Source: Chloroflexota bacterium (GTDB lineage: Bacteria > Chloroflexota > Anaerolineae > UBA4142 > SHND01). From it: a DNA stretch of 64,000 nt. Made by a program: the position numbers and the translations under genes. This document shows, in pieces, positions 1-64,000 of the stretch. The notes under the pieces were generated by a model. It had not been told where the DNA came from. It worked only from the letters and a program-made list of their open reading frames with translations, and made no database searches. The stretch's first letter is position 1, and each line of letters starts with the position of its first letter. Where the stretch lies: assembly GCA_029778615.1 (NCBI GenBank), contig JAKOPZ010000072.1, forward strand, positions 1 to 64,000, given 5' to 3'.

Positions 1-338
1 ATTCTATCGAGCAGCGGAATGGTGCCGAGTTTCAATAAATCGGTTGGTGAGACCATGCTCCAAACCTTGCCTTGCTCGAACCAACCTGTTTTCGATGGAA
101 TCCACTGCACGCGGTCGCCGAGTCCCAGTTCTTGCATCTGCGCGACAACGTGCGTGTCCGAAGTGAACCAATGATGATAGCCGCGTTCGAGCGGAACCCC
201 CGGCTCGACTTGGAACGTGCTCGCAAGCCCGCCCAATTCCGTCATACGTTCAAAGATAACGGTCTTGTATCCGAGTTTGCCCAATTCATACGCGGCAGTC
301 ATTCCCGCAAAGCCGCCGCCGATGATTCCAACAACCAT
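1..338 (-). CDS. FAD-dependent oxidoreductase (protoporphyrinogen-oxidase/amine-oxidase-like), C-terminus beyond window
   Basis: Only the first 112 or so codons are present; the gene runs off the left edge. Translation from the ATG at 338 begins MVVGIIGGGFAGMTAAYELG, a dinucleotide-binding Rossmann motif at residues 3-20. An FER acidic end of beta-2 and a GGLAST segment follow, as in the NAD(P)/FAD-dependent amine oxidase and protoporphyrinogen oxidase superfamily. An ERGYHHWF stretch near residue 60 is typical of the flavin-contacting loop in UDP-galactopyranose-mutase/desaturase-like members. The start lies 6 bases after the stop of the upstream small gene, so it is probably the last gene of the lpdA-carbonic anhydrase operon. 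The substrate cannot be told from this fragment. Confidence 0.8.
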   Translation of the reverse strand, partial: MVVGIIGGGFAGMTAAYELGKLGYKTVIFERMTELGGLASTFQVEPGVPLERGYHHWFTSDTHVVAQMQELGLGDRVQWIPSKTGWFEQGKVWSMVSPTDLLKLGTIPLLDR

Positions 339-343
339 TTGCG

Positions 344-625
344 TTACATTACCTTGTTCGTCTTATCGAATCTTGAAATTATTTTGTCTGCGCCATTCGC
401 AATCATAATCCGCCGCGCAAGTTCTTGATTCACTTGCGTGTTAGAATAATTTGGAAATTGCGCGCGAATCCCATCACGCGTCAATTGACAAGCCGTGCGC
501 CACATTTCAAACGCGAGCGCGAGGCGTTGTTCGCCCGTCATACGTTTCAGCGCTTCAACGCGTTTTTGAAAACTTTGCGCGTTCGCGTAATCCTGTCCCG
601 CGATTTCCAAGTGCTTTTCCATCAT
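344..625 (-). CDS. Small conserved hypothetical protein (93 aa)
   Basis: The reading frame starts with an ATG whose ATGA overlaps the stop codon of the upstream carbonic anhydrase gene, the usual sign of translational coupling; a TTG at 643 in the same frame is a poorer start. The product is soluble and mostly helical. It holds the pattern LALAFEMWRTACQLTRDGIR, then a short linker and a QELARRI segment. This resembles small hypothetical proteins of cyanobacteria, planctomycetes and Chloroflexota that often lie near nucleotidyltransferases. I know no biochemical function for them. Its place between carbonic anhydrase and an oxidoreductase suggests co-transcription but no shared pathway. Confidence 0.65.
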   Translation of the reverse strand: MMEKHLEIAGQDYANAQSFQKRVEALKRMTGEQRLALAFEMWRTACQLTRDGIRAQFPNYSNTQVNQELARRIMIANGADKIISRFDKTNKVM

Positions 626-1140
626 TTGTAGATACCACGCCAATAATTCTTTGCGCGCTCGATATAACTCTGCGCGCCGTCGGTGATGCGTTTGATTTCG
701 TCTTCCGTCACTTCGCGCACCACTTTGCCCGGTACACCCATCACGAGCGAACGCGGTGGAATTTCTTGACCTTCAGTCACGAGCGCGCCTGCGGCGACAA
801 TCGAGTATTCGCCAATTTTCGCGCCATTCAAAACAATCGCGCCGATGCCAATCATCACATTGTCCGCAATCGTCGCGCCATGAATCACCGCGCGATGTCC
901 AATCACCACGCGCTTGCCAATCGTCGTCGGCAAATTCGCGTCGCAATGAATCACCGCGCCATCTTGCACATTCGTCCCTTCGCCAATCACAATTTTGTCC
1001 GCGTCGCCGCGAATCACCGCGCCAAACCAAATTGATGCGTCCGGATAAATCGTCACTTCACCAACAATCGTCGCGGTCTCGGCAACAAAGACAGTGGGGT
1101 GAATGCGCGTGGGAGAAGGAGTTTTGTCGCGTGCGGGCAT
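622..1140 (-). CDS. Gamma-class carbonic anhydrase family protein (left-handed beta-helix)
   Basis: The 172-residue product has the hexapeptide-repeat pattern of a left-handed parallel beta-helix. Examples are the GEVTIYPDASIWFGAVIRGD block at about residues 27-46 and successive [LIV]G-x4 turns to about residue 140, followed by a C-terminal helix. Metal-ligand histidines of the YrdA/PaaY/gamma-CA group are visible in VIHCDAN, VIGHRAVIHG and neighbouring turns. Family members are trimers that bind Zn or Fe and hydrate CO2, or act on acyl-CoA thioesters (PaaY branch). Length matches the family. It lies downstream of lpdA, separated by a hairpin-forming heptad array, and overlaps the next gene by 4 nt. 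Catalytic activity cannot be judged from sequence alone. Confidence 0.9.
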   Translation of the reverse strand: MPARDKTPSPTRIHPTVFVAETATIVGEVTIYPDASIWFGAVIRGDADKIVIGEGTNVQDGAVIHCDANLPTTIGKRVVIGHRAVIHGATIADNVMIGIGAIVLNGAKIGEYSIVAAGALVTEGQEIPPRSLVMGVPGKVVREVTEDEIKRITDGAQSYIERAKNYWRGIYK

Positions 1141-1148
1141 GGAAGGAA

Positions 1149-1198
1149 TGAGACTGGAGACTGGAGACTGAGTCTCTAATCTCTAGTCTCCAGTCTCA
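1149..1198 (+). repeat. Heptad-period palindromic array (STRR-like), locus 1
   Basis: A 14-base arm at 1149-1162 (TGAGACTGGAGACT) is perfectly complementary to 1185-1198. The arms are built of near-tandem 7-mers (GAGACTG, GAGACTG; GTCTCTA, GTCTCCA). It sits 5 bases 3' of the lpdA stop and before the co-oriented carbonic anhydrase gene, so the transcript would carry a stable intercistronic hairpin. There is no T-run for intrinsic termination. Confidence 0.85.
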
Positions 1199-1203
1199 AA
1201 TCT

Positions 1204-2595
1204 CTAAATATGCAGCGCCATTCCTATCGTCGCGAGCGCCGCTTCTTTGACAACTTCGGTGAGTGTGGGATGCGCGTGAATCGAATGCGCGATTTCGAGT
1301 GGCGTCATTTCGTTTTGAATCGCAAGCGAGAATTCACCAGAGAGGTCGGTGACTTCGGGACCGAGCATGTGAACGCCGAGAATTTCGCCGAACTTTTTGT
1401 CGGCGTAGATGCGAACGAATCCTTCGTAATCGTCAATTGCCAATGCTTTGCCGTTCGGTTGAAAGGGAAATTCGCCTACGGAATATTCAATGCCTGCTTC
1501 TTTGATTTGCGCTTCGGTTTTTCCAAATGACGCGACTTGCGGATGCGAGTACGTGCAGCGCGGCACCGCGTCGTAATTGATGGCGCGCACCTCGCGTCCA
1601 GCCGCGTGTTCGACAGCAAGTTCGCCTTGCGCGAACGCGACATGTGCGAGCGCGAGTTTCATCGTCACATCACCAATCGCGTAAATGTTTGGCACGTTCG
1701 TTTGCATGAAATCGTTCGTGTCAATCGCGCCGCGCGTGGTTTTCACGCCCAACGCTTCCAGTCCAAGATTTTCGCTGTTGGGCGAGACACCGATTGCAAC
1801 CAAAACTTTTTCGGCGGGAACTTGTTCGGTGCCTTGCGCGGTTTTCACATGCAAAACAATTGTGCCGTCGGTTTTTTCCGCGCGTTCCACCATCGCGCCT
1901 GTTTTGAATTTGATGCCCTGCTTTTGAAAACTTTTTTCGATGGTGACACTGATTTTTTCATCTTCTTTCGGCAGAATGTGCGGCAGCGCTTCGAGAATCG
2001 TCACATCCGCGCCATACGCGCGATAAATCGTTGCAAATTCACAGCCAATCGCGCTTGCGCCCACAATGACGATTGGACTCGGCACCGTTTTCAAATCCAA
2101 CGCTTCGCGCGACGTAATCACATTCACGCCGTCGAGTTCGAGACCGGGAATCGTCCGCGCGCGCGCGCCCGTCGCGATGATGATATTTTTCCCTGCAAGT
2201 TTTTGTCCGCCGCCTTTGAGTTCCACTTGTTTGTTTGCGTTAATGGTTGCGGTATCCATGAACACATCAATTTTGTTTTTCTTCATCAAGAAACCAACGC
2301 CCTTGACGAGACGCTGCGACACCTGACGACTGCGCGCGTGTGCAACACTATAGTCAAGTGTGTACGAGCCATTGATATTGATGCCCCACGTTTTCGCATC
2401 GGCGAGATGCCGCGCGACTTGGGCGTTTGCCAAAAGCGATTTGCTCGGAACACAACCCCAGTTGAGGCAAACTCCGCCCAGTGCATCGCGTTCGACGATT
2501 GCGGTTTTCATTCCAAGTTGCGCCGCGCGAATCGCGGCAACATAGCCGCCCGGTCCGCCGCCAATGATTACAACATCGTATTGTGTGTCTGCCAT
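1204..2595 (-). CDS. lpdA: Dihydrolipoyl dehydrogenase (E3)
   Basis: This flavoprotein reoxidises dihydrolipoamide of 2-oxoacid dehydrogenase or glycine cleavage complexes with NAD+. The 463 residues show the FAD-binding GGGPGG at 12-17, the redox disulfide CLNWGC (Cys43, Cys48) with VPSK, a second dinucleotide fold with GASAIGCEFA, the GD near 312 contacting FAD, and the C-terminal HAHPT with the active-site His-Glu pair in the dimer interface. Length is standard. A GAGGAGA ribosome site precedes the ATG. No E1/E2 genes are adjacent, but lipA and lipB occur in this window, so lipoate metabolism is active in the host. Confidence 0.97.
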   Translation of the reverse strand: MADTQYDVVIIGGGPGGYVAAIRAAQLGMKTAIVERDALGGVCLNWGCVPSKSLLANAQVARHLADAKTWGININGSYTLDYSVAHARSRQVSQRLVKGVGFLMKKNKIDVFMDTATINANKQVELKGGGQKLAGKNIIIATGARARTIPGLELDGVNVITSREALDLKTVPSPIVIVGASAIGCEFATIYRAYGADVTILEALPHILPKEDEKISVTIEKSFQKQGIKFKTGAMVERAEKTDGTIVLHVKTAQGTEQVPAEKVLVAIGVSPNSENLGLEALGVKTTRGAIDTNDFMQTNVPNIYAIGDVTMKLALAHVAFAQGELAVEHAAGREVRAINYDAVPRCTYSHPQVASFGKTEAQIKEAGIEYSVGEFPFQPNGKALAIDDYEGFVRIYADKKFGEILGVHMLGPEVTDLSGEFSLAIQNEMTPLEIAHSIHAHPTLTEVVKEAALATIGMALHI

Positions 2596-2655
2596 GTCTA
2601 TCTCCTCATATTATTCAATAATTGCCACTGTTCGGATTTTTCTTATGGCGCGATT

Positions 2656-2683
2656 TGTATAAGACCTTGCCGTAACAAATCAA
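2656..2683 (-). promoter_or_regulatory. Candidate promoter of lpdA
   Basis: On the minus strand TTGATT and TATACA are separated by 16 bases, about 60 bases upstream of the lpdA start. It matches the housekeeping sigma consensus moderately well. Confidence 0.4.
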
Positions 2684-2733
2684 AGAAATTATTTATTGGG
2701 TCTGCGATTTGAACTGCAATGCTCAATCCTAAT

Positions 2734-2885
2734 AAGGCGACTGCAAAGTCCCTTGACGAGGATATGTCATTTCGAACCCCTCAATCCTTCGGGGTAAACT
2801 CTGTGAGAAATCTCATTTGTCACGAAAGGTTGAGATTTCTCGCATCCGCTCGAAATGACAATTGGCGCGACTTTGCAGTTGCCTT
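2734..2885 (+). repeat. MITE-like palindromic element, variant A
   Basis: Outer inverted repeats AAGGCGACTGCAAAGTC (2734-2750) and its near-complement (2869-2885) enclose the same core as the 128-bp elements elsewhere: TGTCATTTCGA, then GAGAAATCTC and GAGATTTCTC, then TCGAAATGACA. The outer ends differ from the 128-bp copies, so this is a second subfamily. Confidence 0.8.
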
Positions 2886-3016
2886 GTCAATCCTAAGAAA
2901 AGCGTTGCAAGAGTAATGAGAAATGCAATAATATGCCGTAAATTCCTCTGCTCATTGTTTCCGACCTTGAACAACCGATTAAACAAATCATATCGCTTGA
3001 CAATTGCAGAGATTAG

Positions 3017-3352
3017 TCAGTTTACAAACAAGGCAATGGGTAACCAAAGAATCTGTCGCCATATCAACCTATACTGGAGTAACAGATAAAAAATGAGTGC
3101 CAGTGCGGTATAGTTGAGAACATTCTCAAACCACACAAGCAAACTTGTGCCACTTTTTGGAAAACGGCTTTGAAGCTCCAACCAAAGTAGAAAGGTTGCA
3201 AGCAAAAACAAGAATGACAATACAAATCCAACAATTTTGATTTCCAGTGCCGTCTAAAACACAGCCAAACCTGCGAAAATTCCAATCGCGGCAAGAAGTT
3301 TGTCATTCAGCTCAACAAATTCTCCTAGTGCTATTGCTTTATTACTCCCTTG
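3017..3352 (-). pseudogene. Decayed small membrane-protein gene with in-frame amber stop
   Basis: The minus-strand frame from about 3352 to the TGA at 3017-3019 reads through as a continuous hydrophobic protein with about three membrane segments (for example LLAAIGIFAGLAVF, then FVLSFLFLLATFLLWLEL, then TALALIFYLLLQYRLIW). A TAG at 3254-3256 interrupts it. No start codon or ribosome site is visible at the 5' end, where the frame runs into the tandem duplication, so the N-terminus appears lost. I do not recognise the family. Codon use is AT-rich, unlike the neighbours. Confidence 0.55.
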
Positions 3353-3687
3353 AAAATATTTTGTAGTGACGAATTCATTCGTCCGCCCAGGGGAACGATT
3401 GAGGCGATGTCGTTCATCGCACGTTACTACGAGCTGTTACGACGCGCTGTTACGACGCGCTGTTACGACGCGGCGCCCATTTTCATTGGCTGCAGGTGAG
3501 CCAACGGCTCATGGACAACTCCTCTGAAAATGTTTTGTAGTGACGAATTCATTCGTCCGCCCGGGGAAACGATTGAGGCGATGTCGTTCATCGCACGTTA
3601 CTACGAGCTGTTACGACGCGCTGTTACGACGCGGCGCCCATTTTCATTGGCTGCGGGTGAGCCAACGGCTAATGAACAACTCCTTTG
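3352..3687 (+). repeat. Tandem duplication of a ~170-bp unit with nested 13-bp repeats
   Basis: Two adjacent copies (3352-3525 and 3526 to about 3687) share TGTAGTGACGAATTCATTCG, GCGATGTCGTTCATCGCACG and CATTTTCATTGGCTGC. The 13-mer GCTGTTACGACGC occurs three times in the first copy (3433-3471) and twice in the second (3607-3632). The AGTGACGAATTC word recurs at about 48592 and, in palindromic form, near 31050. Confidence 0.9.
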
Positions 3688-3708
3688 AAGTATCAAGTTC
3701 CATACAAG

Positions 3709-4404
3709 CTACTCTGGCTTTTTGAACAAATACCCAACCCCATGTTCTGTCAAAATATATTTCGGATGCGCGGGGTCTTGTTCGATTTTGTTGCGAAGAT
3801 AATTCACATACACGCGCAGATATTCCGTTTCGCCGCCGTACTCCGGTCCCCACACTTTGCGTAACAAATCCTGATGCAGCATGACGCGTCCCGCGTTTTG
3901 CACGAGTTGCGATAATAATTTCCATTCCGTTGGACCGAGTTTAATTTCTTTAGCGCCGACGATGACGCGGCGTTTTTGAAAATCCATGGTGAAATCGCCC
4001 GCGACAAATGGCTTTTGCGTCATCACGTCATCGCCCGGCGCGCCGCGTCGCAACACCGCTTCCACACGCGCGAGCAGTTCGTGAATGCTGAACGGTTTTC
4101 GTACATAATCATCCGCGCCATATTTCAAACCTTTCACCACATCCACTTCTTGGTCTTTGGCTGTGAGCAAAATCACAGGCACGACGGAATTTTCGCGGAT
4201 TTTTTGCAGCGCTTCAAAACCATCCATCTGCGGCATCATCACGTCGAGAATCACCAAGTCCGCGCCTTCTTTATCGAGCATCTGCAACGCGCTCGCGCCA
4301 TCCATCGCCGAAATGACTTTGTAGTGCGCGGCTTCGAGGTTGGAACGGAGCAATTTCAAAAGATGCGGTTCGTCATCAACGATTAGGATTTTTGCAGGAC
4401 GCAT
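3709..4404 (-). CDS. OmpR/PhoB-family response regulator (orphan)
   Basis: The 231-residue DNA-binding response regulator has an N-terminal receiver domain (about 1-120), with acidic pair Asp10-Asp11, phosphoacceptor Asp54 in LVILDVMMP, Thr81 and Lys103 in YVRKPF. A C-terminal winged-helix domain (about 133-229) follows, including KLGPTEWKLL, the recognition-helix region and GVGYLF. The layout is closest to KdpE-like regulators. No histidine kinase lies beside it, unlike the second system at 55.7-57.7 kb, so its partner must be elsewhere. It is separated from the complex I genes by a divergent intergenic region. Confidence 0.93.
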   Translation of the reverse strand: MRPAKILIVDDEPHLLKLLRSNLEAAHYKVISAMDGASALQMLDKEGADLVILDVMMPQMDGFEALQKIRENSVVPVILLTAKDQEVDVVKGLKYGADDYVRKPFSIHELLARVEAVLRRGAPGDDVMTQKPFVAGDFTMDFQKRRVIVGAKEIKLGPTEWKLLSQLVQNAGRVMLHQDLLRKVWGPEYGGETEYLRVYVNYLRNKIEQDPAHPKYILTEHGVGYLFKKPE

Positions 4405-4424
4405 AATTATTCATCCATCACGCA

Positions 4425-4489
4425 GGGGCGAAGCATTTGCACACGCGTTCGCGCAACTCTACCATTCGCGGCTGCAAATGCTTCGCCCC
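4425..4489 (+). repeat. Long perfect inverted repeat
   Basis: The arms GGGGCGAAGCATTTGCA (4425-4441) and its exact complement (4473-4489) are 17 bases each with a 31-base spacer. It lies in the divergent region between the response regulator and nuoB. It lacks a T-run and may be a dispersed palindrome or a protein-binding site. Confidence 0.8.
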
Positions 4490-4568
4490 AACAAATACGC
4501 GGCGATTATAGTCGCGTTGAAAACGAGCGTCAAAGCATCTTGAAATTTAAACGCGCCGTAAAATTTGT

Positions 4569-4598
4569 TTGATGCGCGTCACTAACCTGTGGTATAAT
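4569..4598 (+). promoter_or_regulatory. Candidate promoter of the nuoB operon
   Basis: TTGATG (4569-4574) and a perfect TATAAT (4593-4598) are separated by 18 bases, about 60 bases upstream of the nuoB ATG. Confidence 0.6.
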
Positions 4599-4659
4599 TC
4601 ACAAACGAAATTCGCCCCAGCCCTAGAAATCTTTTTACAATTCCCGCGCGGAGGAAGTG

Positions 4660-5670
4660 ATGGAGTACGACAAGAGCGCACCAATTATGGTGCTTGACAG
4701 CGATGACGCTTGGATGGAAGAGGAAGTCAAAAAGAAAGTGTGGACGGGTCCGCTCGACCAAGCCGTCAAACTCGTTGACGGCATTTACAATTGGGGACGC
4801 CGTTCTTCGATTTGGCCCATGCAATTCGGACTTGCCTGCTGCGCGATTGAAATGATTAGCGCGGGCGGCGGACGGTTTGACATTGCGCGTTTCGGTTCTG
4901 AACTGTTTCGTCCGTCGCCGCGTCAGGCGGACTTGATGATTGTGGCGGGAACGGTGACGAAAAAAATGGTGCCCGCGATTGTGCGCTTGTACAACCAAAT
5001 GGCAGAACCGAAATATGTAATGGCGATGGGCGCGTGCGCGAGCGCGGGCGGTCCATTCAAAGAAGGTTATAACGTTGTTTCGGGGATTGACAAGTTTTTG
5101 CCCGTTGATATTTATGTCCCCGGTTGTCCTCCCACACCCCAAGCATTGTTCTACGGTCTCTTGATGCTTCATAAAAAAATCAATGGGCAGAGTGTTCGCA
5201 ATGTCCCATGGTATCAAGCCGAAGACCATTTGGAAGTTCCCGAACCGATTCTCGGTCCCGATATTTTTGACCCGCGCCGCGCGGTGGAAATCAAACAAGT
5301 GAGCGCGGACGAAAAGGAAATGGAAGCGCGCTATATTCGTCTCGCCGCGCGTGCGGAACTAAAGCACGGTAAAACAGAAGGCGAAGCAAAGCCCGCCGCA
5401 GCAAAACCAGCCGTTGCGGCAAAGCCCGCGACGCCTGCCAAACCTGTAACACCTGCCGGCAAGCCCGCCGTCACCCCCGCGCCAAAACCTGTCACGCCCG
5501 CCGTTGCCACAACTCCCGCCGAGGCAAAATTGGAAGAGACCAAAGCGGACGCGAATTTCGCGCAGCAAGCGGAACAACATCACGAGCAAACGGCTAAAAG
5601 CGATGCGCTAAAAGCAGACACGCCCAACACAGAACCAGCCACCGATGACAAAAGCAGCGCGGAATCTTGA
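4660..5670 (+). CDS. nuoB: NADH-quinone oxidoreductase subunit B with Ala/Pro/Lys-rich tail
   Basis: NuoB carries cluster N2, the last iron-sulfur centre before quinone in complex I. Its ligands are visible: the tandem Cys60-Cys61 in [10 protein letters not shown], Cys126 in MGACASAGG and Cys156 in VPGCPPTP, with normal family spacing. The fold ends near residue 175. A tail of about 150 residues, rich in Ala, Pro, Lys and Val (repeated KPAV/KPVTPA-like motifs), then Glu/Ala/Asp, follows and is absent from typical NuoB (about 160-230 aa). The ATG at 4660 is preferred over the GTG at 4657 because GGAGG then has proper spacing. First gene of a nuoB-nuoCD-nuoI set. Confidence 0.95.
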
Positions 5671-5722
5671 AAAGTGAAACATGAATCACTTGACACCTGA
5701 CACTTTCATCTGACACCCAAGG
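5671..5722 (+). repeat. Heptad-period array, locus 2
   Basis: Directly after the nuoB stop: near-repeats of TGACACC/TGACACT with period 7, and AAGTGAAA/TTTCATC-type partial complementarity. It fills the short nuoB-nuoCD intercistronic gap. Confidence 0.6.
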
Positions 5723-5729
5723 ACCAACT

Positions 5730-7508
<1,779 letters not shown>

Positions 7509-7511
<3 letters not shown>

Positions 7512-7579
7512 TCACTGGACATTAGTCGTAAGTCATCAGAGTTGACTGGCGACTAGCGACGAGCGACTAACGACTAGGA
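7509..7579 (+). repeat. Heptad-period array, locus 3
   Basis: Begins at the nuoCD stop. The right half reads as five consecutive degenerate 7-mers (GACTGGC, GACTAGC, GACGAGC, GACTAAC, GACTAGG); the left half contains TAGTCAC, TAGTCGT and AAGTCAT, partly complementary to the right. It lies wholly in the nuoCD-nuoI gap and probably folds as an mRNA hairpin. Confidence 0.8.
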
Positions 7580-7581
7580 TC

Positions 7582-8325
7582 ATGAAACTTTTTCCAACGG
7601 GAACCATCACGGGCATGTGGCTCGTCTTGAAGCGCTTGTTCCGTTCGTACCCGAATGATATTCAAGAAAACATGAAAGCGGGTTCGTTGTTCAAAGCGAC
7701 CAGTCCGCAGGTGGCGAGCGAACGCGCGTCGGTGAATCAAAAAGGTTTGATTACGGTAGAGTACCCGGAAGTCAAACTCAAGCCGCCGGAAAATTTTCGC
7801 TTTATCCCCTTTCTCATTTACGAACCCGTTCTCGACGCCGCAGGGAAACCGATTGTGGACGCGGCGACGGGCAAAGAAGAAATCGGCGTCGAACGCTGTA
7901 CCGCGTGCGGCATTTGCGCCAAAGTATGCCCGCCCCAATGTATTTGGATTGTGCGCGCGGTGGGCGATGACGGCAAGCCCAAACCGAAAGCCGCCGAGTT
8001 TTATATTGACATTGACGTTTGCATGAACTGTGGCATGTGCGCGGAATTTTGTCCGTTCGACGCGATCAAGATGGATAACGATTACGAACTCGCGGGCTAT
8101 GAACGGCATGTCAATCACATTTACGATTTGCCGACGTTGATGAAATCTACGACCTATTACGAAAGCATCAAACCGACCGATTACGCGGCGGAAGAAGCGG
8201 CACGCAAGGCGAAAGAAGAAGCGAAAGCAAAAAAACCGGCGCCCGCCGCGAAACAAGCGACAGCCGCCGCAAGCGCGGCAAAAGCAGCCACACCAACGAT
8301 GCAAGAGCCGCCAGCCACCGAATAA
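7582..8325 (+). CDS. nuoI: NADH-quinone oxidoreductase subunit I (2x[4Fe-4S]) with C-terminal tail
   Basis: A ferredoxin-like subunit holding two [4Fe-4S] clusters that relay electrons to N2. Cluster ligands: Cys106, 109, 112, with 116 starting the second CP, and Cys147, 150, 153, 157. The inter-cluster region is longer than in E. coli NuoI. After about residue 205 comes a charged, then Ala/Pro-rich tail of about 40 residues (EEAARKAKEEAKAKKPAPAA), echoing the tail of NuoB in the same operon. The N-terminal TITGMWLVLKRLFRSY helix is the usual membrane-contacting NuoI start. Placed 70 bases after nuoCD; the next gene follows by 2 bases. Confidence 0.93.
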   Translation: MKLFPTGTITGMWLVLKRLFRSYPNDIQENMKAGSLFKATSPQVASERASVNQKGLITVEYPEVKLKPPENFRFIPFLIYEPVLDAAGKPIVDAATGKEEIGVERCTACGICAKVCPPQCIWIVRAVGDDGKPKPKAAEFYIDIDVCMNCGMCAEFCPFDAIKMDNDYELAGYERHVNHIYDLPTLMKSTTYYESIKPTDYAAEEAARKAKEEAKAKKPAPAAKQATAAASAAKAATPTMQEPPATE

Positions 8326-8327
8326 GT

Positions 8328-8810
8328 ATGTTGAGTGTTGGAGCGCCTGCGCCCGAATTTGTCTTGAACGATGTGGATGGCAATTCACACCAATTCGACG
8401 CGCACGCGGCGCTCTTGACGCTGGCGGTTTTTTTCAAAACATCCTGCCCGACGTGTCATTACGCGTGGAGATTTTATGAGCGCTTGCACCATGCGTATAA
8501 AAATTCAGGATTGCGCGTTTTGGGCATTTCACAGCACGACGCGGAGCGAACCATCAATTATCGCGCACAGCACCACGCGACGTTTCCGCATTTGCTTGAT
8601 GAAGGATTCGCCGTCTCACGCGCATACGACCCCGCGTTTGTGCCGACGGGTTTTTTGATTGACGCACAAGGCAGCATCGTCGAAATTGTCGAATCGTGGA
8701 ACAGCCAAAGGTTCAATACCTTTTCGGAACACATCGCTACCCGTCTCGCGGTAACGTCACAACAAATCGTTACACCGCAGGACAATGCGGTGGAAAACAA
8801 AATTGGTTGA
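8328..8810 (+). CDS. Redoxin/TlpA-like thioredoxin-fold protein
   Basis: This 160-residue cytoplasmic protein (no signal peptide) has an AhpC/TSA-redoxin fold. APAPEFVLNDVDG near the N-terminus precedes a thioredoxin-type Cys40-Pro-Thr-Cys43 motif in FFKTSCPTCHYAW, a GISQHD turn, and the cis-Pro segment FVPTGFLID near residue 105. The CxxC points to thiol-disulfide exchange or peroxidase activity. It starts 2 bases after nuoI, so it is probably co-transcribed with the complex I genes and might protect or mature Fe-S proteins; that role is inference. Confidence 0.85.
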   Translation: MLSVGAPAPEFVLNDVDGNSHQFDAHAALLTLAVFFKTSCPTCHYAWRFYERLHHAYKNSGLRVLGISQHDAERTINYRAQHHATFPHLLDEGFAVSRAYDPAFVPTGFLIDAQGSIVEIVESWNSQRFNTFSEHIATRLAVTSQQIVTPQDNAVENKIG

Positions 8811-8890
8811 GGCGCAATTCACTGGCGTACATGAGTACGCAGCGCACCGTGAGTGCGAGGTAGAGTTTGGTTAGCGAGTAGAATGCAGAA

Positions 8891-9448
8891 ATGGCAGTAC
8901 GAGAAATTTTAACGTCGGAGCATCCCTCGCTTCGACAAAAAGCGAAAAAAGTAAAAAAGATTGACGGGTCCCTCCAAAAATTGATAGACGACATGATTGA
9001 AACGATGGAGGACGCACCGGGGCAGGGTTTGGCTGCGACGCAAATCGGAGTGAGCTTGCGCGTGATTGTCATTGACGCGGTGCCGGGCGTGGACGATGAA
9101 AAAGAAGAAGAACCGGTCAAACTCCAACTGATTAATCCCGAAGTGGTGGAAAAAAGCGGCGAGCAGTTTGGCGAAGAAGGTTGTCTTTCCATTCCCGGTT
9201 ATGTCGGGAATGTGCGGCGCGCGCTGAATGTGACGGTCAAAGGATTGAACCGCAAGGGCAAAGAAGTCAAAATCAAAGCGTCACACAACTTGGCGCGCGC
9301 GCTGCTCCATGAAATAGACCATCTCGACGGAATTTTGTACACCGACCTTTTAGAAAAACCCGAAGACCTGTTCCGTCTCAACAGCAAAGGCGAACGCATT
9401 CCGGTATTTGAAAAACAAGAGGTCAAGCCGGAACCGATTCCGGCATAA
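8891..9448 (+). CDS. def: Peptide deformylase
   Basis: Removes the N-formyl group from nascent proteins using a metal ion. All three family motifs are visible: GQGLAATQIG (45-53), EGCLS (Cys98 is a metal ligand) and HEIDH (His140, Glu141, His144). The 185 residues include a short Glu-rich insertion (DDEKEEEP) and a C-terminal extension rich in Glu, Lys and Pro. The gene follows the redoxin gene by 80 bases and is closed by an intrinsic terminator. Confidence 0.97.
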   Translation: MAVREILTSEHPSLRQKAKKVKKIDGSLQKLIDDMIETMEDAPGQGLAATQIGVSLRVIVIDAVPGVDDEKEEEPVKLQLINPEVVEKSGEQFGEEGCLSIPGYVGNVRRALNVTVKGLNRKGKEVKIKASHNLARALLHEIDHLDGILYTDLLEKPEDLFRLNSKGERIPVFEKQEVKPEPIPA

Positions 9449-9454
9449 CAACAC

Positions 9455-9482
9455 AAAGGGCGGATTGGTTCCGCCCTTTTAG
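9455..9482 (+). terminator. Intrinsic terminator after def
   Basis: Stem AAAGGGCGG/CCGCCCTTT with a 7-base loop followed by a short T-run; ends the nuo-def transcript. Confidence 0.8.
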
Positions 9483-9526
9483 TTCGCAATTTTTTCGCGC
9501 TTGGATTTGTGCGCGCAGTAATTTGT

Positions 9527-9555
9527 TTGACGAACGTACAGCGCAGTCGTATAAT
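9527..9555 (+). promoter_or_regulatory. Strong promoter of the sdh operon
   Basis: TTGACG (9527-9532), a 17-base spacer and a perfect TATAAT (9550-9555) lie 54 bases before sdhC. An AAGGAG ribosome site precedes the ATG. Confidence 0.8.
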
Positions 9556-9608
9556 CTAACACTGCCATCACGTTGGGCTGATTCTGACGTGTCAAGGAGA
9601 AACGAGCA

Positions 9609-10544
9609 ATGGCTGCTTTGATTCAAACCGCATCGAGCGTTTTGCGCTATCGCGGCGGCGCAGGACAATGGGCATGGGCAATCCATCGCGCCGCGGGACT
9701 CGGCGTCCTCGCCTTTTTACTGCTCCACATCATAGATATTTTCCTCGTCTCGTTTGGTCCCGCTCTGTTTAACGACCTGTTGTTCATTTACAAAGCGTGG
9801 CCCTTTCGCATCCTCGAAGTCGCACTGCTGTTCGGGCTGCTCTATCACGCGTTAAACGGCTTGCGCATCATCGTCGCCGATTTCATCCCGGTGGTTGCCA
9901 AGCGCTCCATCGCGCGCAATTTGTTCTATCTTCAAATTGTCATCACGGGCATTCTCTTTGCAATCGGCGGCGTTGTCATGTTGACCACCGCGCAAGAGGA
10001 ACCGTTTGGCAACAACCCCATCCTTTCCCTTGTCGTCGTCGTGGGCATTGTCGCCTTGCCCCTCGTCATCTCACTGCTCTTTAGTTATGCGCCCACCGCG
10101 TCCACCATTCCGTTGGACACTGACGCGAGCAAAGGGAATTATCAAGACAGCATCGAAGTGATTGTGCACGGCAGACAGCGCGGACCGATGAATCGCGCCG
10201 AATTAAATATTTGGCTCTTTATGCGGATTTCGGGCTTTCTCTTGATTTTCATCGCGCTGTTTCATTTTTTCCTCATGCACTTTATCTATGGCGTGGACGC
10301 AATGGATTTCAGTTTCATCGTCGCGCGATGGACGGACCCTGTGCTGGGTTTGTTCTGGCGCGCGTATGACCTCACGCTGCTCGTTCTCGCGTTGGTGCAT
10401 GGCATGTTCGGCGTGCGATATTCCATCGAAGATTATTTCCACAACCGCGCGGTCAAAGCGCTATTGCTTGGCGGCGCCGCGTTGACGGAAATCGCGCTGA
10501 TTTTGATGGGCGCGTTTGTGATTTTTACATTCAATCCGGCATAG
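9609..10544 (+). CDS. Fused succinate dehydrogenase membrane anchor (SdhC-SdhD)
   Basis: The 311-residue protein contains two anchor modules in one chain. The N-terminal half resembles SdhC: WAIHRAAG with His26, His40, and the LLYHALNGLR signature with haem-ligand-type His80, with three to four membrane helices to about residue 160. A polar linker (about 163-200) follows. The C-terminal part resembles SdhD: MRISGFLLIFIALFHFFLMH, then a helix ending LALVHGMFGVR with His264, and a final helix. Usual SdhC and SdhD proteins are about 110-150 residues each and separately encoded. It anchors SdhA and SdhB and carries quinone-binding sites. First gene of the sdh operon, 7 bases before sdhA. Confidence 0.88.
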   Translation: MAALIQTASSVLRYRGGAGQWAWAIHRAAGLGVLAFLLLHIIDIFLVSFGPALFNDLLFIYKAWPFRILEVALLFGLLYHALNGLRIIVADFIPVVAKRSIARNLFYLQIVITGILFAIGGVVMLTTAQEEPFGNNPILSLVVVVGIVALPLVISLLFSYAPTASTIPLDTDASKGNYQDSIEVIVHGRQRGPMNRAELNIWLFMRISGFLLIFIALFHFFLMHFIYGVDAMDFSFIVARWTDPVLGLFWRAYDLTLLVLALVHGMFGVRYSIEDYFHNRAVKALLLGGAALTEIALILMGAFVIFTFNPA

Positions 10545-10551
10545 GAAACAC

Positions 10552-12345
10552 ATGGCAACCTTACACAAATTCGATGCAATTGTGGTTGGCGCAGGCGGTG
10601 CGGGATTATGGGCATCGTACGAATTGGCACGCGCAGGTGTAAACTGCGCGGTCCTCTCTAAATTGTATCCCACGCGTTCTCACACCGGAACGGCACAGGG
10701 CGGAATCGCGGCGGCGCTCGGCAACATGGAAGAAGACCATCCCGAATGGCACATGTACGATACCGTCAAGGGCGGCGATTATTTGGTGGACCAAGACGCG
10801 GCGGAAATTCTCGCCGAAGAAGCGGTGGTCACCGTCATCGAACTCGAACATATGGGCTTGCCCTTTGACCGCACGCCCGAAGGCAAAATCGAACAGCGTC
10901 GTTTCGGTGGGCACACGAAACCCGACCCGAACAATCCGGGCAAACGCATTCCCGTCATGCGCTCGTGCAAATCCTCTGACCGCACGGGACACATGATTCT
11001 GCAAACGCTGTTTCAACAAAACGTCAAACACCAAACAAAATTTTTCAACGAATTCCAAGTCCTCGATTTAGTTATCGAAGGCGGCGAATGTCGCGGCTGT
11101 GTGGCAATTGAAATTGCGACCGGCGAGATTCACATTTTTCATGCGAAAGCGGTCATTCTGGCGACGGGCGGTTTTGGGAAAATTTTCAAAGTCACCTCCA
11201 ACGCGCATTCTTTGACGGGTGATTTGGTGGCAATGGCATGGCGGCGCGGCATCCCGCTCGAAGACATGGAATTTTTCCAATTCCATCCGACGGGTGTGTA
11301 CGAAAAGGGCATTCTGATTTCCGAAGCGGCGCGCGGCGAAGGCGGCATTTTGTTTAACGCCCACGGCGAACGCTTTATGGAACGCCATGCGCCGAGCATG
11401 AAAGAGCTCGCCCCGCGCGACATGATTTCACGTTATATATTTGAAGAGGTGCGCGCGGGCAACGGCGTCGGTCCCAACAAAGACGCGGTGTGGCTCGATG
11501 TGCGTCCTGAAACCATTAACAAGTACAAGAGCGCACCCGGCGGCAAAAATGTCACCGCACATTATCTAGAGCAGTCCCTGCCCGACATTTTGGAATTTGT
11601 GCGGCTCTATGAAGGATTGGAGCCGATGAAAGAAATGTTTTTGATTCAGCCGACCGCGCATTATGCGATGGGCGGCATCCCTACGGATTTGGATGGACGC
11701 GTCATCGGCGACGAAACCAACAAAGTTGTAAAAGGTTTGTACGCGGCGGGCGAATGCGCGTGTGTTTCCGTTCACGGCGCGAATCGGCTCGGCACAAATT
11801 CGTTGATTGACATTCTTGTTTTCGGTCGCCGCAGTGGTCTCGATGCGGCGCGCTATGTCAAGGAAACGAAATGGGAAGACATTTCGCCCAAAGCGGATGA
11901 ACTTGCCGTTTCCCAAATCGAGGGCTTGAAAAACGCAAACGGTAAAGAGTCGGTGGCGGACATTCGCAAGAAAATGCAGTTGACCATGGACCAAAAGGTC
12001 GGCGTGTTTCGCAACGGCGAAGACATGAAAGCCGCAATCGGCGCCATCAACGATTTACGCGAGGCATACCAAGAGATTTCCATTATGGACAAAGGCACCA
12101 AGTTCAACACCGATTTACTCGAAGCGCTTGAACTCGGTTACTTGCTCGACCTCGCGTATGTGACGGCGACGAGCGCGTTGAATCGCACCGAATCGCGCGG
12201 CGGGCACGCGCGCGAAGATTTTCCAACGCGCGATGATGTGAATTGGCTCAAGCACACGCTCGCGTTCAAGAGCAACGGCGGCGTGGAATTTCGATACAAG
12301 CCGGTGACGATTACAAAGTATCAACCGCAAGAGAGGAAATATTGA
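10552..12345 (+). CDS. sdhA: Succinate dehydrogenase flavoprotein subunit
   Basis: SdhA oxidises succinate to fumarate with covalently bound FAD. The 597 residues show the Rossmann GAGGAG (13-18), the FAD-attaching His44 in RSHTGTAQGG, the capping-domain substrate residues in FQFHPTG, the catalytic Arg region in a GGI-containing segment, and SVHGANRLGTNSL near 400. The C-terminal helical domain ends with the typical ARTESRGGHAR-like segment (here NRTESRGGHARED). Length is standard. The gene is followed not by sdhB directly but by a 1-kb insert with two tiny membrane peptides and a nucleotidyltransferase. Confidence 0.97.
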   Translation: MATLHKFDAIVVGAGGAGLWASYELARAGVNCAVLSKLYPTRSHTGTAQGGIAAALGNMEEDHPEWHMYDTVKGGDYLVDQDAAEILAEEAVVTVIELEHMGLPFDRTPEGKIEQRRFGGHTKPDPNNPGKRIPVMRSCKSSDRTGHMILQTLFQQNVKHQTKFFNEFQVLDLVIEGGECRGCVAIEIATGEIHIFHAKAVILATGGFGKIFKVTSNAHSLTGDLVAMAWRRGIPLEDMEFFQFHPTGVYEKGILISEAARGEGGILFNAHGERFMERHAPSMKELAPRDMISRYIFEEVRAGNGVGPNKDAVWLDVRPETINKYKSAPGGKNVTAHYLEQSLPDILEFVRLYEGLEPMKEMFLIQPTAHYAMGGIPTDLDGRVIGDETNKVVKGLYAAGECACVSVHGANRLGTNSLIDILVFGRRSGLDAARYVKETKWEDISPKADELAVSQIEGLKNANGKESVADIRKKMQLTMDQKVGVFRNGEDMKAAIGAINDLREAYQEISIMDKGTKFNTDLLEALELGYLLDLAYVTATSALNRTESRGGHAREDFPTRDDVNWLKHTLAFKSNGGVEFRYKPVTITKYQPQERKY

Positions 12346-12349
12346 CGGA

Positions 12350-12405
12350 GGACACAAGACAAAGGACAAACCAAGCTGCCTTTGTGATTGGTCATTCGTC
12401 TTTTG
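12350..12405 (+). repeat. Heptad-period array, locus 4
   Basis: Starts within 5 bases of the sdhA stop. The left arm consists of ACACAAG, ACAAAGG, ACAAACC; the right part holds TTTGTGATT and GTCTTTTGG with partial complementarity. It lies between sdhA and the first glycine-zipper peptide. Confidence 0.65.
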
Positions 12406-12412
12406 GCGTACG

Positions 12413-12514
12413 ATGTGGCTTTGGCTCGGTATCGTCCTCGGCATCATCATCGGTTTAATCATCGGCATCGGCATCGGCTTTTCGTTATACGCGCGCGCGG
12501 GGACGTGGGATTAA
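12413..12514 (+). CDS. 33-residue glycine-zipper membrane peptide (copy 1)
   Basis: This short frame reads MWLWLGIVLGIIIGLIIGIG, continues with IGFSLYARAGTWD, then stops. One hydrophobic helix carries Gly at 6, 10, 14, 18 and 22, an unbroken GxxxG zipper, followed by a polar tail ending GTW-D. A second peptide with the same architecture lies at 13110. It lacks a strong ribosome site; a weak purine stretch is the best candidate. Its size, placement inside sdh and paralogy argue that it is real. Possible roles are a helix-packing accessory subunit of the SDH anchor or a small hydrophobic toxin-like peptide. No family is recognised. Confidence 0.55.
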   Translation: MWLWLGIVLGIIIGLIIGIGIGFSLYARAGTWD

Positions 12515-12537
12515 TCGTTAGATTTACGGACGGCAAC

Positions 12538-13074
12538 ATGCAACAGCTCGCGTTTTGGAAATTGGTTACTATGGACAATGCAAATGTCTTGGAACAGCTT
12601 GTTGCGCTCCTGGAAAAGAATAACATTCGCTATTGTGTCATCGGGGGCGTGGCGGTAAACGCTTACGCCGAACCGGTCATTACGCTTGACCTTGACCTGG
12701 TTATCGTCCTGAACCAAGTCGAACAGGCAGAATCACTGCTTGGCGAAACTTTTCAGGTGACACATTTCCCACATAGTTTGAATCTTTCGCAACCAAATTC
12801 CGACATTCGCATTCAGATTCAGACAGATTCGCGCTACAGCGATTTCGTTTTGCGCGCTGCGCCGAAAACCGTCTTGGGGCTCACACTTCCTGTAGCGCAA
12901 GCCGAAGATGTCTTGCAAGGAAAAATTTGGGCGGCACAAGACCCAACGCGTCCAAGAAGCAAGTACTTTAAGGACATAACTGACATTTCACGATTGCTTG
13001 ACAAATTTCCAGAGTTACGCGCTCGAGTACCCAAAGACATCCTTGACATTTTGGATTCGCGCGGCGTGGCGTGA
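12538..13074 (+). CDS. Nucleotidyltransferase-fold protein (AbiEii/MNT-like)
   Basis: About 178 residues if the ATG at 12538 is used; the ATG at 12571 is the alternative. The N-terminal core LLEKNNIRYCVIGGVAVNAY followed by TLDLDLVIV gives the GG..[DE]xD arrangement of minimal nucleotidyltransferases, here T-L-D-L-D-L. The rest resembles proteins annotated as AbiEii/DUF6036-type nucleotidyltransferases, some of which are type IV toxin-antitoxin parts. It sits inside the sdh operon between two paralogous micropeptides, an unexpected place. No toxin or antitoxin partner of usual size is adjacent. Confidence 0.75.
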   Translation: MQQLAFWKLVTMDNANVLEQLVALLEKNNIRYCVIGGVAVNAYAEPVITLDLDLVIVLNQVEQAESLLGETFQVTHFPHSLNLSQPNSDIRIQIQTDSRYSDFVLRAAPKTVLGLTLPVAQAEDVLQGKIWAAQDPTRPRSKYFKDITDISRLLDKFPELRARVPKDILDILDSRGVA

Positions 13075-13109
13075 GAGACGGCAGATTGCACGACGGTGGA
13101 GTTTGACTG

Positions 13110-13217
13110 TTGCCCGATATTTATTGTTTTGTTGGCTTGGTAATCGGCATAGTTATCGGACTTGTCATCGGCGTGCCGATTGGAATGCGCTTGTATTGGA
13201 AGACGGGACATTGGTAA
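13110..13217 (+). CDS. 35-residue glycine-zipper membrane peptide (copy 2)
   Basis: From the TTG at 13110 the product starts MPDIYCFVGLVIGIVIGLVI, then GVPIGMRLYWKTGHW and stop. Gly at 9, 13, 17, 21 and 25 keep an exact spacing of four, as in copy 1, and the tail K-T-G-H-W mirrors A-G-T-W-D. A GGTGGAG ribosome site lies 8 bases upstream. Five zipper glycines in register plus a matching aromatic tail in two separate frames are unlikely by chance. Located between the nucleotidyltransferase gene and sdhB. Confidence 0.55.
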   Translation: MPDIYCFVGLVIGIVIGLVIGVPIGMRLYWKTGHW

Positions 13218-13349
13218 GAACCACTAACAAAATGGCTGTGCAAAAACGCTTTGCTGACGAATTCAATTGATTATTTGCATACCGCGAATTCGGTAAATTC
13301 ATTTTGTTAGTGTTTCTAAGGGTTTATATGCCTCATCGAGGAGCAGCGA

Positions 13350-14066
13350 GTGCCACAATATCATTTCAAAATCAAACGCTATAACCCCGAGACGGACAAA
13401 AAACCGCATTGGGAAGAATACACCATCGAAGCGGACCCAACCGACCGCTTGTTGGACGGACTGAACACCATCAAGTGGTATCGCGACGGCGCCTTGACGT
13501 TCCGCCGTTCCTGCGCGCACGGCATTTGCGGCAGTGACGCGATGATGATTAACGGACAAAATCAACTCGCGTGCAAACTGATTATGAAGCAAGCCCAAAA
13601 GCAAGCACGCGGCAACAATCCGATAACGGTCGAACCATTGCGCGGTTTTCCCATTGTCAAAGACCTCGTTGTGGACATGGAAGGATTCTTTGAAAAATAT
13701 CGCGCGGTCAAGCCGTTTCTCATCAATGACGAACCACCGCCCGAACGCGAACGCATCCAAAGTATCGCCGACCGCGAACGATTCGACGATACCACCAAAT
13801 GTATCTTGTGCGCGGCGTGCACCACTTCCTGTCCCACATTCTGGGCGGACCGCGAATATGTGGGACCGGCGGCAATCGTACAGGCACACCGTTTTATTTT
13901 TGATTCGCGCGACGAGGGCACGGACGAACGTTTGAACATTCTCGGCGAACGCGGCGGTGTATTCACCTGCCGTTCGATTTACAATTGTGTCGAAGCGTGT
14001 CCGCGCGGCATTGATATTACCAAAGCGATTAACGAAGTAAGACAAACGCTCTTGTTTCACTCTTAA
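13350..14066 (+). CDS. sdhB: Succinate dehydrogenase iron-sulfur subunit
   Basis: SdhB relays electrons from FAD to quinone through three Fe-S clusters. The [2Fe-2S] ligands are Cys55, Cys60, Asp63 and Cys75; Asp in the third position also occurs in E. coli SdhB. The [4Fe-4S] and [3Fe-4S] ligands lie in CILCAACTTSCP and CRSIYNCVEACPRGI. The 238 residues are of standard length. The start is a GTG preceded by GAGGAGCA. The gene is followed by fmdB and korAB on the same strand. Confidence 0.96.
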   Translation: MPQYHFKIKRYNPETDKKPHWEEYTIEADPTDRLLDGLNTIKWYRDGALTFRRSCAHGICGSDAMMINGQNQLACKLIMKQAQKQARGNNPITVEPLRGFPIVKDLVVDMEGFFEKYRAVKPFLINDEPPPERERIQSIADRERFDDTTKCILCAACTTSCPTFWADREYVGPAAIVQAHRFIFDSRDEGTDERLNILGERGGVFTCRSIYNCVEACPRGIDITKAINEVRQTLLFHS

Positions 14067-14076
14067 GAGGTGAACT

Positions 14077-14313
14077 ATGCCCCTTTACGAATACCACTGT
14101 GACGCGTGTGAAAACGAATTCACAAAACGCCGCGCCATTAAAGAAGCCGACGCGCCGCTTCAATGTCCTGAATGTGAGAGCCAGAATGTCACGCGCAAAC
14201 TTTCACTGTTTATCGCGTTCACCAAAAGTGATGCCGGCGCGCAGAATTTGGGCAGCGCGGGGAGCTGTGGCTGCGGCGGCGCGTGCGCGTGCGGCGGTCA
14301 CTCATTTAACTAA
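14077..14313 (+). CDS. FmdB-family zinc ribbon protein
   Basis: The 78-residue protein begins MPLYEYHCDACENEFTKRR, with a partner CPECES at about 29, the four-cysteine zinc ribbon of the FmdB family. The C-terminus is a Gly/Cys-rich tail (SCGCGGACACGGHSFN) common in this family. FmdB proteins are small putative regulators whose role is not settled. It lies 10 bases after sdhB. Confidence 0.9.
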   Translation: MPLYEYHCDACENEFTKRRAIKEADAPLQCPECESQNVTRKLSLFIAFTKSDAGAQNLGSAGSCGCGGACACGGHSFN

Positions 14314-14396
14314 AGAGCTTGCCACGCAAACCGCGTTTGTCATTTGATTGCCTGATGGCGTCTTTGCGTGAGAATCCTCATATCGGAGTACGTGTA

Positions 14397-16196
14397 ATGC
14401 CTCAAGTTGATTTAACCGTCCGCGTTGGTGGCGATTCGGCTGCCGGTGGAATTGTTACCACCGGCGAAATTGTCGCCCGCATCGCGGCGTTTTCCGGTCT
14501 CGAAATTTATACGACGCGCACCATCCCCGCCGAAATCAAAGGCGGTCATGTTATGTTCCAACTGCGCGCGTCCGAAGAACCTGTTTATTCACAGGGCGAC
14601 GATGTGGACGTGCTCATCGCGTTTGACCAAGAGTCCATTGATAATTATCACAGCCTCATCAAGCCAAACGGCTTTTTGATTTACAACGCGAATGACGGCA
14701 AACCGCCGGCGGAAATCGGCGAACGCATCAAACAATACGGCTTGCCCCTGAACGACCTCGCCAAACAAATCAATTTCACGCGCGGACGCAACATCATCAC
14801 CATCGGCGCGATGGTCAAGTTATTCGATTTGCCGTATGACAAAGCGGTCGAAGTCGTCAAGCGCCAACTCGGACGCAAAAAAGAATTGCTCGACCAAAAC
14901 TTGCTCGCGCTCAAAACGGGTTACGATTACGTTGAACAAAACATTTCACAAGAATCACCGTATCACCTGATTCCGCCGAGCGGCGGCGTCCAAGAAGAAC
15001 GTCTCGTGATGAGCGGCAATCAAGCGTTGGCAATCGGCGCCATCGCGGGCGGCTGTCGTTTTTACGCGGGCTATCCGATTACGCCCGCGTCCGACATTAT
15101 GGAATTTCTCGCCGCCGAATTTCCGCAAATTAACGGCACCATGATTCAAGCCGAAGATGAAATTGCTGCCATCAACATGTGCCTCGGCGGCTCGTTTGCG
15201 GGCGCGCGTTCCATGACCGCCACTTCGGGTCCCGGTGTTGCTTTGATGGTGGAAGCGTTGGGACACGCGACGATGACGGAAATCCCGGTCGTCATTGTGG
15301 ATGTACAGCGCGCGGGTCCTTCGACGGGGATGCCCACCAAAGTCTCGCAAGGCGATTTGCGGCTGGCAATTTTTGGCGCGGCCGATGACGCCCCGCGCAT
15401 TGTTGTCGCGCCCGTTTCGGTAGAAGACTGTTTTTACCAAATGGTCAACGCGTTTAACCTCGCGGAAAAATATCAAACGCCGCTGATTTTTTTGAGCGAC
15501 CAAGACATGTCGGTCCGTGTGGTCACACTGCCGCCTTTCGACATGGAGCGTGTGAAATTGGAACCACGTTTGCTTTGGGACCCCAAGACGAGTTCCACCA
15601 ATAACAACGGCGCCAGCGGAAACGGTTCCGGCACACGCGAATATCTCCGCTACAAAGTAACGGAAGATGGCATTTCACCCATGTCGCTGCCCGGAATGCC
15701 CGGCGGACAATACACTGCCGAAGGTTTAGAAAAAGCTGAAAGCGGCGCGCCAATTTACACTCCCGAAGCGCACACGCGCAATTTCCACAAACGCGCGCGC
15801 AAATTGGCAAACGCGTTGAAAGATTACGAAGCATGGAAAATGTACGAGACGTTCGGCGATATGGATGCGCCCGTCGCGATCGTGGGTTGGGGTTCTACGA
15901 TTGGTCCGGTCAAAGAAGCCGTCCTCCGCGCGCAGAGCGAAGGAATGAACGTCGCAGTGCTGTATCCCAAATTGTTGTATCCCCTGCCCGTTGAACACAT
16001 TGGCAGTTTCATTCAACACCGCGAAAAAATTATCGTGCCGGAATTGAATTTCACCGGACAATTTGGACGCATGTTGCAAGCACAGTTCGAGCGCGATATT
16101 GTGCACCTCACGCGTTTCGGCGGAACACCTCTCGCCGCACGCGATGTGTACGACACCATCAAGCAAGCGTATCAAGAACTAAAGGTGAAAGCATAA
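14397..16196 (+). CDS. korA: 2-oxoacid:acceptor oxidoreductase, fused gamma-alpha subunit
   Basis: The ATG at 14397 has a CGGAG ribosome site; upstream in-frame starts lack one. The 599 residues comprise a gamma domain (about 1-190, starting VRVGGDSAAGGIVTTGEI) fused to the alpha pyrimidine-binding domains (about 215-599, with AGYPITPASDIMEFLA and a TSGPG motif). Such KorA proteins form a complex with KorB to oxidise 2-oxoglutarate or another 2-oxoacid with CoA and ferredoxin. Its stop overlaps the korB start by one base. The substrate is assumed from family similarity. Confidence 0.93.
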   Translation: MPQVDLTVRVGGDSAAGGIVTTGEIVARIAAFSGLEIYTTRTIPAEIKGGHVMFQLRASEEPVYSQGDDVDVLIAFDQESIDNYHSLIKPNGFLIYNANDGKPPAEIGERIKQYGLPLNDLAKQINFTRGRNIITIGAMVKLFDLPYDKAVEVVKRQLGRKKELLDQNLLALKTGYDYVEQNISQESPYHLIPPSGGVQEERLVMSGNQALAIGAIAGGCRFYAGYPITPASDIMEFLAAEFPQINGTMIQAEDEIAAINMCLGGSFAGARSMTATSGPGVALMVEALGHATMTEIPVVIVDVQRAGPSTGMPTKVSQGDLRLAIFGAADDAPRIVVAPVSVEDCFYQMVNAFNLAEKYQTPLIFLSDQDMSVRVVTLPPFDMERVKLEPRLLWDPKTSSTNNNGASGNGSGTREYLRYKVTEDGISPMSLPGMPGGQYTAEGLEKAESGAPIYTPEAHTRNFHKRARKLANALKDYEAWKMYETFGDMDAPVAIVGWGSTIGPVKEAVLRAQSEGMNVAVLYPKLLYPLPVEHIGSFIQHREKIIVPELNFTGQFGRMLQAQFERDIVHLTRFGGTPLAARDVYDTIKQAYQELKVKA

Positions 16197-17077
16197 TGTT
16201 AAGTGAACCACAAACCATTCCACTCCATTTTGATAAAGTTAATCTGAAACCGAACGACTATAAAAGTGATGTCAAACCGATTTGGTGTCCGGGCTGCGGC
16301 GACTTTGGCGTTCTCTCATCCTTTTACAAAGCCGTGTCCGAACTCGGCATCCCGCCGGAACAATTGGTCATCGCGTCCGGCATCGGCTGCTCGGGTCGGT
16401 TTCCCGCTTTCTGCAAGTCCTACGGTTTTCACGGCGTTCACGGGCGGGTGTTGCCGCTTGCGACCGGAATAAAAATGGCACGTCCCGAACTCGTCGTCTG
16501 CGCGGTCGGCGGCGACGGGGACGCGTTTTCTATCGGCATGGGACATTTTCCACATGCCGCGCGCCGCAACGTGGACATTACCTATATCGTGATGGACAAT
16601 GAAATCTACGGGCTGACCAAAGGACAGGCATCGCCAACTTCACCGCTCGGTCTGGAGAAAAAATCCACGCCGTACGGGAATGTGGACAAACCGTTGAATC
16701 CATTAATGCTCGCGCTCGCCTCAGGCGCAACGTGGGTTGGACGCGGTTTTTCCTCCAAGCCAAAAGAAATGACGGAACTTGTCAAACAAGCCATCACGCA
16801 TAAAGGGTTCTCCTTTTTGCAAATCTATTCGCCGTGCGTGACCTTCTATGACACGTACGACCACTTCAAGCAAGTGACCAAGCCACTGCCTGCCGACCAC
16901 AATCCAAGCGACAAAGGTTCGGCAATGAAATATGCAATGGATGACGAGAATTTATTTCTCGGCATATATTATCAAGAAGACCGCCCAACGTATGACGATG
17001 CCTACAGCGGCATTCGCCAAAAAGCAACCAAAGGCGCATACTCGCTCGAACAAGTGATGGGCAAATACCGACGGTAA
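16196..17077 (+). CDS. korB: 2-oxoacid:ferredoxin oxidoreductase beta subunit
   Basis: KorB binds thiamine diphosphate and a [4Fe-4S] cluster. The 293 residues show WCPGCGDFGVL with the first cluster cysteines, IGCSGR, and the ThDP motif GDGDAFSIGMGHFPHAARRN, followed by DNEIYGLTKGQASPTS. It partners KorA, whose stop codon overlaps its ATG. Together with sdh and nuo genes it suggests a TCA module in which 2-oxoglutarate oxidation yields reduced ferredoxin. A terminator follows within 25 bases. Confidence 0.95.
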   Translation: MLSEPQTIPLHFDKVNLKPNDYKSDVKPIWCPGCGDFGVLSSFYKAVSELGIPPEQLVIASGIGCSGRFPAFCKSYGFHGVHGRVLPLATGIKMARPELVVCAVGGDGDAFSIGMGHFPHAARRNVDITYIVMDNEIYGLTKGQASPTSPLGLEKKSTPYGNVDKPLNPLMLALASGATWVGRGFSSKPKEMTELVKQAITHKGFSFLQIYSPCVTFYDTYDHFKQVTKPLPADHNPSDKGSAMKYAMDDENLFLGIYYQEDRPTYDDAYSGIRQKATKGAYSLEQVMGKYRR

Positions 17078-17098
17078 TCACACATTAGCACGAATTAG

Positions 17099-17131
17099 AA
17101 AGAGGAATGGATTTACGCATTCCTCTTTTTT
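17099..17131 (+). terminator. Intrinsic terminator after korB
   Basis: Stem AAGAGGAATG/CATTCCTCTT with an 8-base loop and a run of six T. Confidence 0.85.
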
Positions 17132-17137
17132 CTTTAT

Positions 17138-17265
17138 AATTCACCTTACGCATGTCATTTCGAACCCCTCAATCCTTCGGGGTAAACTCTGTGAGAAATC
17201 TCAGTTTTTTCCACCGAGATTTCTCGCCAGACCGCTCGAAATGACAATTCTGCGTAACATGAGTT
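17138..17265 (+). mobile_element. 128-bp MITE-like element, copy B
   Basis: Begins AATTCACCTTACGCATG and ends CTGCGTAACATGAGTT, with imperfect terminal inverted repeats (AAyTCAysTTACGCA). The interior has CCTTCGGGG and paired GAGAAATCTC/GAGATTTCTC. It is flanked by a TAT duplication (17135-17137, 17266-17268). Near-identical to copies C and D in reverse orientation. No coding capacity. Confidence 0.85.
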
Positions 17266-17277
17266 TATAATTCAAAC

Positions 17278-18069
17278 ATGCCATCGCCATTTCCGGGCAT
17301 GGACCCGTATATCGAAGACCCCGAAGTGTGGAGTGATTTTCACGCTAGACTTGCCGCAGAGATTAGCGCGGACTTGAACACACAAATTCAGCCGCACTAT
17401 GTCGCGCGCTTGACTCCGCGCGTCACGTACGAAATTATTGAGATTGCCGAAAAGCGCGGCGTCATTCCTGATGTGGCAGTGTGGGAACGTCCCGAACCTA
17501 CGGGCATGGGTGGAGTTGCCGCCATTGCGATTACCCGGGCACCCGTTAGCAGCGCCGTCGCGCTTGAACTTCCGCTTGAATTGTTCACTATCGAAATTCG
17601 CGAAATCAAAAATATGCGTCTAGTGACGGCAATTGAAATTTTGTCGCCTGTCAACAAACAACCGCGTCACGAAGCATACGAGGATTATCAGCGCAAACGC
17701 CGCGCGTTATTGCGTTCCATCACCCACTTGATTGAAATTGATTTTTTGCGCGGCGGCACGCGTCCGCCTTTGGCAGAGCCGGTCCCGCCTGCGCCGTATT
17801 ATGTGATGGTGAGCCGCGAGAACAAACGACCGCGCGTGGACGTGTGGCCCATTCAACTTCAAGACGAATTGCCTGTCTTGCCTGTGCCGCTGCTCCAACC
17901 AGACCCGGATGCAAAATTGGATTTGAACTCAGTTCTCGCCAATGTGTATACACGCGGCGGTTACGCCACCATCATTGATTACAAACAACCGCCGCCGCCG
18001 CCGCCTCTATCCGAAAGCGAATCACAGTACGTTGATGCGCTTTTGAAACCATTACGCCAAAATGTCTAA
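17278..18069 (+). CDS. DUF4058 family protein
   Basis: The 263-residue protein starts with the diagnostic MPSPFPGMDPYIE of DUF4058, a family common in cyanobacteria, planctomycetes and Chloroflexota with unknown function. Later landmarks are ETRE-like VEIREIKN, LSPVNKQPRHEAYEDYQRKR and a C-terminal PPPPPPLSESE segment. The central ILSPxNK and YxxKR pattern suggests a restriction-endonuclease-like fold; that is inference. The ATG lies 7 bases after a TATAAT that directly abuts the MITE, so the message may be leaderless. It overlaps lipA by 8 bases. Confidence 0.88.
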   Translation: MPSPFPGMDPYIEDPEVWSDFHARLAAEISADLNTQIQPHYVARLTPRVTYEIIEIAEKRGVIPDVAVWERPEPTGMGGVAAIAITRAPVSSAVALELPLELFTIEIREIKNMRLVTAIEILSPVNKQPRHEAYEDYQRKRRALLRSITHLIEIDFLRGGTRPPLAEPVPPAPYYVMVSRENKRPRVDVWPIQLQDELPVLPVPLLQPDPDAKLDLNSVLANVYTRGGYATIIDYKQPPPPPPLSESESQYVDALLKPLRQNV

Positions 18070-18970
18070 TCTATCTCAACCGATTGACCTAGTCCCCGCT
18101 CCACCAAAGCGCCATCCCGAATGGATTCGCGTGCGCGCGCCGTTTGGCGAAGAATACACGCGCTTGAAAGCGCTCGTCCGCACGCTCGAATTGAACACTG
18201 TTTGCCAAGAGGCAATGTGTCCGAATCTCGGCGAATGTTGGGGTGCGGGAACGCTGACGATTATGATTCTCGGCGACACCTGCACGCGCGCATGCCGCTT
18301 TTGCGCGGTGACGACGGGGAACCCGCGCGGCATAGTGGATGTGGATGAACCGCGCCGCGTTGCAGAAGCCATCGCCGCGCTCGATTTGAAGTACGTCGTC
18401 ATCACGAGCGTTGACCGCGATGATTTGCCCGACGGCGGCGCGGGCATTTTTGCCCAAACTATACGCGAAATCAAGGAACGCACCCCGCGCACCATTGTCG
18501 AAGTTCTCACCCCCGATTTTTCGGGCAACGCGCAATGGATGAAAAAAATCGTGGACGCGCAGCCCGAAGTCATCGCGCAAAATATCGAAACGGTAAAGCG
18601 TCTCACGTACATGGTGCGTGACCGCCGCGCGGGCTACGAACAAACCTTAAAGATTTTGCGCGCGGTCAAAGAGATGGATGCGACGCGCAAAACAAAAAGC
18701 GCGCTTCTGTTGGGTTTTGGCGAAACAACCGACGAGGTGTTGGAAACGATGCGCGATTTGCGCGCGCATCACGTTGACTTGCTTTCGATTGGACAATATC
18801 TCCGCCCCACCGACAAACGCCGTCACTATCCGCTCGTCGAGTACATTCATCCCGACGTGTTCAATTATTTAAAAGAGGAAGGGATGAAGATGGGATACAC
18901 CTACATCGCCTCGGGTCCGCTGGTGCGAAGTTCGTACAAGGCGTATGAAGCGGCGCAGTTGTTTGGATAG
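18062..18970 (+). CDS. lipA: Lipoyl synthase (radical SAM)
   Basis: LipA inserts two sulfurs into octanoyl groups on lipoyl domains. Auxiliary-cluster cysteines Cys48, Cys53, Cys59 (CQEAMCPNLGEC) and the radical SAM motif CTRACRFC (Cys74, 78, 81) are present, as is the C-terminal RSSYKA serine that ligates the auxiliary cluster. The 302 residues match the family. The start overlaps DUF4058 by 8 bases. lipB lies 8 kb downstream and lpdA at the left end of the window. Confidence 0.97.
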   Translation: MSNLSQPIDLVPAPPKRHPEWIRVRAPFGEEYTRLKALVRTLELNTVCQEAMCPNLGECWGAGTLTIMILGDTCTRACRFCAVTTGNPRGIVDVDEPRRVAEAIAALDLKYVVITSVDRDDLPDGGAGIFAQTIREIKERTPRTIVEVLTPDFSGNAQWMKKIVDAQPEVIAQNIETVKRLTYMVRDRRAGYEQTLKILRAVKEMDATRKTKSALLLGFGETTDEVLETMRDLRAHHVDLLSIGQYLRPTDKRRHYPLVEYIHPDVFNYLKEEGMKMGYTYIASGPLVRSSYKAYEAAQLFG

Positions 18971-19024
18971 TCAAATGCCGCATATTGCGTCGTTGGAATT
19001 TGCAAGTACATGGAGGAGACCACG

Positions 19025-19369
19025 ATGAGCGACGAACAGATGGCACATGAGACAAAAGGTGTTACGGTGGAGCGGCTGGCAGCGCTTGACCTTGGTCCTG
19101 AAATCGAGGGCATGGCAGGGCGTCAACTTGGGATGCGAATGGTGACGATTGAACCCGGCGGGGTCTTTGGACCGCTTCACGACCATATAGACAGCCCCGG
19201 CATGGTCTACATTCTGCAAGGAACGATTACGGACCATCGAAATGGAGTGGCAAAGGAATATGGACCGGGAGTGGGCTGGCCGGAGGACAAGAACACCTTG
19301 CACTGGCTCGAGAATAGAGGAACTATTCCGGCGGTAGAGGTCTCTGTTGATTTGGTCAAACAACCGTAA
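19025..19369 (+). CDS. Cupin-domain protein
   Basis: The ATG at 19025 has a GGAGGAG ribosome site 6 bases upstream; the ATG at 19010 overlaps that site. The product (114 aa) is a single cupin barrel with motif 1 around GPLHDHIDSPGMVYILQG (metal-ligand His residues) and motif 2 around PEDKNTLHWLENRG. Substrate unknown. Codon use is less GCGC-rich than in its neighbours, and it is followed by an attC-like short palindrome, so it may be a transferred cassette. Confidence 0.8.
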   Translation: MSDEQMAHETKGVTVERLAALDLGPEIEGMAGRQLGMRMVTIEPGGVFGPLHDHIDSPGMVYILQGTITDHRNGVAKEYGPGVGWPEDKNTLHWLENRGTIPAVEVSVDLVKQP

Positions 19370-19398
19370 GCGCAGTCCCGACATTTGCCCCGGTCGCC

Positions 19399-19425
19399 GC
19401 CCAACAAACGGCTGGGACGTCGGGC
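19399..19425 (+). other. attC-like short inverted site 1
   Basis: GCCCAAC (19399-19405), matching the integron RYYYAAC core, is followed by AAACGGCT and GTCGGGC (19419-19425), one mismatch from its complement. At 27 bases it is much shorter than a canonical attC. Confidence 0.3.
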
Positions 19426-19435
19426 AACACAATCA

Positions 19436-20140
19436 ATGGATGAGTCAAAGCAGCGTTATCTCGCGTGGTTGCCAGACCTGCCGCGATGGGTGGAAACGCG
19501 CGATCTCTTGTCATGCGAGAGCGCGATTTTGCAAGAGAATGCGACGCAGAGCGGCTTTGTTGTCTGGCGTCAAGACGACGACTTGGGTTCCATAGTTGGC
19601 GAACCAAACCACGAGGGCATCCTCCGAGCAGCCGACTGCGTATCAGAGCTTCTTGCTTTTGCAGAGAACATCGAGCCAGTGCGCGCCCTACTTGCCAATT
19701 ATCGGGCAGAGTCCGCGACTATCTTTTCTGCTCCGGCACAATTGCCGCCATCACTGCCGCATCCATGCCGCCAGATTCTTTATGCCGAGATTGCGTTGCA
19801 GCAACACTTGCCAGCCGAGCTCTTGAAAGAGCTATCAGACGTGGCACAAAACGAAGGGACAATCGTTGCCGCATTTGACGGTACGCTGCCCGTCGCCTTT
19901 GCCTATGTCGCGTCCGAGACGGAAACTCTCTGGGATGTATCAATTGACACCATCGAGAGCCATCGTCGTAGAGGTTACGCTTCAGCCGCCGTCGTCGCGC
20001 TCATGCACTTGATGAAGCAGAGAGCCAAGACAGCGGTGTGGGGCGCCCTGGCAAGCAATTCAGCATCATACAACTTGGCTAAGCGTTTGGGCTTTGTCGA
20101 GGTTGACACGCTGTGGGTCCTCTCTCGCAATGCTGCGTAA
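19436..20140 (+). CDS. GNAT-family N-acetyltransferase
   Basis: From the ATG at 19436 the product has 234 residues. The C-terminal half carries the GNAT fold: VSIDTIESHRRRGYASAAVVALM is motif A with the acetyl-CoA RRxGYA loop, and NLAKRLGFVEVDT is motif B. The N-terminal half is a second, poorly conserved domain with an ENATQSGFVVW segment. Substrate unknown. Base and codon use differ from flanking genes, and attC-like short palindromes lie on both sides, which suggests acquisition as a cassette. Confidence 0.8.
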   Translation: MDESKQRYLAWLPDLPRWVETRDLLSCESAILQENATQSGFVVWRQDDDLGSIVGEPNHEGILRAADCVSELLAFAENIEPVRALLANYRAESATIFSAPAQLPPSLPHPCRQILYAEIALQQHLPAELLKELSDVAQNEGTIVAAFDGTLPVAFAYVASETETLWDVSIDTIESHRRRGYASAAVVALMHLMKQRAKTAVWGALASNSASYNLAKRLGFVEVDTLWVLSRNAA

Positions 20141-20171
20141 CAAAAGCGGTGAACTGTCAACAAGTGGTCGC

Positions 20172-20207
20172 GCCTAACGCGTACGTTCCATATCCGCGAC
20201 GTTAGCC
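20172..20207 (+). other. attC-like short inverted site 2
   Basis: GCCTAAC (20172-20178) and GTTAGCC (20201-20207), with TAACG/CGTTA complementarity, bound a 36-base element after the GNAT gene. The R' half has one mismatch from GTTRRRY. Confidence 0.3.
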
Positions 20208-20227
20208 CAAAACGCAAAGCAGGCACC

Positions 20228-21100
20228 ATGAACCTCAATCGCACAAAACTCCAACAAGATATTCACGACCTTTACAATCGCGAACACGCCCAGATGGGCG
20301 AACGCGGCACGCTTGAACGTTTGGAACGCGCGCGCGAATGGAACCTCGCGCCGACTTTGCAAAACGGCGGCGTACTCGTTTTCCCGCACGCGGGCGTTCT
20401 CGATTGCGGGCATCAGATTGCCGCGTGCGTGAACGCCGCGCTCGACAGCGGCGCAGACCGCGTGATTGTTGTGAGCGTCTTGCACGCGTTCACGGATGAA
20501 ATGGAAGACGCGCGTATTCGCGTCGCGAACGGCGAGGACCCCGCACTGTTTCCGTTTTGGGGCATTCAAGGACCGGGAATTGATTGGCGCAACGAATGGG
20601 AGGGCGACCACGCGCTCATGAGTTGGCGGCATTTTTGGAACGCGGAGACAAAACGACGCGGCATCAAAGGTCCCAAAGTGATTGAACGCTATCCGTATCT
20701 CGCGGGCGGACATCCCGAACGCTTGCCGGGGATTGACGAACTCGCGCGTCTCGCCGAAAACGCGGTCATCGTCTCCACCGCCGACGCGTTTCATCACGGC
20801 ATCGGTTACGGCACGCCGCCCGCAGAATCATTGCATCCGCACGAAGGCGGCTTGGAACTCGCGCGCGAAAAAATTCAAGAAGGCATGGATACGCTCGCAC
20901 GCGGCGATTATTGGGGCTATAACCAACATTGCGTGCAGTGGAAAAGCGACGCGCGCGACGCGGGACAAGTGTTTCGCTATGTGCGCGGCGAAATGCGCGG
21001 ACAGATTTTGGATTTGACGTACAGCGACGCGTCTGACTTGTATCAAAAACCAAAACCCACTTGGGTCGCCGCCGCGCTGATGGAATGGCAAAAAACATAA
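20228..21100 (+). CDS. Conserved protein, possibly MEMO-like/extradiol-dioxygenase fold
   Basis: This 290-residue protein has no signal peptide. A VFPHAGVLDCGHQIAACVNA segment near residue 50, VIVVSVLHAF, and STADAFHHGIGYG near 185 resemble the histidine-containing segments of MEMO-family proteins (class III extradiol dioxygenase fold). The overall match is from memory of motifs and not secure. A gene-internal GGHPERLPG follows the putative second strand. It stands alone between the cassette-like region and a convergent cyclophilin gene, with a shared terminator. Confidence 0.45.
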   Translation: MNLNRTKLQQDIHDLYNREHAQMGERGTLERLERAREWNLAPTLQNGGVLVFPHAGVLDCGHQIAACVNAALDSGADRVIVVSVLHAFTDEMEDARIRVANGEDPALFPFWGIQGPGIDWRNEWEGDHALMSWRHFWNAETKRRGIKGPKVIERYPYLAGGHPERLPGIDELARLAENAVIVSTADAFHHGIGYGTPPAESLHPHEGGLELAREKIQEGMDTLARGDYWGYNQHCVQWKSDARDAGQVFRYVRGEMRGQILDLTYSDASDLYQKPKPTWVAAALMEWQKT

Positions 21101-21103
21101 AAC

Positions 21104-21134
21104 AAAAATCCGCCCTCATCGGACGGATTTTTTC
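21104..21134. terminator. Bidirectional terminator between convergent genes
   Basis: AAAAATCCG/CGGATTTTT stem with flanking A- and T-runs; can serve the plus-strand gene ending at 21100 and the cyclophilin gene ending at 21148. Confidence 0.85.
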
Positions 21135-21147
21135 GTTCAACATGTTT

Positions 21148-21630
21148 TCATGATTCGCTAATCGTAACTTGATTCATCACATCACCCTGTCGAATCGCAT
21201 CCACCACATCTGCTCCGCTCACCACTTTACCAAAGACGGTGTGCTTGTTGTTCAAATGCGGCTGCGGCGAATGGGTGATAAAAAATTGGCTGCCGTTTGT
21301 GTTCGGTCCCGCATTCGCCATCGAAATCACTTTGGCTTCGTGCTTGAGCGGGTTGCCCGTGAATTCATCTTCAAAGCGATAACCGGGTCCGCCGCTGCCC
21401 GTGCCCGTCGGGTCGCCGCCTTGAATCATGAAATTGGAAATGACGCGATGAAATTTTACGCCGTCATAAAATCCTTGCCGCGCGAGAAAAACGAAATTGT
21501 TCACCGTTTTCGGCGCGTACTGCGGATACAATTCCAACTCTATTGTCCCTTTGTTCGTTTCAATCGCGGCGCGGTAATTCTTTTTGGCGTCAAGCTCCAT
21601 CGCGGGCGGATTCTTCCACTGCTGTGCCAT
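21148..21630 (-). CDS. Cyclophilin-type peptidyl-prolyl isomerase
   Basis: The 160-residue cytoplasmic cyclophilin catalyses proline cis-trans isomerisation. Family signatures are clear: [23 protein letters not shown], with the catalytic Arg in FHRV, then [32 protein letters not shown] and VFGKVVSG. There is no signal peptide. An extended -10 element lies about 40 bases upstream on the minus strand. Confidence 0.96.
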
Positions 21631-21668
21631 TGGTTTTCCTTTCCGATATAGAATAAACTGCGTTCGCC

Positions 21669-21677
21669 ATTATAGCA
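21669..21677 (-). promoter_or_regulatory. Extended -10 element of the cyclophilin gene
   Basis: On the minus strand it reads TGCTATAAT, a perfect TATAAT with the upstream TG, 39 bases before the start codon. Confidence 0.55.
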
Positions 21678-21722
21678 CCAACAGATTACCCATTCGTTTT
21701 CGGGAACCGCTGCCATATACTT

Positions 21723-22730
21723 ATGCTCTCGAAACCTGCGCTCGCCGATGAAACAATTCGCGCGTGCCTGCTTCAAGACTATGCAATTGAAACGCGCGCG
21801 CTCGATTATCTCGCGCTCGGCAATGACACTTACGCGGGGGTCTATCGCGTCGTGGACGCACACGGGCAAACTTTTTTCCTCAAAGCAAAACGCGACCGCG
21901 TCGCGCGCGTGTCTCTCACCCTGCCGTACGCCCTGCGCGCGCGCGGTTTGAGCTGCGTTGTCGCGCCACTGCCTACACGGACGCATGAGCTGTGCGCGTT
22001 ATGCGCTGACTATACGCTGATTCTCTATCCGTTCGTGCGCGGCGAAAATGGCTTTCGGCGGATGCTGTCGCCCGCGCAGTGGCGCGCATACGGCAGCTTC
22101 CTCCGACAGCTTCATGCTGTGTCGCTTCCCGCCGCCCTCGCCTCCGCAATCCCGCGCGAAAAATTTGCGCCAGAATGGGGCGCGTTGCGCGACGCGTTGG
22201 AAGCGAAAATCGACGCGGGCGATTTTGAATCCGAACCGCAGCGTGTCCTCGCCGCGCAGTGGCGCAATCAAGAGCGCGTGATTCAAACGCTCGCCGCGCG
22301 CACGCACGAATTGGCGGAACAACTCGGCGCCGGGTCTCACGAATTTGTTCTTTGTCACGCCGATATTCACACGGGCAACGTGTTGGTGGGGGACGATGGG
22401 CAACTCTCGATTGTAGATTGGGACCAACCAATTTTCGCGCCGCGCGAGCGTGACCTTTTTTTTGTGATTGATTCCGTTATCGGGTTCCCGCACACGCGCG
22501 CGCAGCAAGAACTTTTTTTTCAAGGATACGGCGCAGTTGAAATCAACGCCGCCGCGCTCGCGTACTATCGCTGTGATTGGGCAATGTACGACATTTGCGA
22601 ATTTGCCGCGCGCGTCATGCTCTTGCCCGATGTGACAGAGGAAATACAAGCCGATGCCTCCAGATGGTTCAACGTCCAATTCGAGCCCAACGGGATGGTC
22701 GAGTTGGCGCTTGGCGCGCCCGCGCCGTAA
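21723..22730 (+). CDS. Aminoglycoside-phosphotransferase-family kinase
   Basis: A 335-residue protein of the APH/choline kinase fold. It has a lysine-bearing strand TFFLKAKRD near 58, an N-lobe hinge LILYPFVRG, the catalytic loop HADIHTGNVL near residue 218 (His-x-Asp-x4-Asn variant) and the metal-binding IVDWDQP near 237. The arrangement is closest to spectinomycin/hygromycin-type phosphotransferases, but substrate and any resistance role cannot be inferred. The next gene is an acyltransferase starting 19 bases downstream. Confidence 0.85.
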   Translation: MLSKPALADETIRACLLQDYAIETRALDYLALGNDTYAGVYRVVDAHGQTFFLKAKRDRVARVSLTLPYALRARGLSCVVAPLPTRTHELCALCADYTLILYPFVRGENGFRRMLSPAQWRAYGSFLRQLHAVSLPAALASAIPREKFAPEWGALRDALEAKIDAGDFESEPQRVLAAQWRNQERVIQTLAARTHELAEQLGAGSHEFVLCHADIHTGNVLVGDDGQLSIVDWDQPIFAPRERDLFFVIDSVIGFPHTRAQQELFFQGYGAVEINAAALAYYRCDWAMYDICEFAARVMLLPDVTEEIQADASRWFNVQFEPNGMVELALGAPAP

Positions 22731-22749
22731 CTCAAGCGAGGTTCAGCGC

Positions 22750-23838
22750 GTGCGTGCTCACTTTCCGGGCTTGAATTCACTTCGCTTTTACGCCGCACTG
22801 TGTGTGGTCATTTCGCATTTGGAAAATCAATTTGACACCCCACCTTGGTTCGCGCACATCATTTCGTGGTTGACATTGGATGCGCAGAGCGCGGTGAAAT
22901 TTTTCTTTGTTCTGAGCGGATTTCTCATCACCTATCTTTTGCTCGCCGAACGTTCAGCCAATGGTAAAATCAACATTCGCGCGTTCTACCTTCGTCGCGC
23001 GCGTCGAATATTGCCGTTGTATTATCTGACTGTTTTCATTGGGTTGAGTTTACTGGTATGGTTGCACGGCACGCAGAATCTTTTTGCTGTGATTTCCCCG
23101 GGCACAGTTCTCGCCCTTTTCTTGCTGTTTCCGAACCTGACGAGTCTCGCGCCACCGCTGCTTCACTTGTGGACGATTGGCGTCGAAGAACAGTATTATT
23201 TCGTTTGGCCGTGGCTCACGCGCCGCACGCGCGTTTTGCTTCAAGCCATTGGCGGAATTCTCTTGCTCAAAATTCTGCTGACCGTTATCGTTTCGCAAAT
23301 GGGAATTCCGGGGATGTCGCTTATCCTTCAAGGATTGCGGTTTGAATGTATGGCGCTGGGTAGTTTCGTCGCGTGGCTCTATTTCGAAAAACATCGCGTC
23401 TTGCTGCAGATCTATCATCCCGCCGCGCAGCTCGCCGCGTTCGGAATTATTACCTCTTTTATCCTGATTGAAATTCCCTTGTCCCTGCCGGGTGAATTGA
23501 TTTCCGCATGTGCGTTTGCGGTCCTCATTCTCAATGTAGCGACGAACCCGCATAGTCTCCTCCGACTCAATCAGCCGCTCACGGAAAATTTGGGAAAAAT
23601 CAGTTACGGCATTTACATGTATCATTTCCCGGTAATATTTTTGTGCGTGATTGTCTTTGGTGCGACACATCTTGCGGAGCAACCGTGGTATCCCATCGAA
23701 CTGTATGGCGCGACCTTGAGCGGCACTCTGGTCGTCGCGGCGATTTCGTACCGCTGGTTCGAGCAACCGATTCTACAATTTCAACGCTCCGCACGCCTCC
23801 AAACCATACCCGAACCTGCGCGGCACGCAAACAAATGA
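22750..23838 (+). CDS. Acyltransferase family 3 membrane protein (OafA/YrhL-like)
   Basis: The GTG at 22750 with GAGG upstream is chosen because the upstream extension overlaps the kinase gene. The 362-residue integral membrane protein starts with the typical FPGLNSLRFYAALCVVISH, holding the catalytic-type His, then FFFVLSGFLITYLL and FYLRRARRILPLYYL. A TIGVEEQYYFVWP motif lies near residue 145. About ten membrane helices follow. Such proteins acetylate or acylate surface carbohydrates. No polysaccharide cluster surrounds it. Confidence 0.9.
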   Translation: MRAHFPGLNSLRFYAALCVVISHLENQFDTPPWFAHIISWLTLDAQSAVKFFFVLSGFLITYLLLAERSANGKINIRAFYLRRARRILPLYYLTVFIGLSLLVWLHGTQNLFAVISPGTVLALFLLFPNLTSLAPPLLHLWTIGVEEQYYFVWPWLTRRTRVLLQAIGGILLLKILLTVIVSQMGIPGMSLILQGLRFECMALGSFVAWLYFEKHRVLLQIYHPAAQLAAFGIITSFILIEIPLSLPGELISACAFAVLILNVATNPHSLLRLNQPLTENLGKISYGIYMYHFPVIFLCVIVFGATHLAEQPWYPIELYGATLSGTLVVAAISYRWFEQPILQFQRSARLQTIPEPARHANK

Positions 23839-23854
23839 TTACCGGAGGAATTTC

Positions 23855-24163
23855 ATGATTGCAAGAATTTGGCACGGACGCGTTCCCACACCCAAAGCGC
23901 ACGCGTATCGCGAATTACTCAACAGACTCGCCATCCCCAATTATCGAGCCATTGACGGAAATCTCAATGTCTATATTCTCGAACGCGCAGACGGCGACGT
24001 AACCCATTTCATTACACTGACCTTTTGGCGCGATATGGACTCGATCAAACAATTCGCAGGCGAGAATGCAGAGACTGCAAAATACTATCCCGAAGATTCT
24101 GCGTTTTTGATTGAATTTGAACCGACGGTCCTTCATTACGAAATCGTGGGGCAAGCGCACTAA
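23855..24163 (+). CDS. Small ABM-like (ferredoxin-fold) protein
   Basis: The 102-residue protein starts MIARIWHGRVPTPKAHAYRE, and its later HFITLTFWRDMDSIKQFAG matches the pattern of antibiotic-biosynthesis-monooxygenase-like dimeric alpha/beta barrels. Function is unknown; members range from monooxygenases to haem-binding or structural proteins. A GGAGG site precedes the ATG. It sits in a run of short plus-strand genes, 16 bases after the acyltransferase. Confidence 0.7.
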   Translation: MIARIWHGRVPTPKAHAYRELLNRLAIPNYRAIDGNLNVYILERADGDVTHFITLTFWRDMDSIKQFAGENAETAKYYPEDSAFLIEFEPTVLHYEIVGQAH

Positions 24164-24185
24164 ATATCCGTGCGAGGAAAAATCC

Positions 24186-24641
24186 ATGGCAGACGCGCGC
24201 GTTGAAACGATTATCAATTATTACGAACTTGGCGATGGACTCGTCTCGAGCGGGCAACCATCGCCTGACGAATTTGCCGCGATTCGCGACGCGGGCTATC
24301 AAGTCATTATCAATCTCGTGCCCACCGACGCGCAAATGGCGCTGGCAGGCGAAAAAGAGATTGTCGAACATCTAGGCATGGAATACATTCACATCCCCGT
24401 CATTTGGGATTCGCCGCAAGCGAGCGACATTGAAAAATTTTTCCACGCCATGCAAACTCATCGCGACAAAAAAGTTTTCGTCCACTGCGAAGTAAATTAC
24501 CGCGCGTCGTCGTTTCTCTATTTGTACCGCCGCAAATTTCTCGGCGTGGACGAAAAACAAGCGCGTCAAGACTTGCAATGGATTTGGGCGCCAAATCCAA
24601 CGTGGAAACAATTCATTCAAGACATAGAATCCGCCTTTTAG
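24186..24641 (+). CDS. Protein tyrosine phosphatase-like protein
   Basis: The ATG at 24186 has a GAGGAAA ribosome site. The 151-residue product begins with a YYELGDGLVSSGQPSPDEF segment typical of DUF442/DSP-like phosphatases. It carries the P-loop HCEVNYRAS near 105, which has four rather than five residues between Cys and Arg (CX4R). A QWIWAPNPTWKQFIQ tail follows. The last 13 codons lie in the first unit of a 92-bp tandem triplication. Substrate unknown. Confidence 0.8.
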   Translation: MADARVETIINYYELGDGLVSSGQPSPDEFAAIRDAGYQVIINLVPTDAQMALAGEKEIVEHLGMEYIHIPVIWDSPQASDIEKFFHAMQTHRDKKVFVHCEVNYRASSFLYLYRRKFLGVDEKQARQDLQWIWAPNPTWKQFIQDIESAF

Positions 24642-24880
24642 TGTCCGCAGGGACACTTGGCATTCTCGTTGCCGCGATTTCAATCGCCCATACATGGAAA
24701 CAATTCATTCAAGACATAGAATCCGCCTTTTAGTGTCCGCAGGGACACTTGGCATTCTCGTTGCCGCGATTTCAATCGCCCATACATGGAAACAATTCAT
24801 TCAGAACATGAAATCCGCCTTTTAGTGTCCGCAGGGACACTTGGCATTCTCGTTGCCGCGATTTCAATCGCCCAACCGAT
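24603..24880 (+). repeat. Three 92-bp tandem repeats, first overlapping a gene end
   Basis: Units start at 24603, 24695 and 24787, with near identity. Each contains the last codons and stop of the phosphatase gene (TGGAAACAATTCATTCA), a GTGTCC-GCAG-GGACAC hairpin and TTGCCGCGATTTCAATCGCC. The first two units are identical over almost all their length; the third differs by a few bases. Confidence 0.95.
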
Positions 24881-24897
24881 TTCAATCGCCCGAACTT

Positions 24898-25668
24898 ATG
24901 AACACCAAAGATAAAATCGTCACCAACTGGCTCCCGCGCTACACGGGCGTACCGCTCAAGGAATTTGGCAGCCATATTCTCCTCGTCAATTTCATCAACT
25001 ATGTGCGAATGTTTGCCGAATGGAATGAGGTGCCGATTCGCGGCTTGGACCGTCCGATGCAAACAGCGACGGCAAACAACATCACCATTATCAATTTTGG
25101 CATGGGCAGCGCGAATGCCGCAACCGTTATGGATTTGTTGAGCGCGATTAAACCAAAGGCATGTTTGTTTCTCGGCAAATGCGGCGGACTGAAAAAGAAA
25201 AATCAAGTGGGCGATTTGATTTTGCCGATTGCGGCAATTCGCGGCGAAGGCGCGTCCAACGATTATTTCCCGCCCGAAGTGCCCGCGCTGCCCGCTTTCA
25301 GTTTGCAAAAAGCCGTGTCCAACACCATCAAATTTCACGAGCGCGATTATTGGACCGGCACCGTATATACCACCAACCGCCGCGTGTGGGAACACGACGA
25401 GCCATTCAAAAGTTACTTGCGCCGTCTGCGCGTCATGGCAATTGACATGGAGACCGCGACCATTTTTATTGTCGGCTTTGCCAATTCCATTCCCACCGGC
25501 GCGCTGCTGCTCGTCTCCGACCAGCCCATGACGCCCGACGGTGTAAAAACCGAAGCGAGTGATACGCGCGTGACGAACGAGTTTGTCGAATCACATTTGC
25601 TCATCGGCATCAATTCGTTGAACGAACTCATCAACAAAGGACTGTCCGTAAAACACCTGCGCTTCTAA
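24898..25668 (+). CDS. amn: AMP nucleosidase (short form)
   Basis: The ATG at 24898 gives 256 residues, the usual length of the short bacterial AMP nucleosidase, a member of the purine nucleoside phosphorylase superfamily that cleaves AMP to adenine and ribose-5-phosphate. Strong landmarks are NWLPRYTGVPLKEFG, INFGMGSANAATVMDLLSA, FLGKCGGLKKKNQ, IAAIRGEGASNDYFPPEVPA, WTGTVYTTNRRVWEHDE and MAIDMETATIF (catalytic-type acidic residue), with LVSDQPM near 205. The gene lies just after the 92-bp tandem repeats. Confidence 0.94.
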   Translation: MNTKDKIVTNWLPRYTGVPLKEFGSHILLVNFINYVRMFAEWNEVPIRGLDRPMQTATANNITIINFGMGSANAATVMDLLSAIKPKACLFLGKCGGLKKKNQVGDLILPIAAIRGEGASNDYFPPEVPALPAFSLQKAVSNTIKFHERDYWTGTVYTTNRRVWEHDEPFKSYLRRLRVMAIDMETATIFIVGFANSIPTGALLLVSDQPMTPDGVKTEASDTRVTNEFVESHLLIGINSLNELINKGLSVKHLRF

Positions 25669-25765
25669 CCGGGTGTAGTTCACTTTGGCGACAACGCGTG
25701 GCAGTCAACGCAGGTTAACTTGGCTTTGGATTGCTGCGATTTCGAATCGCTCGAAACCGCGTTGT

Positions 25766-25793
25766 TTGACACGCGCGCGCGTTCCAGTACAAT
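25766..25793 (+). promoter_or_regulatory. Promoter of folB, leaderless-type
   Basis: A perfect TTGACA (25766-25771), a 16-base spacer and TACAAT (25788-25793) put the transcript start only a few bases before the ATG at 25804. Confidence 0.65.
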
Positions 25794-25803
25794 TCGTTTG
25801 TAC

Positions 25804-26187
25804 ATGCCCGACAAAATTATCCTGCGCGGCGCGCAATTTCACGGCAAGCACGGCGTTTCGCCCGAAGAACGTATCGTCGGCGGGCGCATCATCGTGGACG
25901 TGGAAATCGAATATGACCTCACCCGCGCGGGCATCAGCGACACCATCGAGGAAACAATCAGTTATTCGTCTGTATTCAAAGTCATTCGCGCGCTCGTAGA
26001 AGAAACGGAATCGCTTTTGCTGGAAGGACTGGCGCAAAAAATCGCGGCGGCGCTGCTCGAAAATTTTCCAATGGACGCGGTGACCGTCAACGTTCGCAAA
26101 CAACCCCCGCCCATTCGCGGCGTCGTCGAATCGGCAGGCGTCGAAATTCGGCGCACGCGCGTCAAGAGATTGGAGACTAGAGATTGA
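25804..26187 (+). CDS. folB: Dihydroneopterin aldolase
   Basis: FolB cleaves 7,8-dihydroneopterin in folate synthesis. The 127 residues show ILRGAQFHGKHGVSPEERIVGG, the typical N-terminal folate-pathway signature, VDVEIEYDL, the DTIEETISYSSVF segment and a terminal VRKQPPPIRGVVESAGVEI. A near-consensus promoter ends about 10 bases before the start, so no ribosome site is expected. The last codons (RLETRD-stop) are made by the left arm of a heptad array. Confidence 0.93.
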   Translation: MPDKIILRGAQFHGKHGVSPEERIVGGRIIVDVEIEYDLTRAGISDTIEETISYSSVFKVIRALVEETESLLLEGLAQKIAAALLENFPMDAVTVNVRKQPPPIRGVVESAGVEIRRTRVKRLETRD

Positions 26188-26234
26188 CATTTGACGTGAG
26201 TTTTCTGCGTCTCCAGTCTCTAGTCTCCAATCTC
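26166..26234 (+). repeat. Heptad-period palindromic array, locus 5
   Basis: The 18-base arms GAGATTGGAGACTAGAGA (26166-26183) and its exact complement (26217-26234) consist of 7-mers (GATTGGA, GACTAGA, GATTGAC; GTCTCCA, GTCTCTA, GTCTCCA). The left arm encodes the end of folB and its stop. The array fills the folB-peroxiredoxin gap. Confidence 0.9.
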
Positions 26235-26241
26235 GCCCCAT

Positions 26242-26742
26242 ATGTCTCAACAAAAATTATCCGTCGGCGACCCCGCACCGGATTTCAAATTACGCGGCGT
26301 CATCACCAAACCCGAAGTCAAACGCGTAGACGTACAACTGAGCGATTATCGCGGCACGCAGAATGTCGTCATCGCGTTTCATCCGTTCGCCTTTACCGCG
26401 ACCTGAGACCGCCAAATTCCCGCAATGGAAGCGTTTGCCGAAGACTTTGTGGGATTACACAGCCAAGTTTTGGCTGTCTCGTGTGACCCGGTGAGTTCCA
26501 AAGAAGCGTGGGGCAAATGGCTCGGCGGCATTTCGTATCCACTCGTCTCTGATTTCTGGCCCCATGGCGAAATGTCAACCAAGTACGGTGTGTTCAATCT
26601 CGAATTCGGTCGCCCCGACCGTTCTTTTTTTATTGTGGACAAACAAGGCATCCTTCGTTGGGTCAAAATCTTCAAGCCCGGCGAATTACCGGACGTTGTA
26701 CAAGTGTTGGACGCGCTGCGCGAAATGACAAATGACGAGTAG
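26242..26742 (+). CDS. Peroxiredoxin with in-frame TGA at the peroxidatic cysteine (probable selenoprotein)
   Basis: From the ATG at 26242 one frame runs 166 codons to 26742, broken only by TGA at 26404-26406 (codon 55). Around it reads HPFAFTATUDRQIPAMEAF, so the TGA falls exactly at the C of the PxxxTxxC peroxidatic motif (Pro48, Thr52, position 55). Upstream is VGDPAPDFKLRG and downstream a complete AhpE/Prx5-like fold: LAVSCDP, ending with FFIVDKQGILRW. Cys81 in VSCDP is a possible partner. Read as selenocysteine, it is an intact 1-Cys-type peroxidase. Otherwise it is a nonsense-killed gene. selA, selB, selC and selD are not in the window. Confidence 0.82.
26407..26440 (+). promoter_or_regulatory. 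Candidate bacterial SECIS-like hairpin
   Basis: Right after the TGA, CAAATTCC (26413-26420) can pair with GGAA (26427-26430) and TTTG (26434-26437), giving an 8-bp stem with a 3-base bulge and a CGCAAT loop. Placement fits a bacterial SECIS, but the loop lacks the typical GGU-type apex, so support is weak. Confidence 0.3.
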
Positions 26743-26791
26743 CGCGCGTACAGCAATTTATTTTTTCCCTTTGTCATCAGCCATCCGTCAA

Positions 26792-27550
26792 ATGCGTTCC
26801 GTCTCCCTTTTCAACTTGGATGTCGTTCCGTATGCCGACGCACTCGCGCGGCAGCACCAAATCGTTGACGCGCGCAAAGGCGGCGCGGGCGAGGATACCC
26901 TGCTCTTGCTTGAACACAATCCCGTGTTCACACTGGGACGCAACGCGCAGCCCCAACACATTCTCGCGTCACGCGAATTTTTGGAAACCATCGGCATCGA
27001 AATCCATCGCGTCGAACGCGGCGGCGATGTGACGTATCACGGACCCGGACAGCTCGTCGGGTATCCGATTCTCGATTTGCGAAATTTCCGCATGGACGTT
27101 GGGTGGTACGTGCGCGCGCTCGAAGACGTTTTGATTCAAACGCTCAACAGTTACGGACTCGACGCGCACCGCGCGGGCTTGAACGAAAACGGCAAACGCG
27201 ATTCCAAACTTGTCGGCGTGTGGGTCGAAAATCCAACCGACGACGCGCTCGAAAAAAAATTGCAGCCCGAAGCCAAAATCGCGCAAATCGGCGCGCGCAT
27301 CGAACAATGGATTACGTATCACGGCTTGGCGTTGAACGTTGACCCGAACATGGCGCATTTTCAATTCATCGTCCCGTGCGGCATTCCCGACAAACCTGTC
27401 ACATCGCTCGCACGCGCGTTGAAAAAAAATGTTTCGATGGACGATGTGCGCGCCCGCGTCGCCCGCGCGTTTGAAAATGTGTTTGATGTCGAATTGCGCG
27501 TTTCGCATCTCGTACAAGCACAAGGTGTTGTTCCTACGTTTCATGTTTGA
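26792..27550 (+). CDS. lipB: Octanoyltransferase
   Basis: LipB transfers octanoate from ACP to lipoyl domains, supplying LipA. The 252 residues contain RGGDVTYHGPGQLVGYPI, the family signature with the conserved histidine, KLVGVWV, the TYHGLALNV segment, and the active-site Cys in VPCGI with the conserved lysine nearby. The ATG at 26792 is chosen for family length. It follows the TGA peroxiredoxin by about 50 bases. Confidence 0.95.
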   Translation: MRSVSLFNLDVVPYADALARQHQIVDARKGGAGEDTLLLLEHNPVFTLGRNAQPQHILASREFLETIGIEIHRVERGGDVTYHGPGQLVGYPILDLRNFRMDVGWYVRALEDVLIQTLNSYGLDAHRAGLNENGKRDSKLVGVWVENPTDDALEKKLQPEAKIAQIGARIEQWITYHGLALNVDPNMAHFQFIVPCGIPDKPVTSLARALKKNVSMDDVRARVARAFENVFDVELRVSHLVQAQGVVPTFHV

Positions 27551-27583
27551 TGGACAACGCAAGCGCGCGTTGGGACAGGACGA

Positions 27584-29185
27584 ATGAAAAAACGCGCATG
27601 GGTCTGCTTACTCGCCTGCGCGTTCATGCTATACAGCTGTACGCCAAACCCGTCACAAACCTTATCACCGACCATGACACCTGCCACAACTCCAAACGTT
27701 AACGTCTCTGCGGCTGCGCTCAAGAATCAAAACAATCTTATCCCGCGCCCGCAATCGCGGGTGCCCGCGCCGGGCATGTTTGTTTTGACTGCGACCACCG
27801 CGCTCCAAGTTCAAACCGGCAATGCGGAACTGAAACGCATCGCCGACGCGTTCGCCGCACCCCTGCGCCGCGCCACCGGATTCCCGCTGCCTGTTTCTTT
27901 GGGCGACGACGCGCGCGGCAATTTCCTATTCACTCTCGTTGACGACCCCACGTTGGGCGATGAAGGATACGAACTACGCGTCACAGCGGATGGCGTCGCA
28001 CTGCGCGCACACAAACCCGCCGGGATTTTTTACGGCACCCAAACCCTGCGCCAACTTTTGCCCGCGCCCGTCGAACAAGCCACACTGCAAACCGGTGCGT
28101 GGGACATCGCGGCGGGGACAATCCGCGATGTGCCGCGTTTCGTCTGGCGCGGCACAATGCTTGATATCGCGCGTCATTTTTTCAAAGTGCAAGATGTCAA
28201 GCGTTACATTGACGTTTTGGCGTACTATAAATTGAATCGCCTGCACTTGCATTTATCGGACGACCAAGGTTGGCGCATCGAAATCAAATCGTGGGACAGA
28301 CTCGCAACGCATGGCGGCAGCACCGCCGTTGGCGGCGCACCGGGCGGCTATTACACCCAAGACGAATATCGCGACCTCGTGAACTATGCGGCGGAGCGAT
28401 GTATTCAAATCATTCCCGAAATTGAAATGCCCGGGCATTCGAATGCCGCGCTCGCTTCTTATGCGGAATTGAACGCGGACGAAACCGCGCGCAGCGTGTA
28501 CACAGGCACCGATGTCGGTTTCAGTTCACTAGCCATTGACCAAGCCAACACGTATCAATTTGTTGACGATGTGATTCGCGAACTCGCCGCGCTGACGCCC
28601 GCGCCGTACATTCACATTGGCGGTGATGAAGCACATTCCACACCCGATGACGCGTACATTCGTTTTATCGAGCGCGTCGAAAAAATTGTTCACGCGCACG
28701 GGAAACAAATGATTGGCTGGGAGGAAATTGCGCGCGCGAACCTTTCGCCGACGACGCTGATGCAGCAGTGGAAGAGCGATGCGGTTGCCGACGCGGTGAA
28801 ACGGGGCGCGCGCGTGATTCTGTCCCCCGCCTCCAAAGTGTATCTCGACATGAAATACGACCCGTCAACCAAATTGGGCTTGGATTGGGCGGGCATTGTG
28901 GATGTGAAAACTTCGTACGCGTGGGAACCGAGCACCGAAATCGCGGGCGTGGCAGAAAGCGACATTGTCGGGCTCGAAGCGCCGCTGTGGTCTGAAACAC
29001 TCGTCACGCGCGCCGATATCGAATACATGGCGTTCCCGCGCCTCATCGGGATTGCCGAAATCGGCTGGTCGCCGGAAAAAAATCGCGCGTGGGACGAATA
29101 CAAAAATCGGCTTGCCTCACACGGCGCGCGCTTGCGGGCGATGGGCGTCAATTATTTTGCGTCGCCGCAAGTGCCGTGGGAATAA
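27584..29185 (+). CDS. Beta-N-acetylhexosaminidase (GH20), lipoprotein
   Basis: The 533-residue protein starts MKKRAWVCLLACAFMLYSC, a lipoprotein signal with lipobox LYSC at 16-19. After a Thr/Pro-rich linker comes a GH20b domain, then the catalytic TIM barrel: the HLSDDQGWRIEIK strand near 222 and the HIGGDEAHS motif with the Asp-Glu catalytic pair near residue 345. Later WEEIAR and the Trp-rich loops (AYAWEPST, APLWSET) complete the pocket. It removes terminal GlcNAc/GalNAc from glycans such as chitin or peptidoglycan fragments, outside the membrane. Confidence 0.94.
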   Translation: MKKRAWVCLLACAFMLYSCTPNPSQTLSPTMTPATTPNVNVSAAALKNQNNLIPRPQSRVPAPGMFVLTATTALQVQTGNAELKRIADAFAAPLRRATGFPLPVSLGDDARGNFLFTLVDDPTLGDEGYELRVTADGVALRAHKPAGIFYGTQTLRQLLPAPVEQATLQTGAWDIAAGTIRDVPRFVWRGTMLDIARHFFKVQDVKRYIDVLAYYKLNRLHLHLSDDQGWRIEIKSWDRLATHGGSTAVGGAPGGYYTQDEYRDLVNYAAERCIQIIPEIEMPGHSNAALASYAELNADETARSVYTGTDVGFSSLAIDQANTYQFVDDVIRELAALTPAPYIHIGGDEAHSTPDDAYIRFIERVEKIVHAHGKQMIGWEEIARANLSPTTLMQQWKSDAVADAVKRGARVILSPASKVYLDMKYDPSTKLGLDWAGIVDVKTSYAWEPSTEIAGVAESDIVGLEAPLWSETLVTRADIEYMAFPRLIGIAEIGWSPEKNRAWDEYKNRLASHGARLRAMGVNYFASPQVPWE

Positions 29186-29191
29186 AACACA

Positions 29192-29746
29192 ATGTCCGTG
29201 CCGACACTTGAAACCGAACGCCTTGTCCTCCGCGCGTTCACCCTCGCGGATGCGAAACGCGTACAAGAGCTCGCGGGCGCGTTTGAAATCGCCGACACGA
29301 CGGGACACATGCCGCATCCTTATCTCGACGGCATGGCAGAAGAATGGATTCAATCGCTCGACGACGAGTTCAAGCACGGCGACGGCGCGACCTTTGCAAT
29401 GACCCAACGCGCGAGCGGCGAATTGATGGGCGCCATTGGCTTGACGATTTCGCAACACAATCAGCGCGCGGAAATGGGCTATTGGATTGGCGTGCCGTAC
29501 TGGAATCACGGTTACACGAGCGAAGCCGCGCGCGCCGTGGTGCAATTCGCGTTTCAAGAATTGAAATTGAATCGCGTCTACGCGTCGCACTTTTCGCGCA
29601 ATCCTGCATCCGGACGCGTGATGCAAAAAATCGGTATGCAGTACGAAGGCACGCTGCGTGAACATTTTGTGCGCTGGGCAGAGCCCGAAGATTTGGTGTA
29701 TTACGGAATTCTGAAAAGTGAGTGGCAGCGTTCGGCAGATTTGTAA
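29192..29746 (+). CDS. GNAT acetyltransferase (RimJ/RimL-like)
   Basis: The 184-residue protein begins TLETERLVLRAFTLADAKRV, the usual RimJ/RimL-type start. Motif A appears as MGYWIGVPYWNHGYTSEAARAVV and motif B as NPASGRVMQKIGMQYEGTLREHF. Such enzymes acetylate ribosomal protein termini or small molecules; the substrate is unknown here. The gene follows the hexosaminidase by 6 bases. Confidence 0.9.
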   Translation: MSVPTLETERLVLRAFTLADAKRVQELAGAFEIADTTGHMPHPYLDGMAEEWIQSLDDEFKHGDGATFAMTQRASGELMGAIGLTISQHNQRAEMGYWIGVPYWNHGYTSEAARAVVQFAFQELKLNRVYASHFSRNPASGRVMQKIGMQYEGTLREHFVRWAEPEDLVYYGILKSEWQRSADL

Positions 29747-29783
29747 TTTGTCGTTCACAGTGAACAATTCCAAATTTGTCCAA
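29744..29783 (+). repeat. Possible heptad-period array, locus 6
   Basis: Directly after the GNAT stop: GTAATTT, GTCGTTC, ACAATTC, CAAATTT in 7-base phase around a GTTCAC-A-GTGAAC palindrome. Weaker than the other loci. Confidence 0.45.
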
Positions 29784-29796
29784 TAGGAGAACCAAC

Positions 29797-31044
29797 ATGT
29801 CATATGACCCAACAGGACTCGACCCCCAACGCACGATCAACGATTTAAAAGAATTGCGCGCGCTCACGGGCGATGAAAATGGCGCGCAGCGCGTCGCGTT
29901 CTCCGACATGTGGGTTACGGCGCGCCAATTTATGCGCGACAAACTTGCCGACTTGCCCATCGAAGTCGAAGTGGACGAAGCGGGCAATCAATGGGCAACG
30001 CTCGTCGGCAAATCCGACGACGCGTTGTTAATCGGCGGACACATTGACTCGGTGCCGAATGGGGGCTGGCTCGATGGCAGTTTAAATTTGCTCGCGGGCG
30101 TTCAAGTGATGCGCCACCTCGCGTCACAAGGCACGCCGCCCGTGACCATTCGTCTCGTTGATTGGGCGGATGAAGAAGGCGCGCGGTTCGGGCGTTCGCT
30201 GTTCGGTTCGTCAGCGGTTTCGGGGCACATGAATCCCGACGACTTGCGAAACCTCCAAGACAAAGACGGCATTCGTCTGCAAGACGCGCTCGAACGCGTC
30301 GGCGTGAACCTTGACCGCGCGCTCGACGCCAAGAAACAATTGCAAAACGCGAAAGCGTATTTGGAATTGCACATCGAACAAGGTCCCGTTCTCGAAACTA
30401 TGAACTTGCCGCTCGGCACCGTGTTGGGAACATTTGGCGTCGAACGGCATTCGATTCGTTTTGTCGGACAAGCCGCGCACGCGGGTTCGACGCCGATGCA
30501 CTTGCGACGCGACGCGCTCGCCGCGTGCGCGAAACTCGAACTCGAAATCCGCGAAATCGCCAAACGCAACGGCGGCGTCTGCACGATGGGACGCGTCGAA
30601 ACGAAACCGGGCATCGTCACGTCCGTTGTCGAAACATGCGATTGCTTGCTCGACCAACGCCATCTCGACGCGGACGCGCTGGCGAAAATGCTCCAAGAGG
30701 CAAAAGACGCGAGCGAAAAATTCGCGCAGCAAGAAAACGTGAGCGTCGCGTGGACGCGCCTTTGGCAAATCGAACCGATTCTGTTCAACGAAGACTTGCG
30801 CAAAATGACCGACGAGGCGATTCAAGAAACAGCGGGCGCGAGTCATCGCCTGCCGAGCGGTCCGCTGCACGACGCCGCCGAAGTTGCGCGCGCGGGCGTG
30901 CCAACGGTGATGTTATTTGTGCAATCGCTGCGCGGGTTGTCGCACACGAAACTCGAAGACACCAAACCAGAACATTTGGTAATGAGCGTGGAAGCGTTGG
31001 ACCGTCTTGCCTTCAAGACGATAGAGTGGATGCAAAAAGGATAA
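29797..31044 (+). CDS. M20-family N-carbamoyl-L-amino-acid hydrolase/allantoate amidohydrolase-like
   Basis: The ATG at 29797 has an AGGAG site. The 415-residue protein has the di-metal M20 arrangement: GGHIDSVPNGGWLDG (His and bridging Asp), DEEGARFGRSLFGSSA (Glu-Glu), ELHIEQGPVLE (His) and a lid domain starting RHSIRFVGQAAHAGSTPM. These features match the HyuC/AmaB/AllC hydrolases, which cleave N-carbamoyl amino acids or ureides. The substrate is uncertain. No hydantoinase gene is adjacent. Confidence 0.92.
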   Translation: MSYDPTGLDPQRTINDLKELRALTGDENGAQRVAFSDMWVTARQFMRDKLADLPIEVEVDEAGNQWATLVGKSDDALLIGGHIDSVPNGGWLDGSLNLLAGVQVMRHLASQGTPPVTIRLVDWADEEGARFGRSLFGSSAVSGHMNPDDLRNLQDKDGIRLQDALERVGVNLDRALDAKKQLQNAKAYLELHIEQGPVLETMNLPLGTVLGTFGVERHSIRFVGQAAHAGSTPMHLRRDALAACAKLELEIREIAKRNGGVCTMGRVETKPGIVTSVVETCDCLLDQRHLDADALAKMLQEAKDASEKFAQQENVSVAWTRLWQIEPILFNEDLRKMTDEAIQETAGASHRLPSGPLHDAAEVARAGVPTVMLFVQSLRGLSHTKLEDTKPEHLVMSVEALDRLAFKTIEWMQKG

Positions 31045-31049
31045 ACATG

Positions 31050-31095
31050 GTGACGAATTTCTGTAGCGCGTTCGGGGAACGCATAAATTCGTCAC
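31050..31095 (+). repeat. Palindrome of the GTGACGAATT family
   Basis: GTGACGAATTT (31050-31060) and its complement (31085-31095) enclose a GCGTTC-GGGG-AACGC inner stem. The same word is in the 3352-3687 duplication and at about 48592. Confidence 0.75.
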
Positions 31096-31105
31096 TGCAA
31101 ATTCC

Positions 31106-31954
31106 ATGAAATTCGCTGCGTTTGATTTGGAAATCGCGAAAGCGTTTCCCGACGGCGGTCACTGGAAAGATTCCGCGCCGTTGGGAATTACCTGCGCCGC
31201 GCTCGCGTTGAGCGACGCGGACGAACCGCGTTTTTTTCACGCCGCGCCGCAATTGTCGCGCGCCGCGTGCGGCGAACTTGTGCGCGAATTGCAGCGCGTG
31301 GTAAACGACGGTTACACGCTCGTTACGTGGAACGGCACCGCGTTTGATTTTGCCGTGCTCGCGGAAGAATCGGACCTGCCGCGCGAATGCGCGGAACTCG
31401 CGCTCGCACATGTGGACTTGATGCTGATTGTGACATTCAAGCGCGGACATTATTTGGGATTACAAAAAGCGTTGCTCGGCGCGGGCATTACGGGCAAACT
31501 ACAGGCGGTAACGTTGAACGACGGCACGCGCCTTTACGAAATGAGCGGCAAGCACGCGCCCGAACTTTGGGCAAAGGGTGAATACAACGCGGTGCTGAGT
31601 TATCTGCGCGAGGATGTGATGCCGCTCTTGCAGCTCGCTAACATTGTTTGGCAGACGAAACAAATTCGCTGGACAAGCAATCAAGGCAAACCCGCCGCGC
31701 TCGCGGTCGAAAAATTATGGTGCGTGCGCGAATGTTTCGCGTTTCCCCTGCCCGATACGGCATGGATGAAAACGGAACCCGCACAGCGCGAAAAATTTGT
31801 CGAATGGATGCCGCCGCTCGACGGATATTTTCCCCCGCCCGCGCCCGCACAACGCGACGTGCGCGAGCTGCCGTTATTTGCTTACGCGGCAGAGAGCGCA
31901 TACTGGCGTGCGTTTCGCGCGGCGTTACGCGCGCACAAGGAGCAAAGAAAATGA
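31106..31954 (+). CDS. DnaQ-fold 3'-5' exonuclease-like protein
   Basis: The 282-residue protein begins MKFAAFDLEIAKAF, giving the D-x-E of exonuclease motif I. Motif II is seen as VTWNGTAFDFAVLAE near 75, and motif III as YLREDVMPLLQL near 170. The arrangement fits predicted RNase-H-fold exonucleases of the DEDD group. A short proline-rich tail follows, then a conserved FAYAAESAYWRAF end. The stop overlaps the bcp ATG by 4 bases (ATGA). Confidence 0.75.
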   Translation: MKFAAFDLEIAKAFPDGGHWKDSAPLGITCAALALSDADEPRFFHAAPQLSRAACGELVRELQRVVNDGYTLVTWNGTAFDFAVLAEESDLPRECAELALAHVDLMLIVTFKRGHYLGLQKALLGAGITGKLQAVTLNDGTRLYEMSGKHAPELWAKGEYNAVLSYLREDVMPLLQLANIVWQTKQIRWTSNQGKPAALAVEKLWCVRECFAFPLPDTAWMKTEPAQREKFVEWMPPLDGYFPPPAPAQRDVRELPLFAYAAESAYWRAFRAALRAHKEQRK

Positions 31955-32424
31955 GTGTGGAAATTGGCGACCAGGCACCGGATTTCAAGTTAAAGAGCGA
32001 CAGCGGCGAGGATGTCAAGCTTTCTGCGTTCAGAGGAAAAAAAGTTGTCTTGTATTTTTATCCCGAAGATGATACGCCGGGCTGCACAAAACAAGCATGT
32101 GACTTTCGCGACAATTTTGCCGCGCTGCAAGGCGCTCATGCCGTCGTGTTGGGCGTCAGCCCCGACAGCATTGAATCGCATGTGAAATTCAAAAAGAAAT
32201 ATGATTTGAATTTTCCACTGCTCTCCGACCCCGACCACAAGGTCGCGGAAAAATATGGCGCGTGGGGCGAAAAAAATAATTACGGCAAAAAATATATTGG
32301 CTTGATTCGCAGTCACTTTGTGATTGACGAGAAGGGGAAACTCATTGACGTGCGCCGCCGCGTTTCCTCCAAAGACAGTATGCGGCTCGCGCTCGAAGCA
32401 TTGACGAAATCTGCCGCGCGCTAA
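31951..32424 (+). CDS. bcp: Thioredoxin-dependent peroxiredoxin (Bcp/PrxQ)
   Basis: The ATG at 31951 overlaps the previous stop. The 157-residue protein has peroxidatic Cys45 in DDTPGCTKQACDFRD and the PrxQ-type resolving Cys50 five residues on. It reduces peroxides using thioredoxin. It is an ordinary-cysteine relative of the TGA peroxiredoxin 5 kb upstream and a useful comparison for motif position. Confidence 0.95.
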   Translation: MSVEIGDQAPDFKLKSDSGEDVKLSAFRGKKVVLYFYPEDDTPGCTKQACDFRDNFAALQGAHAVVLGVSPDSIESHVKFKKKYDLNFPLLSDPDHKVAEKYGAWGEKNNYGKKYIGLIRSHFVIDEKGKLIDVRRRVSSKDSMRLALEALTKSAAR

Positions 32425-33227
32425 TGCGTTCGCCGCTACGTTTGACCCTCACCAATTCGCAAGCCGCCCTGCACGATGCGTTCGTGCGCGACCTCTCGCA
32501 GTGGCTGGCAAGGCGCCTGGACCTCAAGATTGAATTTGTCGCGGATACCGCGTGGGACGAACGCGAAGCGCGGCTCGATGCGGGGGAAATTGATTTGGGC
32601 TGGATTTGCGGCGCGCCGTACGTGGAAAAAATCGCGCGCGGCGTGCCGCTCAAAATTCTCGCCGCGCCCGTGATGGTACGGCCGCGCTATCAAAATCGCC
32701 CCGTGTATTTTTCCGATGTGGTTGTCCGCGCGGATTCCAAATACAAAACGTTCGACGATTTACGCGGCGCGCGCTGGGCGTACAACGAACCGCATTCACA
32801 TTCGGGCTACCATGCGGTGCGCTATTTCTTGAGCACGCGCAATCTGGACCAAGATTTTTTTCGAGAGGTCATCGCGTCCGGCGCGCACCAAAATTCAATA
32901 CAAATGATTTTGGATGCAAGCGCGGATGCTTCGGCAATTGACAGCACTGTTTTGGAGCTGCTGTTGGCGCAAGACAAATCGCTCGCCCGGCGCGTGCGTG
33001 TCGTCGAATCCATTGGTCCAAGTCCCATGCCGCCATTTGTCAGCGGCGCGCACGTTAGCGCAGAAATACGCGCGCAGATTCAAAATGCGTTGATGGAAAT
33101 GGCACAAGACGCGCGAGGTCAAGAAATTCTGCGAGGCGCTCACATGGCGCGCCTCGCGTGTGTCGGCGATGCGGACTATGACACGATACGCGCGATGCTG
33201 CGCGCGGCGGAGGGCATTTCACTATGA
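32424..33227 (+). CDS. PhnD-like phosphonate/phosphite-type substrate-binding protein without signal peptide
   Basis: The 267-residue protein has the PhnD/TauT-like periplasmic binding fold: LTLTNSQAALHDAFVRDLSQ at the start, DLGWICGAPYVEKI near 55, a DDLRGARWAYNEPHSHSGY segment with the typical ligand loop, and an IDSTVLELL hinge. There is no signal peptide or lipobox, and no ABC permease or ATPase nearby, so it may act in the cytoplasm or the signal may be missing. Its ATG overlaps the bcp stop by one base. Its 3' end overlaps the convergent GH36 gene by 52 bases. Confidence 0.8.
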   Translation: MRSPLRLTLTNSQAALHDAFVRDLSQWLARRLDLKIEFVADTAWDEREARLDAGEIDLGWICGAPYVEKIARGVPLKILAAPVMVRPRYQNRPVYFSDVVVRADSKYKTFDDLRGARWAYNEPHSHSGYHAVRYFLSTRNLDQDFFREVIASGAHQNSIQMILDASADASAIDSTVLELLLAQDKSLARRVRVVESIGPSPMPPFVSGAHVSAEIRAQIQNALMEMAQDARGQEILRGAHMARLACVGDADYDTIRAMLRAAEGISL

Positions 33228-35170
33228 CGCGCGCGGACAGGCACACAATGCAAGACCACCGTTTGATGCGGCGCATGTTTTGAGATTTTTACGCGGCGTC
33301 GCTGAATCCCCAAATCTTTTTTCTTCCAGAAATCCAACACACGATACGCACGCGCATCGGGCAACCTAATCGTCGTCGTGCGCGTGCGGTTGCTCCAATT
33401 CAGCGCGGCAAGAATCCACGTTCCATCGTCGCGTTTCAATTCTAATTCCGACGGCTGTGCGTCGCGCTCGGAAAACCAACGGCGCACGCGCGCGGTGTGC
33501 TCCAGTGCGGGCAATATTCGCGCCAACTCGCGCCACGACGCCGCGTCCAACATGGTCAGATTGTCACTGTCCAACAACACCGAGCCCGCGAGCGCGGCAA
33601 TGCTGGCTAACGTCCGCGTTTCGTTTTGCGTCATTGCGTTCAAATCGCCGCGCCGCCGCACCATGACGCAATCGGGGTCATTCAACCACCAACGTTGATT
33701 GAACGGCGCGCGCAGCAGCGTGTTTTGTACCGCGTGTTGTGTGGACACTGCACCGCCGTTCGCGGGGTCGGCAGGTGCCCACGTGAAATTTACGTCTTGG
33801 CTGACACGCATTGAATCCACCAAACCCACCGATGCCAATTGCGGCGCGCCACAACCCATAATGATTTTTTCGTCACCGATGGCTTGAGCGATAATTTCCA
33901 TCCCGCGCCGATATGCCTGCGCGCGCGTCATGCGCGTATCAAAATGCTTTCCGGCTAACGCGCCCGCAAACAAAAAATCGAGTTTCACCGCGTCAAAATC
34001 CCATTCGCCGCAAATGGTCTGAAACAACGTATACAGCCAATCTCCCACATCCGCGCGCGTCAAGTCGAGCGCATGAATCGGTTCGCCCCAATGCGTCCAG
34101 GCGCGCACCGCGTTTCCGTTTTCGTCACGCAGAAAAAATTCGGGATGCGCACGCGCCAACTGCGAATTCGCGCCGGCGCCGAACGGGGCAACCCAAATGC
34201 CTGCCATTTTTCCCGCCGCGTGAATTTCATCGGCGAGCGCGTGCATCCCCTGCGAAAATTTTTCCGGCTGAATGCTTGTCCAATCGCCAAGCGCGGTTTG
34301 ATAACCGTCGTCAATTACAATCAAATTCAACGGCAGATTCTGAGCGCGGATTGCCTCTACATTCGCGCGAATATCTTGCGCGGTGTTTTCACCATAATAG
34401 TAATACCACGAGCACCAACCTTGAAGCGTTTTGTGTTTGCCGCGACGCGGCATCTGTGCGGCAACGCGCGTGGCGTACTCTTGATACAACGTGTTCGCGT
34501 CGCCAAAACGAATCAGCAGCCGTGCGGATTCAAACGGCGCGCCCGCGTCCAGACACGCGCCATCGCCAAATGCCGTCGCGCGCACACGCTCAAGCGCGTC
34601 ACCTACAACCGAAAAACGAATTTGCGAAAATTGACGCGCGCCGGTTTCAAAACCAAACAGCAGCGCGTTTTCATCGCCCACCGGGGCAAGCAGCGTGAAC
34701 GCGTTGCTGGTGCGTTCGTCCGCGTGCGGCGCGCCATAAGGCAAATGTTTTTCTAAAAAATCATCGCCATCGAAAATAATTTCGGGCACGCACAACGGAC
34801 GCATTTCCGTTTTCGACCACGACTGCCAACCGTGATGCAAATATACAAGGTCTGCCGCGCGCCCGAAATTGATTTTGCCGCCCGCACGCGTATCGCAATC
34901 CAACACGTCGAATGTTTCCAGATAAATTGGCGTGTCGCCGGAATTTTGAATTTCGAGCCACAGCGAATCCCCCGCGAAACGCAGCTCCATTTTCACGCGG
35001 TCATCACTGCCGTATAGTCCGCCCTCTTTGCGGCGCGTTGCCGTGCGGACGCTGCCTTGGCGCGCGTTCGCGTCGCGATATACGACGCGCGCCAAGGCGC
35101 GCGCCAAGATGACGCGGCGTCCATCCAAAACATCAAACGTGCCGTCGGCATGTAGACGAAAACGTGTCAC
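33176..35170 (-). CDS. Alpha-galactosidase (GH36)
   Basis: The GTG at 35170, whose GTGA overlaps the upstream stop and which has GGGAGG 6 bases before, is preferred to the ATG at 35200. The 664-residue GH36 enzyme contains an N-terminal beta-supersandwich, then the barrel with LQGWCSWYYYY, NLIVIDDGYQ, the nucleophile in DAVKLDFLF (about Asp398) and the acid-base Asp in MRVSQDVNF (about 459). It hydrolyses alpha-galactosides. No signal peptide, so cytoplasmic. It is coupled to a lipoprotein solute-binding gene, consistent with oligosaccharide use. Confidence 0.93.
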   Translation of the reverse strand: MTRFRLHADGTFDVLDGRRVILARALARVVYRDANARQGSVRTATRRKEGGLYGSDDRVKMELRFAGDSLWLEIQNSGDTPIYLETFDVLDCDTRAGGKINFGRAADLVYLHHGWQSWSKTEMRPLCVPEIIFDGDDFLEKHLPYGAPHADERTSNAFTLLAPVGDENALLFGFETGARQFSQIRFSVVGDALERVRATAFGDGACLDAGAPFESARLLIRFGDANTLYQEYATRVAAQMPRRGKHKTLQGWCSWYYYYGENTAQDIRANVEAIRAQNLPLNLIVIDDGYQTALGDWTSIQPEKFSQGMHALADEIHAAGKMAGIWVAPFGAGANSQLARAHPEFFLRDENGNAVRAWTHWGEPIHALDLTRADVGDWLYTLFQTICGEWDFDAVKLDFLFAGALAGKHFDTRMTRAQAYRRGMEIIAQAIGDEKIIMGCGAPQLASVGLVDSMRVSQDVNFTWAPADPANGGAVSTQHAVQNTLLRAPFNQRWWLNDPDCVMVRRRGDLNAMTQNETRTLASIAALAGSVLLDSDNLTMLDAASWRELARILPALEHTARVRRWFSERDAQPSELELKRDDGTWILAALNWSNRTRTTTIRLPDARAYRVLDFWKKKDLGIQRRRVKISKHAPHQTVVLHCVPVRARHSEMPSAARSIARIVS

Positions 35171-36816
35171 GGCTGAACCTCCCATTGGTTCAAATTCCAA
35201 TAGTCGCCCGCAAACGAACTCGGAGCCATGCCCTGCACGCGCGCGTCGGCGACAACGTATTCGGGCGGCGCGAACAAAAAGAGCATTGGCGTATCTTGCG
35301 CGATTTTTTGAAACACGGGCGCGTACGCACTTTTGCGCGCTTGTGCGTCACAGCGCGCGACGCGATTGCCCACGCCCAGCGCCGCATCCACTCCGGCATC
35401 GCGATACCCGCTCACGTTCAAACCGAAACCCGGCTTGTCTTCGCCCGTCGCCCAAAAATAATGTTGGTCCGGGTCGAGCGGGAGATTGAAATGCACGAGC
35501 GCCAAATCGTACTCGCCCAAAAAGACGCGCGTCAAAAATAAAATGCGGTCGGTCATTTTCAATTCGGCGTGTACGCCAATTTGCGCGAGCTGCGCGCGCA
35601 GGGTTTGCGCGACAAACTCGGAACGCGCTTGGTCCGCTTGCGCCCACAGCGTCACTTCAAACGGCTTGCCGTCTTGGTCCAGAACGCCATCGCCGTCCGT
35701 GTCGCGCCAGCCCGCTGTGGCGAGCAGCTGCTGCGCGCGTTGTACATCGAACGCGGGCTGTTGAATGTTTTGCGGCGCCGCCCAAAATGTCGGGAGCGCG
35801 CTCGTCTGCAAAAGTGTGGCGGCGCCTTCATATTCATCTGGAATGACTGCGGCACGGTCAATGCCGGCTGCAAGCGCTTGACGCACCTGTACATTGTCGA
35901 ACGGCGCGCGGCGGACGTTGAACGCGAGCGCGAAAAATTCATTCAACGGACGCACGGCAATCTGGTTCTCGGCGCGATGCAGTGTCGTCACGACATCGGC
36001 TTGCCCGCGCGCTTGCGCGGTGCGCGCGGTGATTTCGTCGGGAAAAATTTTGTACGTCCAATTGAGAATTTGCGGTGCGCCGTTCCAATACGCTGCATTG
36101 CGCGTAAAGGTGATTTCGTTGTCCGTCCAACTTTTCAGCACGAGCGGACCCGTGCCAATCAAATCGGCGGGCGCGACATTCACCAGCGCTTTTTGGTCGA
36201 GTATGTGGCGGGGCAGGATATTGACCAAGCCGATATAAGTCAACGCGGCGCAGTACGGTTCGCGGAAGGTGATACTCACTGTACGCGCGTCGGGCGCGCT
36301 GATTTTTTCAATTGGACCAAAATCAGCGGCAGGATTGATTCGAATCGTCGGACTCGAAAGCGTTTGCAAAGTGAACACGATATCGTCGGCGGTAAGCGGT
36401 GTGCCGTCGTGCCATTTCACATCCTCGCGCAAAACGAACACAAATGTTTTGGCGTCTTCCGAGACGAGCCACTGTTCGGCGAGACCCGGAATCAAGTCGC
36501 CGTTCTGCGGATTCACGCGCAGCAGCGAATCATAGAGCGCGCGCGAAAGAAATTCGGGCAGTGCGGTAATTTCGCGCGTCGGCGCGCCCACGCCGGCAAT
36601 GACGATAGAGACATCAGGCTGACTTGTGGGCGGAACGCGCGACGCGGCAGGTGTCGCATCAGGAATGATGGTACGGTTGGGCAAAGCGGTCGCCTGCGCG
36701 ATGTGCGTTGAAACAACAGTCGTAGCCGCAAGCGGGTCAGGTTCGAGCGTGGGGTCTGCTTCACACGCGGCGAGCCAGAGCAAGAGAACGAAATAGAGGA
36801 GGAAAATTTTTCTCAC
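35167..36816 (-). CDS. Family 5 ABC-transporter substrate-binding lipoprotein
   Basis: The 549-residue protein starts MRKIFLLYFVLLLWLAAC, a lipoprotein signal with lipobox LAAC. A low-complexity Thr/Pro linker follows. The mature part is an SBP_bac_5 domain (about 85-549) with the typical WHDGTPLTADDIVFTLQ segment and a DPDQHYFWATGE-like ligand hinge. Such proteins bind peptides, nickel or oligosaccharides. It overlaps the GH36 gene by 4 bases, so alpha-galactosides are a reasonable guess. No permease or ATPase genes follow in the window. Confidence 0.92.
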   Translation of the reverse strand: MRKIFLLYFVLLLWLAACEADPTLEPDPLAATTVVSTHIAQATALPNRTIIPDATPAASRVPPTSQPDVSIVIAGVGAPTREITALPEFLSRALYDSLLRVNPQNGDLIPGLAEQWLVSEDAKTFVFVLREDVKWHDGTPLTADDIVFTLQTLSSPTIRINPAADFGPIEKISAPDARTVSITFREPYCAALTYIGLVNILPRHILDQKALVNVAPADLIGTGPLVLKSWTDNEITFTRNAAYWNGAPQILNWTYKIFPDEITARTAQARGQADVVTTLHRAENQIAVRPLNEFFALAFNVRRAPFDNVQVRQALAAGIDRAAVIPDEYEGAATLLQTSALPTFWAAPQNIQQPAFDVQRAQQLLATAGWRDTDGDGVLDQDGKPFEVTLWAQADQARSEFVAQTLRAQLAQIGVHAELKMTDRILFLTRVFLGEYDLALVHFNLPLDPDQHYFWATGEDKPGFGLNVSGYRDAGVDAALGVGNRVARCDAQARKSAYAPVFQKIAQDTPMLFLFAPPEYVVADARVQGMAPSSFAGDYWNLNQWEVQP

Positions 36817-36894
36817 ATTACAAAATAAAAGAAGCGGAGGCGTTGAGCACGTGGGGAACAGTAACCGACTCGGGTCGCTTTGGTTCCCACACTT

Positions 36895-38220
36895 TTAATT
36901 CAGGTCACATGCCAGCATATCTTGAATCGTCTCGCGCCGACGCACGAGCTGCGCGCTGCCATCTTGTACCAACACGACGGCGGGACGCGGGATGAGATTA
37001 TAGTTCGAAGCCATCGGCAGTTGATACGCGCCGGCGACGGGAATCGCGAGCAAATCGCCCGCGCGTGTTTCCGGCAATTGTGCGCGCTCAATCAAAACAT
37101 CACCTTGTTCGCAATAGCGCCCCGCGATGGCATATTCGCGCGTTGGCTCGTCGCCGATGCAATTCGCCAGGAACGCGGTGTATTGCGCGCCGTACAGCGC
37201 GGGGCGCACATTATCGCCCATGCCGCCATCTACCGCGAGGTATGTACGCAGCTGCGGAATTTCTTTGACGGAACCGACGCGATAGAGTGCGACGGCGGCG
37301 CGCGCAATCAGCCCGCGCCCCGGTTCGACGAGCAGTTTCAAATTTTCGTTCAAACCGCGTGCGCGCAATCCCTCGCGCAATACACGCGTAGTATTTTCCG
37401 CGAACGCGTCCACGTCAAGCGTCGTCTGCATTTCGTTATAGGCGACCCCCCAACCGCCGCCGATATTCAATTCTTGAAAATCGAAATGGAATTTGGCGCG
37501 CCAGTCTGCTGCCACGTCCAACACGGCGTTCAATGCTTGGCGCAGCGCGTCGGTGTCAAACACTTGCGAACCGATGTGGAAATGCAAACCGACCAGCTTG
37601 AGATTTTTTTGCCGCAAAATTTCGCGCGCAGCATTTTCTGCGATGCCGTTCGCAATGCCCAAACCAAATTTCGAATCCGCGACGCCGGTGGTCATGTAGC
37701 GATGTGTGTGCGCGTCAATGTTGGGCGAGAGGCGGATGAGACATTGCAGATTGGTGATTGGAGAGTGGAGAGTGGAGATGAGAGACTGGAGATGAGAGAT
37801 TTCACCTTGACTATCAACGACCACATGTTGTATGCCTGCGCGCAGCGCGGCGCGAATTTCTTCCGGCGTTTTGTTGTTGCCGTGCAGGTAAATTTTTTCG
37901 GGAGCGAAACCCGCGTGTGTGGCGATGACGATTTCGCCTTCGCTCGTCACGTCGAGACCGACGCCGAGTTCTTGAAACAAACGCGCGAGGAACGGCGCGA
38001 AATACGCTTTGGTCGCGTAGAGAACAACGACGTTATTCCAGCGCGAACGGAACGCGTGGATTGCCCGCGTCGCTTGTTCGCGAATCGTTGTATGGTCAAA
38101 AACATAAAGCGGCGTGCCGAATTGTTCCGCGAGCTGTACAACATCGCAGCCGCCCAGTTCGAGGTGATTTTGTTCGTTTGCGCGCGCGGTGAGGGGAAAA
38201 AGAGTGCCGGGAAGAGACAT
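36895..38220 (-). CDS. lysA: Diaminopimelate decarboxylase
   Basis: LysA makes lysine from meso-diaminopimelate using PLP. The ATG at 38220 gives 441 residues. The PLP lysine lies in VVLYATKAYFAP; other landmarks are HFHIGSQ, the GGGWGVAY glycine loop, EPGRGLIA and the active-site Cys-Glu region AGRYCEQGDV. Between VDSQGEI and LIRLSPNIDAHTH the protein contains SHLQSLISTLHSPITNLQC, encoded by a 7-nt-period array like those found between genes. Upstream of dedA-type genes on the minus strand. Confidence 0.94.
   Translation of the reverse strand: MSLPGTLFPLTARANEQNHLELGGCDVVQLAEQFGTPLYVFDHTTIREQATRAIHAFRSRWNNVVVLYATKAYFAPFLARLFQELGVGLDVTSEGEIVIATHAGFAPEKIYLHGNNKTPEEIRAALRAGIQHVVVDSQGEISHLQSLISTLHSPITNLQCLIRLSPNIDAHTHRYMTTGVADSKFGLGIANGIAENAAREILRQKNLKLVGLHFHIGSQVFDTDALRQALNAVLDVAADWRAKFHFDFQELNIGGGWGVAYNEMQTTLDVDAFAENTTRVLREGLRARGLNENLKLLVEPGRGLIARAAVALYRVGSVKEIPQLRTYLAVDGGMGDNVRPALYGAQYTAFLANCIGDEPTREYAIAGRYCEQGDVLIERAQLPETRAGDLLAIPVAGAYQLPMASNYNLIPRPAVVLVQDGSAQLVRRRETIQDMLACDLN
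37749..37802 (+). repeat. Heptad-period array inside lysA, locus 7
   Basis: Seven consecutive degenerate 7-mers are read on the plus strand: GATTGGT, GATTGGA, GAGTGGA, GAGTGGA, GATGAGA, GACTGGA, GATGAGA. The frame of lysA is kept. The same words make up loci 1, 5 and 10. Confidence 0.85.
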
Positions 38221-38271
38221 GCAATAAAAGATTATATGCAGGTTCGCGTTACAAACAATTTGACCGAAAAA

Positions 38272-38301
38272 AAATGGCGGACAAAATTTTGTCCGCCATT
38301 T
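38272..38301 (-). terminator. Intrinsic terminator after dedA
   Basis: A perfect 15-base inverted repeat (AAATGGCGGACAAAA and its complement) begins just after the dedA stop. On the minus strand it is followed by a run of eight T. Confidence 0.9.
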
Positions 38302-38303
38302 CA

Positions 38304-38960
38304 TCACGACGCTTCTTGGCTGCCGCGCACGCGCGCCAGAATCTTGTCTTTGTTTTCACTCCACAGATGCAACATCGTGGGCAATGCCGAAACGAGGACC
38401 ACGACGACGATGATGACCAAAAAGTAGCGGTCCAACACTTCGGGCGGAAAGAGCGCGCCCAAAAAGTATCCCGCAATCGTCACGCCCGCGCCCCACAAGA
38501 CGCCGCCAACAATATTGTAGACGACAAAGGTGCGATAGTGCATGTTCACCGCGCCCGCCACAATCGGCGCAAAGGTGCGAATGAACGGCATAAACCGCGC
38601 GAGCACGATGGTGATGGGACCATAGCGGTCGTAAAACTCTTTTGCTTTGGCGAGATTTTGCGGCTTGAAGAAACGCGATTCGGGGCGCGAAAAAATCGGC
38701 GGACCGACTTTGTTGCCGAACCAATAACCTACGTTATCGCCCAGAATCGCCATGAGCGGAAAACCGAGGACGAGCAGCCAGATATTGAAACCCGCGATGC
38801 CTTTGTACGCGAGCAAGCCGCAGGTGAGCAGGAGACTGTCGCCGGGCAAAAAGAATCCAAAGAACAAACCGGACTCGGCGAAAATAATCGCCATGCTGAT
38901 AAACACGCCCAATGGTCCGAGCGCTTCGAGATAATGGTCGGGATGTAAAAGAAAATCCAT
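38304..38960 (-). CDS. DedA-family membrane protein
   Basis: The ATG at 38960 gives 218 residues. DedA/SNARE-associated features are FFGFFLPGDSLLLTCGLLA near 31, GDNVGYWFGNKVGPPIF near 72, and the ARFMPFIRTFAPIVAG motif with the key arginines near 120. Four or more membrane segments are visible. Members act in membrane energetics and as undecaprenyl-phosphate flippase candidates. A heptad array separates it from the upstream SH3-domain gene, and a strong terminator follows. Confidence 0.93.
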   Translation of the reverse strand: MDFLLHPDHYLEALGPLGVFISMAIIFAESGLFFGFFLPGDSLLLTCGLLAYKGIAGFNIWLLVLGFPLMAILGDNVGYWFGNKVGPPIFSRPESRFFKPQNLAKAKEFYDRYGPITIVLARFMPFIRTFAPIVAGAVNMHYRTFVVYNIVGGVLWGAGVTIAGYFLGALFPPEVLDRYFLVIIVVVVLVSALPTMLHLWSENKDKILARVRGSQEAS

Positions 38961-38965
38961 ATTTG

Positions 38966-39037
38966 AATGCACAATGCACAATGAACGATTGCCAATGAGG
39001 TGAGCCCTGTTCATTGTGCATTATTCATTGTGCATTG
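38966..39037 (+). repeat. Heptad-period palindromic array, locus 8
   Basis: The left arm is AATGCAC, AATGCAC, AATGAAC, GATTGCC, AATGAGG; the right arm has GTTCATTGTGCATT (39009-39022) and ATTCATTGTGCATT (39024-39037). It starts 5 bases from the SH3 gene stop (minus strand) and runs to the dedA start. Confidence 0.9.
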
Positions 39038-39042
39038 ATTTT

Positions 39043-40176
39043 TTATCCTGTTGGTGTTTCTGTCGCGTGCGGTTGCGTGTTGGCGCCGCTGTCGCCGCTG
39101 GTGACAGGAAGCGAATTGATGTCACCGGAAACGGTTGTGAACTGTGCGCTGACCCAGCCCAGACCGGTCCCGATATTTTCGGGAACTTGAATCTGCAGCC
39201 ACGTGCCATCGCCGTTGCGTCCGACGACAACCACTTCTTGACCTTTTTGCAATTTACCGAGCGATGCATTGGTGGTCGCCGGTCCCTTGCGCACATTCAA
39301 CACATCGGTCGCCGTCGCTTTGACCACAACGGGTTCGGGCGTTGGTTGCGTTTCTTGGGTCGGTTCCTGCGTGGGTTCGGGTTCCTGCGTGGGTTCCAAT
39401 TCGACCGTCGCAGTGGGCAAAATATCTGTGACCTCTTTGGTGGGTTCTTGCGTCGGTTCCGTGTTCACTGTCGCTCCGCCGAATTGTGGAAGACCGCGCA
39501 AGCCAAAGAAAAGAACAACTGCGCACAACAACAACACCAACGCGCCAAACGCGAACGGCAGCCACGCGCGCTCACCGCCGGGGACTGCGAGCGGCGATGC
39601 TTCACGCACGGGACGCGGCGGAATTCCGCCTGACGGTGTGTTGGTCATTTCAGGTTCCGGCACGCGGACATACGTGGGCATTCCTTCGGCGTCGCCCATG
39701 TGCTCACCGCCAAGTGGAACATACGACGAACCTGCGTCACCTTCTGTCGCGGAATATTGCGAGGTTGGCTCGTATGCGCCCGTGTATTCTATCGGACGCG
39801 TAACATCGCTCGGCACATAGTAGCTGGTAGGTTCTTGTGTCGGCGCAGGTTCGTACGAGGGCGTGGGTTCTTGATAAGAAGGCGGTTCGTACGCGGATGG
39901 TCCGGGTTGGTACGGCATTTCCGCCGCAGGTTCCTGGACGGGCGGCATCATCGGCGGAGGCGCGGCTTGTTTCGGCGGCGTGCCGGGAACCCATTCGGTA
40001 CCGTTAAAGTAGAGCCAACGTCCGGTTCCGGGTTCGAGCGACCAAAAGACGCCCGAGTCATCTTGCACCATGAGCTTGGCGAGTTCCTCTTGATATTGGT
40101 CCTCGCTCATCGGCTCGCCGCGCCGAATCCGCGCTTGCAGTTCGTTAAATTTTTCTTCGGCGGTTACAAAATCCAT
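39043..40176 (-). CDS. Single-span protein with Pro-rich region and C-terminal bacterial SH3 domain
   Basis: The 377-residue protein starts with an N-terminal soluble part (SHOCT-like AEEKFNELQARIRRGEPMS, then a W-containing FWSLEPGTGRWLYFNGTEW module). A Pro/Tyr/Glu-rich stretch (about 65-180) precedes one membrane helix (about 205-228, PFAFGALVLLLCAVVLFFGL). An outer Thr/Glu/Pro linker and an SH3b domain (about 285-350, ATDVLNVRKGPATTNASLG) complete it. Such layouts suggest a membrane-anchored protein reading peptidoglycan or other surface ligands; the partner is unknown. Confidence 0.85.
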   Translation of the reverse strand: MDFVTAEEKFNELQARIRRGEPMSEDQYQEELAKLMVQDDSGVFWSLEPGTGRWLYFNGTEWVPGTPPKQAAPPPMMPPVQEPAAEMPYQPGPSAYEPPSYQEPTPSYEPAPTQEPTSYYVPSDVTRPIEYTGAYEPTSQYSATEGDAGSSYVPLGGEHMGDAEGMPTYVRVPEPEMTNTPSGGIPPRPVREASPLAVPGGERAWLPFAFGALVLLLCAVVLFFGLRGLPQFGGATVNTEPTQEPTKEVTDILPTATVELEPTQEPEPTQEPTQETQPTPEPVVVKATATDVLNVRKGPATTNASLGKLQKGQEVVVVGRNGDGTWLQIQVPENIGTGLGWVSAQFTTVSGDINSLPVTSGDSGANTQPHATETPTG

Positions 40177-40240
40177 GTCCTACTCCTAAATCGCGCGCCT
40201 CGATTATTTTTGAAAAGCGGAATTCAAAAATTGCGCGCCC

Positions 40241-41638
40241 TTAATGCAAATTAATTTGTTGCCCGTATTCCGGCGCCACCGCGTTTTCAATACCCAATTC
40301 GCGCAGTCCTTGCACCAACGCGTCTGCCGCGTCTTGTTCGGCGTGCACGACGAACACGCCCTTTAATTGGTCGGCGATGGGACGAACCCAATTCATCAAG
40401 GCGATGCGGTCGGCGTGCGCGCTGAACCCTTGGTCTTGCTCGATGCGCGCCCGCACTGTATATTCATCACCGAAAATGCGCGCGCGTTTTGCGCCATCTA
40501 ACAAGCGTCGCCCCAATGTGTTTTCGGCTTGATAGCCGACAAACAAAATCGTGTTGCGCGGATTTTCGATGTTGTTTTTGACGTGATGCAAAATGCGCCC
40601 TGCTTCCACCATTCCATTGGAGGCAATAATGACAGCAGGTCCGTCCAAATCGTTGATTGCTTTCGATGCCTCGACGTCGCGTGTGTAGGTCAATTGACGA
40701 AAGCCAAAGGGGTCCTCGTGCTTTTCCATAAACGCCACAGTTTCTTTGTCAAACACTTCGGGGTGCATGCGATAAATTTCGGTTGCGTCCATGGCGAGCG
40801 GAGAATCTACAAAAACGGGCAGCGGTGGCAACGCGCCATTCAAAATAGAACGATGAATCGAATAGACAATTTCTTGGGTGCGGTCGAGCGCAAACGCGGG
40901 AATGATGGTCTTGCCGCCGCGCGCCGTCGTATCGCGTATGATTTGCGCCAATTCGGTTTCCGCTTGACCGCGCGGGGGATGAATGCGATTGCCGTATGTG
41001 CCTTCGAGAATCAAATAATCCAATGGCGGCGCGGGTTCGGGGTCGCGCAAAATCAATTTATCTTTGATGCCGAGGTCGCCGCTGTAACCGAATCGAATTG
41101 TTCCGGAACCATCCTGCACTTGGAGCACTGTAATCGCGGAACCGAGAATATGTCCCGCGTCGAGAAATTGTGCGCGCGCCCGCAGATGCGGCACGTCAAA
41201 CCAAAAATGATACGAGCGTCCCGTTAATGCGCGAATTGCGTCTTCGGCATCGTCGCGGGTGTAGAGTGGTTCGATGGGCTGTTCGCCGCGCGGCACGCGT
41301 TTCTTGTTGAGATATTCCGCGTCTTGTTCTTGAATTTTTGCGGAATCGAGCAGCATGATACGCGTCAAATCGTTCGTTGCGTGCGTGCCGATAATTTCGC
41401 CGCGATAGCCGCTTTTCGTCAACGTGGGCAAATTGCCGCAATGGTCAATGTGCGCGTGCGAGAGCAACACTGCGTCAATGGACGATGCCTCAAACGGCAA
41501 ATGTGCGTTGCGTTCATTCGCTTCGCGGCGATGCCCTTGCATCGTGCCGCAATCGAGCAATACGCGCGCATCGGCAGTTTCCAAGAGGTGCATGGAACCC
41601 GTGACTTGGCGCGCCGCGCCCCAGAATGTCAGTCGCAT
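40241..41638 (-). CDS. Metallo-beta-lactamase/beta-CASP RNA-processing nuclease
   Basis: The 465-residue protein has the metallo-beta-lactamase motif SHAHIDHCGNLPTL near 55, later metal-ligand His/Asp (DAGHILGSA, YSGDLG), then the beta-CASP domain (VFVDSPLAMDATEIYR) and the C-terminal VVHAEQDAA segment. This resembles the CPSF/YSH1-type exonuclease family used in RNA processing. It acts in the cytoplasm on RNA 3' or 5' ends; the exact direction cannot be told. Co-oriented with the M20/M42 peptidase gene upstream. Confidence 0.93.
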   Translation of the reverse strand: MRLTFWGAARQVTGSMHLLETADARVLLDCGTMQGHRREANERNAHLPFEASSIDAVLLSHAHIDHCGNLPTLTKSGYRGEIIGTHATNDLTRIMLLDSAKIQEQDAEYLNKKRVPRGEQPIEPLYTRDDAEDAIRALTGRSYHFWFDVPHLRARAQFLDAGHILGSAITVLQVQDGSGTIRFGYSGDLGIKDKLILRDPEPAPPLDYLILEGTYGNRIHPPRGQAETELAQIIRDTTARGGKTIIPAFALDRTQEIVYSIHRSILNGALPPLPVFVDSPLAMDATEIYRMHPEVFDKETVAFMEKHEDPFGFRQLTYTRDVEASKAINDLDGPAVIIASNGMVEAGRILHHVKNNIENPRNTILFVGYQAENTLGRRLLDGAKRARIFGDEYTVRARIEQDQGFSAHADRIALMNWVRPIADQLKGVFVVHAEQDAADALVQGLRELGIENAVAPEYGQQINLH

Positions 41639-41736
41639 AGTGCGACACCTCTGTTAAAGTTCACAGCCAAGCCAAATGGGGAGATTCAAAAGCACGCGGG
41701 CATTTTACACGCAACGGGAGACAATGCCAAATGAGA

Positions 41737-41776
41737 AATTGCGAATCGCCAATTGCAGATTGCAAATCACAGATGA
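41737..41776 (+). repeat. Heptad-period array, locus 9
   Basis: 7-mers AATTGCG, AATCGCC, AATTGCA, GATTGCA, AATCACA lie 3' of the peptidase stop (minus strand). TTGCGAATC and GATTGCAA show partial complementarity. Confidence 0.7.
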
Positions 41777-41819
41777 CCATGCCCGAAAATGGCGAGGTCG
41801 CGTATGCCGCGTAGTGAAT

Positions 41820-42908
41820 TCAAACAGAGCAAAGTGTCTCCACCAACTCTGCCGCTTTCACCAATTCCGCGATGGGGAGGTATTCGCTCGTGGTGTGAAT
41901 TTGTTCGTAACCGACGCTGGTGACAACCGTCTTGATGCCTTTGGCATTCCAGATGTTGGCATCACTCCCGCCCATTGTCGCGCGATACTGCGGCGTGCGT
42001 CCAATTTTTTTCAGCGCGGCAGCGACGCGTTTGACAAGCGGGTCGTTCTTGCCAAATCCGTATTGATTGTACGCGCGCGTGACGCGAAATTCGAGCTGCG
42101 CGCCCGTGCCCTTGACCGCTTTTTCAAAGACCTGTCGAATCGTTTTGGTGTGCCGTTCCAATTTTTTCACGTTGCGACTGCGGACTTCGCCGACGAGTTC
42201 CACTTTGTCGGGCACAATGTTGCGCGCGCTGCCGCCGCGAATGATGCCAAAGTTCGCGGTAGTCTCCTTGTCCAATTTTCCAACCGGCGCTTGCGCGATT
42301 GCGCGTGCGGCAATATTCAAAGCATTGACCGCGCCCTCCGGCGCCGCCGAGTGCGCGGCTTTGCCAAGCACGCTCACTTCCAACAAATTGTGCGTCGGCG
42401 CGGCGAGCGTGATAGAACCCACTGGACCGCCGCTGTCCAACACCAATCCTTCTTTGGCAGTGAACTCTGCCAAGTCCAAACCTTTCGCGCCGACGAGTCC
42501 CATTTCTTCTTGCGCCGTAATCGCAATTTCGAGCGGCAGATGTTTTTTGTGGTCTTCGACGAGCGACTGCACACCTTCCAAAATCGCGGCGACGCCCGCC
42601 AAATCATCCGCGCCCAAAACCGTTGTCCCGTCCGAAGCGATTTGTCCACCCGCGACAATTGGTTTGATGCCGCGCGCGGGCGCGACGTTGTCCGTGTGCG
42701 CGTTGAGGAAAAACGGTTTCGTTTTTTGATTGACGCCATTGCCGGGAATTTTTGCCGTCACGTTAAAAAGCGAATCCACGCGCGCGTCCGCGCCGAGTGA
42801 ACGCAATCGCTCCGCCACAAATTCCGCAATCGCGGATTCATCGCCGGATGGCGAATCAATTTGCACGAGGTCAAGAAAGGTTTGCACAAGGCGTTGTTCG
42901 TTAATCAT
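41820..42908 (-). CDS. M20/M42-type peptidase, PepT-like
   Basis: The ATG at 42908 with GGAAGGG upstream gives 362 residues; it overlaps the AOR gene by 8 bases. Metal-site motifs are FFLNAHTDNVAP near 68 (His, then Asp), LGADDLAGVAAILEG near 100, AQEEMGLVGAKGLD near 130 (Glu-Glu), and LVLDSGGPVGSI. The terminal HTTSEYLPI provides the last His. Closest are PepT/YpdF-like aminopeptidases of family M20/M42. It probably cleaves short peptides in the cytoplasm. Confidence 0.9.
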   Translation of the reverse strand: MINEQRLVQTFLDLVQIDSPSGDESAIAEFVAERLRSLGADARVDSLFNVTAKIPGNGVNQKTKPFFLNAHTDNVAPARGIKPIVAGGQIASDGTTVLGADDLAGVAAILEGVQSLVEDHKKHLPLEIAITAQEEMGLVGAKGLDLAEFTAKEGLVLDSGGPVGSITLAAPTHNLLEVSVLGKAAHSAAPEGAVNALNIAARAIAQAPVGKLDKETTANFGIIRGGSARNIVPDKVELVGEVRSRNVKKLERHTKTIRQVFEKAVKGTGAQLEFRVTRAYNQYGFGKNDPLVKRVAAALKKIGRTPQYRATMGGSDANIWNAKGIKTVVTSVGYEQIHTTSEYLPIAELVKAAELVETLCSV

Positions 42909-44784
42909 TTTTCCCTTCCAGTTCGTCCGCAATCTCTCGCATTCCTAATTTTTCCAATTTTTCGCGCGACGGCTTGCCCGTTTCCCAATCCCAATCGCGC
43001 TGTGCGTAATACTCGCGCAGCAGCGTTTCAAAATCGGGCGTGTGTCCTTCCGTGCCGCCATCTTCCAAGGGACGAAACAATAATTCCGGCAGAATTTCCG
43101 CGCGGCGCGCGTCGTAACCCAATTTTAAATTTAACGCGCGTTTCAAATTCCAAATGCGTTCGCCGTAGGTCAAAACATTTTCCAATGTTATATCATATCC
43201 CGTTGCCGCCGCGAGCATCGTCACCATATCTTGCGCGGGCGGATTTGGAAAATAACACGTCACCGACGCGTTGTTGATGGTGCGCCAATCTTGATGCCGT
43301 GCAATGAATGCGGCTTTGCCGCTGTTTTCAAAACGGTCAACGCTCTCGATGCCGAGTTCATCAATCGGACGCCCCGACGTTTCCACCATAAAAAAATCGC
43401 TCTGATTGTGACTGCCGCCAATCGGCGATGTCGCGTATGTGACCGCCATGCCCGTCGCCGCGCGCGGGTCGTGCATCGCCAACTCCATCCCGTTGATTTG
43501 CACCGCCATTCCTTCCACGCCATAGCGCGCGCCGAGTTCGCGAGAACCTTGGGCGAGTACTTTGCCAAACTCGCGGCGATACGCAATGTCCTGCACCATC
43601 TTTAACGCGGCGTGCCCATCGCCCCACACCAAATCGGTGCCGTTCAAATCACTGCGCGGCAAAACGCCCAACTCGCGCAAATAAATCGCGAACGCAATCG
43701 TCGAACCCGCGCTGATGGAATCAATCCCCAACGCATCACACTGCGAACCGATCCACGCCAAGAGGTTGATGTCATCATTGAGCATCAACGCGCCGAACGC
43801 GGCGAGCGTTTCGTATTCAGGACCTTCGGCGTGCGGCAAAATATATTCGCCCGCTTTTTGCACTTTGCGTCCGCACGCCACCATGCAGGCGTGACAGGTG
43901 CCGCGTCCGGTGAGAATGGTCTCGGCAATCAAGTTGCCGGAAATTTTGGAATAATCAACAGACCCCTGCGTCCAGTATTTCGCCGGCACATCGCCAATCA
44001 GACCCAAATAGTCCATCGTGCCGCTCGAACCGACGGCGCGAAAAACTTCGGTGGACATGTCGTCGCTGAGAAAACGCTGTGCGGAGAGCATTGCTTCGCG
44101 GAAACGCGCGGGGTCGTGCAGATGGAGTTTGTGCGAGCCATGATGTTTGGAACCGCGCACCGCAATCGCCTTCAAGTTTTTCGAGCCCATCACCGCGCCC
44201 ATGCCGCAGCGTCCGGCAATCCCTTTTTTCGCGCCCGCGCGCGCGCTCGAGGCGAGAATCAGCGCGTACTTTACCAGATTTTCCCCGGCGGGTCCGATGC
44301 ACGCGGTCACGAGATGCGGGTCGTTCAATTCCGCGCGAATCGCGTCGCCCGTTTCAAAGGTGGTCATGCCGCGCAAATGGTTCGCGTCGCGCAATTCCAC
44401 CGCGTCGGGCAAAATATGCAAATAGCACGGCGCGTTCGCTTTGCCGCGCAAGACCATGCCGTCATAGCCCGCGAATTTCAATTCGGGTCCGAAAAAATTG
44501 CCCGCAATCGCTTCGCCCCACAAACCGGTTTGCGGCGAACGCGCGCACACGGCGAAACGTCCCGACACGGGCGCGCCGGTTCCATCGAGCGGACCATTCA
44601 TAAACACCAATGGATTGTCCGCGCCGAGAGGGTCCGTCGTCGCGTCAATCCAATCATAAATGTAACGCGCGGCGAGACCGCTTCCGCCGAGATATTGTTC
44701 CGCGTACGCGCGGTTCAACTCTTGCGTGGAAATCTCGCCTGTCGTTAAATTTACAAGCAGCAGTTTGCCGGTATATCCGTTCAT
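42901..44784 (-). CDS. Aldehyde ferredoxin oxidoreductase (tungsten/molybdopterin)
   Basis: The 627-residue AOR-family enzyme oxidises aldehydes to acids with ferredoxin. Visible: the N-terminal GYTGKLLLVNLTTGEI start, a GRFAVCARSPQTGLWGEAIAGN pterin-binding segment, GRCGMGAVMGSKNLKAI (the second pterin loop), and cluster ligands CHACMVACGRKV near 290 with a later Cys (TCYFPN) near 505. Length matches the family (about 600-620). It overlaps the peptidase gene. The AOR and korAB both point to a ferredoxin-based metabolism. Confidence 0.95.
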   Translation of the reverse strand: MNGYTGKLLLVNLTTGEISTQELNRAYAEQYLGGSGLAARYIYDWIDATTDPLGADNPLVFMNGPLDGTGAPVSGRFAVCARSPQTGLWGEAIAGNFFGPELKFAGYDGMVLRGKANAPCYLHILPDAVELRDANHLRGMTTFETGDAIRAELNDPHLVTACIGPAGENLVKYALILASSARAGAKKGIAGRCGMGAVMGSKNLKAIAVRGSKHHGSHKLHLHDPARFREAMLSAQRFLSDDMSTEVFRAVGSSGTMDYLGLIGDVPAKYWTQGSVDYSKISGNLIAETILTGRGTCHACMVACGRKVQKAGEYILPHAEGPEYETLAAFGALMLNDDINLLAWIGSQCDALGIDSISAGSTIAFAIYLRELGVLPRSDLNGTDLVWGDGHAALKMVQDIAYRREFGKVLAQGSRELGARYGVEGMAVQINGMELAMHDPRAATGMAVTYATSPIGGSHNQSDFFMVETSGRPIDELGIESVDRFENSGKAAFIARHQDWRTINNASVTCYFPNPPAQDMVTMLAAATGYDITLENVLTYGERIWNLKRALNLKLGYDARRAEILPELLFRPLEDGGTEGHTPDFETLLREYYAQRDWDWETGKPSREKLEKLGMREIADELEGKND

Positions 44785-44863
44785 AGCGGAACTGAAAAGC
44801 GAAACGCGCGTTGTCTCAATCTCGGCGAGACGACGCGCGTTTCTCCAGCGACGGCTCGAGCGC

Positions 44864-45163
44864 TCATTCCGAAAATTCGCCGGGGAAATCGTTCGGACCG
44901 CTCAACATCACTTCTTCAATACTGGCAGCGGGATAGAGCGTGTCAATTCCCGATTCGTGCAGCGCGCGCAAAATCGTTTCTTGGTCTTGCGCTTCATACT
45001 CGCAAATTTGCTTCGCCGTCTCAAAGAGAAACCAGCCGTTGAGCCATTGGACATTAGGATTCTCTGCCAACTTGAACAAGTGCTTGCGCGCCGCGCGCAG
45101 GTCTTGAAAGTCGGCATTGGCGGCGCCTTCGCCTAATTGGTGTACTACGATGAAACGTGCCAT
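44864..45163 (-). CDS. Small hypothetical protein, DUF4242-like
   Basis: The 99-residue protein begins MARFIVVHQLGEGAANADFQ and reads as a ferredoxin-like alpha/beta fold (VQWLNGWFLFETAKQICEYEA). It recalls DUF4242/nickel-binding-type small proteins, but the match is loose. There is no signal peptide. It lies between AOR and the SCP2 gene with its own ribosome site. Function unknown. Confidence 0.6.
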   Translation of the reverse strand: MARFIVVHQLGEGAANADFQDLRAARKHLFKLAENPNVQWLNGWFLFETAKQICEYEAQDQETILRALHESGIDTLYPAASIEEVMLSGPNDFPGEFSE

Positions 45164-45224
45164 GTTGGTTGCTCCCTGTCAAATTATCAATATGTTCGCC
45201 AATGAAAAAACAGGTGCGAGTTTC

Positions 45225-45251
45225 GTAGCGCCAATTTCAAATTTGCGCTAC
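45225..45251 (+). repeat. Short hairpin
   Basis: GTAGCGC (45225-45231) pairs with GCGCTAC (45245-45251) around an AT-rich loop, downstream of the SCP2 gene on the minus strand. Confidence 0.5.
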
Positions 45252-45267
45252 CTGGCGAAGGCATTGA

Positions 45268-45690
45268 TTATGACAAAAATTCTGCGTCAATCCGCGTACA
45301 CGCCTTGACCATCTCTTGCGCGGCTTTGACGTTTTTCATCACCATCACCATATTGCCCTTGAGTTTCAATTGTCCCGTCATCAATCCTTGAATCGGGTCG
45401 AGCTGCGCGGTGACGACGCGTTTCCATTTGGAATAGGTGGCAGACATGACAAAGGCGGGATGCTTTTCTTCCTTGTTCGTAATCGAACACGCCTCGCGGC
45501 ATTTGCCGTGCCACAAATCCATATACAGATATTTCGTTTCGAGTTGTTGGGGATTGTCTTTGTCGGGGTCAATAACGAAATAGAAATCGCCTTCCCAATT
45601 TTTGGCGGCGTCCGCGTACGCTTCACTGGTGTTGAGTTCAGCCTCTAATTGTTTCACCCATTCGTCCGATGGAAACAAATATTTGGACAT
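45268..45690 (-). CDS. SCP2 sterol-carrier-domain protein
   Basis: The 140-residue protein carries an SCP2-like lipid-binding fold: a helix at the N-terminus (SDEWVKQLEAELNTSEAY), a KNWEGDFYFVIDPD strand, and the QGLMTGQLKLKGNMVMVMKN end that is diagnostic for bacterial SCP2 domains. It likely binds or transfers fatty acyl groups. A TACCG/CGGTA palindrome sits just after its promoter. Confidence 0.85.
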   Translation of the reverse strand: MSKYLFPSDEWVKQLEAELNTSEAYADAAKNWEGDFYFVIDPDKDNPQQLETKYLYMDLWHGKCREACSITNKEEKHPAFVMSATYSKWKRVVTAQLDPIQGLMTGQLKLKGNMVMVMKNVKAAQEMVKACTRIDAEFLS

Positions 45691-45717
45691 CGTTGCCCTC
45701 CATAAAAAACGGATTGT

Positions 45718-45768
45718 CTACCGCTCGGTAGGCAAATTCATTATAGCACAAATGACGCACTGCGTCAT
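45718..45768 (-). promoter_or_regulatory. Promoter and two operator-like palindromes of the SCP2 gene
   Basis: On the minus strand an extended -10 TGCTATAAT occupies 45748-45740. An 8-base perfect inverted repeat ATGACGCA-C-TGCGTCAT (45752-45768) lies over the spacer/-35 region, and CTACCG-CT-CGGTAG (45718-45731) lies at the expected transcript start. The latter is typical of TetR-family operators. Confidence 0.55.
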
Positions 45769-46652
45769 AAAATGAAAAAACTGAGCCCCGCCGCCACCGC
45801 ACTCCCAAACACCGACGCGAAAAAATTCACCCAATCGTTGTCGAGCCATTCCCAGCCGCGCACGCGCCGCGTCGGGTTGCCTTGCGAATCGAATTTCTTT
45901 TCGGTTTGCCGTTCGTCGTACTCGGAAAAATAAATCGCCTGCGCCGTCGCGCCGAGCAGCGAATCCAAAAGCGCACCGAGCAAGCCGCTCACACTCGCCA
46001 CCAACACGACAAATTGCCCCGAGGCGAGCGCGGTCAATACGCGGCTCCATGCCGGCAGCGCGCCTTCGCTCAGGACCACTTGCAGCACCGTTCCCACGTT
46101 CGCCATCGCGCCGATGAACGCCGCGCCGAGCAATGCGGTAAAGGTGCCGAGCCACGTGATGGCGCCCGATGTTCCTGCCGGCACAATGCGCCCCGTCGTA
46201 ATCATGCGCGGCGCGCGCGTGCTCAACACACCAATTTCCGTCGCCCACGTGTCCGCCGTCACGGTGGCGATGGCGCCGACGAATGCGGCAAACAACAAAG
46301 CCCGCGCGCGCTCGTCAACATGGTTCGCTTCTGCAATGCCATAGGCGATTGCCAAAAACGCCGCCCACCCGCCGTTCGCCAACGCTTGTCCAAAATCGCG
46401 GCGCGCGCCTTTTTGAAATTTCTCGTTAAATTGTGCTTTGGCGCGCGCGCGATAATTGGATAAAAGCGTCGAAGAAACAAAAAACGCGACGAGCAGCCAG
46501 CCGGGCACAAAACCGCCGAACCCAAAAATCAGGGTGCCGGTGAGAATCGCGCCGAACATTCCCCCCCGCGTGAGCGACCCGCGCAGATAGGCAACAATCC
46601 CGATAAAACAGCTGAGGAGGAAACCGAGAGAGAGAGAAAAATACAGGGGCAT
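45765..46652 (-). CDS. DUF92 family integral membrane protein
   Basis: The ATG at 46652 gives 295 residues. The family is seen in YLRGSLTRGGMFGAILTGTLIFG, the ATVTADTWATEIGVLS motif and GLLGALLDSLLGATAQAIYF. About seven membrane segments are present. DUF92 members include the plant VTE6 phytyl-phosphate kinase, so a polyprenyl-phosphate kinase role is possible. The stop codon overlaps the palindrome upstream of the SCP2 gene. Confidence 0.9.
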   Translation of the reverse strand: MPLYFSLSLGFLLSCFIGIVAYLRGSLTRGGMFGAILTGTLIFGFGGFVPGWLLVAFFVSSTLLSNYRARAKAQFNEKFQKGARRDFGQALANGGWAAFLAIAYGIAEANHVDERARALLFAAFVGAIATVTADTWATEIGVLSTRAPRMITTGRIVPAGTSGAITWLGTFTALLGAAFIGAMANVGTVLQVVLSEGALPAWSRVLTALASGQFVVLVASVSGLLGALLDSLLGATAQAIYFSEYDERQTEKKFDSQGNPTRRVRGWEWLDNDWVNFFASVFGSAVAAGLSFFIL

Positions 46653-46692
46653 TGCAGCGCGCGGCAAAAAGGGAGAGCCGAAAAAAAATTTT

Positions 46693-47088
46693 CTAGACGA
46701 GCACGGCGCGCACAATCGAAATCGCCGCGAACCACAAAAGAAACTGCGCCACAATCGCGATGCCGCCGAGCAAATACGAAGCCAATGGTTCGCGCCGATA
46801 CATCCCGCCGCCCAACAGAAAATTCAGCACAATCATGATGAGACCGATTTGGGGCAGTGAAAAAATCGCGAGCTTGCCTTCGATGCGGTCGGGCTGTCCG
46901 TTCGCGGCGTAATGGAGCGGGACCAATGGCGGCAGTTGTGGCGCGACCAGCAGCAAAAACGCAAATAGCCCTAAATTCACAAACAACGCAATAATCGCCA
47001 TTGACCACACATAGCGGTCACGCAGCGGCGCGCGCAGCCACAGCGGCAAGCGGTCGAGCCAATTCGGTACAAGAAAAAGTTGGCGCAT
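46693..47088 (-). CDS. Small membrane protein with DUF1648-like segment
   Basis: The 131-residue protein has three to four membrane segments. A PPLVPLHYAANGQPDRIEG motif after the first helix is the conserved core of DUF1648. The family is of unknown role; some members resemble parts of SdpI-like immunity proteins. It lies between the DUF92 gene and a MITE-like element. Confidence 0.75.
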   Translation of the reverse strand: MRQLFLVPNWLDRLPLWLRAPLRDRYVWSMAIIALFVNLGLFAFLLLVAPQLPPLVPLHYAANGQPDRIEGKLAIFSLPQIGLIMIVLNFLLGGGMYRREPLASYLLGGIAIVAQFLLWFAAISIVRAVLV

Positions 47089-47141
47089 TCATCGCGAGAC
47101 CTGACACAGTACGTCACGGCTTGGGACGCCGATTAACATTT

Positions 47142-47281
47142 AGGACTTGCGCTTGTCATTTCGAACGATCTCGAGCGCAGTCGAGAGAGAGAAATCTCGC
47201 ACTGTACCTCTGAGATTTCTCGCAAAGCATGTCCCGAAGCGTTTAGGGAACGGCTCGGAATGACATCTGAGCGCAAGTCCT
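47142..47281 (+). repeat. MITE-like palindromic element, variant E
   Basis: Terminal inverted repeats AGGACTTGCGCT (47142-47153) and AGCGCAAGTCCT (47270-47281) enclose the same TGTCATTTCGA, GAGAAATCTC/GAGATTTCTC core as the 128-bp copies. ACATT occurs on both flanks. Confidence 0.8.
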
Positions 47282-47313
47282 GACATTGCAATGTACTGTG
47301 ACGGGTCGTTGGG

Positions 47314-48300
47314 CTAGTGCGTGTACACCGGCGTCACCCAATGCAAATAGCGGTCATTGTTTCCGCTCACGGTGCGAAAGTACAATTCTTGAATTTGGCG
47401 CGTCAGCGGACCAATCTCGCCGTTACCCAACGGACGATGGTCAACCGAAAGAATGGCAGCAACTTGCGCGCCGGTCCCGGTAAAGAACGCTTCCTCTGCG
47501 AGATACAATTCGCTGCGGTCAATCGAACGTTCAATCACTTCCAAGCCCAATTCATCTTTGGCAAGTTCCATCACCGTTGCGCGCGTGACACCTTCCAAAA
47601 TATTGTCATGCGTGCTCGGCGTTATCAATTTGCCTTGACGAATCATAAAAAAGTTTTCCGCGCTGCCTTCCGAAACATGTCCGTCTTGATTCAACACAAT
47701 GGCTTCGTCGTAGCCGTTCCAATGCGCTTCGGTGCGCGCGAACGACGAGTTGATGTACGCGCCCGTGATTTTGCCGCGCGCCGGAATCGAATTATCGTCC
47801 ACACGCCGCCACGATGAGGTGCCCGCGTGCACTTGCAATTGGATGTAATTGCCTTGCGGACGCGTAAACATGGCATATTCGTCTTCCAAATCATACAGGC
47901 GCGGCGTAATGTCTTCGGTGGCTTTGTAGGCGAGCGGACGCATATACGCATTTTGGCGATACTCGTCGCGGCGCAAGAGTTGGATGGTAATTTCAATCAA
48001 TTCGTCGAGCGTATAAGGGAGTTGGATATTGAGCAGCCGACACGATTCCAAAAAACGATTAAAATGTTTTTTCGCGCGAAAAATATACAACTGTTCGTGT
48101 TCGTCGTTCCAATACGCGCGAATGCCGCCAAAGCATCCCGTTCCATAATTGAACGCGTGCGTGGCAATTCCGATTTTTGCTTCTTCGAGCGGGACGATTT
48201 CGCCTTCAAAGAATGCCCACTTGCCCATCGGCACCACGCGTTTGGATTTCTCGCGGCGCTGCGAGAGGACCGGAGCAGGGGACAAAATTGTTTCAATCAT
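47314..48300 (-). CDS. ilvE: Branched-chain amino acid aminotransferase
   Basis: A fold-type IV PLP enzyme that transaminates leucine, isoleucine and valine. The 328 residues show THAFNYGTGCFGGIRAYW near 47, YMRPLAYKA with the following PLP-lysine region, the NSSFARTEAHWNGYDEAIVLNQDGHVSEGSAENFFMI signature spanning residues ~186-223, and a TGTGAQVAAI loop. The length is standard. GGAGG lies 8 bases upstream of the ATG. Confidence 0.95.
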   Translation of the reverse strand: MIETILSPAPVLSQRREKSKRVVPMGKWAFFEGEIVPLEEAKIGIATHAFNYGTGCFGGIRAYWNDEHEQLYIFRAKKHFNRFLESCRLLNIQLPYTLDELIEITIQLLRRDEYRQNAYMRPLAYKATEDITPRLYDLEDEYAMFTRPQGNYIQLQVHAGTSSWRRVDDNSIPARGKITGAYINSSFARTEAHWNGYDEAIVLNQDGHVSEGSAENFFMIRQGKLITPSTHDNILEGVTRATVMELAKDELGLEVIERSIDRSELYLAEEAFFTGTGAQVAAILSVDHRPLGNGEIGPLTRQIQELYFRTVSGNNDRYLHWVTPVYTH

Positions 48301-48796
48301 TGAACATCCTCCATGAATTTTGAATTCCGCGTGGCATGCTGCCAGCGGGCGCGCGCGTCATTGCGCGGCGCAAGGCGGAGAAAATTTTTCTCGCGCGATG
48401 ATACACCTTTTGAGAATGAAAACCAAATAGCATCTTGCGGGCATTGCCACCAAGAAAAATTTTTTTGATTTGCAAAAACGAAAATCCATGTACAATCCTC
48501 CATCACACTCGTTTTCCACGAAAATTTTGAGTGACTCTTGTTACACAGATTGCTTATAATCAAGTGCGATATGCATATGGGGGGAGTGACGAATTCAACC
48601 GTCAATGATGACCAAGTTTGCGAGTAAAACGATTGAAATCGTTCCTACGTGTGCGTAACGTGAGTTATTCCGTCTCACCATAAATGCTTTACATCGGCAA
48701 TAGACTTTTGCGGAAAACGAGTCTATTTCGCAAGAATCGCGCTATGAAACTGTAAAGCAACTTTGGTGAGATGGAATAGTGAGGCAAAACGAACCT
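48301..48796. other. Intergenic region with nested palindromes
   Basis: Nearly 500 bases without a gene between divergent ilvE and a GNAT gene. It is AT-rich, contains a TATAAT at 48555, the word AGTGACGAATTC at about 48592, and the nested palindromes described separately. No RNA gene is recognised. Confidence 0.6.
48665..48779 (+). repeat. Nested inverted repeats (possible structured RNA or small mobile remnant)
   Basis: The outer arms 48665-48693 and 48751-48779 pair over about 24 of 29 positions (TATTCC-TCTCACCA and TGCTTTACA blocks). Inside, AATAGACT (48699-48706) pairs with AGTCTATT (48720-48727), with TTTTGCGGAAAAC in the loop. The right arm ends at the GNAT gene start region. Confidence 0.7.
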
Positions 48797-49276
48797 ATGA
48801 TTATCTTGACGTCAATGTCACAATCCGAACTCGACGCGTATTTGGAAATTACGATTCGCGAATACGCGCAAGAACATGTCCGCGCCGGCAATTGGAGCGA
48901 GCAAGAGGCGATGCAAAAATCGCGCCAAGAATTTGCCGAACTGCTGCCGCAAGGCGTGCATTCACCCAAGCAGCATCTTTACACGATTCGCGCACAGGCA
49001 ACGAACGCGCCGGTCGGAATGCTTTGGTACGCCGAGCGCAATGATGGGCAAGGCGCCTACGCGTTCATCTATGACATTGTTGTGGACGAAACGGAGCGCG
49101 GCAAAGGGTACGGCGAAGCAGCAATGCGTGCGCTCGAAGGCGAGGTGCGTCAGCGCGGGTTGAATCAGATTTCCCTCCACGTCTTTGGACACAACACCGC
49201 CGCGCGCCGTTTGTACGAAAAACTTGGTTATGCGCCCACAAATATCAAAATGAGCAAAAAGTTGAACGACGCGTAA
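48797..49276 (+). CDS. GNAT-family acetyltransferase
   Basis: The ATG at 48797 gives 159 residues. An unusual N-terminal helix segment (MSQSELDAYLEITIREYAQE) precedes a GNAT core with IYDIVVDETERGKGYGEAAM (acetyl-CoA loop) and NTAARRLYEKLGYAPTNIKM (motif B). This N-terminal YxxxEYAxE pattern is common in GNAT proteins of Firmicutes and Chloroflexota. The substrate is unknown. Confidence 0.88.
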   Translation: MIILTSMSQSELDAYLEITIREYAQEHVRAGNWSEQEAMQKSRQEFAELLPQGVHSPKQHLYTIRAQATNAPVGMLWYAERNDGQGAYAFIYDIVVDETERGKGYGEAAMRALEGEVRQRGLNQISLHVFGHNTAARRLYEKLGYAPTNIKMSKKLNDA

Positions 49277-49318
49277 AGCCGCGTAATCATCAATCGACTC
49301 TATCGGAAATAACTTTTT

Positions 49319-49405
49319 TGACAGGATTTACAGGATTAACATGAGTTTTTGAACTTGTTCTTGCCTGTAATCCTGTAAATCTTGTTAATCCTGTCTAATC
49401 CCGAT
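49319..49405 (+). repeat. ACAGGATT-type dispersed palindrome
   Basis: GACAGGATTTACAGGATTAA is followed downstream by its near-complement (TTAATCCTGTC end). The period here is nine, unlike the heptad arrays. Comparable repeats are common in many bacterial genomes. It lies between convergent genes and may act in termination. Confidence 0.8.
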
Positions 49406-49410
49406 AAAAT

Positions 49411-50184
49411 CTAATCGACTTTCCTCGCCCATTCTGCCAATTCCTCAATCAGCGCGTGGTTCGTCATGTCCAAATGAATCGGCGTAATCGAAATCATGTT
49501 ATTGGCAAGCGCCCAAATGTCGGTGCCTTGCAGTCCGATGTCGCCGCCCGGTCGTTCACCGCCAATCCAATAGTACGGTTTGCCGAACGGGTCATCGCGC
49601 TTGACCAGTTGGTCATAGTAAATGCGTTTGCCCGCGCGTGTGACCGTTACACCGCGAATCGCTTCGGCTGCCACATCCGGCACATTCACATTTAATAACG
49701 TCTCGCGCGGCATTCCGTCACGCAATACGCGCTGGGCGAGGCGCGCCGCAAACGCCGCGCCCGGCGCGTAATTGTTCGAGCCGTTGTTCATGTCGAGCGA
49801 AACGGCAATCGCGGGAATATCGTCAATCGCCGCTTCCATCGCCGCCGCCACAGTGCCCGAATACGTAATGTCCTTGCCGACATTCGCGTTCGGGTTGATG
49901 CCGCTCACCACCAGCGCGGGACGTTCGGAAAAAAATCCGAGCAGCGCGACGGCAACACAATCGCTCGGCGCGCCATCACATTTCCACGCTTCGCTCCCAT
50001 CCGCCAGTTTCGTTGCGCGAATGCGCAGCGGACGATGCAGCGTTTTCGCATGTCCCGCCGCGCTCCAATTTGTGTCCGGCGCAATCACGCGCACCTCTGC
50101 AATTTTTTCCAATGCCTGTTTCAATGCCAATAACCCCGGCGCGTCTACACCGTCGTCATTCGAAATCAAAATATATTCGCTCAT
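49411..50184 (-). CDS. surE: 5'/3'-nucleotidase SurE
   Basis: The 257-residue SurE phosphatase dephosphorylates nucleoside monophosphates and short polyphosphates. It shows ILISNDDGVDAPGLLALKQAL (Asp-Asp metal site), WSAAGHAKTLHRPLRI, VVSGINPNANVGKDITYSGTVAAAMEA and VNVPD. The length and motifs are normal. It lies alone between two gene blocks. Confidence 0.97.
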   Translation of the reverse strand: MSEYILISNDDGVDAPGLLALKQALEKIAEVRVIAPDTNWSAAGHAKTLHRPLRIRATKLADGSEAWKCDGAPSDCVAVALLGFFSERPALVVSGINPNANVGKDITYSGTVAAAMEAAIDDIPAIAVSLDMNNGSNNYAPGAAFAARLAQRVLRDGMPRETLLNVNVPDVAAEAIRGVTVTRAGKRIYYDQLVKRDDPFGKPYYWIGGERPGGDIGLQGTDIWALANNMISITPIHLDMTNHALIEELAEWARKVD

Positions 50185-50262
50185 CTTTCAATTATCGCTG
50201 ATTTCGCGCCAACCAAAAATAACGCGCGTCCGTTTCATACACGAACGCGCATCAACCGATGC

Positions 50263-50305
50263 AAAAAAAATCGCGCCTCGTGTTGTGTGAGGCGCGATTT
50301 TTTTT
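50263..50305 (-). terminator. Strong intrinsic terminator after the cupredoxin gene
   Basis: A 17-base perfect stem (AAAAAAAATCGCGCCTC and complement) with an A-run and a T-run on the two sides works in both directions. On the minus strand it lies downstream of the cupredoxin gene. Confidence 0.9.
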
Positions 50306-50319
50306 TAGAACGTTTTACT

Positions 50320-50447
50320 AACTCACGTTACGCAGAATTGTCATTTCGAGCGGTCTTGCGAGAAATCTCGGTGGAAAAAACTGAGATTTCTCACAGAGTT
50401 TACCCCGAAGGATTGAGGGGTTCGAAATGACATGCGTATGGTGAATT
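50320..50447 (-). mobile_element. 128-bp MITE-like element, copy C
   Basis: Exactly 128 bases, reverse-oriented relative to copy B, starting AACTCACGTTACGCAG and ending GGTGAATT. The flanks are ACT and ACC, a 3-bp duplication with one mismatch. It lies between the terminator and the cupredoxin stop. Confidence 0.85.
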
Positions 50448-50462
50448 ACCGAGTCACGCGAA

Positions 50463-50852
50463 CTAATTGCTCGGCGCAGCGACAGTTAGTTTGGCTTGCA
50501 TTCCGGCTTCGGTGTGTCCCGCAATGTCACAATGAATTTCATACGCACCCGGCGTAGTCGGCGCGGTGAACGTGCCGCGCACTGTTTGCCCGGGCTGCGC
50601 GACCAGTTTGAAATTCAAGTCTTTGATTACAAACGTGTGCTCCACCGTCCCCGCGTTCTTGAAACTGACCGTAATCGGCTCACCCGGTTTCGCGTTAATG
50701 AGGTCGGGCTTGTAATAGAATTCGCCCGCTTCCACACTGACCGTTTGCCCGGTCCCGCTGGTAGTGCCGCCGCCGCCCGGTCCGCAGGCAGAAATCGCCA
50801 GCGCGCCAAGCAGCAATACTCCAAGTACATACCCAATCTTACGGCTCAACAT
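50463..50852 (-). CDS. Cupredoxin-domain lipoprotein
   Basis: The 129-residue protein has a lipoprotein signal ending AISAC (Cys23) and a Gly/Thr linker. The plastocyanin-like barrel provides type-1 copper ligands His72 (EHTFVI), Cys108 (EIHCDI), His113 and Met118. It is a likely surface electron carrier for respiration. The gene is flanked by strong terminators, so it is monocistronic. Confidence 0.93.
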   Translation of the reverse strand: MLSRKIGYVLGVLLLGALAISACGPGGGGTTSGTGQTVSVEAGEFYYKPDLINAKPGEPITVSFKNAGTVEHTFVIKDLNFKLVAQPGQTVRGTFTAPTTPGAYEIHCDIAGHTEAGMQAKLTVAAPSN

Positions 50853-50990
50853 ACTGCTCCTCTCGTATCCGTTCGGCTCTCCGAACGGCTGAATTTGAGT
50901 GTTGTAAATTCAAGTTTGATACGAATTTCACAAACTTGTGAATCTATTCTACCGATTTCCCGCACAACACACAAGTTCCATTCTCCGGAC

Positions 50991-51021
50991 AAAAAAAAAG
51001 CAATCGCGTTTCCGCGATTGC
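50991..51021 (-). terminator. Intrinsic terminator after the PBP gene
   Basis: GCAATCGCG/CGCGATTGC stem (51000-51021) and, on the minus strand, a run of nine T. Confidence 0.9.
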
Positions 51022-51030
51022 CTTTAGTCA

Positions 51031-54000
51031 TCACATTCGCCTGCGTTTGCTCAGAGACCTGCGCGGGTCAAGCAGCACGCTCTGCCGTTCCTCCAAAAAG
51101 AAATTGAAACCCGTCGGTGCGCCCTCTTCGGTTTGCGGGCGCGGACGATGCGAAACGAGAAAACGCACGCTCGCACTTTCCGTCACATTGCCCGCGATGT
51201 CGTACGCTTTGACGCGCACCTGATGCGTTTCCGTGTACCCGCCCGAATCCCGAATGATTCCGAACCCATTCGGAAAGACTGCGACCACTCGGTCCGCTTT
51301 CTTTGTTACCGTCGCGGTCAACGTTTCGGTAATAGTGTTGACGGTTGTATTGTCATCTTCGAGTTTGCGCGTGACCGCGTTGTACGAAATCACCGGCAAG
51401 GTCGCCGAATCCACTGGCAGCGCGAGCGCAGCTTGCATCGTGGGCGACAACGCATCGTGCATTGAAATTGTCCATTTCAAAGTGAACGGTGAAACCTGCG
51501 TGCGTCCCAGATACGAATTGTCCAGCCAAAAGTCCACATAGCCCATGGAGAGATTGTCTTGCGCGTCGGCATCAATGCTCACCCACTCGTCATCTTCCAT
51601 GAGATATTGTTTGTCATCCCACGGATTGATAATTTCAACGCGCGGCGCTTCGTTGTCAACGGTGACTTGGGAGGTTGCTGTCTGCGCGTTGCCTGCGTTA
51701 TCAATCCCCACCAACTGTAACGTGTACAAACCGCTTTCGCCGGTTTGCCAAACCGCGAGCGTCCCGTTGTCAATTCCACCACCGCCTTGCCCAATCGTCA
51801 ACCATTCGCCGGGGTCAAGACCCGCGCCCACGTTCAAGCGCCATTCGCGCATGTCGGGCATTTTTGCATTGCCGCGCACTTCCACCGCGCCTTTGACTGA
51901 CGCGTAATTCGTGGGTGAAAAAATTGCAAGGTCGCCGCCCGCCGCGCTCGCCGCATAGGTGGTATCAAATTCAGTTGGCGGCTGTGGAATATTATTTTCT
52001 TTGACCCAATCTGCCGCTTGCGGCGGATAAATCGGATAGACCACCGTCGTTACTTGGTCGGGCGGGTCGAACGCGGTGGCAAGCTTGCCGTTCGGTACAA
52101 AAATGCGAAACGGTCTCCAAATATTGTCGGGCTGCGTCGGCTCGTTACCTTTGACAAAAACTTCGCGCACCACCTGCGGACATTCCGCTGTCGGCAATAG
52201 ACCACTCGCGAGACACACCGGAATCCGCACAATGTTTGGCGGTTCGACAAATTCTGTGACCGGCAATTTTTCGTGAATGTATTCCATCACATCATGCCAA
52301 ATCGGCGCGGCGCCCGTGATACCGGAAATGTGTTCCATCTCGGTATTGTCCGCGTTGCCCACCCAAACGCCCGTGACGTAATCGGGCGTGAAACCGAGCG
52401 TCCAGTTATCACGCCACGATGAAGTGGTCCCCGTTTTCACCGCCGCCGGACGCGACAATTTCAAAACACTGTTCAAACCGAACGCCGGCGCGCGCGCATT
52501 GTTGTCACTCAACACATCCGTTATCAAGTACGCGCCCTGTTCCGAAACAATGCGCTCGGTTTGCGGCTGCTTGTAATCTTCCAACACATTGCCGTCGGCA
52601 TCGGTGACCTTCAAGACTGACACCGGATTCAATTTGCGATACCCTTCGCGGCGCTCGTTCTCCGGCACGGGCTGCCCCGCCATCACGCCGCGATTCGCCA
52701 CCACCGCATACGCGTACGTCATGTCCAACAATTTCACTTCGCCGCCGCCGAGCGTCAGCGCGAGCCCGTAATTTTTATCGAGCGTAGTGATGCCCATACG
52801 ATGCGCGAGGTCGAGCACATTGCGAATGCCGACGGTATCCAAAACTTTGACGGCGGGAATGTTGTACGACGACGCGAGCGCGGTACGCAAGCGCACCGGT
52901 CCGTGATATTTGCGGTCATAGTTTTCGGGGACGTACGGCGGATTCGGCGGGTCTTCAAACGCGGTGCGAACATCATACACCACACTCGCGGGGGAAAGTT
53001 TTGTTCCGTCCGCCGCGCCCACATCGAACGCTTGCATGTAACTGAACATTTTGAATGACGAACCGGGTTGGCGGTCCGACGTGGCAATGTTCACCTGTCC
53101 ATCAATGTCGCGATTGAAATAGTCCACCGAACCAACCATCGCGGCGATTTCGCCCGTGTTCGGTTTCATTACCACCACCGACGCGTTGGTGACATTCCGT
53201 TTTTCTTCGGTGAGTTTGGCAATTTGATTGCGCGCGATTTCTTCGGCTTTGGTCTGAATGTCATAATCGAGCGAGGTGATAACCGTCCATCCGCCCTTGT
53301 TCACCGCGTCGGGTCCATATTTGTCTTCAAGATAACGCCGAACGTAAAACACAAAATGCGGCGCTTTGATGTCAAACTTTTTCTGAAAGACGTGAATCTC
53401 TTCGGCTTTGGCTTTATCGCCCTGCTCTTTGGTGATATAGCCCTCGACGACCATGCGGTCGAGCGCAATATCGCGGCGTTCTTTTGCCACTTCGGGATTG
53501 TCCAACGGATTGAGCGCGGGGTACTGTGGAATCGCCGCGAGCGTCGCCGCTTCCGAGAGCGTCAAATCTTTGGCGTGTTTCCCAAAGTATGCTTCGCTGG
53601 CGGCTTCGATGCCGTATGCGAAATTGCCATAGTAAATCGTATTGAGATACCACTCGAGTATTTGCTGCTTGCTGTACTTTTGCGAAATCTCGCGCGCCAT
53701 AATCATTTCTTGAATTTTCAATTCGATGTTGGTGCGCGATTGGGTTTCGCGTTCGGGAATCAAAACTTTTTTGACGAGTTGTTGAGTGAGAGTGGACGCG
53801 CCTTGCAGGGCTTGCCCGCGCGCCATGTTGTAGAATGCGCGCACCAAACCGGAAAGGTCCACGCCTTCGTTCGTCCAAAAGGTCTTGTCTTCGAGCGCAA
53901 CCGTCGCGTTAATCAAGTACGGCGAGATTTTATCCAACGAGACATTGGTGCGGTTGCCGCCCGTCGGGTCGAACAATTCGTACAGCAAAACTTTGCCTGT

Positions 54001-54261
54001 GCGGTCATAGATTTTTGTCGTTTTGAATTGTGTAGACGCTTGTTGGGAAAGGCGCGCGGGTTCCGGCATATTTTTGGCGTACTCGGCATAGACATTCATC
54101 ACTGTCAACGCCGAGACCGCAATCGTGCCGACCACAGCCGCGAACGTGCCAAAAATGAGGACCGCGAGGGCAAGGATGATGGCTTTGGGAATCCAACTGC
54201 CGCCGTGCTTTTTTTCATAGCGCGTGCGGCGGCGACGATTGTAAATAGGAGTGGAACTCAT
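51031..54261 (-). CDS. Class A penicillin-binding protein (transglycosylase/transpeptidase)
   Basis: The 1076-residue membrane protein has one N-terminal helix (about 25-50). The GT51 transglycosylase domain (about 90-270) shows ATVALEDKTFW and the STLTQQLVKK and YLNTIYYGNFAYG motifs. The transpeptidase domain has PGSSFKMFSY (SxxK Ser near 416), SSYN and KTGTTSSWRDNW. About 350 further residues form Ig-like modules with WRLNVG, VDNEAPRVEIINP and terminal KAYDIAGNVTES segments. It builds peptidoglycan; the extracellular Ig tail may bind wall or adhesive ligands. Ends with a strong terminator. Confidence 0.95.
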   Translation of the reverse strand: MSSTPIYNRRRRTRYEKKHGGSWIPKAIILALAVLIFGTFAAVVGTIAVSALTVMNVYAEYAKNMPEPARLSQQASTQFKTTKIYDRTGKVLLYELFDPTGGNRTNVSLDKISPYLINATVALEDKTFWTNEGVDLSGLVRAFYNMARGQALQGASTLTQQLVKKVLIPERETQSRTNIELKIQEMIMAREISQKYSKQQILEWYLNTIYYGNFAYGIEAASEAYFGKHAKDLTLSEAATLAAIPQYPALNPLDNPEVAKERRDIALDRMVVEGYITKEQGDKAKAEEIHVFQKKFDIKAPHFVFYVRRYLEDKYGPDAVNKGGWTVITSLDYDIQTKAEEIARNQIAKLTEEKRNVTNASVVVMKPNTGEIAAMVGSVDYFNRDIDGQVNIATSDRQPGSSFKMFSYMQAFDVGAADGTKLSPASVVYDVRTAFEDPPNPPYVPENYDRKYHGPVRLRTALASSYNIPAVKVLDTVGIRNVLDLAHRMGITTLDKNYGLALTLGGGEVKLLDMTYAYAVVANRGVMAGQPVPENERREGYRKLNPVSVLKVTDADGNVLEDYKQPQTERIVSEQGAYLITDVLSDNNARAPAFGLNSVLKLSRPAAVKTGTTSSWRDNWTLGFTPDYVTGVWVGNADNTEMEHISGITGAAPIWHDVMEYIHEKLPVTEFVEPPNIVRIPVCLASGLLPTAECPQVVREVFVKGNEPTQPDNIWRPFRIFVPNGKLATAFDPPDQVTTVVYPIYPPQAADWVKENNIPQPPTEFDTTYAASAAGGDLAIFSPTNYASVKGAVEVRGNAKMPDMREWRLNVGAGLDPGEWLTIGQGGGGIDNGTLAVWQTGESGLYTLQLVGIDNAGNAQTATSQVTVDNEAPRVEIINPWDDKQYLMEDDEWVSIDADAQDNLSMGYVDFWLDNSYLGRTQVSPFTLKWTISMHDALSPTMQAALALPVDSATLPVISYNAVTRKLEDDNTTVNTITETLTATVTKKADRVVAVFPNGFGIIRDSGGYTETHQVRVKAYDIAGNVTESASVRFLVSHRPRPQTEEGAPTGFNFFLEERQSVLLDPRRSLSKRRRM

Positions 54262-54426
54262 AAACGAAATTCAAACGTGAAGCGTAACACGGCAAACGCC
54301 AAGCGTACAGAACGTTCGCCGTAACGTTCATCTGGTCATTTTGGGAAGCGGGAAAATGACATGATGATTTTACCGAGATTAAAGCATATCGCAAAACGGC
54401 GCGACCACATTTGTACTCGAATATGC

Positions 54427-54432
54427 TACAAT
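54427..54432 (+). promoter_or_regulatory. Extended -10 of thpR, leaderless-type
   Basis: TGC-TACAAT lies only 7 bases before the ATG at 54440, so transcription would start at or next to the start codon. No clear -35 or ribosome site is seen. Confidence 0.5.
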
Positions 54433-54439
54433 TTTTGCA

Positions 54440-55036
54440 ATGGCTTCGACAATTCTGCGTCTCTTTATCGCCGTCGAGTTGAACGACGTAGTGCGCGGCG
54501 AATTGAAACGCGTTCAAAAGCAACTACAAGACGAATGTTTGCGCGTCTCCGTTGCCCACGCGGTTCGCTGGGTCGCGCCAACAAACATTCATCTCACGTT
54601 AAAATTCTTGGGTAACTGCAATCGCGCGCAAATTCCCGCGTTGACCACTGCCCTCGAACGCGCGGCAAAACATAGCGCGCCGTTCGTCCTCACGGCGCGC
54701 GGGCTGGGTTGTTTTCCGAACGCGCGTCGTCCCAACAACATTTGGGTCGGACTGGAAGGCGATGTCAAAACCGCTGCTCTGCTCGCTCAACACATTGAAA
54801 CCGAAACCCACGCGCTCGGTTTCGCGCGCGACGAACGCGGGTTCACGCCGCATCTCACCATCGGACGCGTCAAACGTGATGCCTCAAACTTCGAGCGCGC
54901 CAAGATTGGCGAGACCGTCAAGAATTTCCCGACAACGGGACACGGAACGATTCGCGCCGACGCGGTGCATTTGCTCGCAAGTGATTTGAAACCGTCAGGA
55001 CCGCTTTATACAACTCTGGCACAAATAAAACTATGA
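54440..55036 (+). CDS. thpR: RNA 2',3'-cyclic phosphodiesterase
   Basis: The 198-residue 2H-superfamily protein has both HxTx motifs: HLTLKFLG near 56 and HLTIGRVK near 143. It starts STILRLFIAVELND, the common ThpR/LigT start. It hydrolyses 2',3'-cyclic phosphate ends of RNA. The start codon is nearly at the predicted transcription start. It overlaps the phosphoribosyltransferase gene by 4 bases. Confidence 0.93.
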   Translation: MASTILRLFIAVELNDVVRGELKRVQKQLQDECLRVSVAHAVRWVAPTNIHLTLKFLGNCNRAQIPALTTALERAAKHSAPFVLTARGLGCFPNARRPNNIWVGLEGDVKTAALLAQHIETETHALGFARDERGFTPHLTIGRVKRDASNFERAKIGETVKNFPTTGHGTIRADAVHLLASDLKPSGPLYTTLAQIKL

Positions 55037-55665
55037 CCCTATTTGAAAATCGGCGCGACGCGGGGAAACAACTCGCGTCGCGCCTCTCACAGTACAAACA
55101 CCACGCGAATGCAATTGTACTAGGCATCCCGCGCGGCGGCATTGTCGTCGCGGACGAAATCGCGCAGGCGCTGCACGCGCCGCTCGACGTAATGATTACG
55201 CGCAAACTCGGCGCGCCCGATAATCCCGAACTCGCGATTGGCGCGGTGGCAAGTGACGGCACGCTTTTTCTCGACCGCGTGCTCATTCATCAATTGCATA
55301 TTTCGTCGGAACAGGTCGCACGCGAACGCGCCGCGCAGCTGCATGAAATTCGGCGCCGCATAGAGCTCTACCGGCGCGACCGACCGCCGCTTACATTGCA
55401 GAACAAGCTTGCGATTTTGGTAGACGATGGGATTGCGACCGGCGCAACGACGATTGCGGCACTGCGCGCGTTAAAGAATCAGAACGCCGCGCGTTTGGTC
55501 CTCGCGGTGCCCGTTGCCCCGCCTCAAGTGGTCTCGGCATTGCGCGCGGAATGTGATGAGGTTGTGTTATTGAGCACTCCCGAACCCTTTATCGCGGTCG
55601 GTTATTTTTTCCGGGACTTTACGCAGGTGACGGATGAAGAGGTGATAGAAATTCTGAATCGGTAG
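55033..55665 (+). CDS. Phosphoribosyltransferase domain protein
   Basis: The 210-residue protein starts FENRRDAGKQLASRL, typical of the stand-alone PRT family related to predicted phosphoribosyltransferases of the ComF/AtrA group. The PRPP loop is LAILVDDGIATGATTIAAL near 130-147, and the flexible VMITRKLGAP segment lies near 58. The substrate base is unknown. Its ATG overlaps the thpR stop (ATGA). Confidence 0.9.
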   Translation: MTLFENRRDAGKQLASRLSQYKHHANAIVLGIPRGGIVVADEIAQALHAPLDVMITRKLGAPDNPELAIGAVASDGTLFLDRVLIHQLHISSEQVARERAAQLHEIRRRIELYRRDRPPLTLQNKLAILVDDGIATGATTIAALRALKNQNAARLVLAVPVAPPQVVSALRAECDEVVLLSTPEPFIAVGYFFRDFTQVTDEEVIEILNR

Positions 55666-55672
55666 TGAAAAA

Positions 55673-56911
55673 CTAATAATGACTGGCACGCGGTAGGGTA
55701 AAACTAAAGCGACTTCCCGCGCCGCGCTTGGATTCCACCCAAATTTTTCCGCGATGCGCTTGTACGATTCTTTGCGCGATGGCGAGACCAAGACCCGCGC
55801 CGCCTGTTTCGCGCGAACGCGATTTTTCGCCGCGATAAAATTGTTCAAAGATGCGCGGCACATCACTTTCGGGAATGCCTTCGCCCGTATCAATCACATC
55901 CACTTGGACGGAATTGTCTTGTTCGCGTTTGCGCGCTTCGACAAAAATGGTGCCGTCGGCGGGTGTGTGGCGAATCGCATTTTGAATCAGGTTGTACAAC
56001 ACGCGCTGCATCTTGTGCGAATTCATCAACACGGGGTCAACGCTCGGGTCCACCCAGCCGCTCAACTTTATATTTTTCTCCGCCGCCTGCACGTGCATCG
56101 TTTCCAGCGTGTCCGAAATCAAATCGCGCAGTGAGCCGGGTTCCACGCGCCACTGCATAACCCCCGCGTCGAGCTGCGACAATTCAAACAAGTCGTCCAC
56201 AAGCAGCGAAAGATTTTCCGCTTGCAGCTGCGCGTTTTTGAGATAACGCTGCGTGGTCGCTTCATCGTTCACGACGCCATCATTCAGCGCTTCAATCATC
56301 GCGCGCAGTGATGCGAGCGGTGTGCGTAAATCGTGCGACACGGCAGCCACGACATCACGCCGCGCCTGCTCCAATTCTTTTTGCTTGAGCGCGCCGCTTT
56401 CCAATTTCTCTGCCATATGGTTAAACGCAACCGCGAGGCGTTCCACTTCGTCGCCCGATTTCACCTCCACGCGCGCGCTGAAATTTCCGCGCGCGATATT
56501 TTCCGCCCCGCGCATCAATTCCCCCAAGCCGCGTGTAATGGCGCGCGACATCATATAACCGAAACCCAACGAGACCAGCCCCGAAAACGCCAACAGCACC
56601 AACAAAAAATTCGCGTCATGTTTTGAAATAAACATGGGCATCGAGACGAGCAGAATCACGAGCGCCGTTACGCCCACGCACAATGCGTAACCGAGCGCGA
56701 CTTTGCCGCTGATGCCGCCGATGCCCGCGCGCAGTACGAGATAATACGCGGCGAATCCCAGAATTAACGCGACGCTTTCCGCAATCAGGAACAAGCGCAG
56801 CAATTCCATCAACTCGTCTATGGGCGAACCGAGCCAAACGCGCGCGAGGGCGAGCGCGGCGAGCGGCGCAGCAAGGAGAAGGATGATTCCGAACGACAGA
56901 TAACGACGCAT
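55673..56911 (-). CDS. Sensor histidine kinase
   Basis: The ATG at 56911 gives 412 residues. Four predicted membrane helices fill the first 120 residues, and a HAMP domain (about 120-175) precedes the H-box AAVSHDLRTPLAS (His193). The N-box (NLIQNAIRHTP), G1 (DTGEGIPESDVPRIFEQFYR) and G2 (GGAGLGLAIAQ) motifs complete a HisKA/HATPase kinase. It pairs with the response regulator immediately upstream. No extracellular sensor domain is visible, so it may sense membrane or envelope state. Confidence 0.95.
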   Translation of the reverse strand: MRRYLSFGIILLLAAPLAALALARVWLGSPIDELMELLRLFLIAESVALILGFAAYYLVLRAGIGGISGKVALGYALCVGVTALVILLVSMPMFISKHDANFLLVLLAFSGLVSLGFGYMMSRAITRGLGELMRGAENIARGNFSARVEVKSGDEVERLAVAFNHMAEKLESGALKQKELEQARRDVVAAVSHDLRTPLASLRAMIEALNDGVVNDEATTQRYLKNAQLQAENLSLLVDDLFELSQLDAGVMQWRVEPGSLRDLISDTLETMHVQAAEKNIKLSGWVDPSVDPVLMNSHKMQRVLYNLIQNAIRHTPADGTIFVEARKREQDNSVQVDVIDTGEGIPESDVPRIFEQFYRGEKSRSRETGGAGLGLAIAQRIVQAHRGKIWVESKRGAGSRFSFTLPRASHY

Positions 56912-56920
56912 TGCTAAAAA

Positions 56921-57003
56921 CAGGTATCGGGTAGTAGGGAGCCCAACGAACTCGGTTGAATCGTTACGCGCCACTTGCTACCTGATACGTGCTACCTCAT
57001 ACT
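56921..57003 (+). repeat. Heptad-period array, locus 10
   Basis: The right part reads ACTTGCT, ACCTGAT, ACGTGCT, ACCTCAT, ACTT; the left has CAGGTAT, CGGGTAG, TAGGGAG. The array includes the response regulator stop (56997-56999, minus strand) and fills the gap to the kinase. Confidence 0.8.
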
Positions 57004-57689
57004 TCTTTTTCAAATTTATATCCTACACCCCACACGGTCAACAGGTAATGCGGGTTCCCCGGGTCGGTCTCGATTTTTTCGCGCAGCCGTCGAATGTGCA
57101 CCGTGACCGTTGACGAGTCACCGTAATATTCATAGCCCCACACGTGGTCAAGCAGTTGTGTGCGCGTGAAAACTTGACCCGGATGGGATGCAAGAAACCA
57201 CAACAAATCAAATTCCTTGCTCGTTAATTCGATGGCTTTGTCGGCAACGGAAACGGAACGCGCGCGCGGGTCAATCCGCAAATCGCCGCGCACGAGCGTC
57301 CGTTCGCCGGTTTCGAGCATTGTGCCCGTCGTCGCGCGCCGCAGTACGGCTTTGACGCGCGCGGTCAGTTCGCGCGGCGAAAATGGTTTCGTGATGTAAT
57401 CGTCCGCGCCCAGTTCCAGTCCGACGATGCGGTCGGTCTCTTCACCTTTGGCGGTGAGCATGATGACGGGGACCGCGCTCCACGTCCGCAGCCGTTTGAA
57501 CACTTCCAAACCGTCCACTTTGGGAAGCATCAAATCGAGCACCACCAAATCGGGTTTGCTCGAATTGAACGCGCTCAACGCCGCTTCGCCGTCACGCGCA
57601 ATGGTAATTTGAAATCCTTCGCGTGTGAGGTATTTGCTCACTACATCCAAAATTTGCGGTTCGTCGTCTACAACCAAAACTTTTTGCAT
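56997..57689 (-). CDS. OmpR/PhoB-family response regulator
   Basis: The ATG at 57689 with GGGG 8 bases upstream gives 230 residues; the longer N-terminus in frame lacks a site. Phosphoacceptor Asp52 lies in LVVLDLMLP; ITKPFSP provides the conserved Lys. The C-terminal winged helix ends VWGVGYKFE. It is the partner of the downstream kinase. Its last codons and stop lie in a heptad array. Confidence 0.95.
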   Translation of the reverse strand: MQKVLVVDDEPQILDVVSKYLTREGFQITIARDGEAALSAFNSSKPDLVVLDLMLPKVDGLEVFKRLRTWSAVPVIMLTAKGEETDRIVGLELGADDYITKPFSPRELTARVKAVLRRATTGTMLETGERTLVRGDLRIDPRARSVSVADKAIELTSKEFDLLWFLASHPGQVFTRTQLLDHVWGYEYYGDSSTVTVHIRRLREKIETDPGNPHYLLTVWGVGYKFEKEV

Positions 57690-57733
57690 CGTCGTCACCC
57701 CTTCGTTATCGTCAAAATTTCTTGCTCGCGCCT

Positions 57734-57767
57734 CTCGCAATTCTTACGCGTTTATAAATTGCAAGAG
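57734..57767 (+). promoter_or_regulatory. Operator-like dyad in the divergent region
   Basis: CTCGCAATT (57734-57742) and AATTGC-AAGAG (57757-57767) form an imperfect dyad between the response regulator and the exported redoxin gene. It might bind the regulator itself. Confidence 0.3.
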
Positions 57768-57845
57768 ATTGCCGCCGCAATAAAATTTTAAGAAATGCTT
57801 GATACGCTGGCAACATCCAGCAGGTACAAGTGTGCAGAGGTCAAT

Positions 57846-58505
57846 ATGAAACAACAACTCGTCGGTATTTTTGTGGCAAGCTTGATGTTGGTGTGCGCGT
57901 CCGCGTGTGCGTTCGCGCCGGTGCAAGCATTGAACGCGATGCAAACCACCGAAGACGGCGCGCCGGGCATCCCCGCGCGCACAGTCTCAAATGAAAATGC
58001 CGATGCGGTGGCGCAAGAGGGACAAATGGTAACGTCAGCCACTCCCGCGCCGGTCAAGCCCGACAAGAGTGAGTTCAAACTGGCGCAGGAAATTTCGAGC
58101 GATACGTGGATTAATTCCGGGAAAATCAATTGGTCAGATTTACGCGGCAAGGTGGTGGTCGTGGATTTTTGGACGTTCGCCTGCTACAACTGCAAAAACA
58201 CACTACCCTACAAAAAGGATTGGTACTCGAAATATGCGGACAAAGGTTTGGTCATAATCGGCGTGCACACACCCGAACTCTCTTTTGAAAAGGTTGTGGA
58301 CAATGTTCGCAAGGCAGTGCAAGATTACGGCATCCGGTATCCGATTGCGATAGACGGTGATTACTCTAATTGGCGGCGCTATAACGTTTGGGCGTGGCCC
58401 ACGTGGTTCATCGTTGACAAGGAAGGTTACGTGCGGTACACGCATATCGGCGAAGGCGATTACGCGGGCAGTGAAAAGATGATTCAGCAATTGTTGGCGG
58501 AATGA
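57846..58505 (+). CDS. Exported thioredoxin-like (TlpA/redoxin) protein
   Basis: The ATG at 57846 has AGAGG upstream. The 219-residue protein has a signal sequence (MKQQLVGIFVASLMLVCASA with Cys residues near 17-21) that could be a lipoprotein signal. A redoxin domain follows with CxxC as Cys113-Tyr-Asn-Cys116 in DFWTFACYNCKNTLPY, GVHTPELSFE and WAWPTWFIVDKEG (cis-Pro). It probably exchanges disulfides or matures cytochromes outside the membrane. Divergent from the two-component genes. Confidence 0.9.
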   Translation: MKQQLVGIFVASLMLVCASACAFAPVQALNAMQTTEDGAPGIPARTVSNENADAVAQEGQMVTSATPAPVKPDKSEFKLAQEISSDTWINSGKINWSDLRGKVVVVDFWTFACYNCKNTLPYKKDWYSKYADKGLVIIGVHTPELSFEKVVDNVRKAVQDYGIRYPIAIDGDYSNWRRYNVWAWPTWFIVDKEGYVRYTHIGEGDYAGSEKMIQQLLAE

Positions 58506-58509
58506 TGCA

Positions 58510-58575
58510 AGAGTAGCAGGTAGTAGGTATCAAGGAAAGCATCTGTCTTCCCTGCTACGTACTGCCTACTACTTT
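58510..58575 (+). repeat. Heptad-period palindromic array, locus 11
   Basis: The left arm AGTAGCA, GGTAGTA, GGTATCA pairs with the right CCTGCTA, CGTACTG, CCTACTA. It lies between convergent genes and includes the stop of the sarcosine-oxidase-like gene (58569-58571). Confidence 0.85.
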
Positions 58576-59744
58576 CTTTCTACAAACCGCGCGGCTTCTT
58601 CGGTGCGCGCGGGTTTCACCTCAGGACGCCAGCGGAATTTTTTGCTCCACGCGTTTGTTTTTTCTTCCACAGCGTCCGCAATAATGGTCCCCCACAGCGG
58701 CGCAAATTTGAAACCGTGTCCGCTGTCCCCTGCCGCGACGACCAGCCCCGGATGTTCCGGGTCATGGTCAACCCAAAAGTGTCCATCCCATGTGTCGGAA
58801 TACAAACAGATGCGGCGGTACACAATCGGCGCAGCGGCGAGCGCGGGGAACGTCAGCTTGAGAAAACCGCGCAGATGATTTTCTTCGTCCTCGTTCACCA
58901 CACGCTCGTTCGCTTCGGGATGCATTTCGCGTCCGTCCCAATGGCGCGCAATTTTGACCACGCCGTCGCGGTTGAGGGGAAAGCCATAATAGCCCGTTGA
59001 CGAGGTGTCGGCGGCAAACACGGGAAACGTGGTCGCGCGAAAATTTTCGGGATGCTCGGGGGCGAGATGAAACACCGGCATTCCGTTCGCGCGCAAATAC
59101 GGTTTCAGCCAGGGCAACAAATAATGGGTCCACGCGCCCGCCGCGACAAGGACGACATCGGCGGAAATTTTTTCACCGCGCGCAGTGACGATTCCGCGTA
59201 TGCGTCCGTTCTTTTCAATCAATTCATGGAACGCGGTGCCCTCGCGCAGCAAGACGCCCAACGCTTGCGCTTTGTCAATCAAACGCATCACGACGCGCGC
59301 GCTTTCGGCATAACCGCCTTCGGGGTCAAAAAAACCGTCAATGTATTTGCGCGCGTTCCACATCGGGAAACGCTTTTTGATTTCGGGCGGGGACAAGCGT
59401 TGGAGAGGATGCCGGCGTTGCTTTAATAATTTCCAGCTCTCCCACTCGTACGTGCCGCGCTGCATTTTGCCCTGGCGCAAATACAGCACGCCCGTTTGAT
59501 GAAACAGGTCTGCGCCGAATTCGCGATTCCACGCGTGCCAGCCCGCAAGTGACTGTTCCGCAAGCTCTGTATAATCTTTATCCGCGCCATATTCCATCCG
59601 CACCACTTTGCTAATATCCGTAGACGCGGCGAGTGGATGCGGCAGCGGACCCGGGTCGAGCAAGGTGACGCGATGGGCGCGCTGTGCGAGTTCGACAGCC
59701 GCCGTTACACCGTTGATGCCCGCGCCAACAATTGCAATGTTCAT
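58569..59744 (-). CDS. Monomeric sarcosine oxidase-like FAD oxidoreductase
   Basis: The 391-residue enzyme starts MNIAIVGAGINGVTAAVELA (FAD Rossmann fold). The MSOX/DadA-type signatures are VVLVAAGAWTHYLLP near 207 and RRICLYSDTWDGHFWVDHDP near 320, whose Cys corresponds to the covalent-flavin cysteine of MSOX, then AAGDSGHGFKFAP. It oxidises a secondary or N-methyl amine such as sarcosine or N-methyltryptophan; the substrate is uncertain. A MITE lies right upstream. Confidence 0.9.
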   Translation of the reverse strand: MNIAIVGAGINGVTAAVELAQRAHRVTLLDPGPLPHPLAASTDISKVVRMEYGADKDYTELAEQSLAGWHAWNREFGADLFHQTGVLYLRQGKMQRGTYEWESWKLLKQRRHPLQRLSPPEIKKRFPMWNARKYIDGFFDPEGGYAESARVVMRLIDKAQALGVLLREGTAFHELIEKNGRIRGIVTARGEKISADVVLVAAGAWTHYLLPWLKPYLRANGMPVFHLAPEHPENFRATTFPVFAADTSSTGYYGFPLNRDGVVKIARHWDGREMHPEANERVVNEDEENHLRGFLKLTFPALAAAPIVYRRICLYSDTWDGHFWVDHDPEHPGLVVAAGDSGHGFKFAPLWGTIIADAVEEKTNAWSKKFRWRPEVKPARTEEAARFVERK

Positions 59745-59872
59745 AACTCATGTTACGCAGAATTGTCATTTCGAGCGGTCTTGCGAGAAATCTCGGTGGA
59801 AAAAACTGAGATTTCTCACAGAGTTTACCCCGAAGGATTGAGGGGTTCGAAATGACATGCGTAAGGTGAATT
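59745..59872 (-). mobile_element. 128-bp MITE-like element, copy D
   Basis: Exactly 128 bases with the same ends and core as copies B and C, flanked by CAT direct repeats (59742-59744 and 59873-59875). The left CAT is the start codon complement of the MSOX-like gene, so the element inserted at the very start of that gene. Confidence 0.9.
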
Positions 59873-59882
59873 CATAAATAAC

Positions 59883-59951
59883 AAGAGATTGGAGACGGGA
59901 GATTAAAAATTGGCGAGTCCATCTGCAAACTCCAATCTCCAGTCTCTACTC
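59883..59951 (+). repeat. Heptad-period palindromic array, locus 12
   Basis: AGAGATT, GGAGACG, GGAGATT on the left and AAACTCC, AATCTCC, AGTCTCT, ACTC on the right, ending one base before the stop of the zinc-ribbon gene (minus strand). Confidence 0.85.
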
Positions 59952-59952
59952 T

Positions 59953-60756
59953 TTAATACCAATAAAACGTCCACACTTGACTGGGTTCACTCAAAATGTC
60001 ATAGGGCGCCTCACAGGTGGAAGGAGTGATTTGATTAGAACGCACCACACTCACGCGCCACAAGAAAGAGCGAACATTGGGCGATGAATCGTCAAAAAAT
60101 TCGCGCGGAAATTCTTGCGCGCTTGCTTTGGTAAAGCCGCACCAACTGACGGAATTGCCCGCGCGGTCGAGGAAATCAACTTGGACGCGAAACCATTCCA
60201 GCGCCCCAATCGTCTGCGCGGGTTGAAACTGCATCACGACGCGTTTGTTCCCGCCGCTGATGCGTTCGCCGTCGGTTGGTGAGACGAGGCGCGGCGCGGC
60301 GACCTGAACGCGCGTCGGAATCGGCGTCACGGTATCCGTCACGGGCGCGGCTTGGGGTGCGCGCGTCCGCGTTTCGGTGACGGTGTTTGTCACGGACGGC
60401 GACGGAATGGGTGTGTTGGCGCGCGTCCCGGTGGGCAGAGCGGGTGCGGACGATGCGCGCGTCGCGGTAGCGGGCGGGCGCGTCGCGACGAGAATGACGG
60501 TAATGGGTGGACGCGTGTTAGTGCGCGTCGGAGTGGGATTTAACGCGATGCTGTTCGGAATAAATTGCTTGAGGTCATTTTGAAAATAAGACGCCACGCC
60601 GCCGAGAACGACGAGCAAGAGGATGAGCAGGACCAGCCCGTGCCAGCGTTTCCAATAAAACGCGCGCGGGTTACGCTGACAATTCGGACACGTCACCGCC
60701 GACGCGGGAATGCGGTGACTGCAATAGTTACATCGGATGCGGGGAGTTGAAATCAC
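59953..60756 (-). CDS. Zinc-ribbon, single-span, Thr/Pro-rich protein
   Basis: The start is a GTG at 60756. The 267-residue protein begins ISTPRIRCNYCSHRIPAS, with a second CPNC pair, a zinc ribbon. One membrane helix (about 39-60, LVLLILLLVVLGGVAS) follows, then a low-complexity Thr/Pro/Arg linker (to about 160). An extracellular domain with GERISGGNKRVVMQF and a WCGFT...W disulfide-like pair completes it. The last part resembles Ig/FN3-like beta-sandwiches. Function unknown. Confidence 0.8.
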   Translation of the reverse strand: MISTPRIRCNYCSHRIPASAVTCPNCQRNPRAFYWKRWHGLVLLILLLVVLGGVASYFQNDLKQFIPNSIALNPTPTRTNTRPPITVILVATRPPATATRASSAPALPTGTRANTPIPSPSVTNTVTETRTRAPQAAPVTDTVTPIPTRVQVAAPRLVSPTDGERISGGNKRVVMQFQPAQTIGALEWFRVQVDFLDRAGNSVSWCGFTKASAQEFPREFFDDSSPNVRSFLWRVSVVRSNQITPSTCEAPYDILSEPSQVWTFYWY

Positions 60757-60850
60757 GTTTGGTTTCTTGGAAATAATTTTGGACGATGCGCTTTTGTTTC
60801 GGCATCGAATTCAATTCGACAAATGGTTCGCCGCACTCGCAATGATACAA
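60728..60850 (-). CDS. Possible 40-residue CxC peptide
   Basis: From a TTG just after the serine hydrolase stop, the frame reads MYHCECGEPFVELNSMPKQK and ends RDFNSPHPM. It has one CxC pair and a charged centre, and overlaps the next gene by 29 bases. No ribosome site is obvious. It might be real, but the support is only frame and placement. Confidence 0.25.
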   Translation of the reverse strand: MYHCECGEPFVELNSMPKQKRIVQNYFQETKRDFNSPHPM

Positions 60851-60853
60851 CCA

Positions 60854-62401
60854 TCATGGCTTGTTCGCATCTTTCGGATGCGGCGTCAAGGTGACCATCT
60901 GAATCTTGGGCGGCATCGTCGGCGCGAGCGTGAGCAGGACATCCAACGTGCCGCGTTCGCATTCAATCGTCCACTTGCCGCGCAGCGCGTTCAAGGGCTC
61001 GAACGCGCCGACATGCCGGAACGCGCCCAGTTCGCCGCGCAGCCGATTCACTTCGGCAAGCCGATGCGGGAGGTCGCGGTCGAGAAAAAAATTGTCCGCC
61101 GCGTGCGCGGTCAATCCTGCCGCGTCGCCGCCATCCAACCATTTCTGCACCACCGCGCGCAGGTCGGCGAGCACGGGAGCGGGCAAAATTGCGCGCGCCT
61201 CCAAACCGCCCGTCTGTGCGAGCAATTCTAAAACGCGCGGAAACAACATGCCCACGCGCGAATAGGTCTTGTTGCTGAACGCGACCACGCCAACGCCGTG
61301 ATGCGGCAAGAGATAAAAATAGCTGCCATACCCCGGCAGTCCGCCGCCGTGCGCTACGCCATAACCAAATTTTTCGTCATGCCAAACCGCCAGACCGAAA
61401 CCATATCCCGAGACCGCGCGCCACGCCTCGCCCTCTGATGTTTTGCGCTCCACCAATTCTTCAAAGCGCATGAGCTGCTGCATTTCGCGCGCGGTCGCGC
61501 GTTTCACCGGACCTTTATCAGTATCCTCGCGCGGGGGAAACGCATCGAGCAGAAAACTCATATAGCGCGCAAAGTCGGGAATGGTGGTGAACAAGCCCGC
61601 CATCGCCGCGAACGCGCCGTCGGAGAGAATCGGTTCCGGTTTGAAAATAAATTCGCCGTCTGCCAAATCCATCTCATAGCGATACCCTTGCGCGAGCGCG
61701 TCCGGCGGAACGCGCGCCTTGTCCCAAACTGTCGCGTGCATTCCGAGCGGCTTGAGGATTTGTTTGGTAATGTATTTTTGAAAGGTGCTCCCCGTCACGC
61801 GCGAAATGACGCGCCCCAACAGCGCGTACGCGTAATTGGAATACTCGAACGTCACATTTGGCGCGTTGGAAAACGGGATCCCCGCGCGCAGCCATTTGGC
61901 AAATTTGCGTTCGCCGATTGCCATTTGGCGGTCGCCCCATGGATTGTCTTCGGGAAATCCCGGCGACATGGTGAGCAAATGGCGCAGCGTGAGTGCGGGC
62001 GAGTCGAGCGTCGGATACTTGAGCACTTGGAGTTCGGGAATGTATTTCGCGGCGCGGTCATCCAGCCGCAATTTTTTTTCGTCGCGCAGTTTGAGAATCG
62101 CCATCGCGACAAAACTTTTTGACATGGACGCGATGCGAAAACGCGTCTCGCGCGTGACGGGCGCGCGCGTTTCCACATGGCGCAGTCCGAGCACGTCGGC
62201 ATACGCCAACTCATTATCAATCACAATGCCGAACGCGACGCCCGGAATATTTTGTTCCTCGCGATATTCGGCAAACACGCGACGAATTTCGGAAAACGCC
62301 GCTGCCAGTTTGACGCGACGCGCGGTATCGTTGAATTGTCCTGCCGGTGGAAAAATATAGTCCGCCCGCATTTTGGCAGAGGGCTGGGAAGATTTTGGCA
62401 T
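60854..62401 (-). CDS. Class C beta-lactamase-family serine hydrolase
   Basis: The 515-residue protein has the serine in SMSKSF (SxxK near 93), the tyrosine motif YSNYAY near 172 and HGG near 330. The C-terminal 150 residues form a second domain of a kind often found in this family. There is no signal peptide, so it is probably cytoplasmic. It may be an esterase or D-amino peptidase rather than an antibiotic-resistance enzyme. Confidence 0.9.
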   Translation of the reverse strand: MPKSSQPSAKMRADYIFPPAGQFNDTARRVKLAAAFSEIRRVFAEYREEQNIPGVAFGIVIDNELAYADVLGLRHVETRAPVTRETRFRIASMSKSFVAMAILKLRDEKKLRLDDRAAKYIPELQVLKYPTLDSPALTLRHLLTMSPGFPEDNPWGDRQMAIGERKFAKWLRAGIPFSNAPNVTFEYSNYAYALLGRVISRVTGSTFQKYITKQILKPLGMHATVWDKARVPPDALAQGYRYEMDLADGEFIFKPEPILSDGAFAAMAGLFTTIPDFARYMSFLLDAFPPREDTDKGPVKRATAREMQQLMRFEELVERKTSEGEAWRAVSGYGFGLAVWHDEKFGYGVAHGGGLPGYGSYFYLLPHHGVGVVAFSNKTYSRVGMLFPRVLELLAQTGGLEARAILPAPVLADLRAVVQKWLDGGDAAGLTAHAADNFFLDRDLPHRLAEVNRLRGELGAFRHVGAFEPLNALRGKWTIECERGTLDVLLTLAPTMPPKIQMVTLTPHPKDANKP

Positions 62402-62516
62402 GAGGCCTCGGGAAATAAAAAACAGCTGCGTTCACCGCAAGCAGTGATGCAACTGTTTATACCACAAGTTCCGCACCTAACCGGCTTTTGTGCCAACTGT
62501 GTCGGGTCCGAAGAGT

Positions 62517-64000
62517 TCACGGACCGAACGGCGATTTGCCCGCGAGCAGACGCGTCACGTCAAAATACGAAATGACAAAAATCATCATGAGCAAAAATAC
62601 AAAGCCCGCGAGATGCACGTAACCTTCTTTGCGCGCGTCGAGTTTGCGCCCGCGCATGATGATTTCGGCGAAAACAAAAAGCAAGCGTCCACCGTCGAGT
62701 CCCGGAATCGGAAAGAGATTAAAGATGGCGAGATTCAGCGACAGCACCCCAATCAAACTGATAATGAACGGCAAGCCGCCGTTCGGCGCGCCTTCCACCA
62801 CAATTTGCGTGATGCCAACCGGACCGACAACGCCCGCGTTGTTTCCGCGCGAGAGATTGGAAACGAGATTGCGCAGCGCGCTCGGCACTTGATTCAACGC
62901 CGAGGACATTTGTGCCGTCGCCTCGCCAATCGCGGGAATGAATCCAAAATGAAAACTCAAACCGAGATTGGCTTGGTCGGCGGGCAGGTCTGCCGGAATT
63001 GTAATTTTTGTCTGTTGTGGTTCGCCGTTGCGAATGTAACGCAAGATGGCGACGGTATTCACTTTGTAATGCGTGCTCACATGTTCGGCGAGGTCGTTCT
63101 CGTCTTTTAACAATCCGCTCAACGGATTCTTGGGAAGCACATCGAAATCGCCGACGCGCACCAACGCATCGCCCGGCTGCAAGCCCGCCTTGTCGGCAAT
63201 CGAACCCGGCGCAACGCTCGCGATTTTTGCGCCAATGTCCTGTGAAATCGAAACGCCAATGATGCACGGCGGGTCATCCGCAGGACGCGGCGTGACCTGC
63301 ACATCAAAACGTTCGGCGGTACCGCGCGGCGTCGGACGTTCAATTGTCAATGTCACCGGCTTGCCGCATTGCGAGCGCAGCGCGTCGGACATTTTTTGGC
63401 GGCTGCCGTTTACGTCCGCGCCGTTGACGGCAATGACAACATCGCCTGTCGTCAAGCCCGCGTTCGCCGCCGGAGAACTTGCCGTCACTCCCGCGATTTT
63501 TGTATTGGCGGCAAACACAACTTGCGGCACCATCATTGGCAGGAGAATAAAAACCAGAAACGCGAGAATGAAATTCATCGTCACGCCCGCGACCAGAATG
63601 ATCCCGCGCTGCCACGCGGGTTTATTGACAAACGCGTTCGGCGCGGACGACGTATCATCTTCATTCATTCGCACATAGCCGCCGAACGGAATCGCGTTGA
63701 GCGTAAACTCGGTGCCGCGGTCCAACAACTGCACTTGACTTGCCAGCGTCAAGCCGCGACTCTCATCATCTACCGGCGCGAGCGCGGTGAGAATTTCTTT
63801 GCCGTCCCGTTGTTCTGATTTGTACGTGACCCACGAACCGGTGGTCACCCCTTCGGGTAATTGAAATTTTTTCGGAATGATGATGCGGCGTCCTTGTACT
63901 TGAAGGACGCCGTTGGTTTTCCAAAAAGTGAGGAGACGCGGCGGAAAGCCAATCCCAAACTCTGGCGCTTCCACGCCAAAACGCCGCGCCGCGAGATAAT
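62517..64000 (-). CDS. RseP-type site-2 zinc metalloprotease (M50), N-terminus beyond window
   Basis: The gene enters from the right edge; the frame at 64000 reads YLAARRFGVEAPEFGIGFPP, right after where the HExxH active site would be. A beta-rich insertion of about 70 residues precedes FTLNAIPFGGYVRMNE. Two PDZ-like regions (about residues 155-330 of the visible part) follow, then the LDG-type NLFPIPGLDGGRLLF with the third metal ligand. It cleaves membrane-embedded substrates such as anti-sigma factors or signal remnants. No partner gene is in the window. Confidence 0.92.
   Translation of the reverse strand, partial: YLAARRFGVEAPEFGIGFPPRLLTFWKTNGVLQVQGRRIIIPKKFQLPEGVTTGSWVTYKSEQRDGKEILTALAPVDDESRGLTLASQVQLLDRGTEFTLNAIPFGGYVRMNEDDTSSAPNAFVNKPAWQRGIILVAGVTMNFILAFLVFILLPMMVPQVVFAANTKIAGVTASSPAANAGLTTGDVVIAVNGADVNGSRQKMSDALRSQCGKPVTLTIERPTPRGTAERFDVQVTPRPADDPPCIIGVSISQDIGAKIASVAPGSIADKAGLQPGDALVRVGDFDVLPKNPLSGLLKDENDLAEHVSTHYKVNTVAILRYIRNGEPQQTKITIPADLPADQANLGLSFHFGFIPAIGEATAQMSSALNQVPSALRNLVSNLSRGNNAGVVGPVGITQIVVEGAPNGGLPFIISLIGVLSLNLAIFNLFPIPGLDGGRLLFVFAEIIMRGRKLDARKEGYVHLAGFVFLLMMIFVISYFDVTRLLAGKSPFGP

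Follow-up and report, generated by a model that had tools for sequence, protein, structure and literature searches.

An AhpE-type peroxiredoxin gene of a Chloroflexota bacterium with probable selenocysteine at the peroxidatic site and a likely SECIS hairpin 60 nt downstream of the UGA

In the accepted model of the bacterial SECIS (bSECIS), the element possesses an apical loop of 3-9 nt with a G in the first two positions, an upper stem of 4-16 bp and an energy of -7.5 kcal/mol or lower, and its apical loop is placed 16-37 nt from the UGA (PMC13188914). The SECIS stem-loop of E. coli is found about 11 nt from the UGA (PMC8659212). According to reviews, some selenoprotein genes fall outside this model and maybe use distinct SECIS classes (PMC13188914, PMC9312934). 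Among the peroxiredoxins, PrxU of Peptoclostridium (Eubacterium) acidaminophilum is a known selenoprotein, as stated in the passage of PMC9312934 that cites Sohling 2001. Here we describe a related gene in a 64,000-nt stretch of DNA (the window; positions 1 to 64,000 of contig JAKOPZ010000072.1, assembly GCA_029778615.1) from a Chloroflexota bacterium of the class Anaerolineae. Like PrxU, its predicted product carries Sec as the peroxidatic residue of a TxxU motif in an AhpC-TSA fold, and both genes contain a coding-region hairpin with a G-U-containing loop; however, the two proteins share 33.7% identity, and the hairpin is located at 17 nt in PrxU but at 60 nt here. The closest solved relative is AhpE of M. 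tuberculosis (Rv2238c; E = 4.6e-31), which by fold shows 37-39% identity at TM values of 0.85-0.94. Its peroxidatic residue is Cys, whereas the window protein has a putative Sec and differs further by Cys81 and by six residues inserted close to the N-terminus. Compared to canonical bSECIS elements of the E. coli fdhF type, the window hairpin is likewise a coding-region stem-loop 3' of the UGA with a small apical loop in which G is followed by U, but its distance is 60 nt instead of 16-37 nt, a second helix often lies in between, and its stem lacks the bulged U.

The gene spans positions 26242-26742 of the forward strand and comprises 166 codons, with Sec assigned to codon 55, followed by a TAG stop (26740-26742). 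Retranslation (MSQQKL...FHPFAFTAT*DRQ...MTNDE) returned the same single frame that an earlier sequence-only reading had reported, with the TGA of codon 55 (26404-26406) as its lone internal stop. The start at ATG 26242 agrees with an in-frame stop at 26221 and with the N-terminal alignment to relatives. As that reading had also claimed, the TGA occupies the Cys position of a PxxxTxxC motif, P48, T52 and U55 of the protein matching it. With U read as C, Pfam AhpC-TSA scores 99.7 bits over the whole frame. In the AlphaFold model (pLDDT 93.6) U55 is located near the start of helix 53-64, i.e. at the place of the peroxidatic Cys, and the best PDB match by fold is M. tuberculosis AhpE. The fold, the sequence and the PxxxTxx(C/U) motif all mark the protein as AhpE-type, so that the AhpE/Prx5-like fold proposed earlier is narrowed to the AhpE type. 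Against the NCBIfam PrxU model (NF040737) the protein reaches 62.5 bits, far below the curated cut-off of 270, and is not a PrxU member.

Relatives of the gene occur in 258 of 298 genomes of the class, the closest ones all with exactly one TGA. Our aligned set consists of 52 AhpE-type genes with TGA (Sec genes), 23 with TGC or TGT (Cys genes) and 14 PrxU-like genes with TGA; in all of them the TGA or Cys codon falls into one single alignment column. The 52 Sec genes of this class sample each contain one internal TGA, always in this column, while the homologs without TGA, which are the more distant ones, show Cys and never Trp codons at the U55 position. The in-frame UGA is thus found where homologs have Cys, as is expected of a bacterial selenoprotein. 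A scan of a named contig collection, from which apparent duplicates of the class sample were left out, added 42 AhpE-type Sec genes from Chloroflexota, Bacillota (Schinkia, Neobacillus, Anaerobacillus, Sulfobacillus), Acidobacteriota, Planctomycetota, Zixibacteria and Deltaproteobacteria. A quick tree requires about three Sec/Cys changes within the AhpE group, a pattern that would fit an ancestral Sec lost on two occasions. In five genomes of the same order (G039, G137, G227, G265, G292), an AhpE-type Sec gene of the FAFTAT/I-U type is accompanied by a paralog of the LAWTPV/I-U type, and each of the two contains the distal hairpin described below; the genome of the window shows the FAFTAT type alone. 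PrxU-like Sec peroxiredoxins (CFYPGDFTFV-U-PTEL; loci L096-L109) are also widespread in the class.

The genome that contains the window (6.0 Mb, 372 contigs, 95% complete) encodes tRNA-Sec with anticodon UCA (68.4 bits, cut-off 47), SelA (578.7 bits) and SelD (363.9 bits), the latter with an in-frame TGA of its own (CAG-U-AAKLG). SelB scores below the family cut-off because contig ends interrupt the gene. Its N-terminal 52 residues are encoded by a frame that extends over the edge of contig C160 (C160:1-215), and its C-terminal 245 residues enter from the start of contig C144 (C144:1-739); compared with the full-length SelB proteins of relatives, the two parts show 84-94% and 46-62% identity, respectively. 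We assume that both contigs adjoin within one SelB gene, the middle of which is missing from the assembly. All four components expected of a selenoprotein-producing bacterium, whose search the sequence-only reading had suggested, are hence present, SelB as two end fragments only. Of the 76 genomes of the class examined for SelA, 65 score above the cut-off; since Sec-trait genes are this common, its co-occurrence with the peroxiredoxin does not discriminate. The SelD gene (C271:29307-30239, forward strand; locus L018) is likely a selenoprotein gene itself, with its TGA in AACAG-U-AAKLG and a hairpin, CAAGUUUUG, whose loop lies 33 nt past the UGA. A second AhpC-TSA protein of this genome with one in-frame TGA (G000:C285:7515-7880, reverse strand; locus L114) has the TGA at the redox residue (VLTFLRGFT-U-PHC) and a hairpin at 25 nt, and is likely a UxxC Prx-like selenoprotein.

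Taken together, the Sec machinery, the TGA-or-Cys column and, in the TGA-containing relatives, a matched region without other internal stops bear out the earlier proposal of a probable selenoprotein. It is well supported by these comparisons that the gene encodes an AhpE-type selenoprotein with Sec presumably decoded at the UGA, and peroxidase activity would be expected of the protein. As the sequence-only reading had stated, Sec at the peroxidatic site is known for some bacterial peroxiredoxins, namely those of the TxxU kind.

Within the range of 16-37 nt, we found no conserved element in the AhpE-type Sec genes when scanning for canonical SECIS: hairpins of -7.5 kcal/mol or lower occur in only 4/52 Sec genes and 3/23 Cys genes, at varied spacings. 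In the window gene this range contains merely a 4-bp hairpin of -1.2 kcal/mol, and the 71 nt around the TGA fold no better than shuffled sequences (z = -0.19). The stem noticed earlier right after the TGA is therefore as weak as had been stated, and the conserved element is found 60 nt downstream instead. Here, an 8-bp hairpin, ACAGCCAA-GUU-UUGGCUGU (26459-26477), has its loop at 26467-26469, separated from the UGA by 60 nt. Scored by the bSECIS rules, as the sequence-only reading had recommended, the TGA-adjacent stem fails, while the distal hairpin passes on loop (GUU), stem (8 bp) and energy (-9.7 kcal/mol) and fails on spacing, the distance being 59-60 nt in all 52 Sec genes of the class sample. 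Applied unchanged, the scan rules give a spacing of 17 nt for all 14 PrxU-like Sec genes as well as for P. acidaminophilum PrxU, and the 33 nt and 25 nt mentioned above for SelD and L114 of the own genome. From these spacings it follows that the distal place is a trait of the AhpE-type family and not of the organism.

The distal hairpin occupies a fixed place in the alignment, with 8 bp and a 3-nt GUN loop. Its core is AGCCA/UGGCU in the order of the window and ACCCA/UGGGU or GCCCA/UGGGC elsewhere; 98.5% of the alignment cells are paired, and four pairs change on both sides. At least seven of the eight pairs are formed in 51/52 Sec genes versus 1/23 Cys genes, and the hairpin appears in the minimum free energy (MFE) fold of 51 of the 52. 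At least six pairs are formed in all 94 Sec genes, among which the 52 class genes are an unaffected sample and the 42 named loci are not unbiased, since the collection scan used two peptide patterns, of which one covered the hairpin. The covariation score of a structure consisting of this hairpin and the second helix is 0.334, compared to 0.05-0.10 for slid versions. Because the region codes for protein, codons were shuffled only among sequences sharing the same amino acid (1000 shuffles). Pairing in the Sec genes exceeds all 1000 of these synonymous shuffles (z = 7.6), whereas the Cys homologs give z = -1.2. Such shuffles do not preserve relatedness, which the count on a tree does: in the tree of the 94 Sec genes both partners have changed with pairing kept on 24 branches, versus 0-1 in slid controls. 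The third base of codon 78 tracks the first base of codon 74, with T opposite A and C opposite G and one exception each. Residues 75-77 are QVL in 52/52 members of the Sec family and variable in the Cys homologs, as if the RNA constrained the protein. At the hairpin site, two Cys homologs (L084, L085) retain GCC CAG, GTC or ATC, CTC, and GGC or GGG, which might be the trace of a SECIS that was lost. Neither at gathering nor at permissive thresholds did Rfam yield a genuine match to the gene or its surroundings. When the own genome was searched with a model of the two helices, the peroxiredoxin gene alone was recovered (E = 4e-15); another hit, on contig C276, is at chance level (E = 0.77). The hairpin at 26459-26477 is most likely the SECIS of this gene, in a distal variant, as judged from these comparative data.

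Between the UGA and the distal hairpin, a second helix (helix I) can form from UCCCGCA (26418-26424), which follows the UGA after 11 nt, and UGUGGGA (26448-26454). Its start at 11 nt corresponds to the distance of the canonical upper stem (PMC8659212), which is also seen in the PrxU-like genes analysed here. Helix I is 76.8% paired, is contained in the MFE fold of 33/52 Sec genes and exceeds synonymous shuffles at z = 5.8, with covariation mostly at third codon positions and up to five pair types. On the tree it shows 11 double changes versus 0-6 for slid versions, and 147 branches carry changes that involve a non-pair. Looping-out of the extra spacer by helix I is plausible on these grounds for the order of the window and for part of the others, this idea being weak outside the own order.

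Different explanations of the in-frame UGA and of the hairpin have to be weighed. A lone stop in an otherwise intact frame is what a nonsense change in a Cys peroxiredoxin, or a sequencing error, would leave behind. This explanation is ruled out for practical purposes, at a residual probability close to nil, since 94 homologs across many genomes and phyla share the TGA, and the protein is moreover 73-82% identical to its congeners along the full length; the earlier argument that a random nonsense change is implausible at this codon thus gains weight from the 52 of 52 class homologs. Nor do the TGA-containing relatives show, where they match, the additional stops that had been named among the marks of a pseudogene. 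An in-frame UGA, taken alone, would equally be compatible with a variant code that assigns it to Trp or Cys, or with a deliberate product of 54 residues. The other AhpC-TSA genes of the genome are, however, free of internal TGA, bar the one with TGA at the redox residue, the genome possesses Sec machinery, and homologs have Cys but never Trp codons in the column, rendering recoding of this kind very improbable.

As to the hairpin, the gene could encode a selenoprotein whose SECIS is the arm directly following the UGA, i.e. helix I with its inner loop, while the distal hairpin enhances recoding or stabilises the fold. The start of helix I at the canonical 11 nt and its covariation at third codon positions speak for such a proximal arm. 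Nevertheless, its loop lacks conservation and its pairing is often disrupted, whereas the distal hairpin has a conserved G and is formed in all; given, in addition, the rarity and varied spacing of canonical-model hairpins in both Sec and Cys genes, we consider a proximal SECIS unlikely. Somewhat less likely still, the distal hairpin is kept for a reason other than Sec, such as a constraint on the protein or mRNA stability. It does fall within a well conserved beta strand (QVLAVS), but covariation is seen at synonymous sites (with A opposite GCT or GGT and G opposite GGC), the Cys homologs lack the hairpin, and its loop contains the G-U of bacterial SECIS elements.

We therefore favor, with a probability of roughly 0.86, an AhpE-type peroxiredoxin with Sec at the peroxidatic site, inserted via SelB on the hairpin 60 nt downstream. 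SelB, together with Sec-tRNA-Sec and GTP, would bind this coding-region hairpin and, from there, would deliver Sec at the UGA. Helix I, where folded, could cut the effective distance to the canonical one. In the protein, U55, with which helix alpha2 starts off, would react as selenolate with the peroxide; the selenenic acid so formed would then be reduced by a thiol, for which Cys81 is a candidate besides thiols from outside the protein. Cys81 (codon 26482-26484), the candidate resolving residue, is the only Cys of the protein besides U55 and is kept in 16/17 members of the own clade; among the remaining Sec clades of the class sample, 31/35 members carry a Cys at position 86 instead, within helix 84-93. 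A selenenylsulfide of U55 with Cys81, or with the Cys at position 86 in the other clades, is possible.

The gene is preceded by folB (dihydroneopterin aldolase; 25804-26187, forward strand, Pfam FolB), as in the genus and some members of the order, and followed by lipB (lipoyl transferase; 26792-27550, forward strand, Pfam LplA-B_cat; the start is uncertain, 26732 or 26792), which adjoins the peroxiredoxin gene in almost every relative from the order. This context marks a stable locus and says little on function. In the interval between folB and the peroxiredoxin gene there is an inverted repeat (26166-26234; 21-nt arms, 95% complementary, 27-nt gap) that overlaps the 3' end of folB. Further upstream, at 24600-24875, a 92-nt unit occurs three times in head-to-tail order after the end of a PTP-like gene, the copies being 93-99% identical and the first of them overlapping the last codons of that gene. 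Other AhpC-TSA/redoxin genes of the window (8337-8684, 31963-32346 and 58116-58439) are all without internal TGA.

In our literature search, descriptions of AhpE-type selenoproteins or of a bacterial SECIS at 60 nt were not found; subscription papers were outside its scope, so an earlier description is possible. While the selenoprotein itself is of an ordinary kind, TxxU peroxiredoxins being known, the distal SECIS variant is the unusual part. Probably, it represents a separate class of bacterial SECIS, by which SelB would be recruited about 60 nt past the UGA and which would be fixed to the AhpE-type family across Chloroflexota, Bacillota, Acidobacteriota and others, with the additional distance looped out by an intervening helix in at least some of its members. 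A distal SECIS would explain why model-based scans miss such genes, and automatic annotation likely truncates them at the UGA or starts them downstream. A looser spacing rule would thus matter for the finding of selenoproteins as well as for engineered Sec insertion. With its conserved 60-nt spacing, present beside canonical selenoprotein genes in the same class, the family offers a testable case of SelB reaching a distant ribosomal A site.
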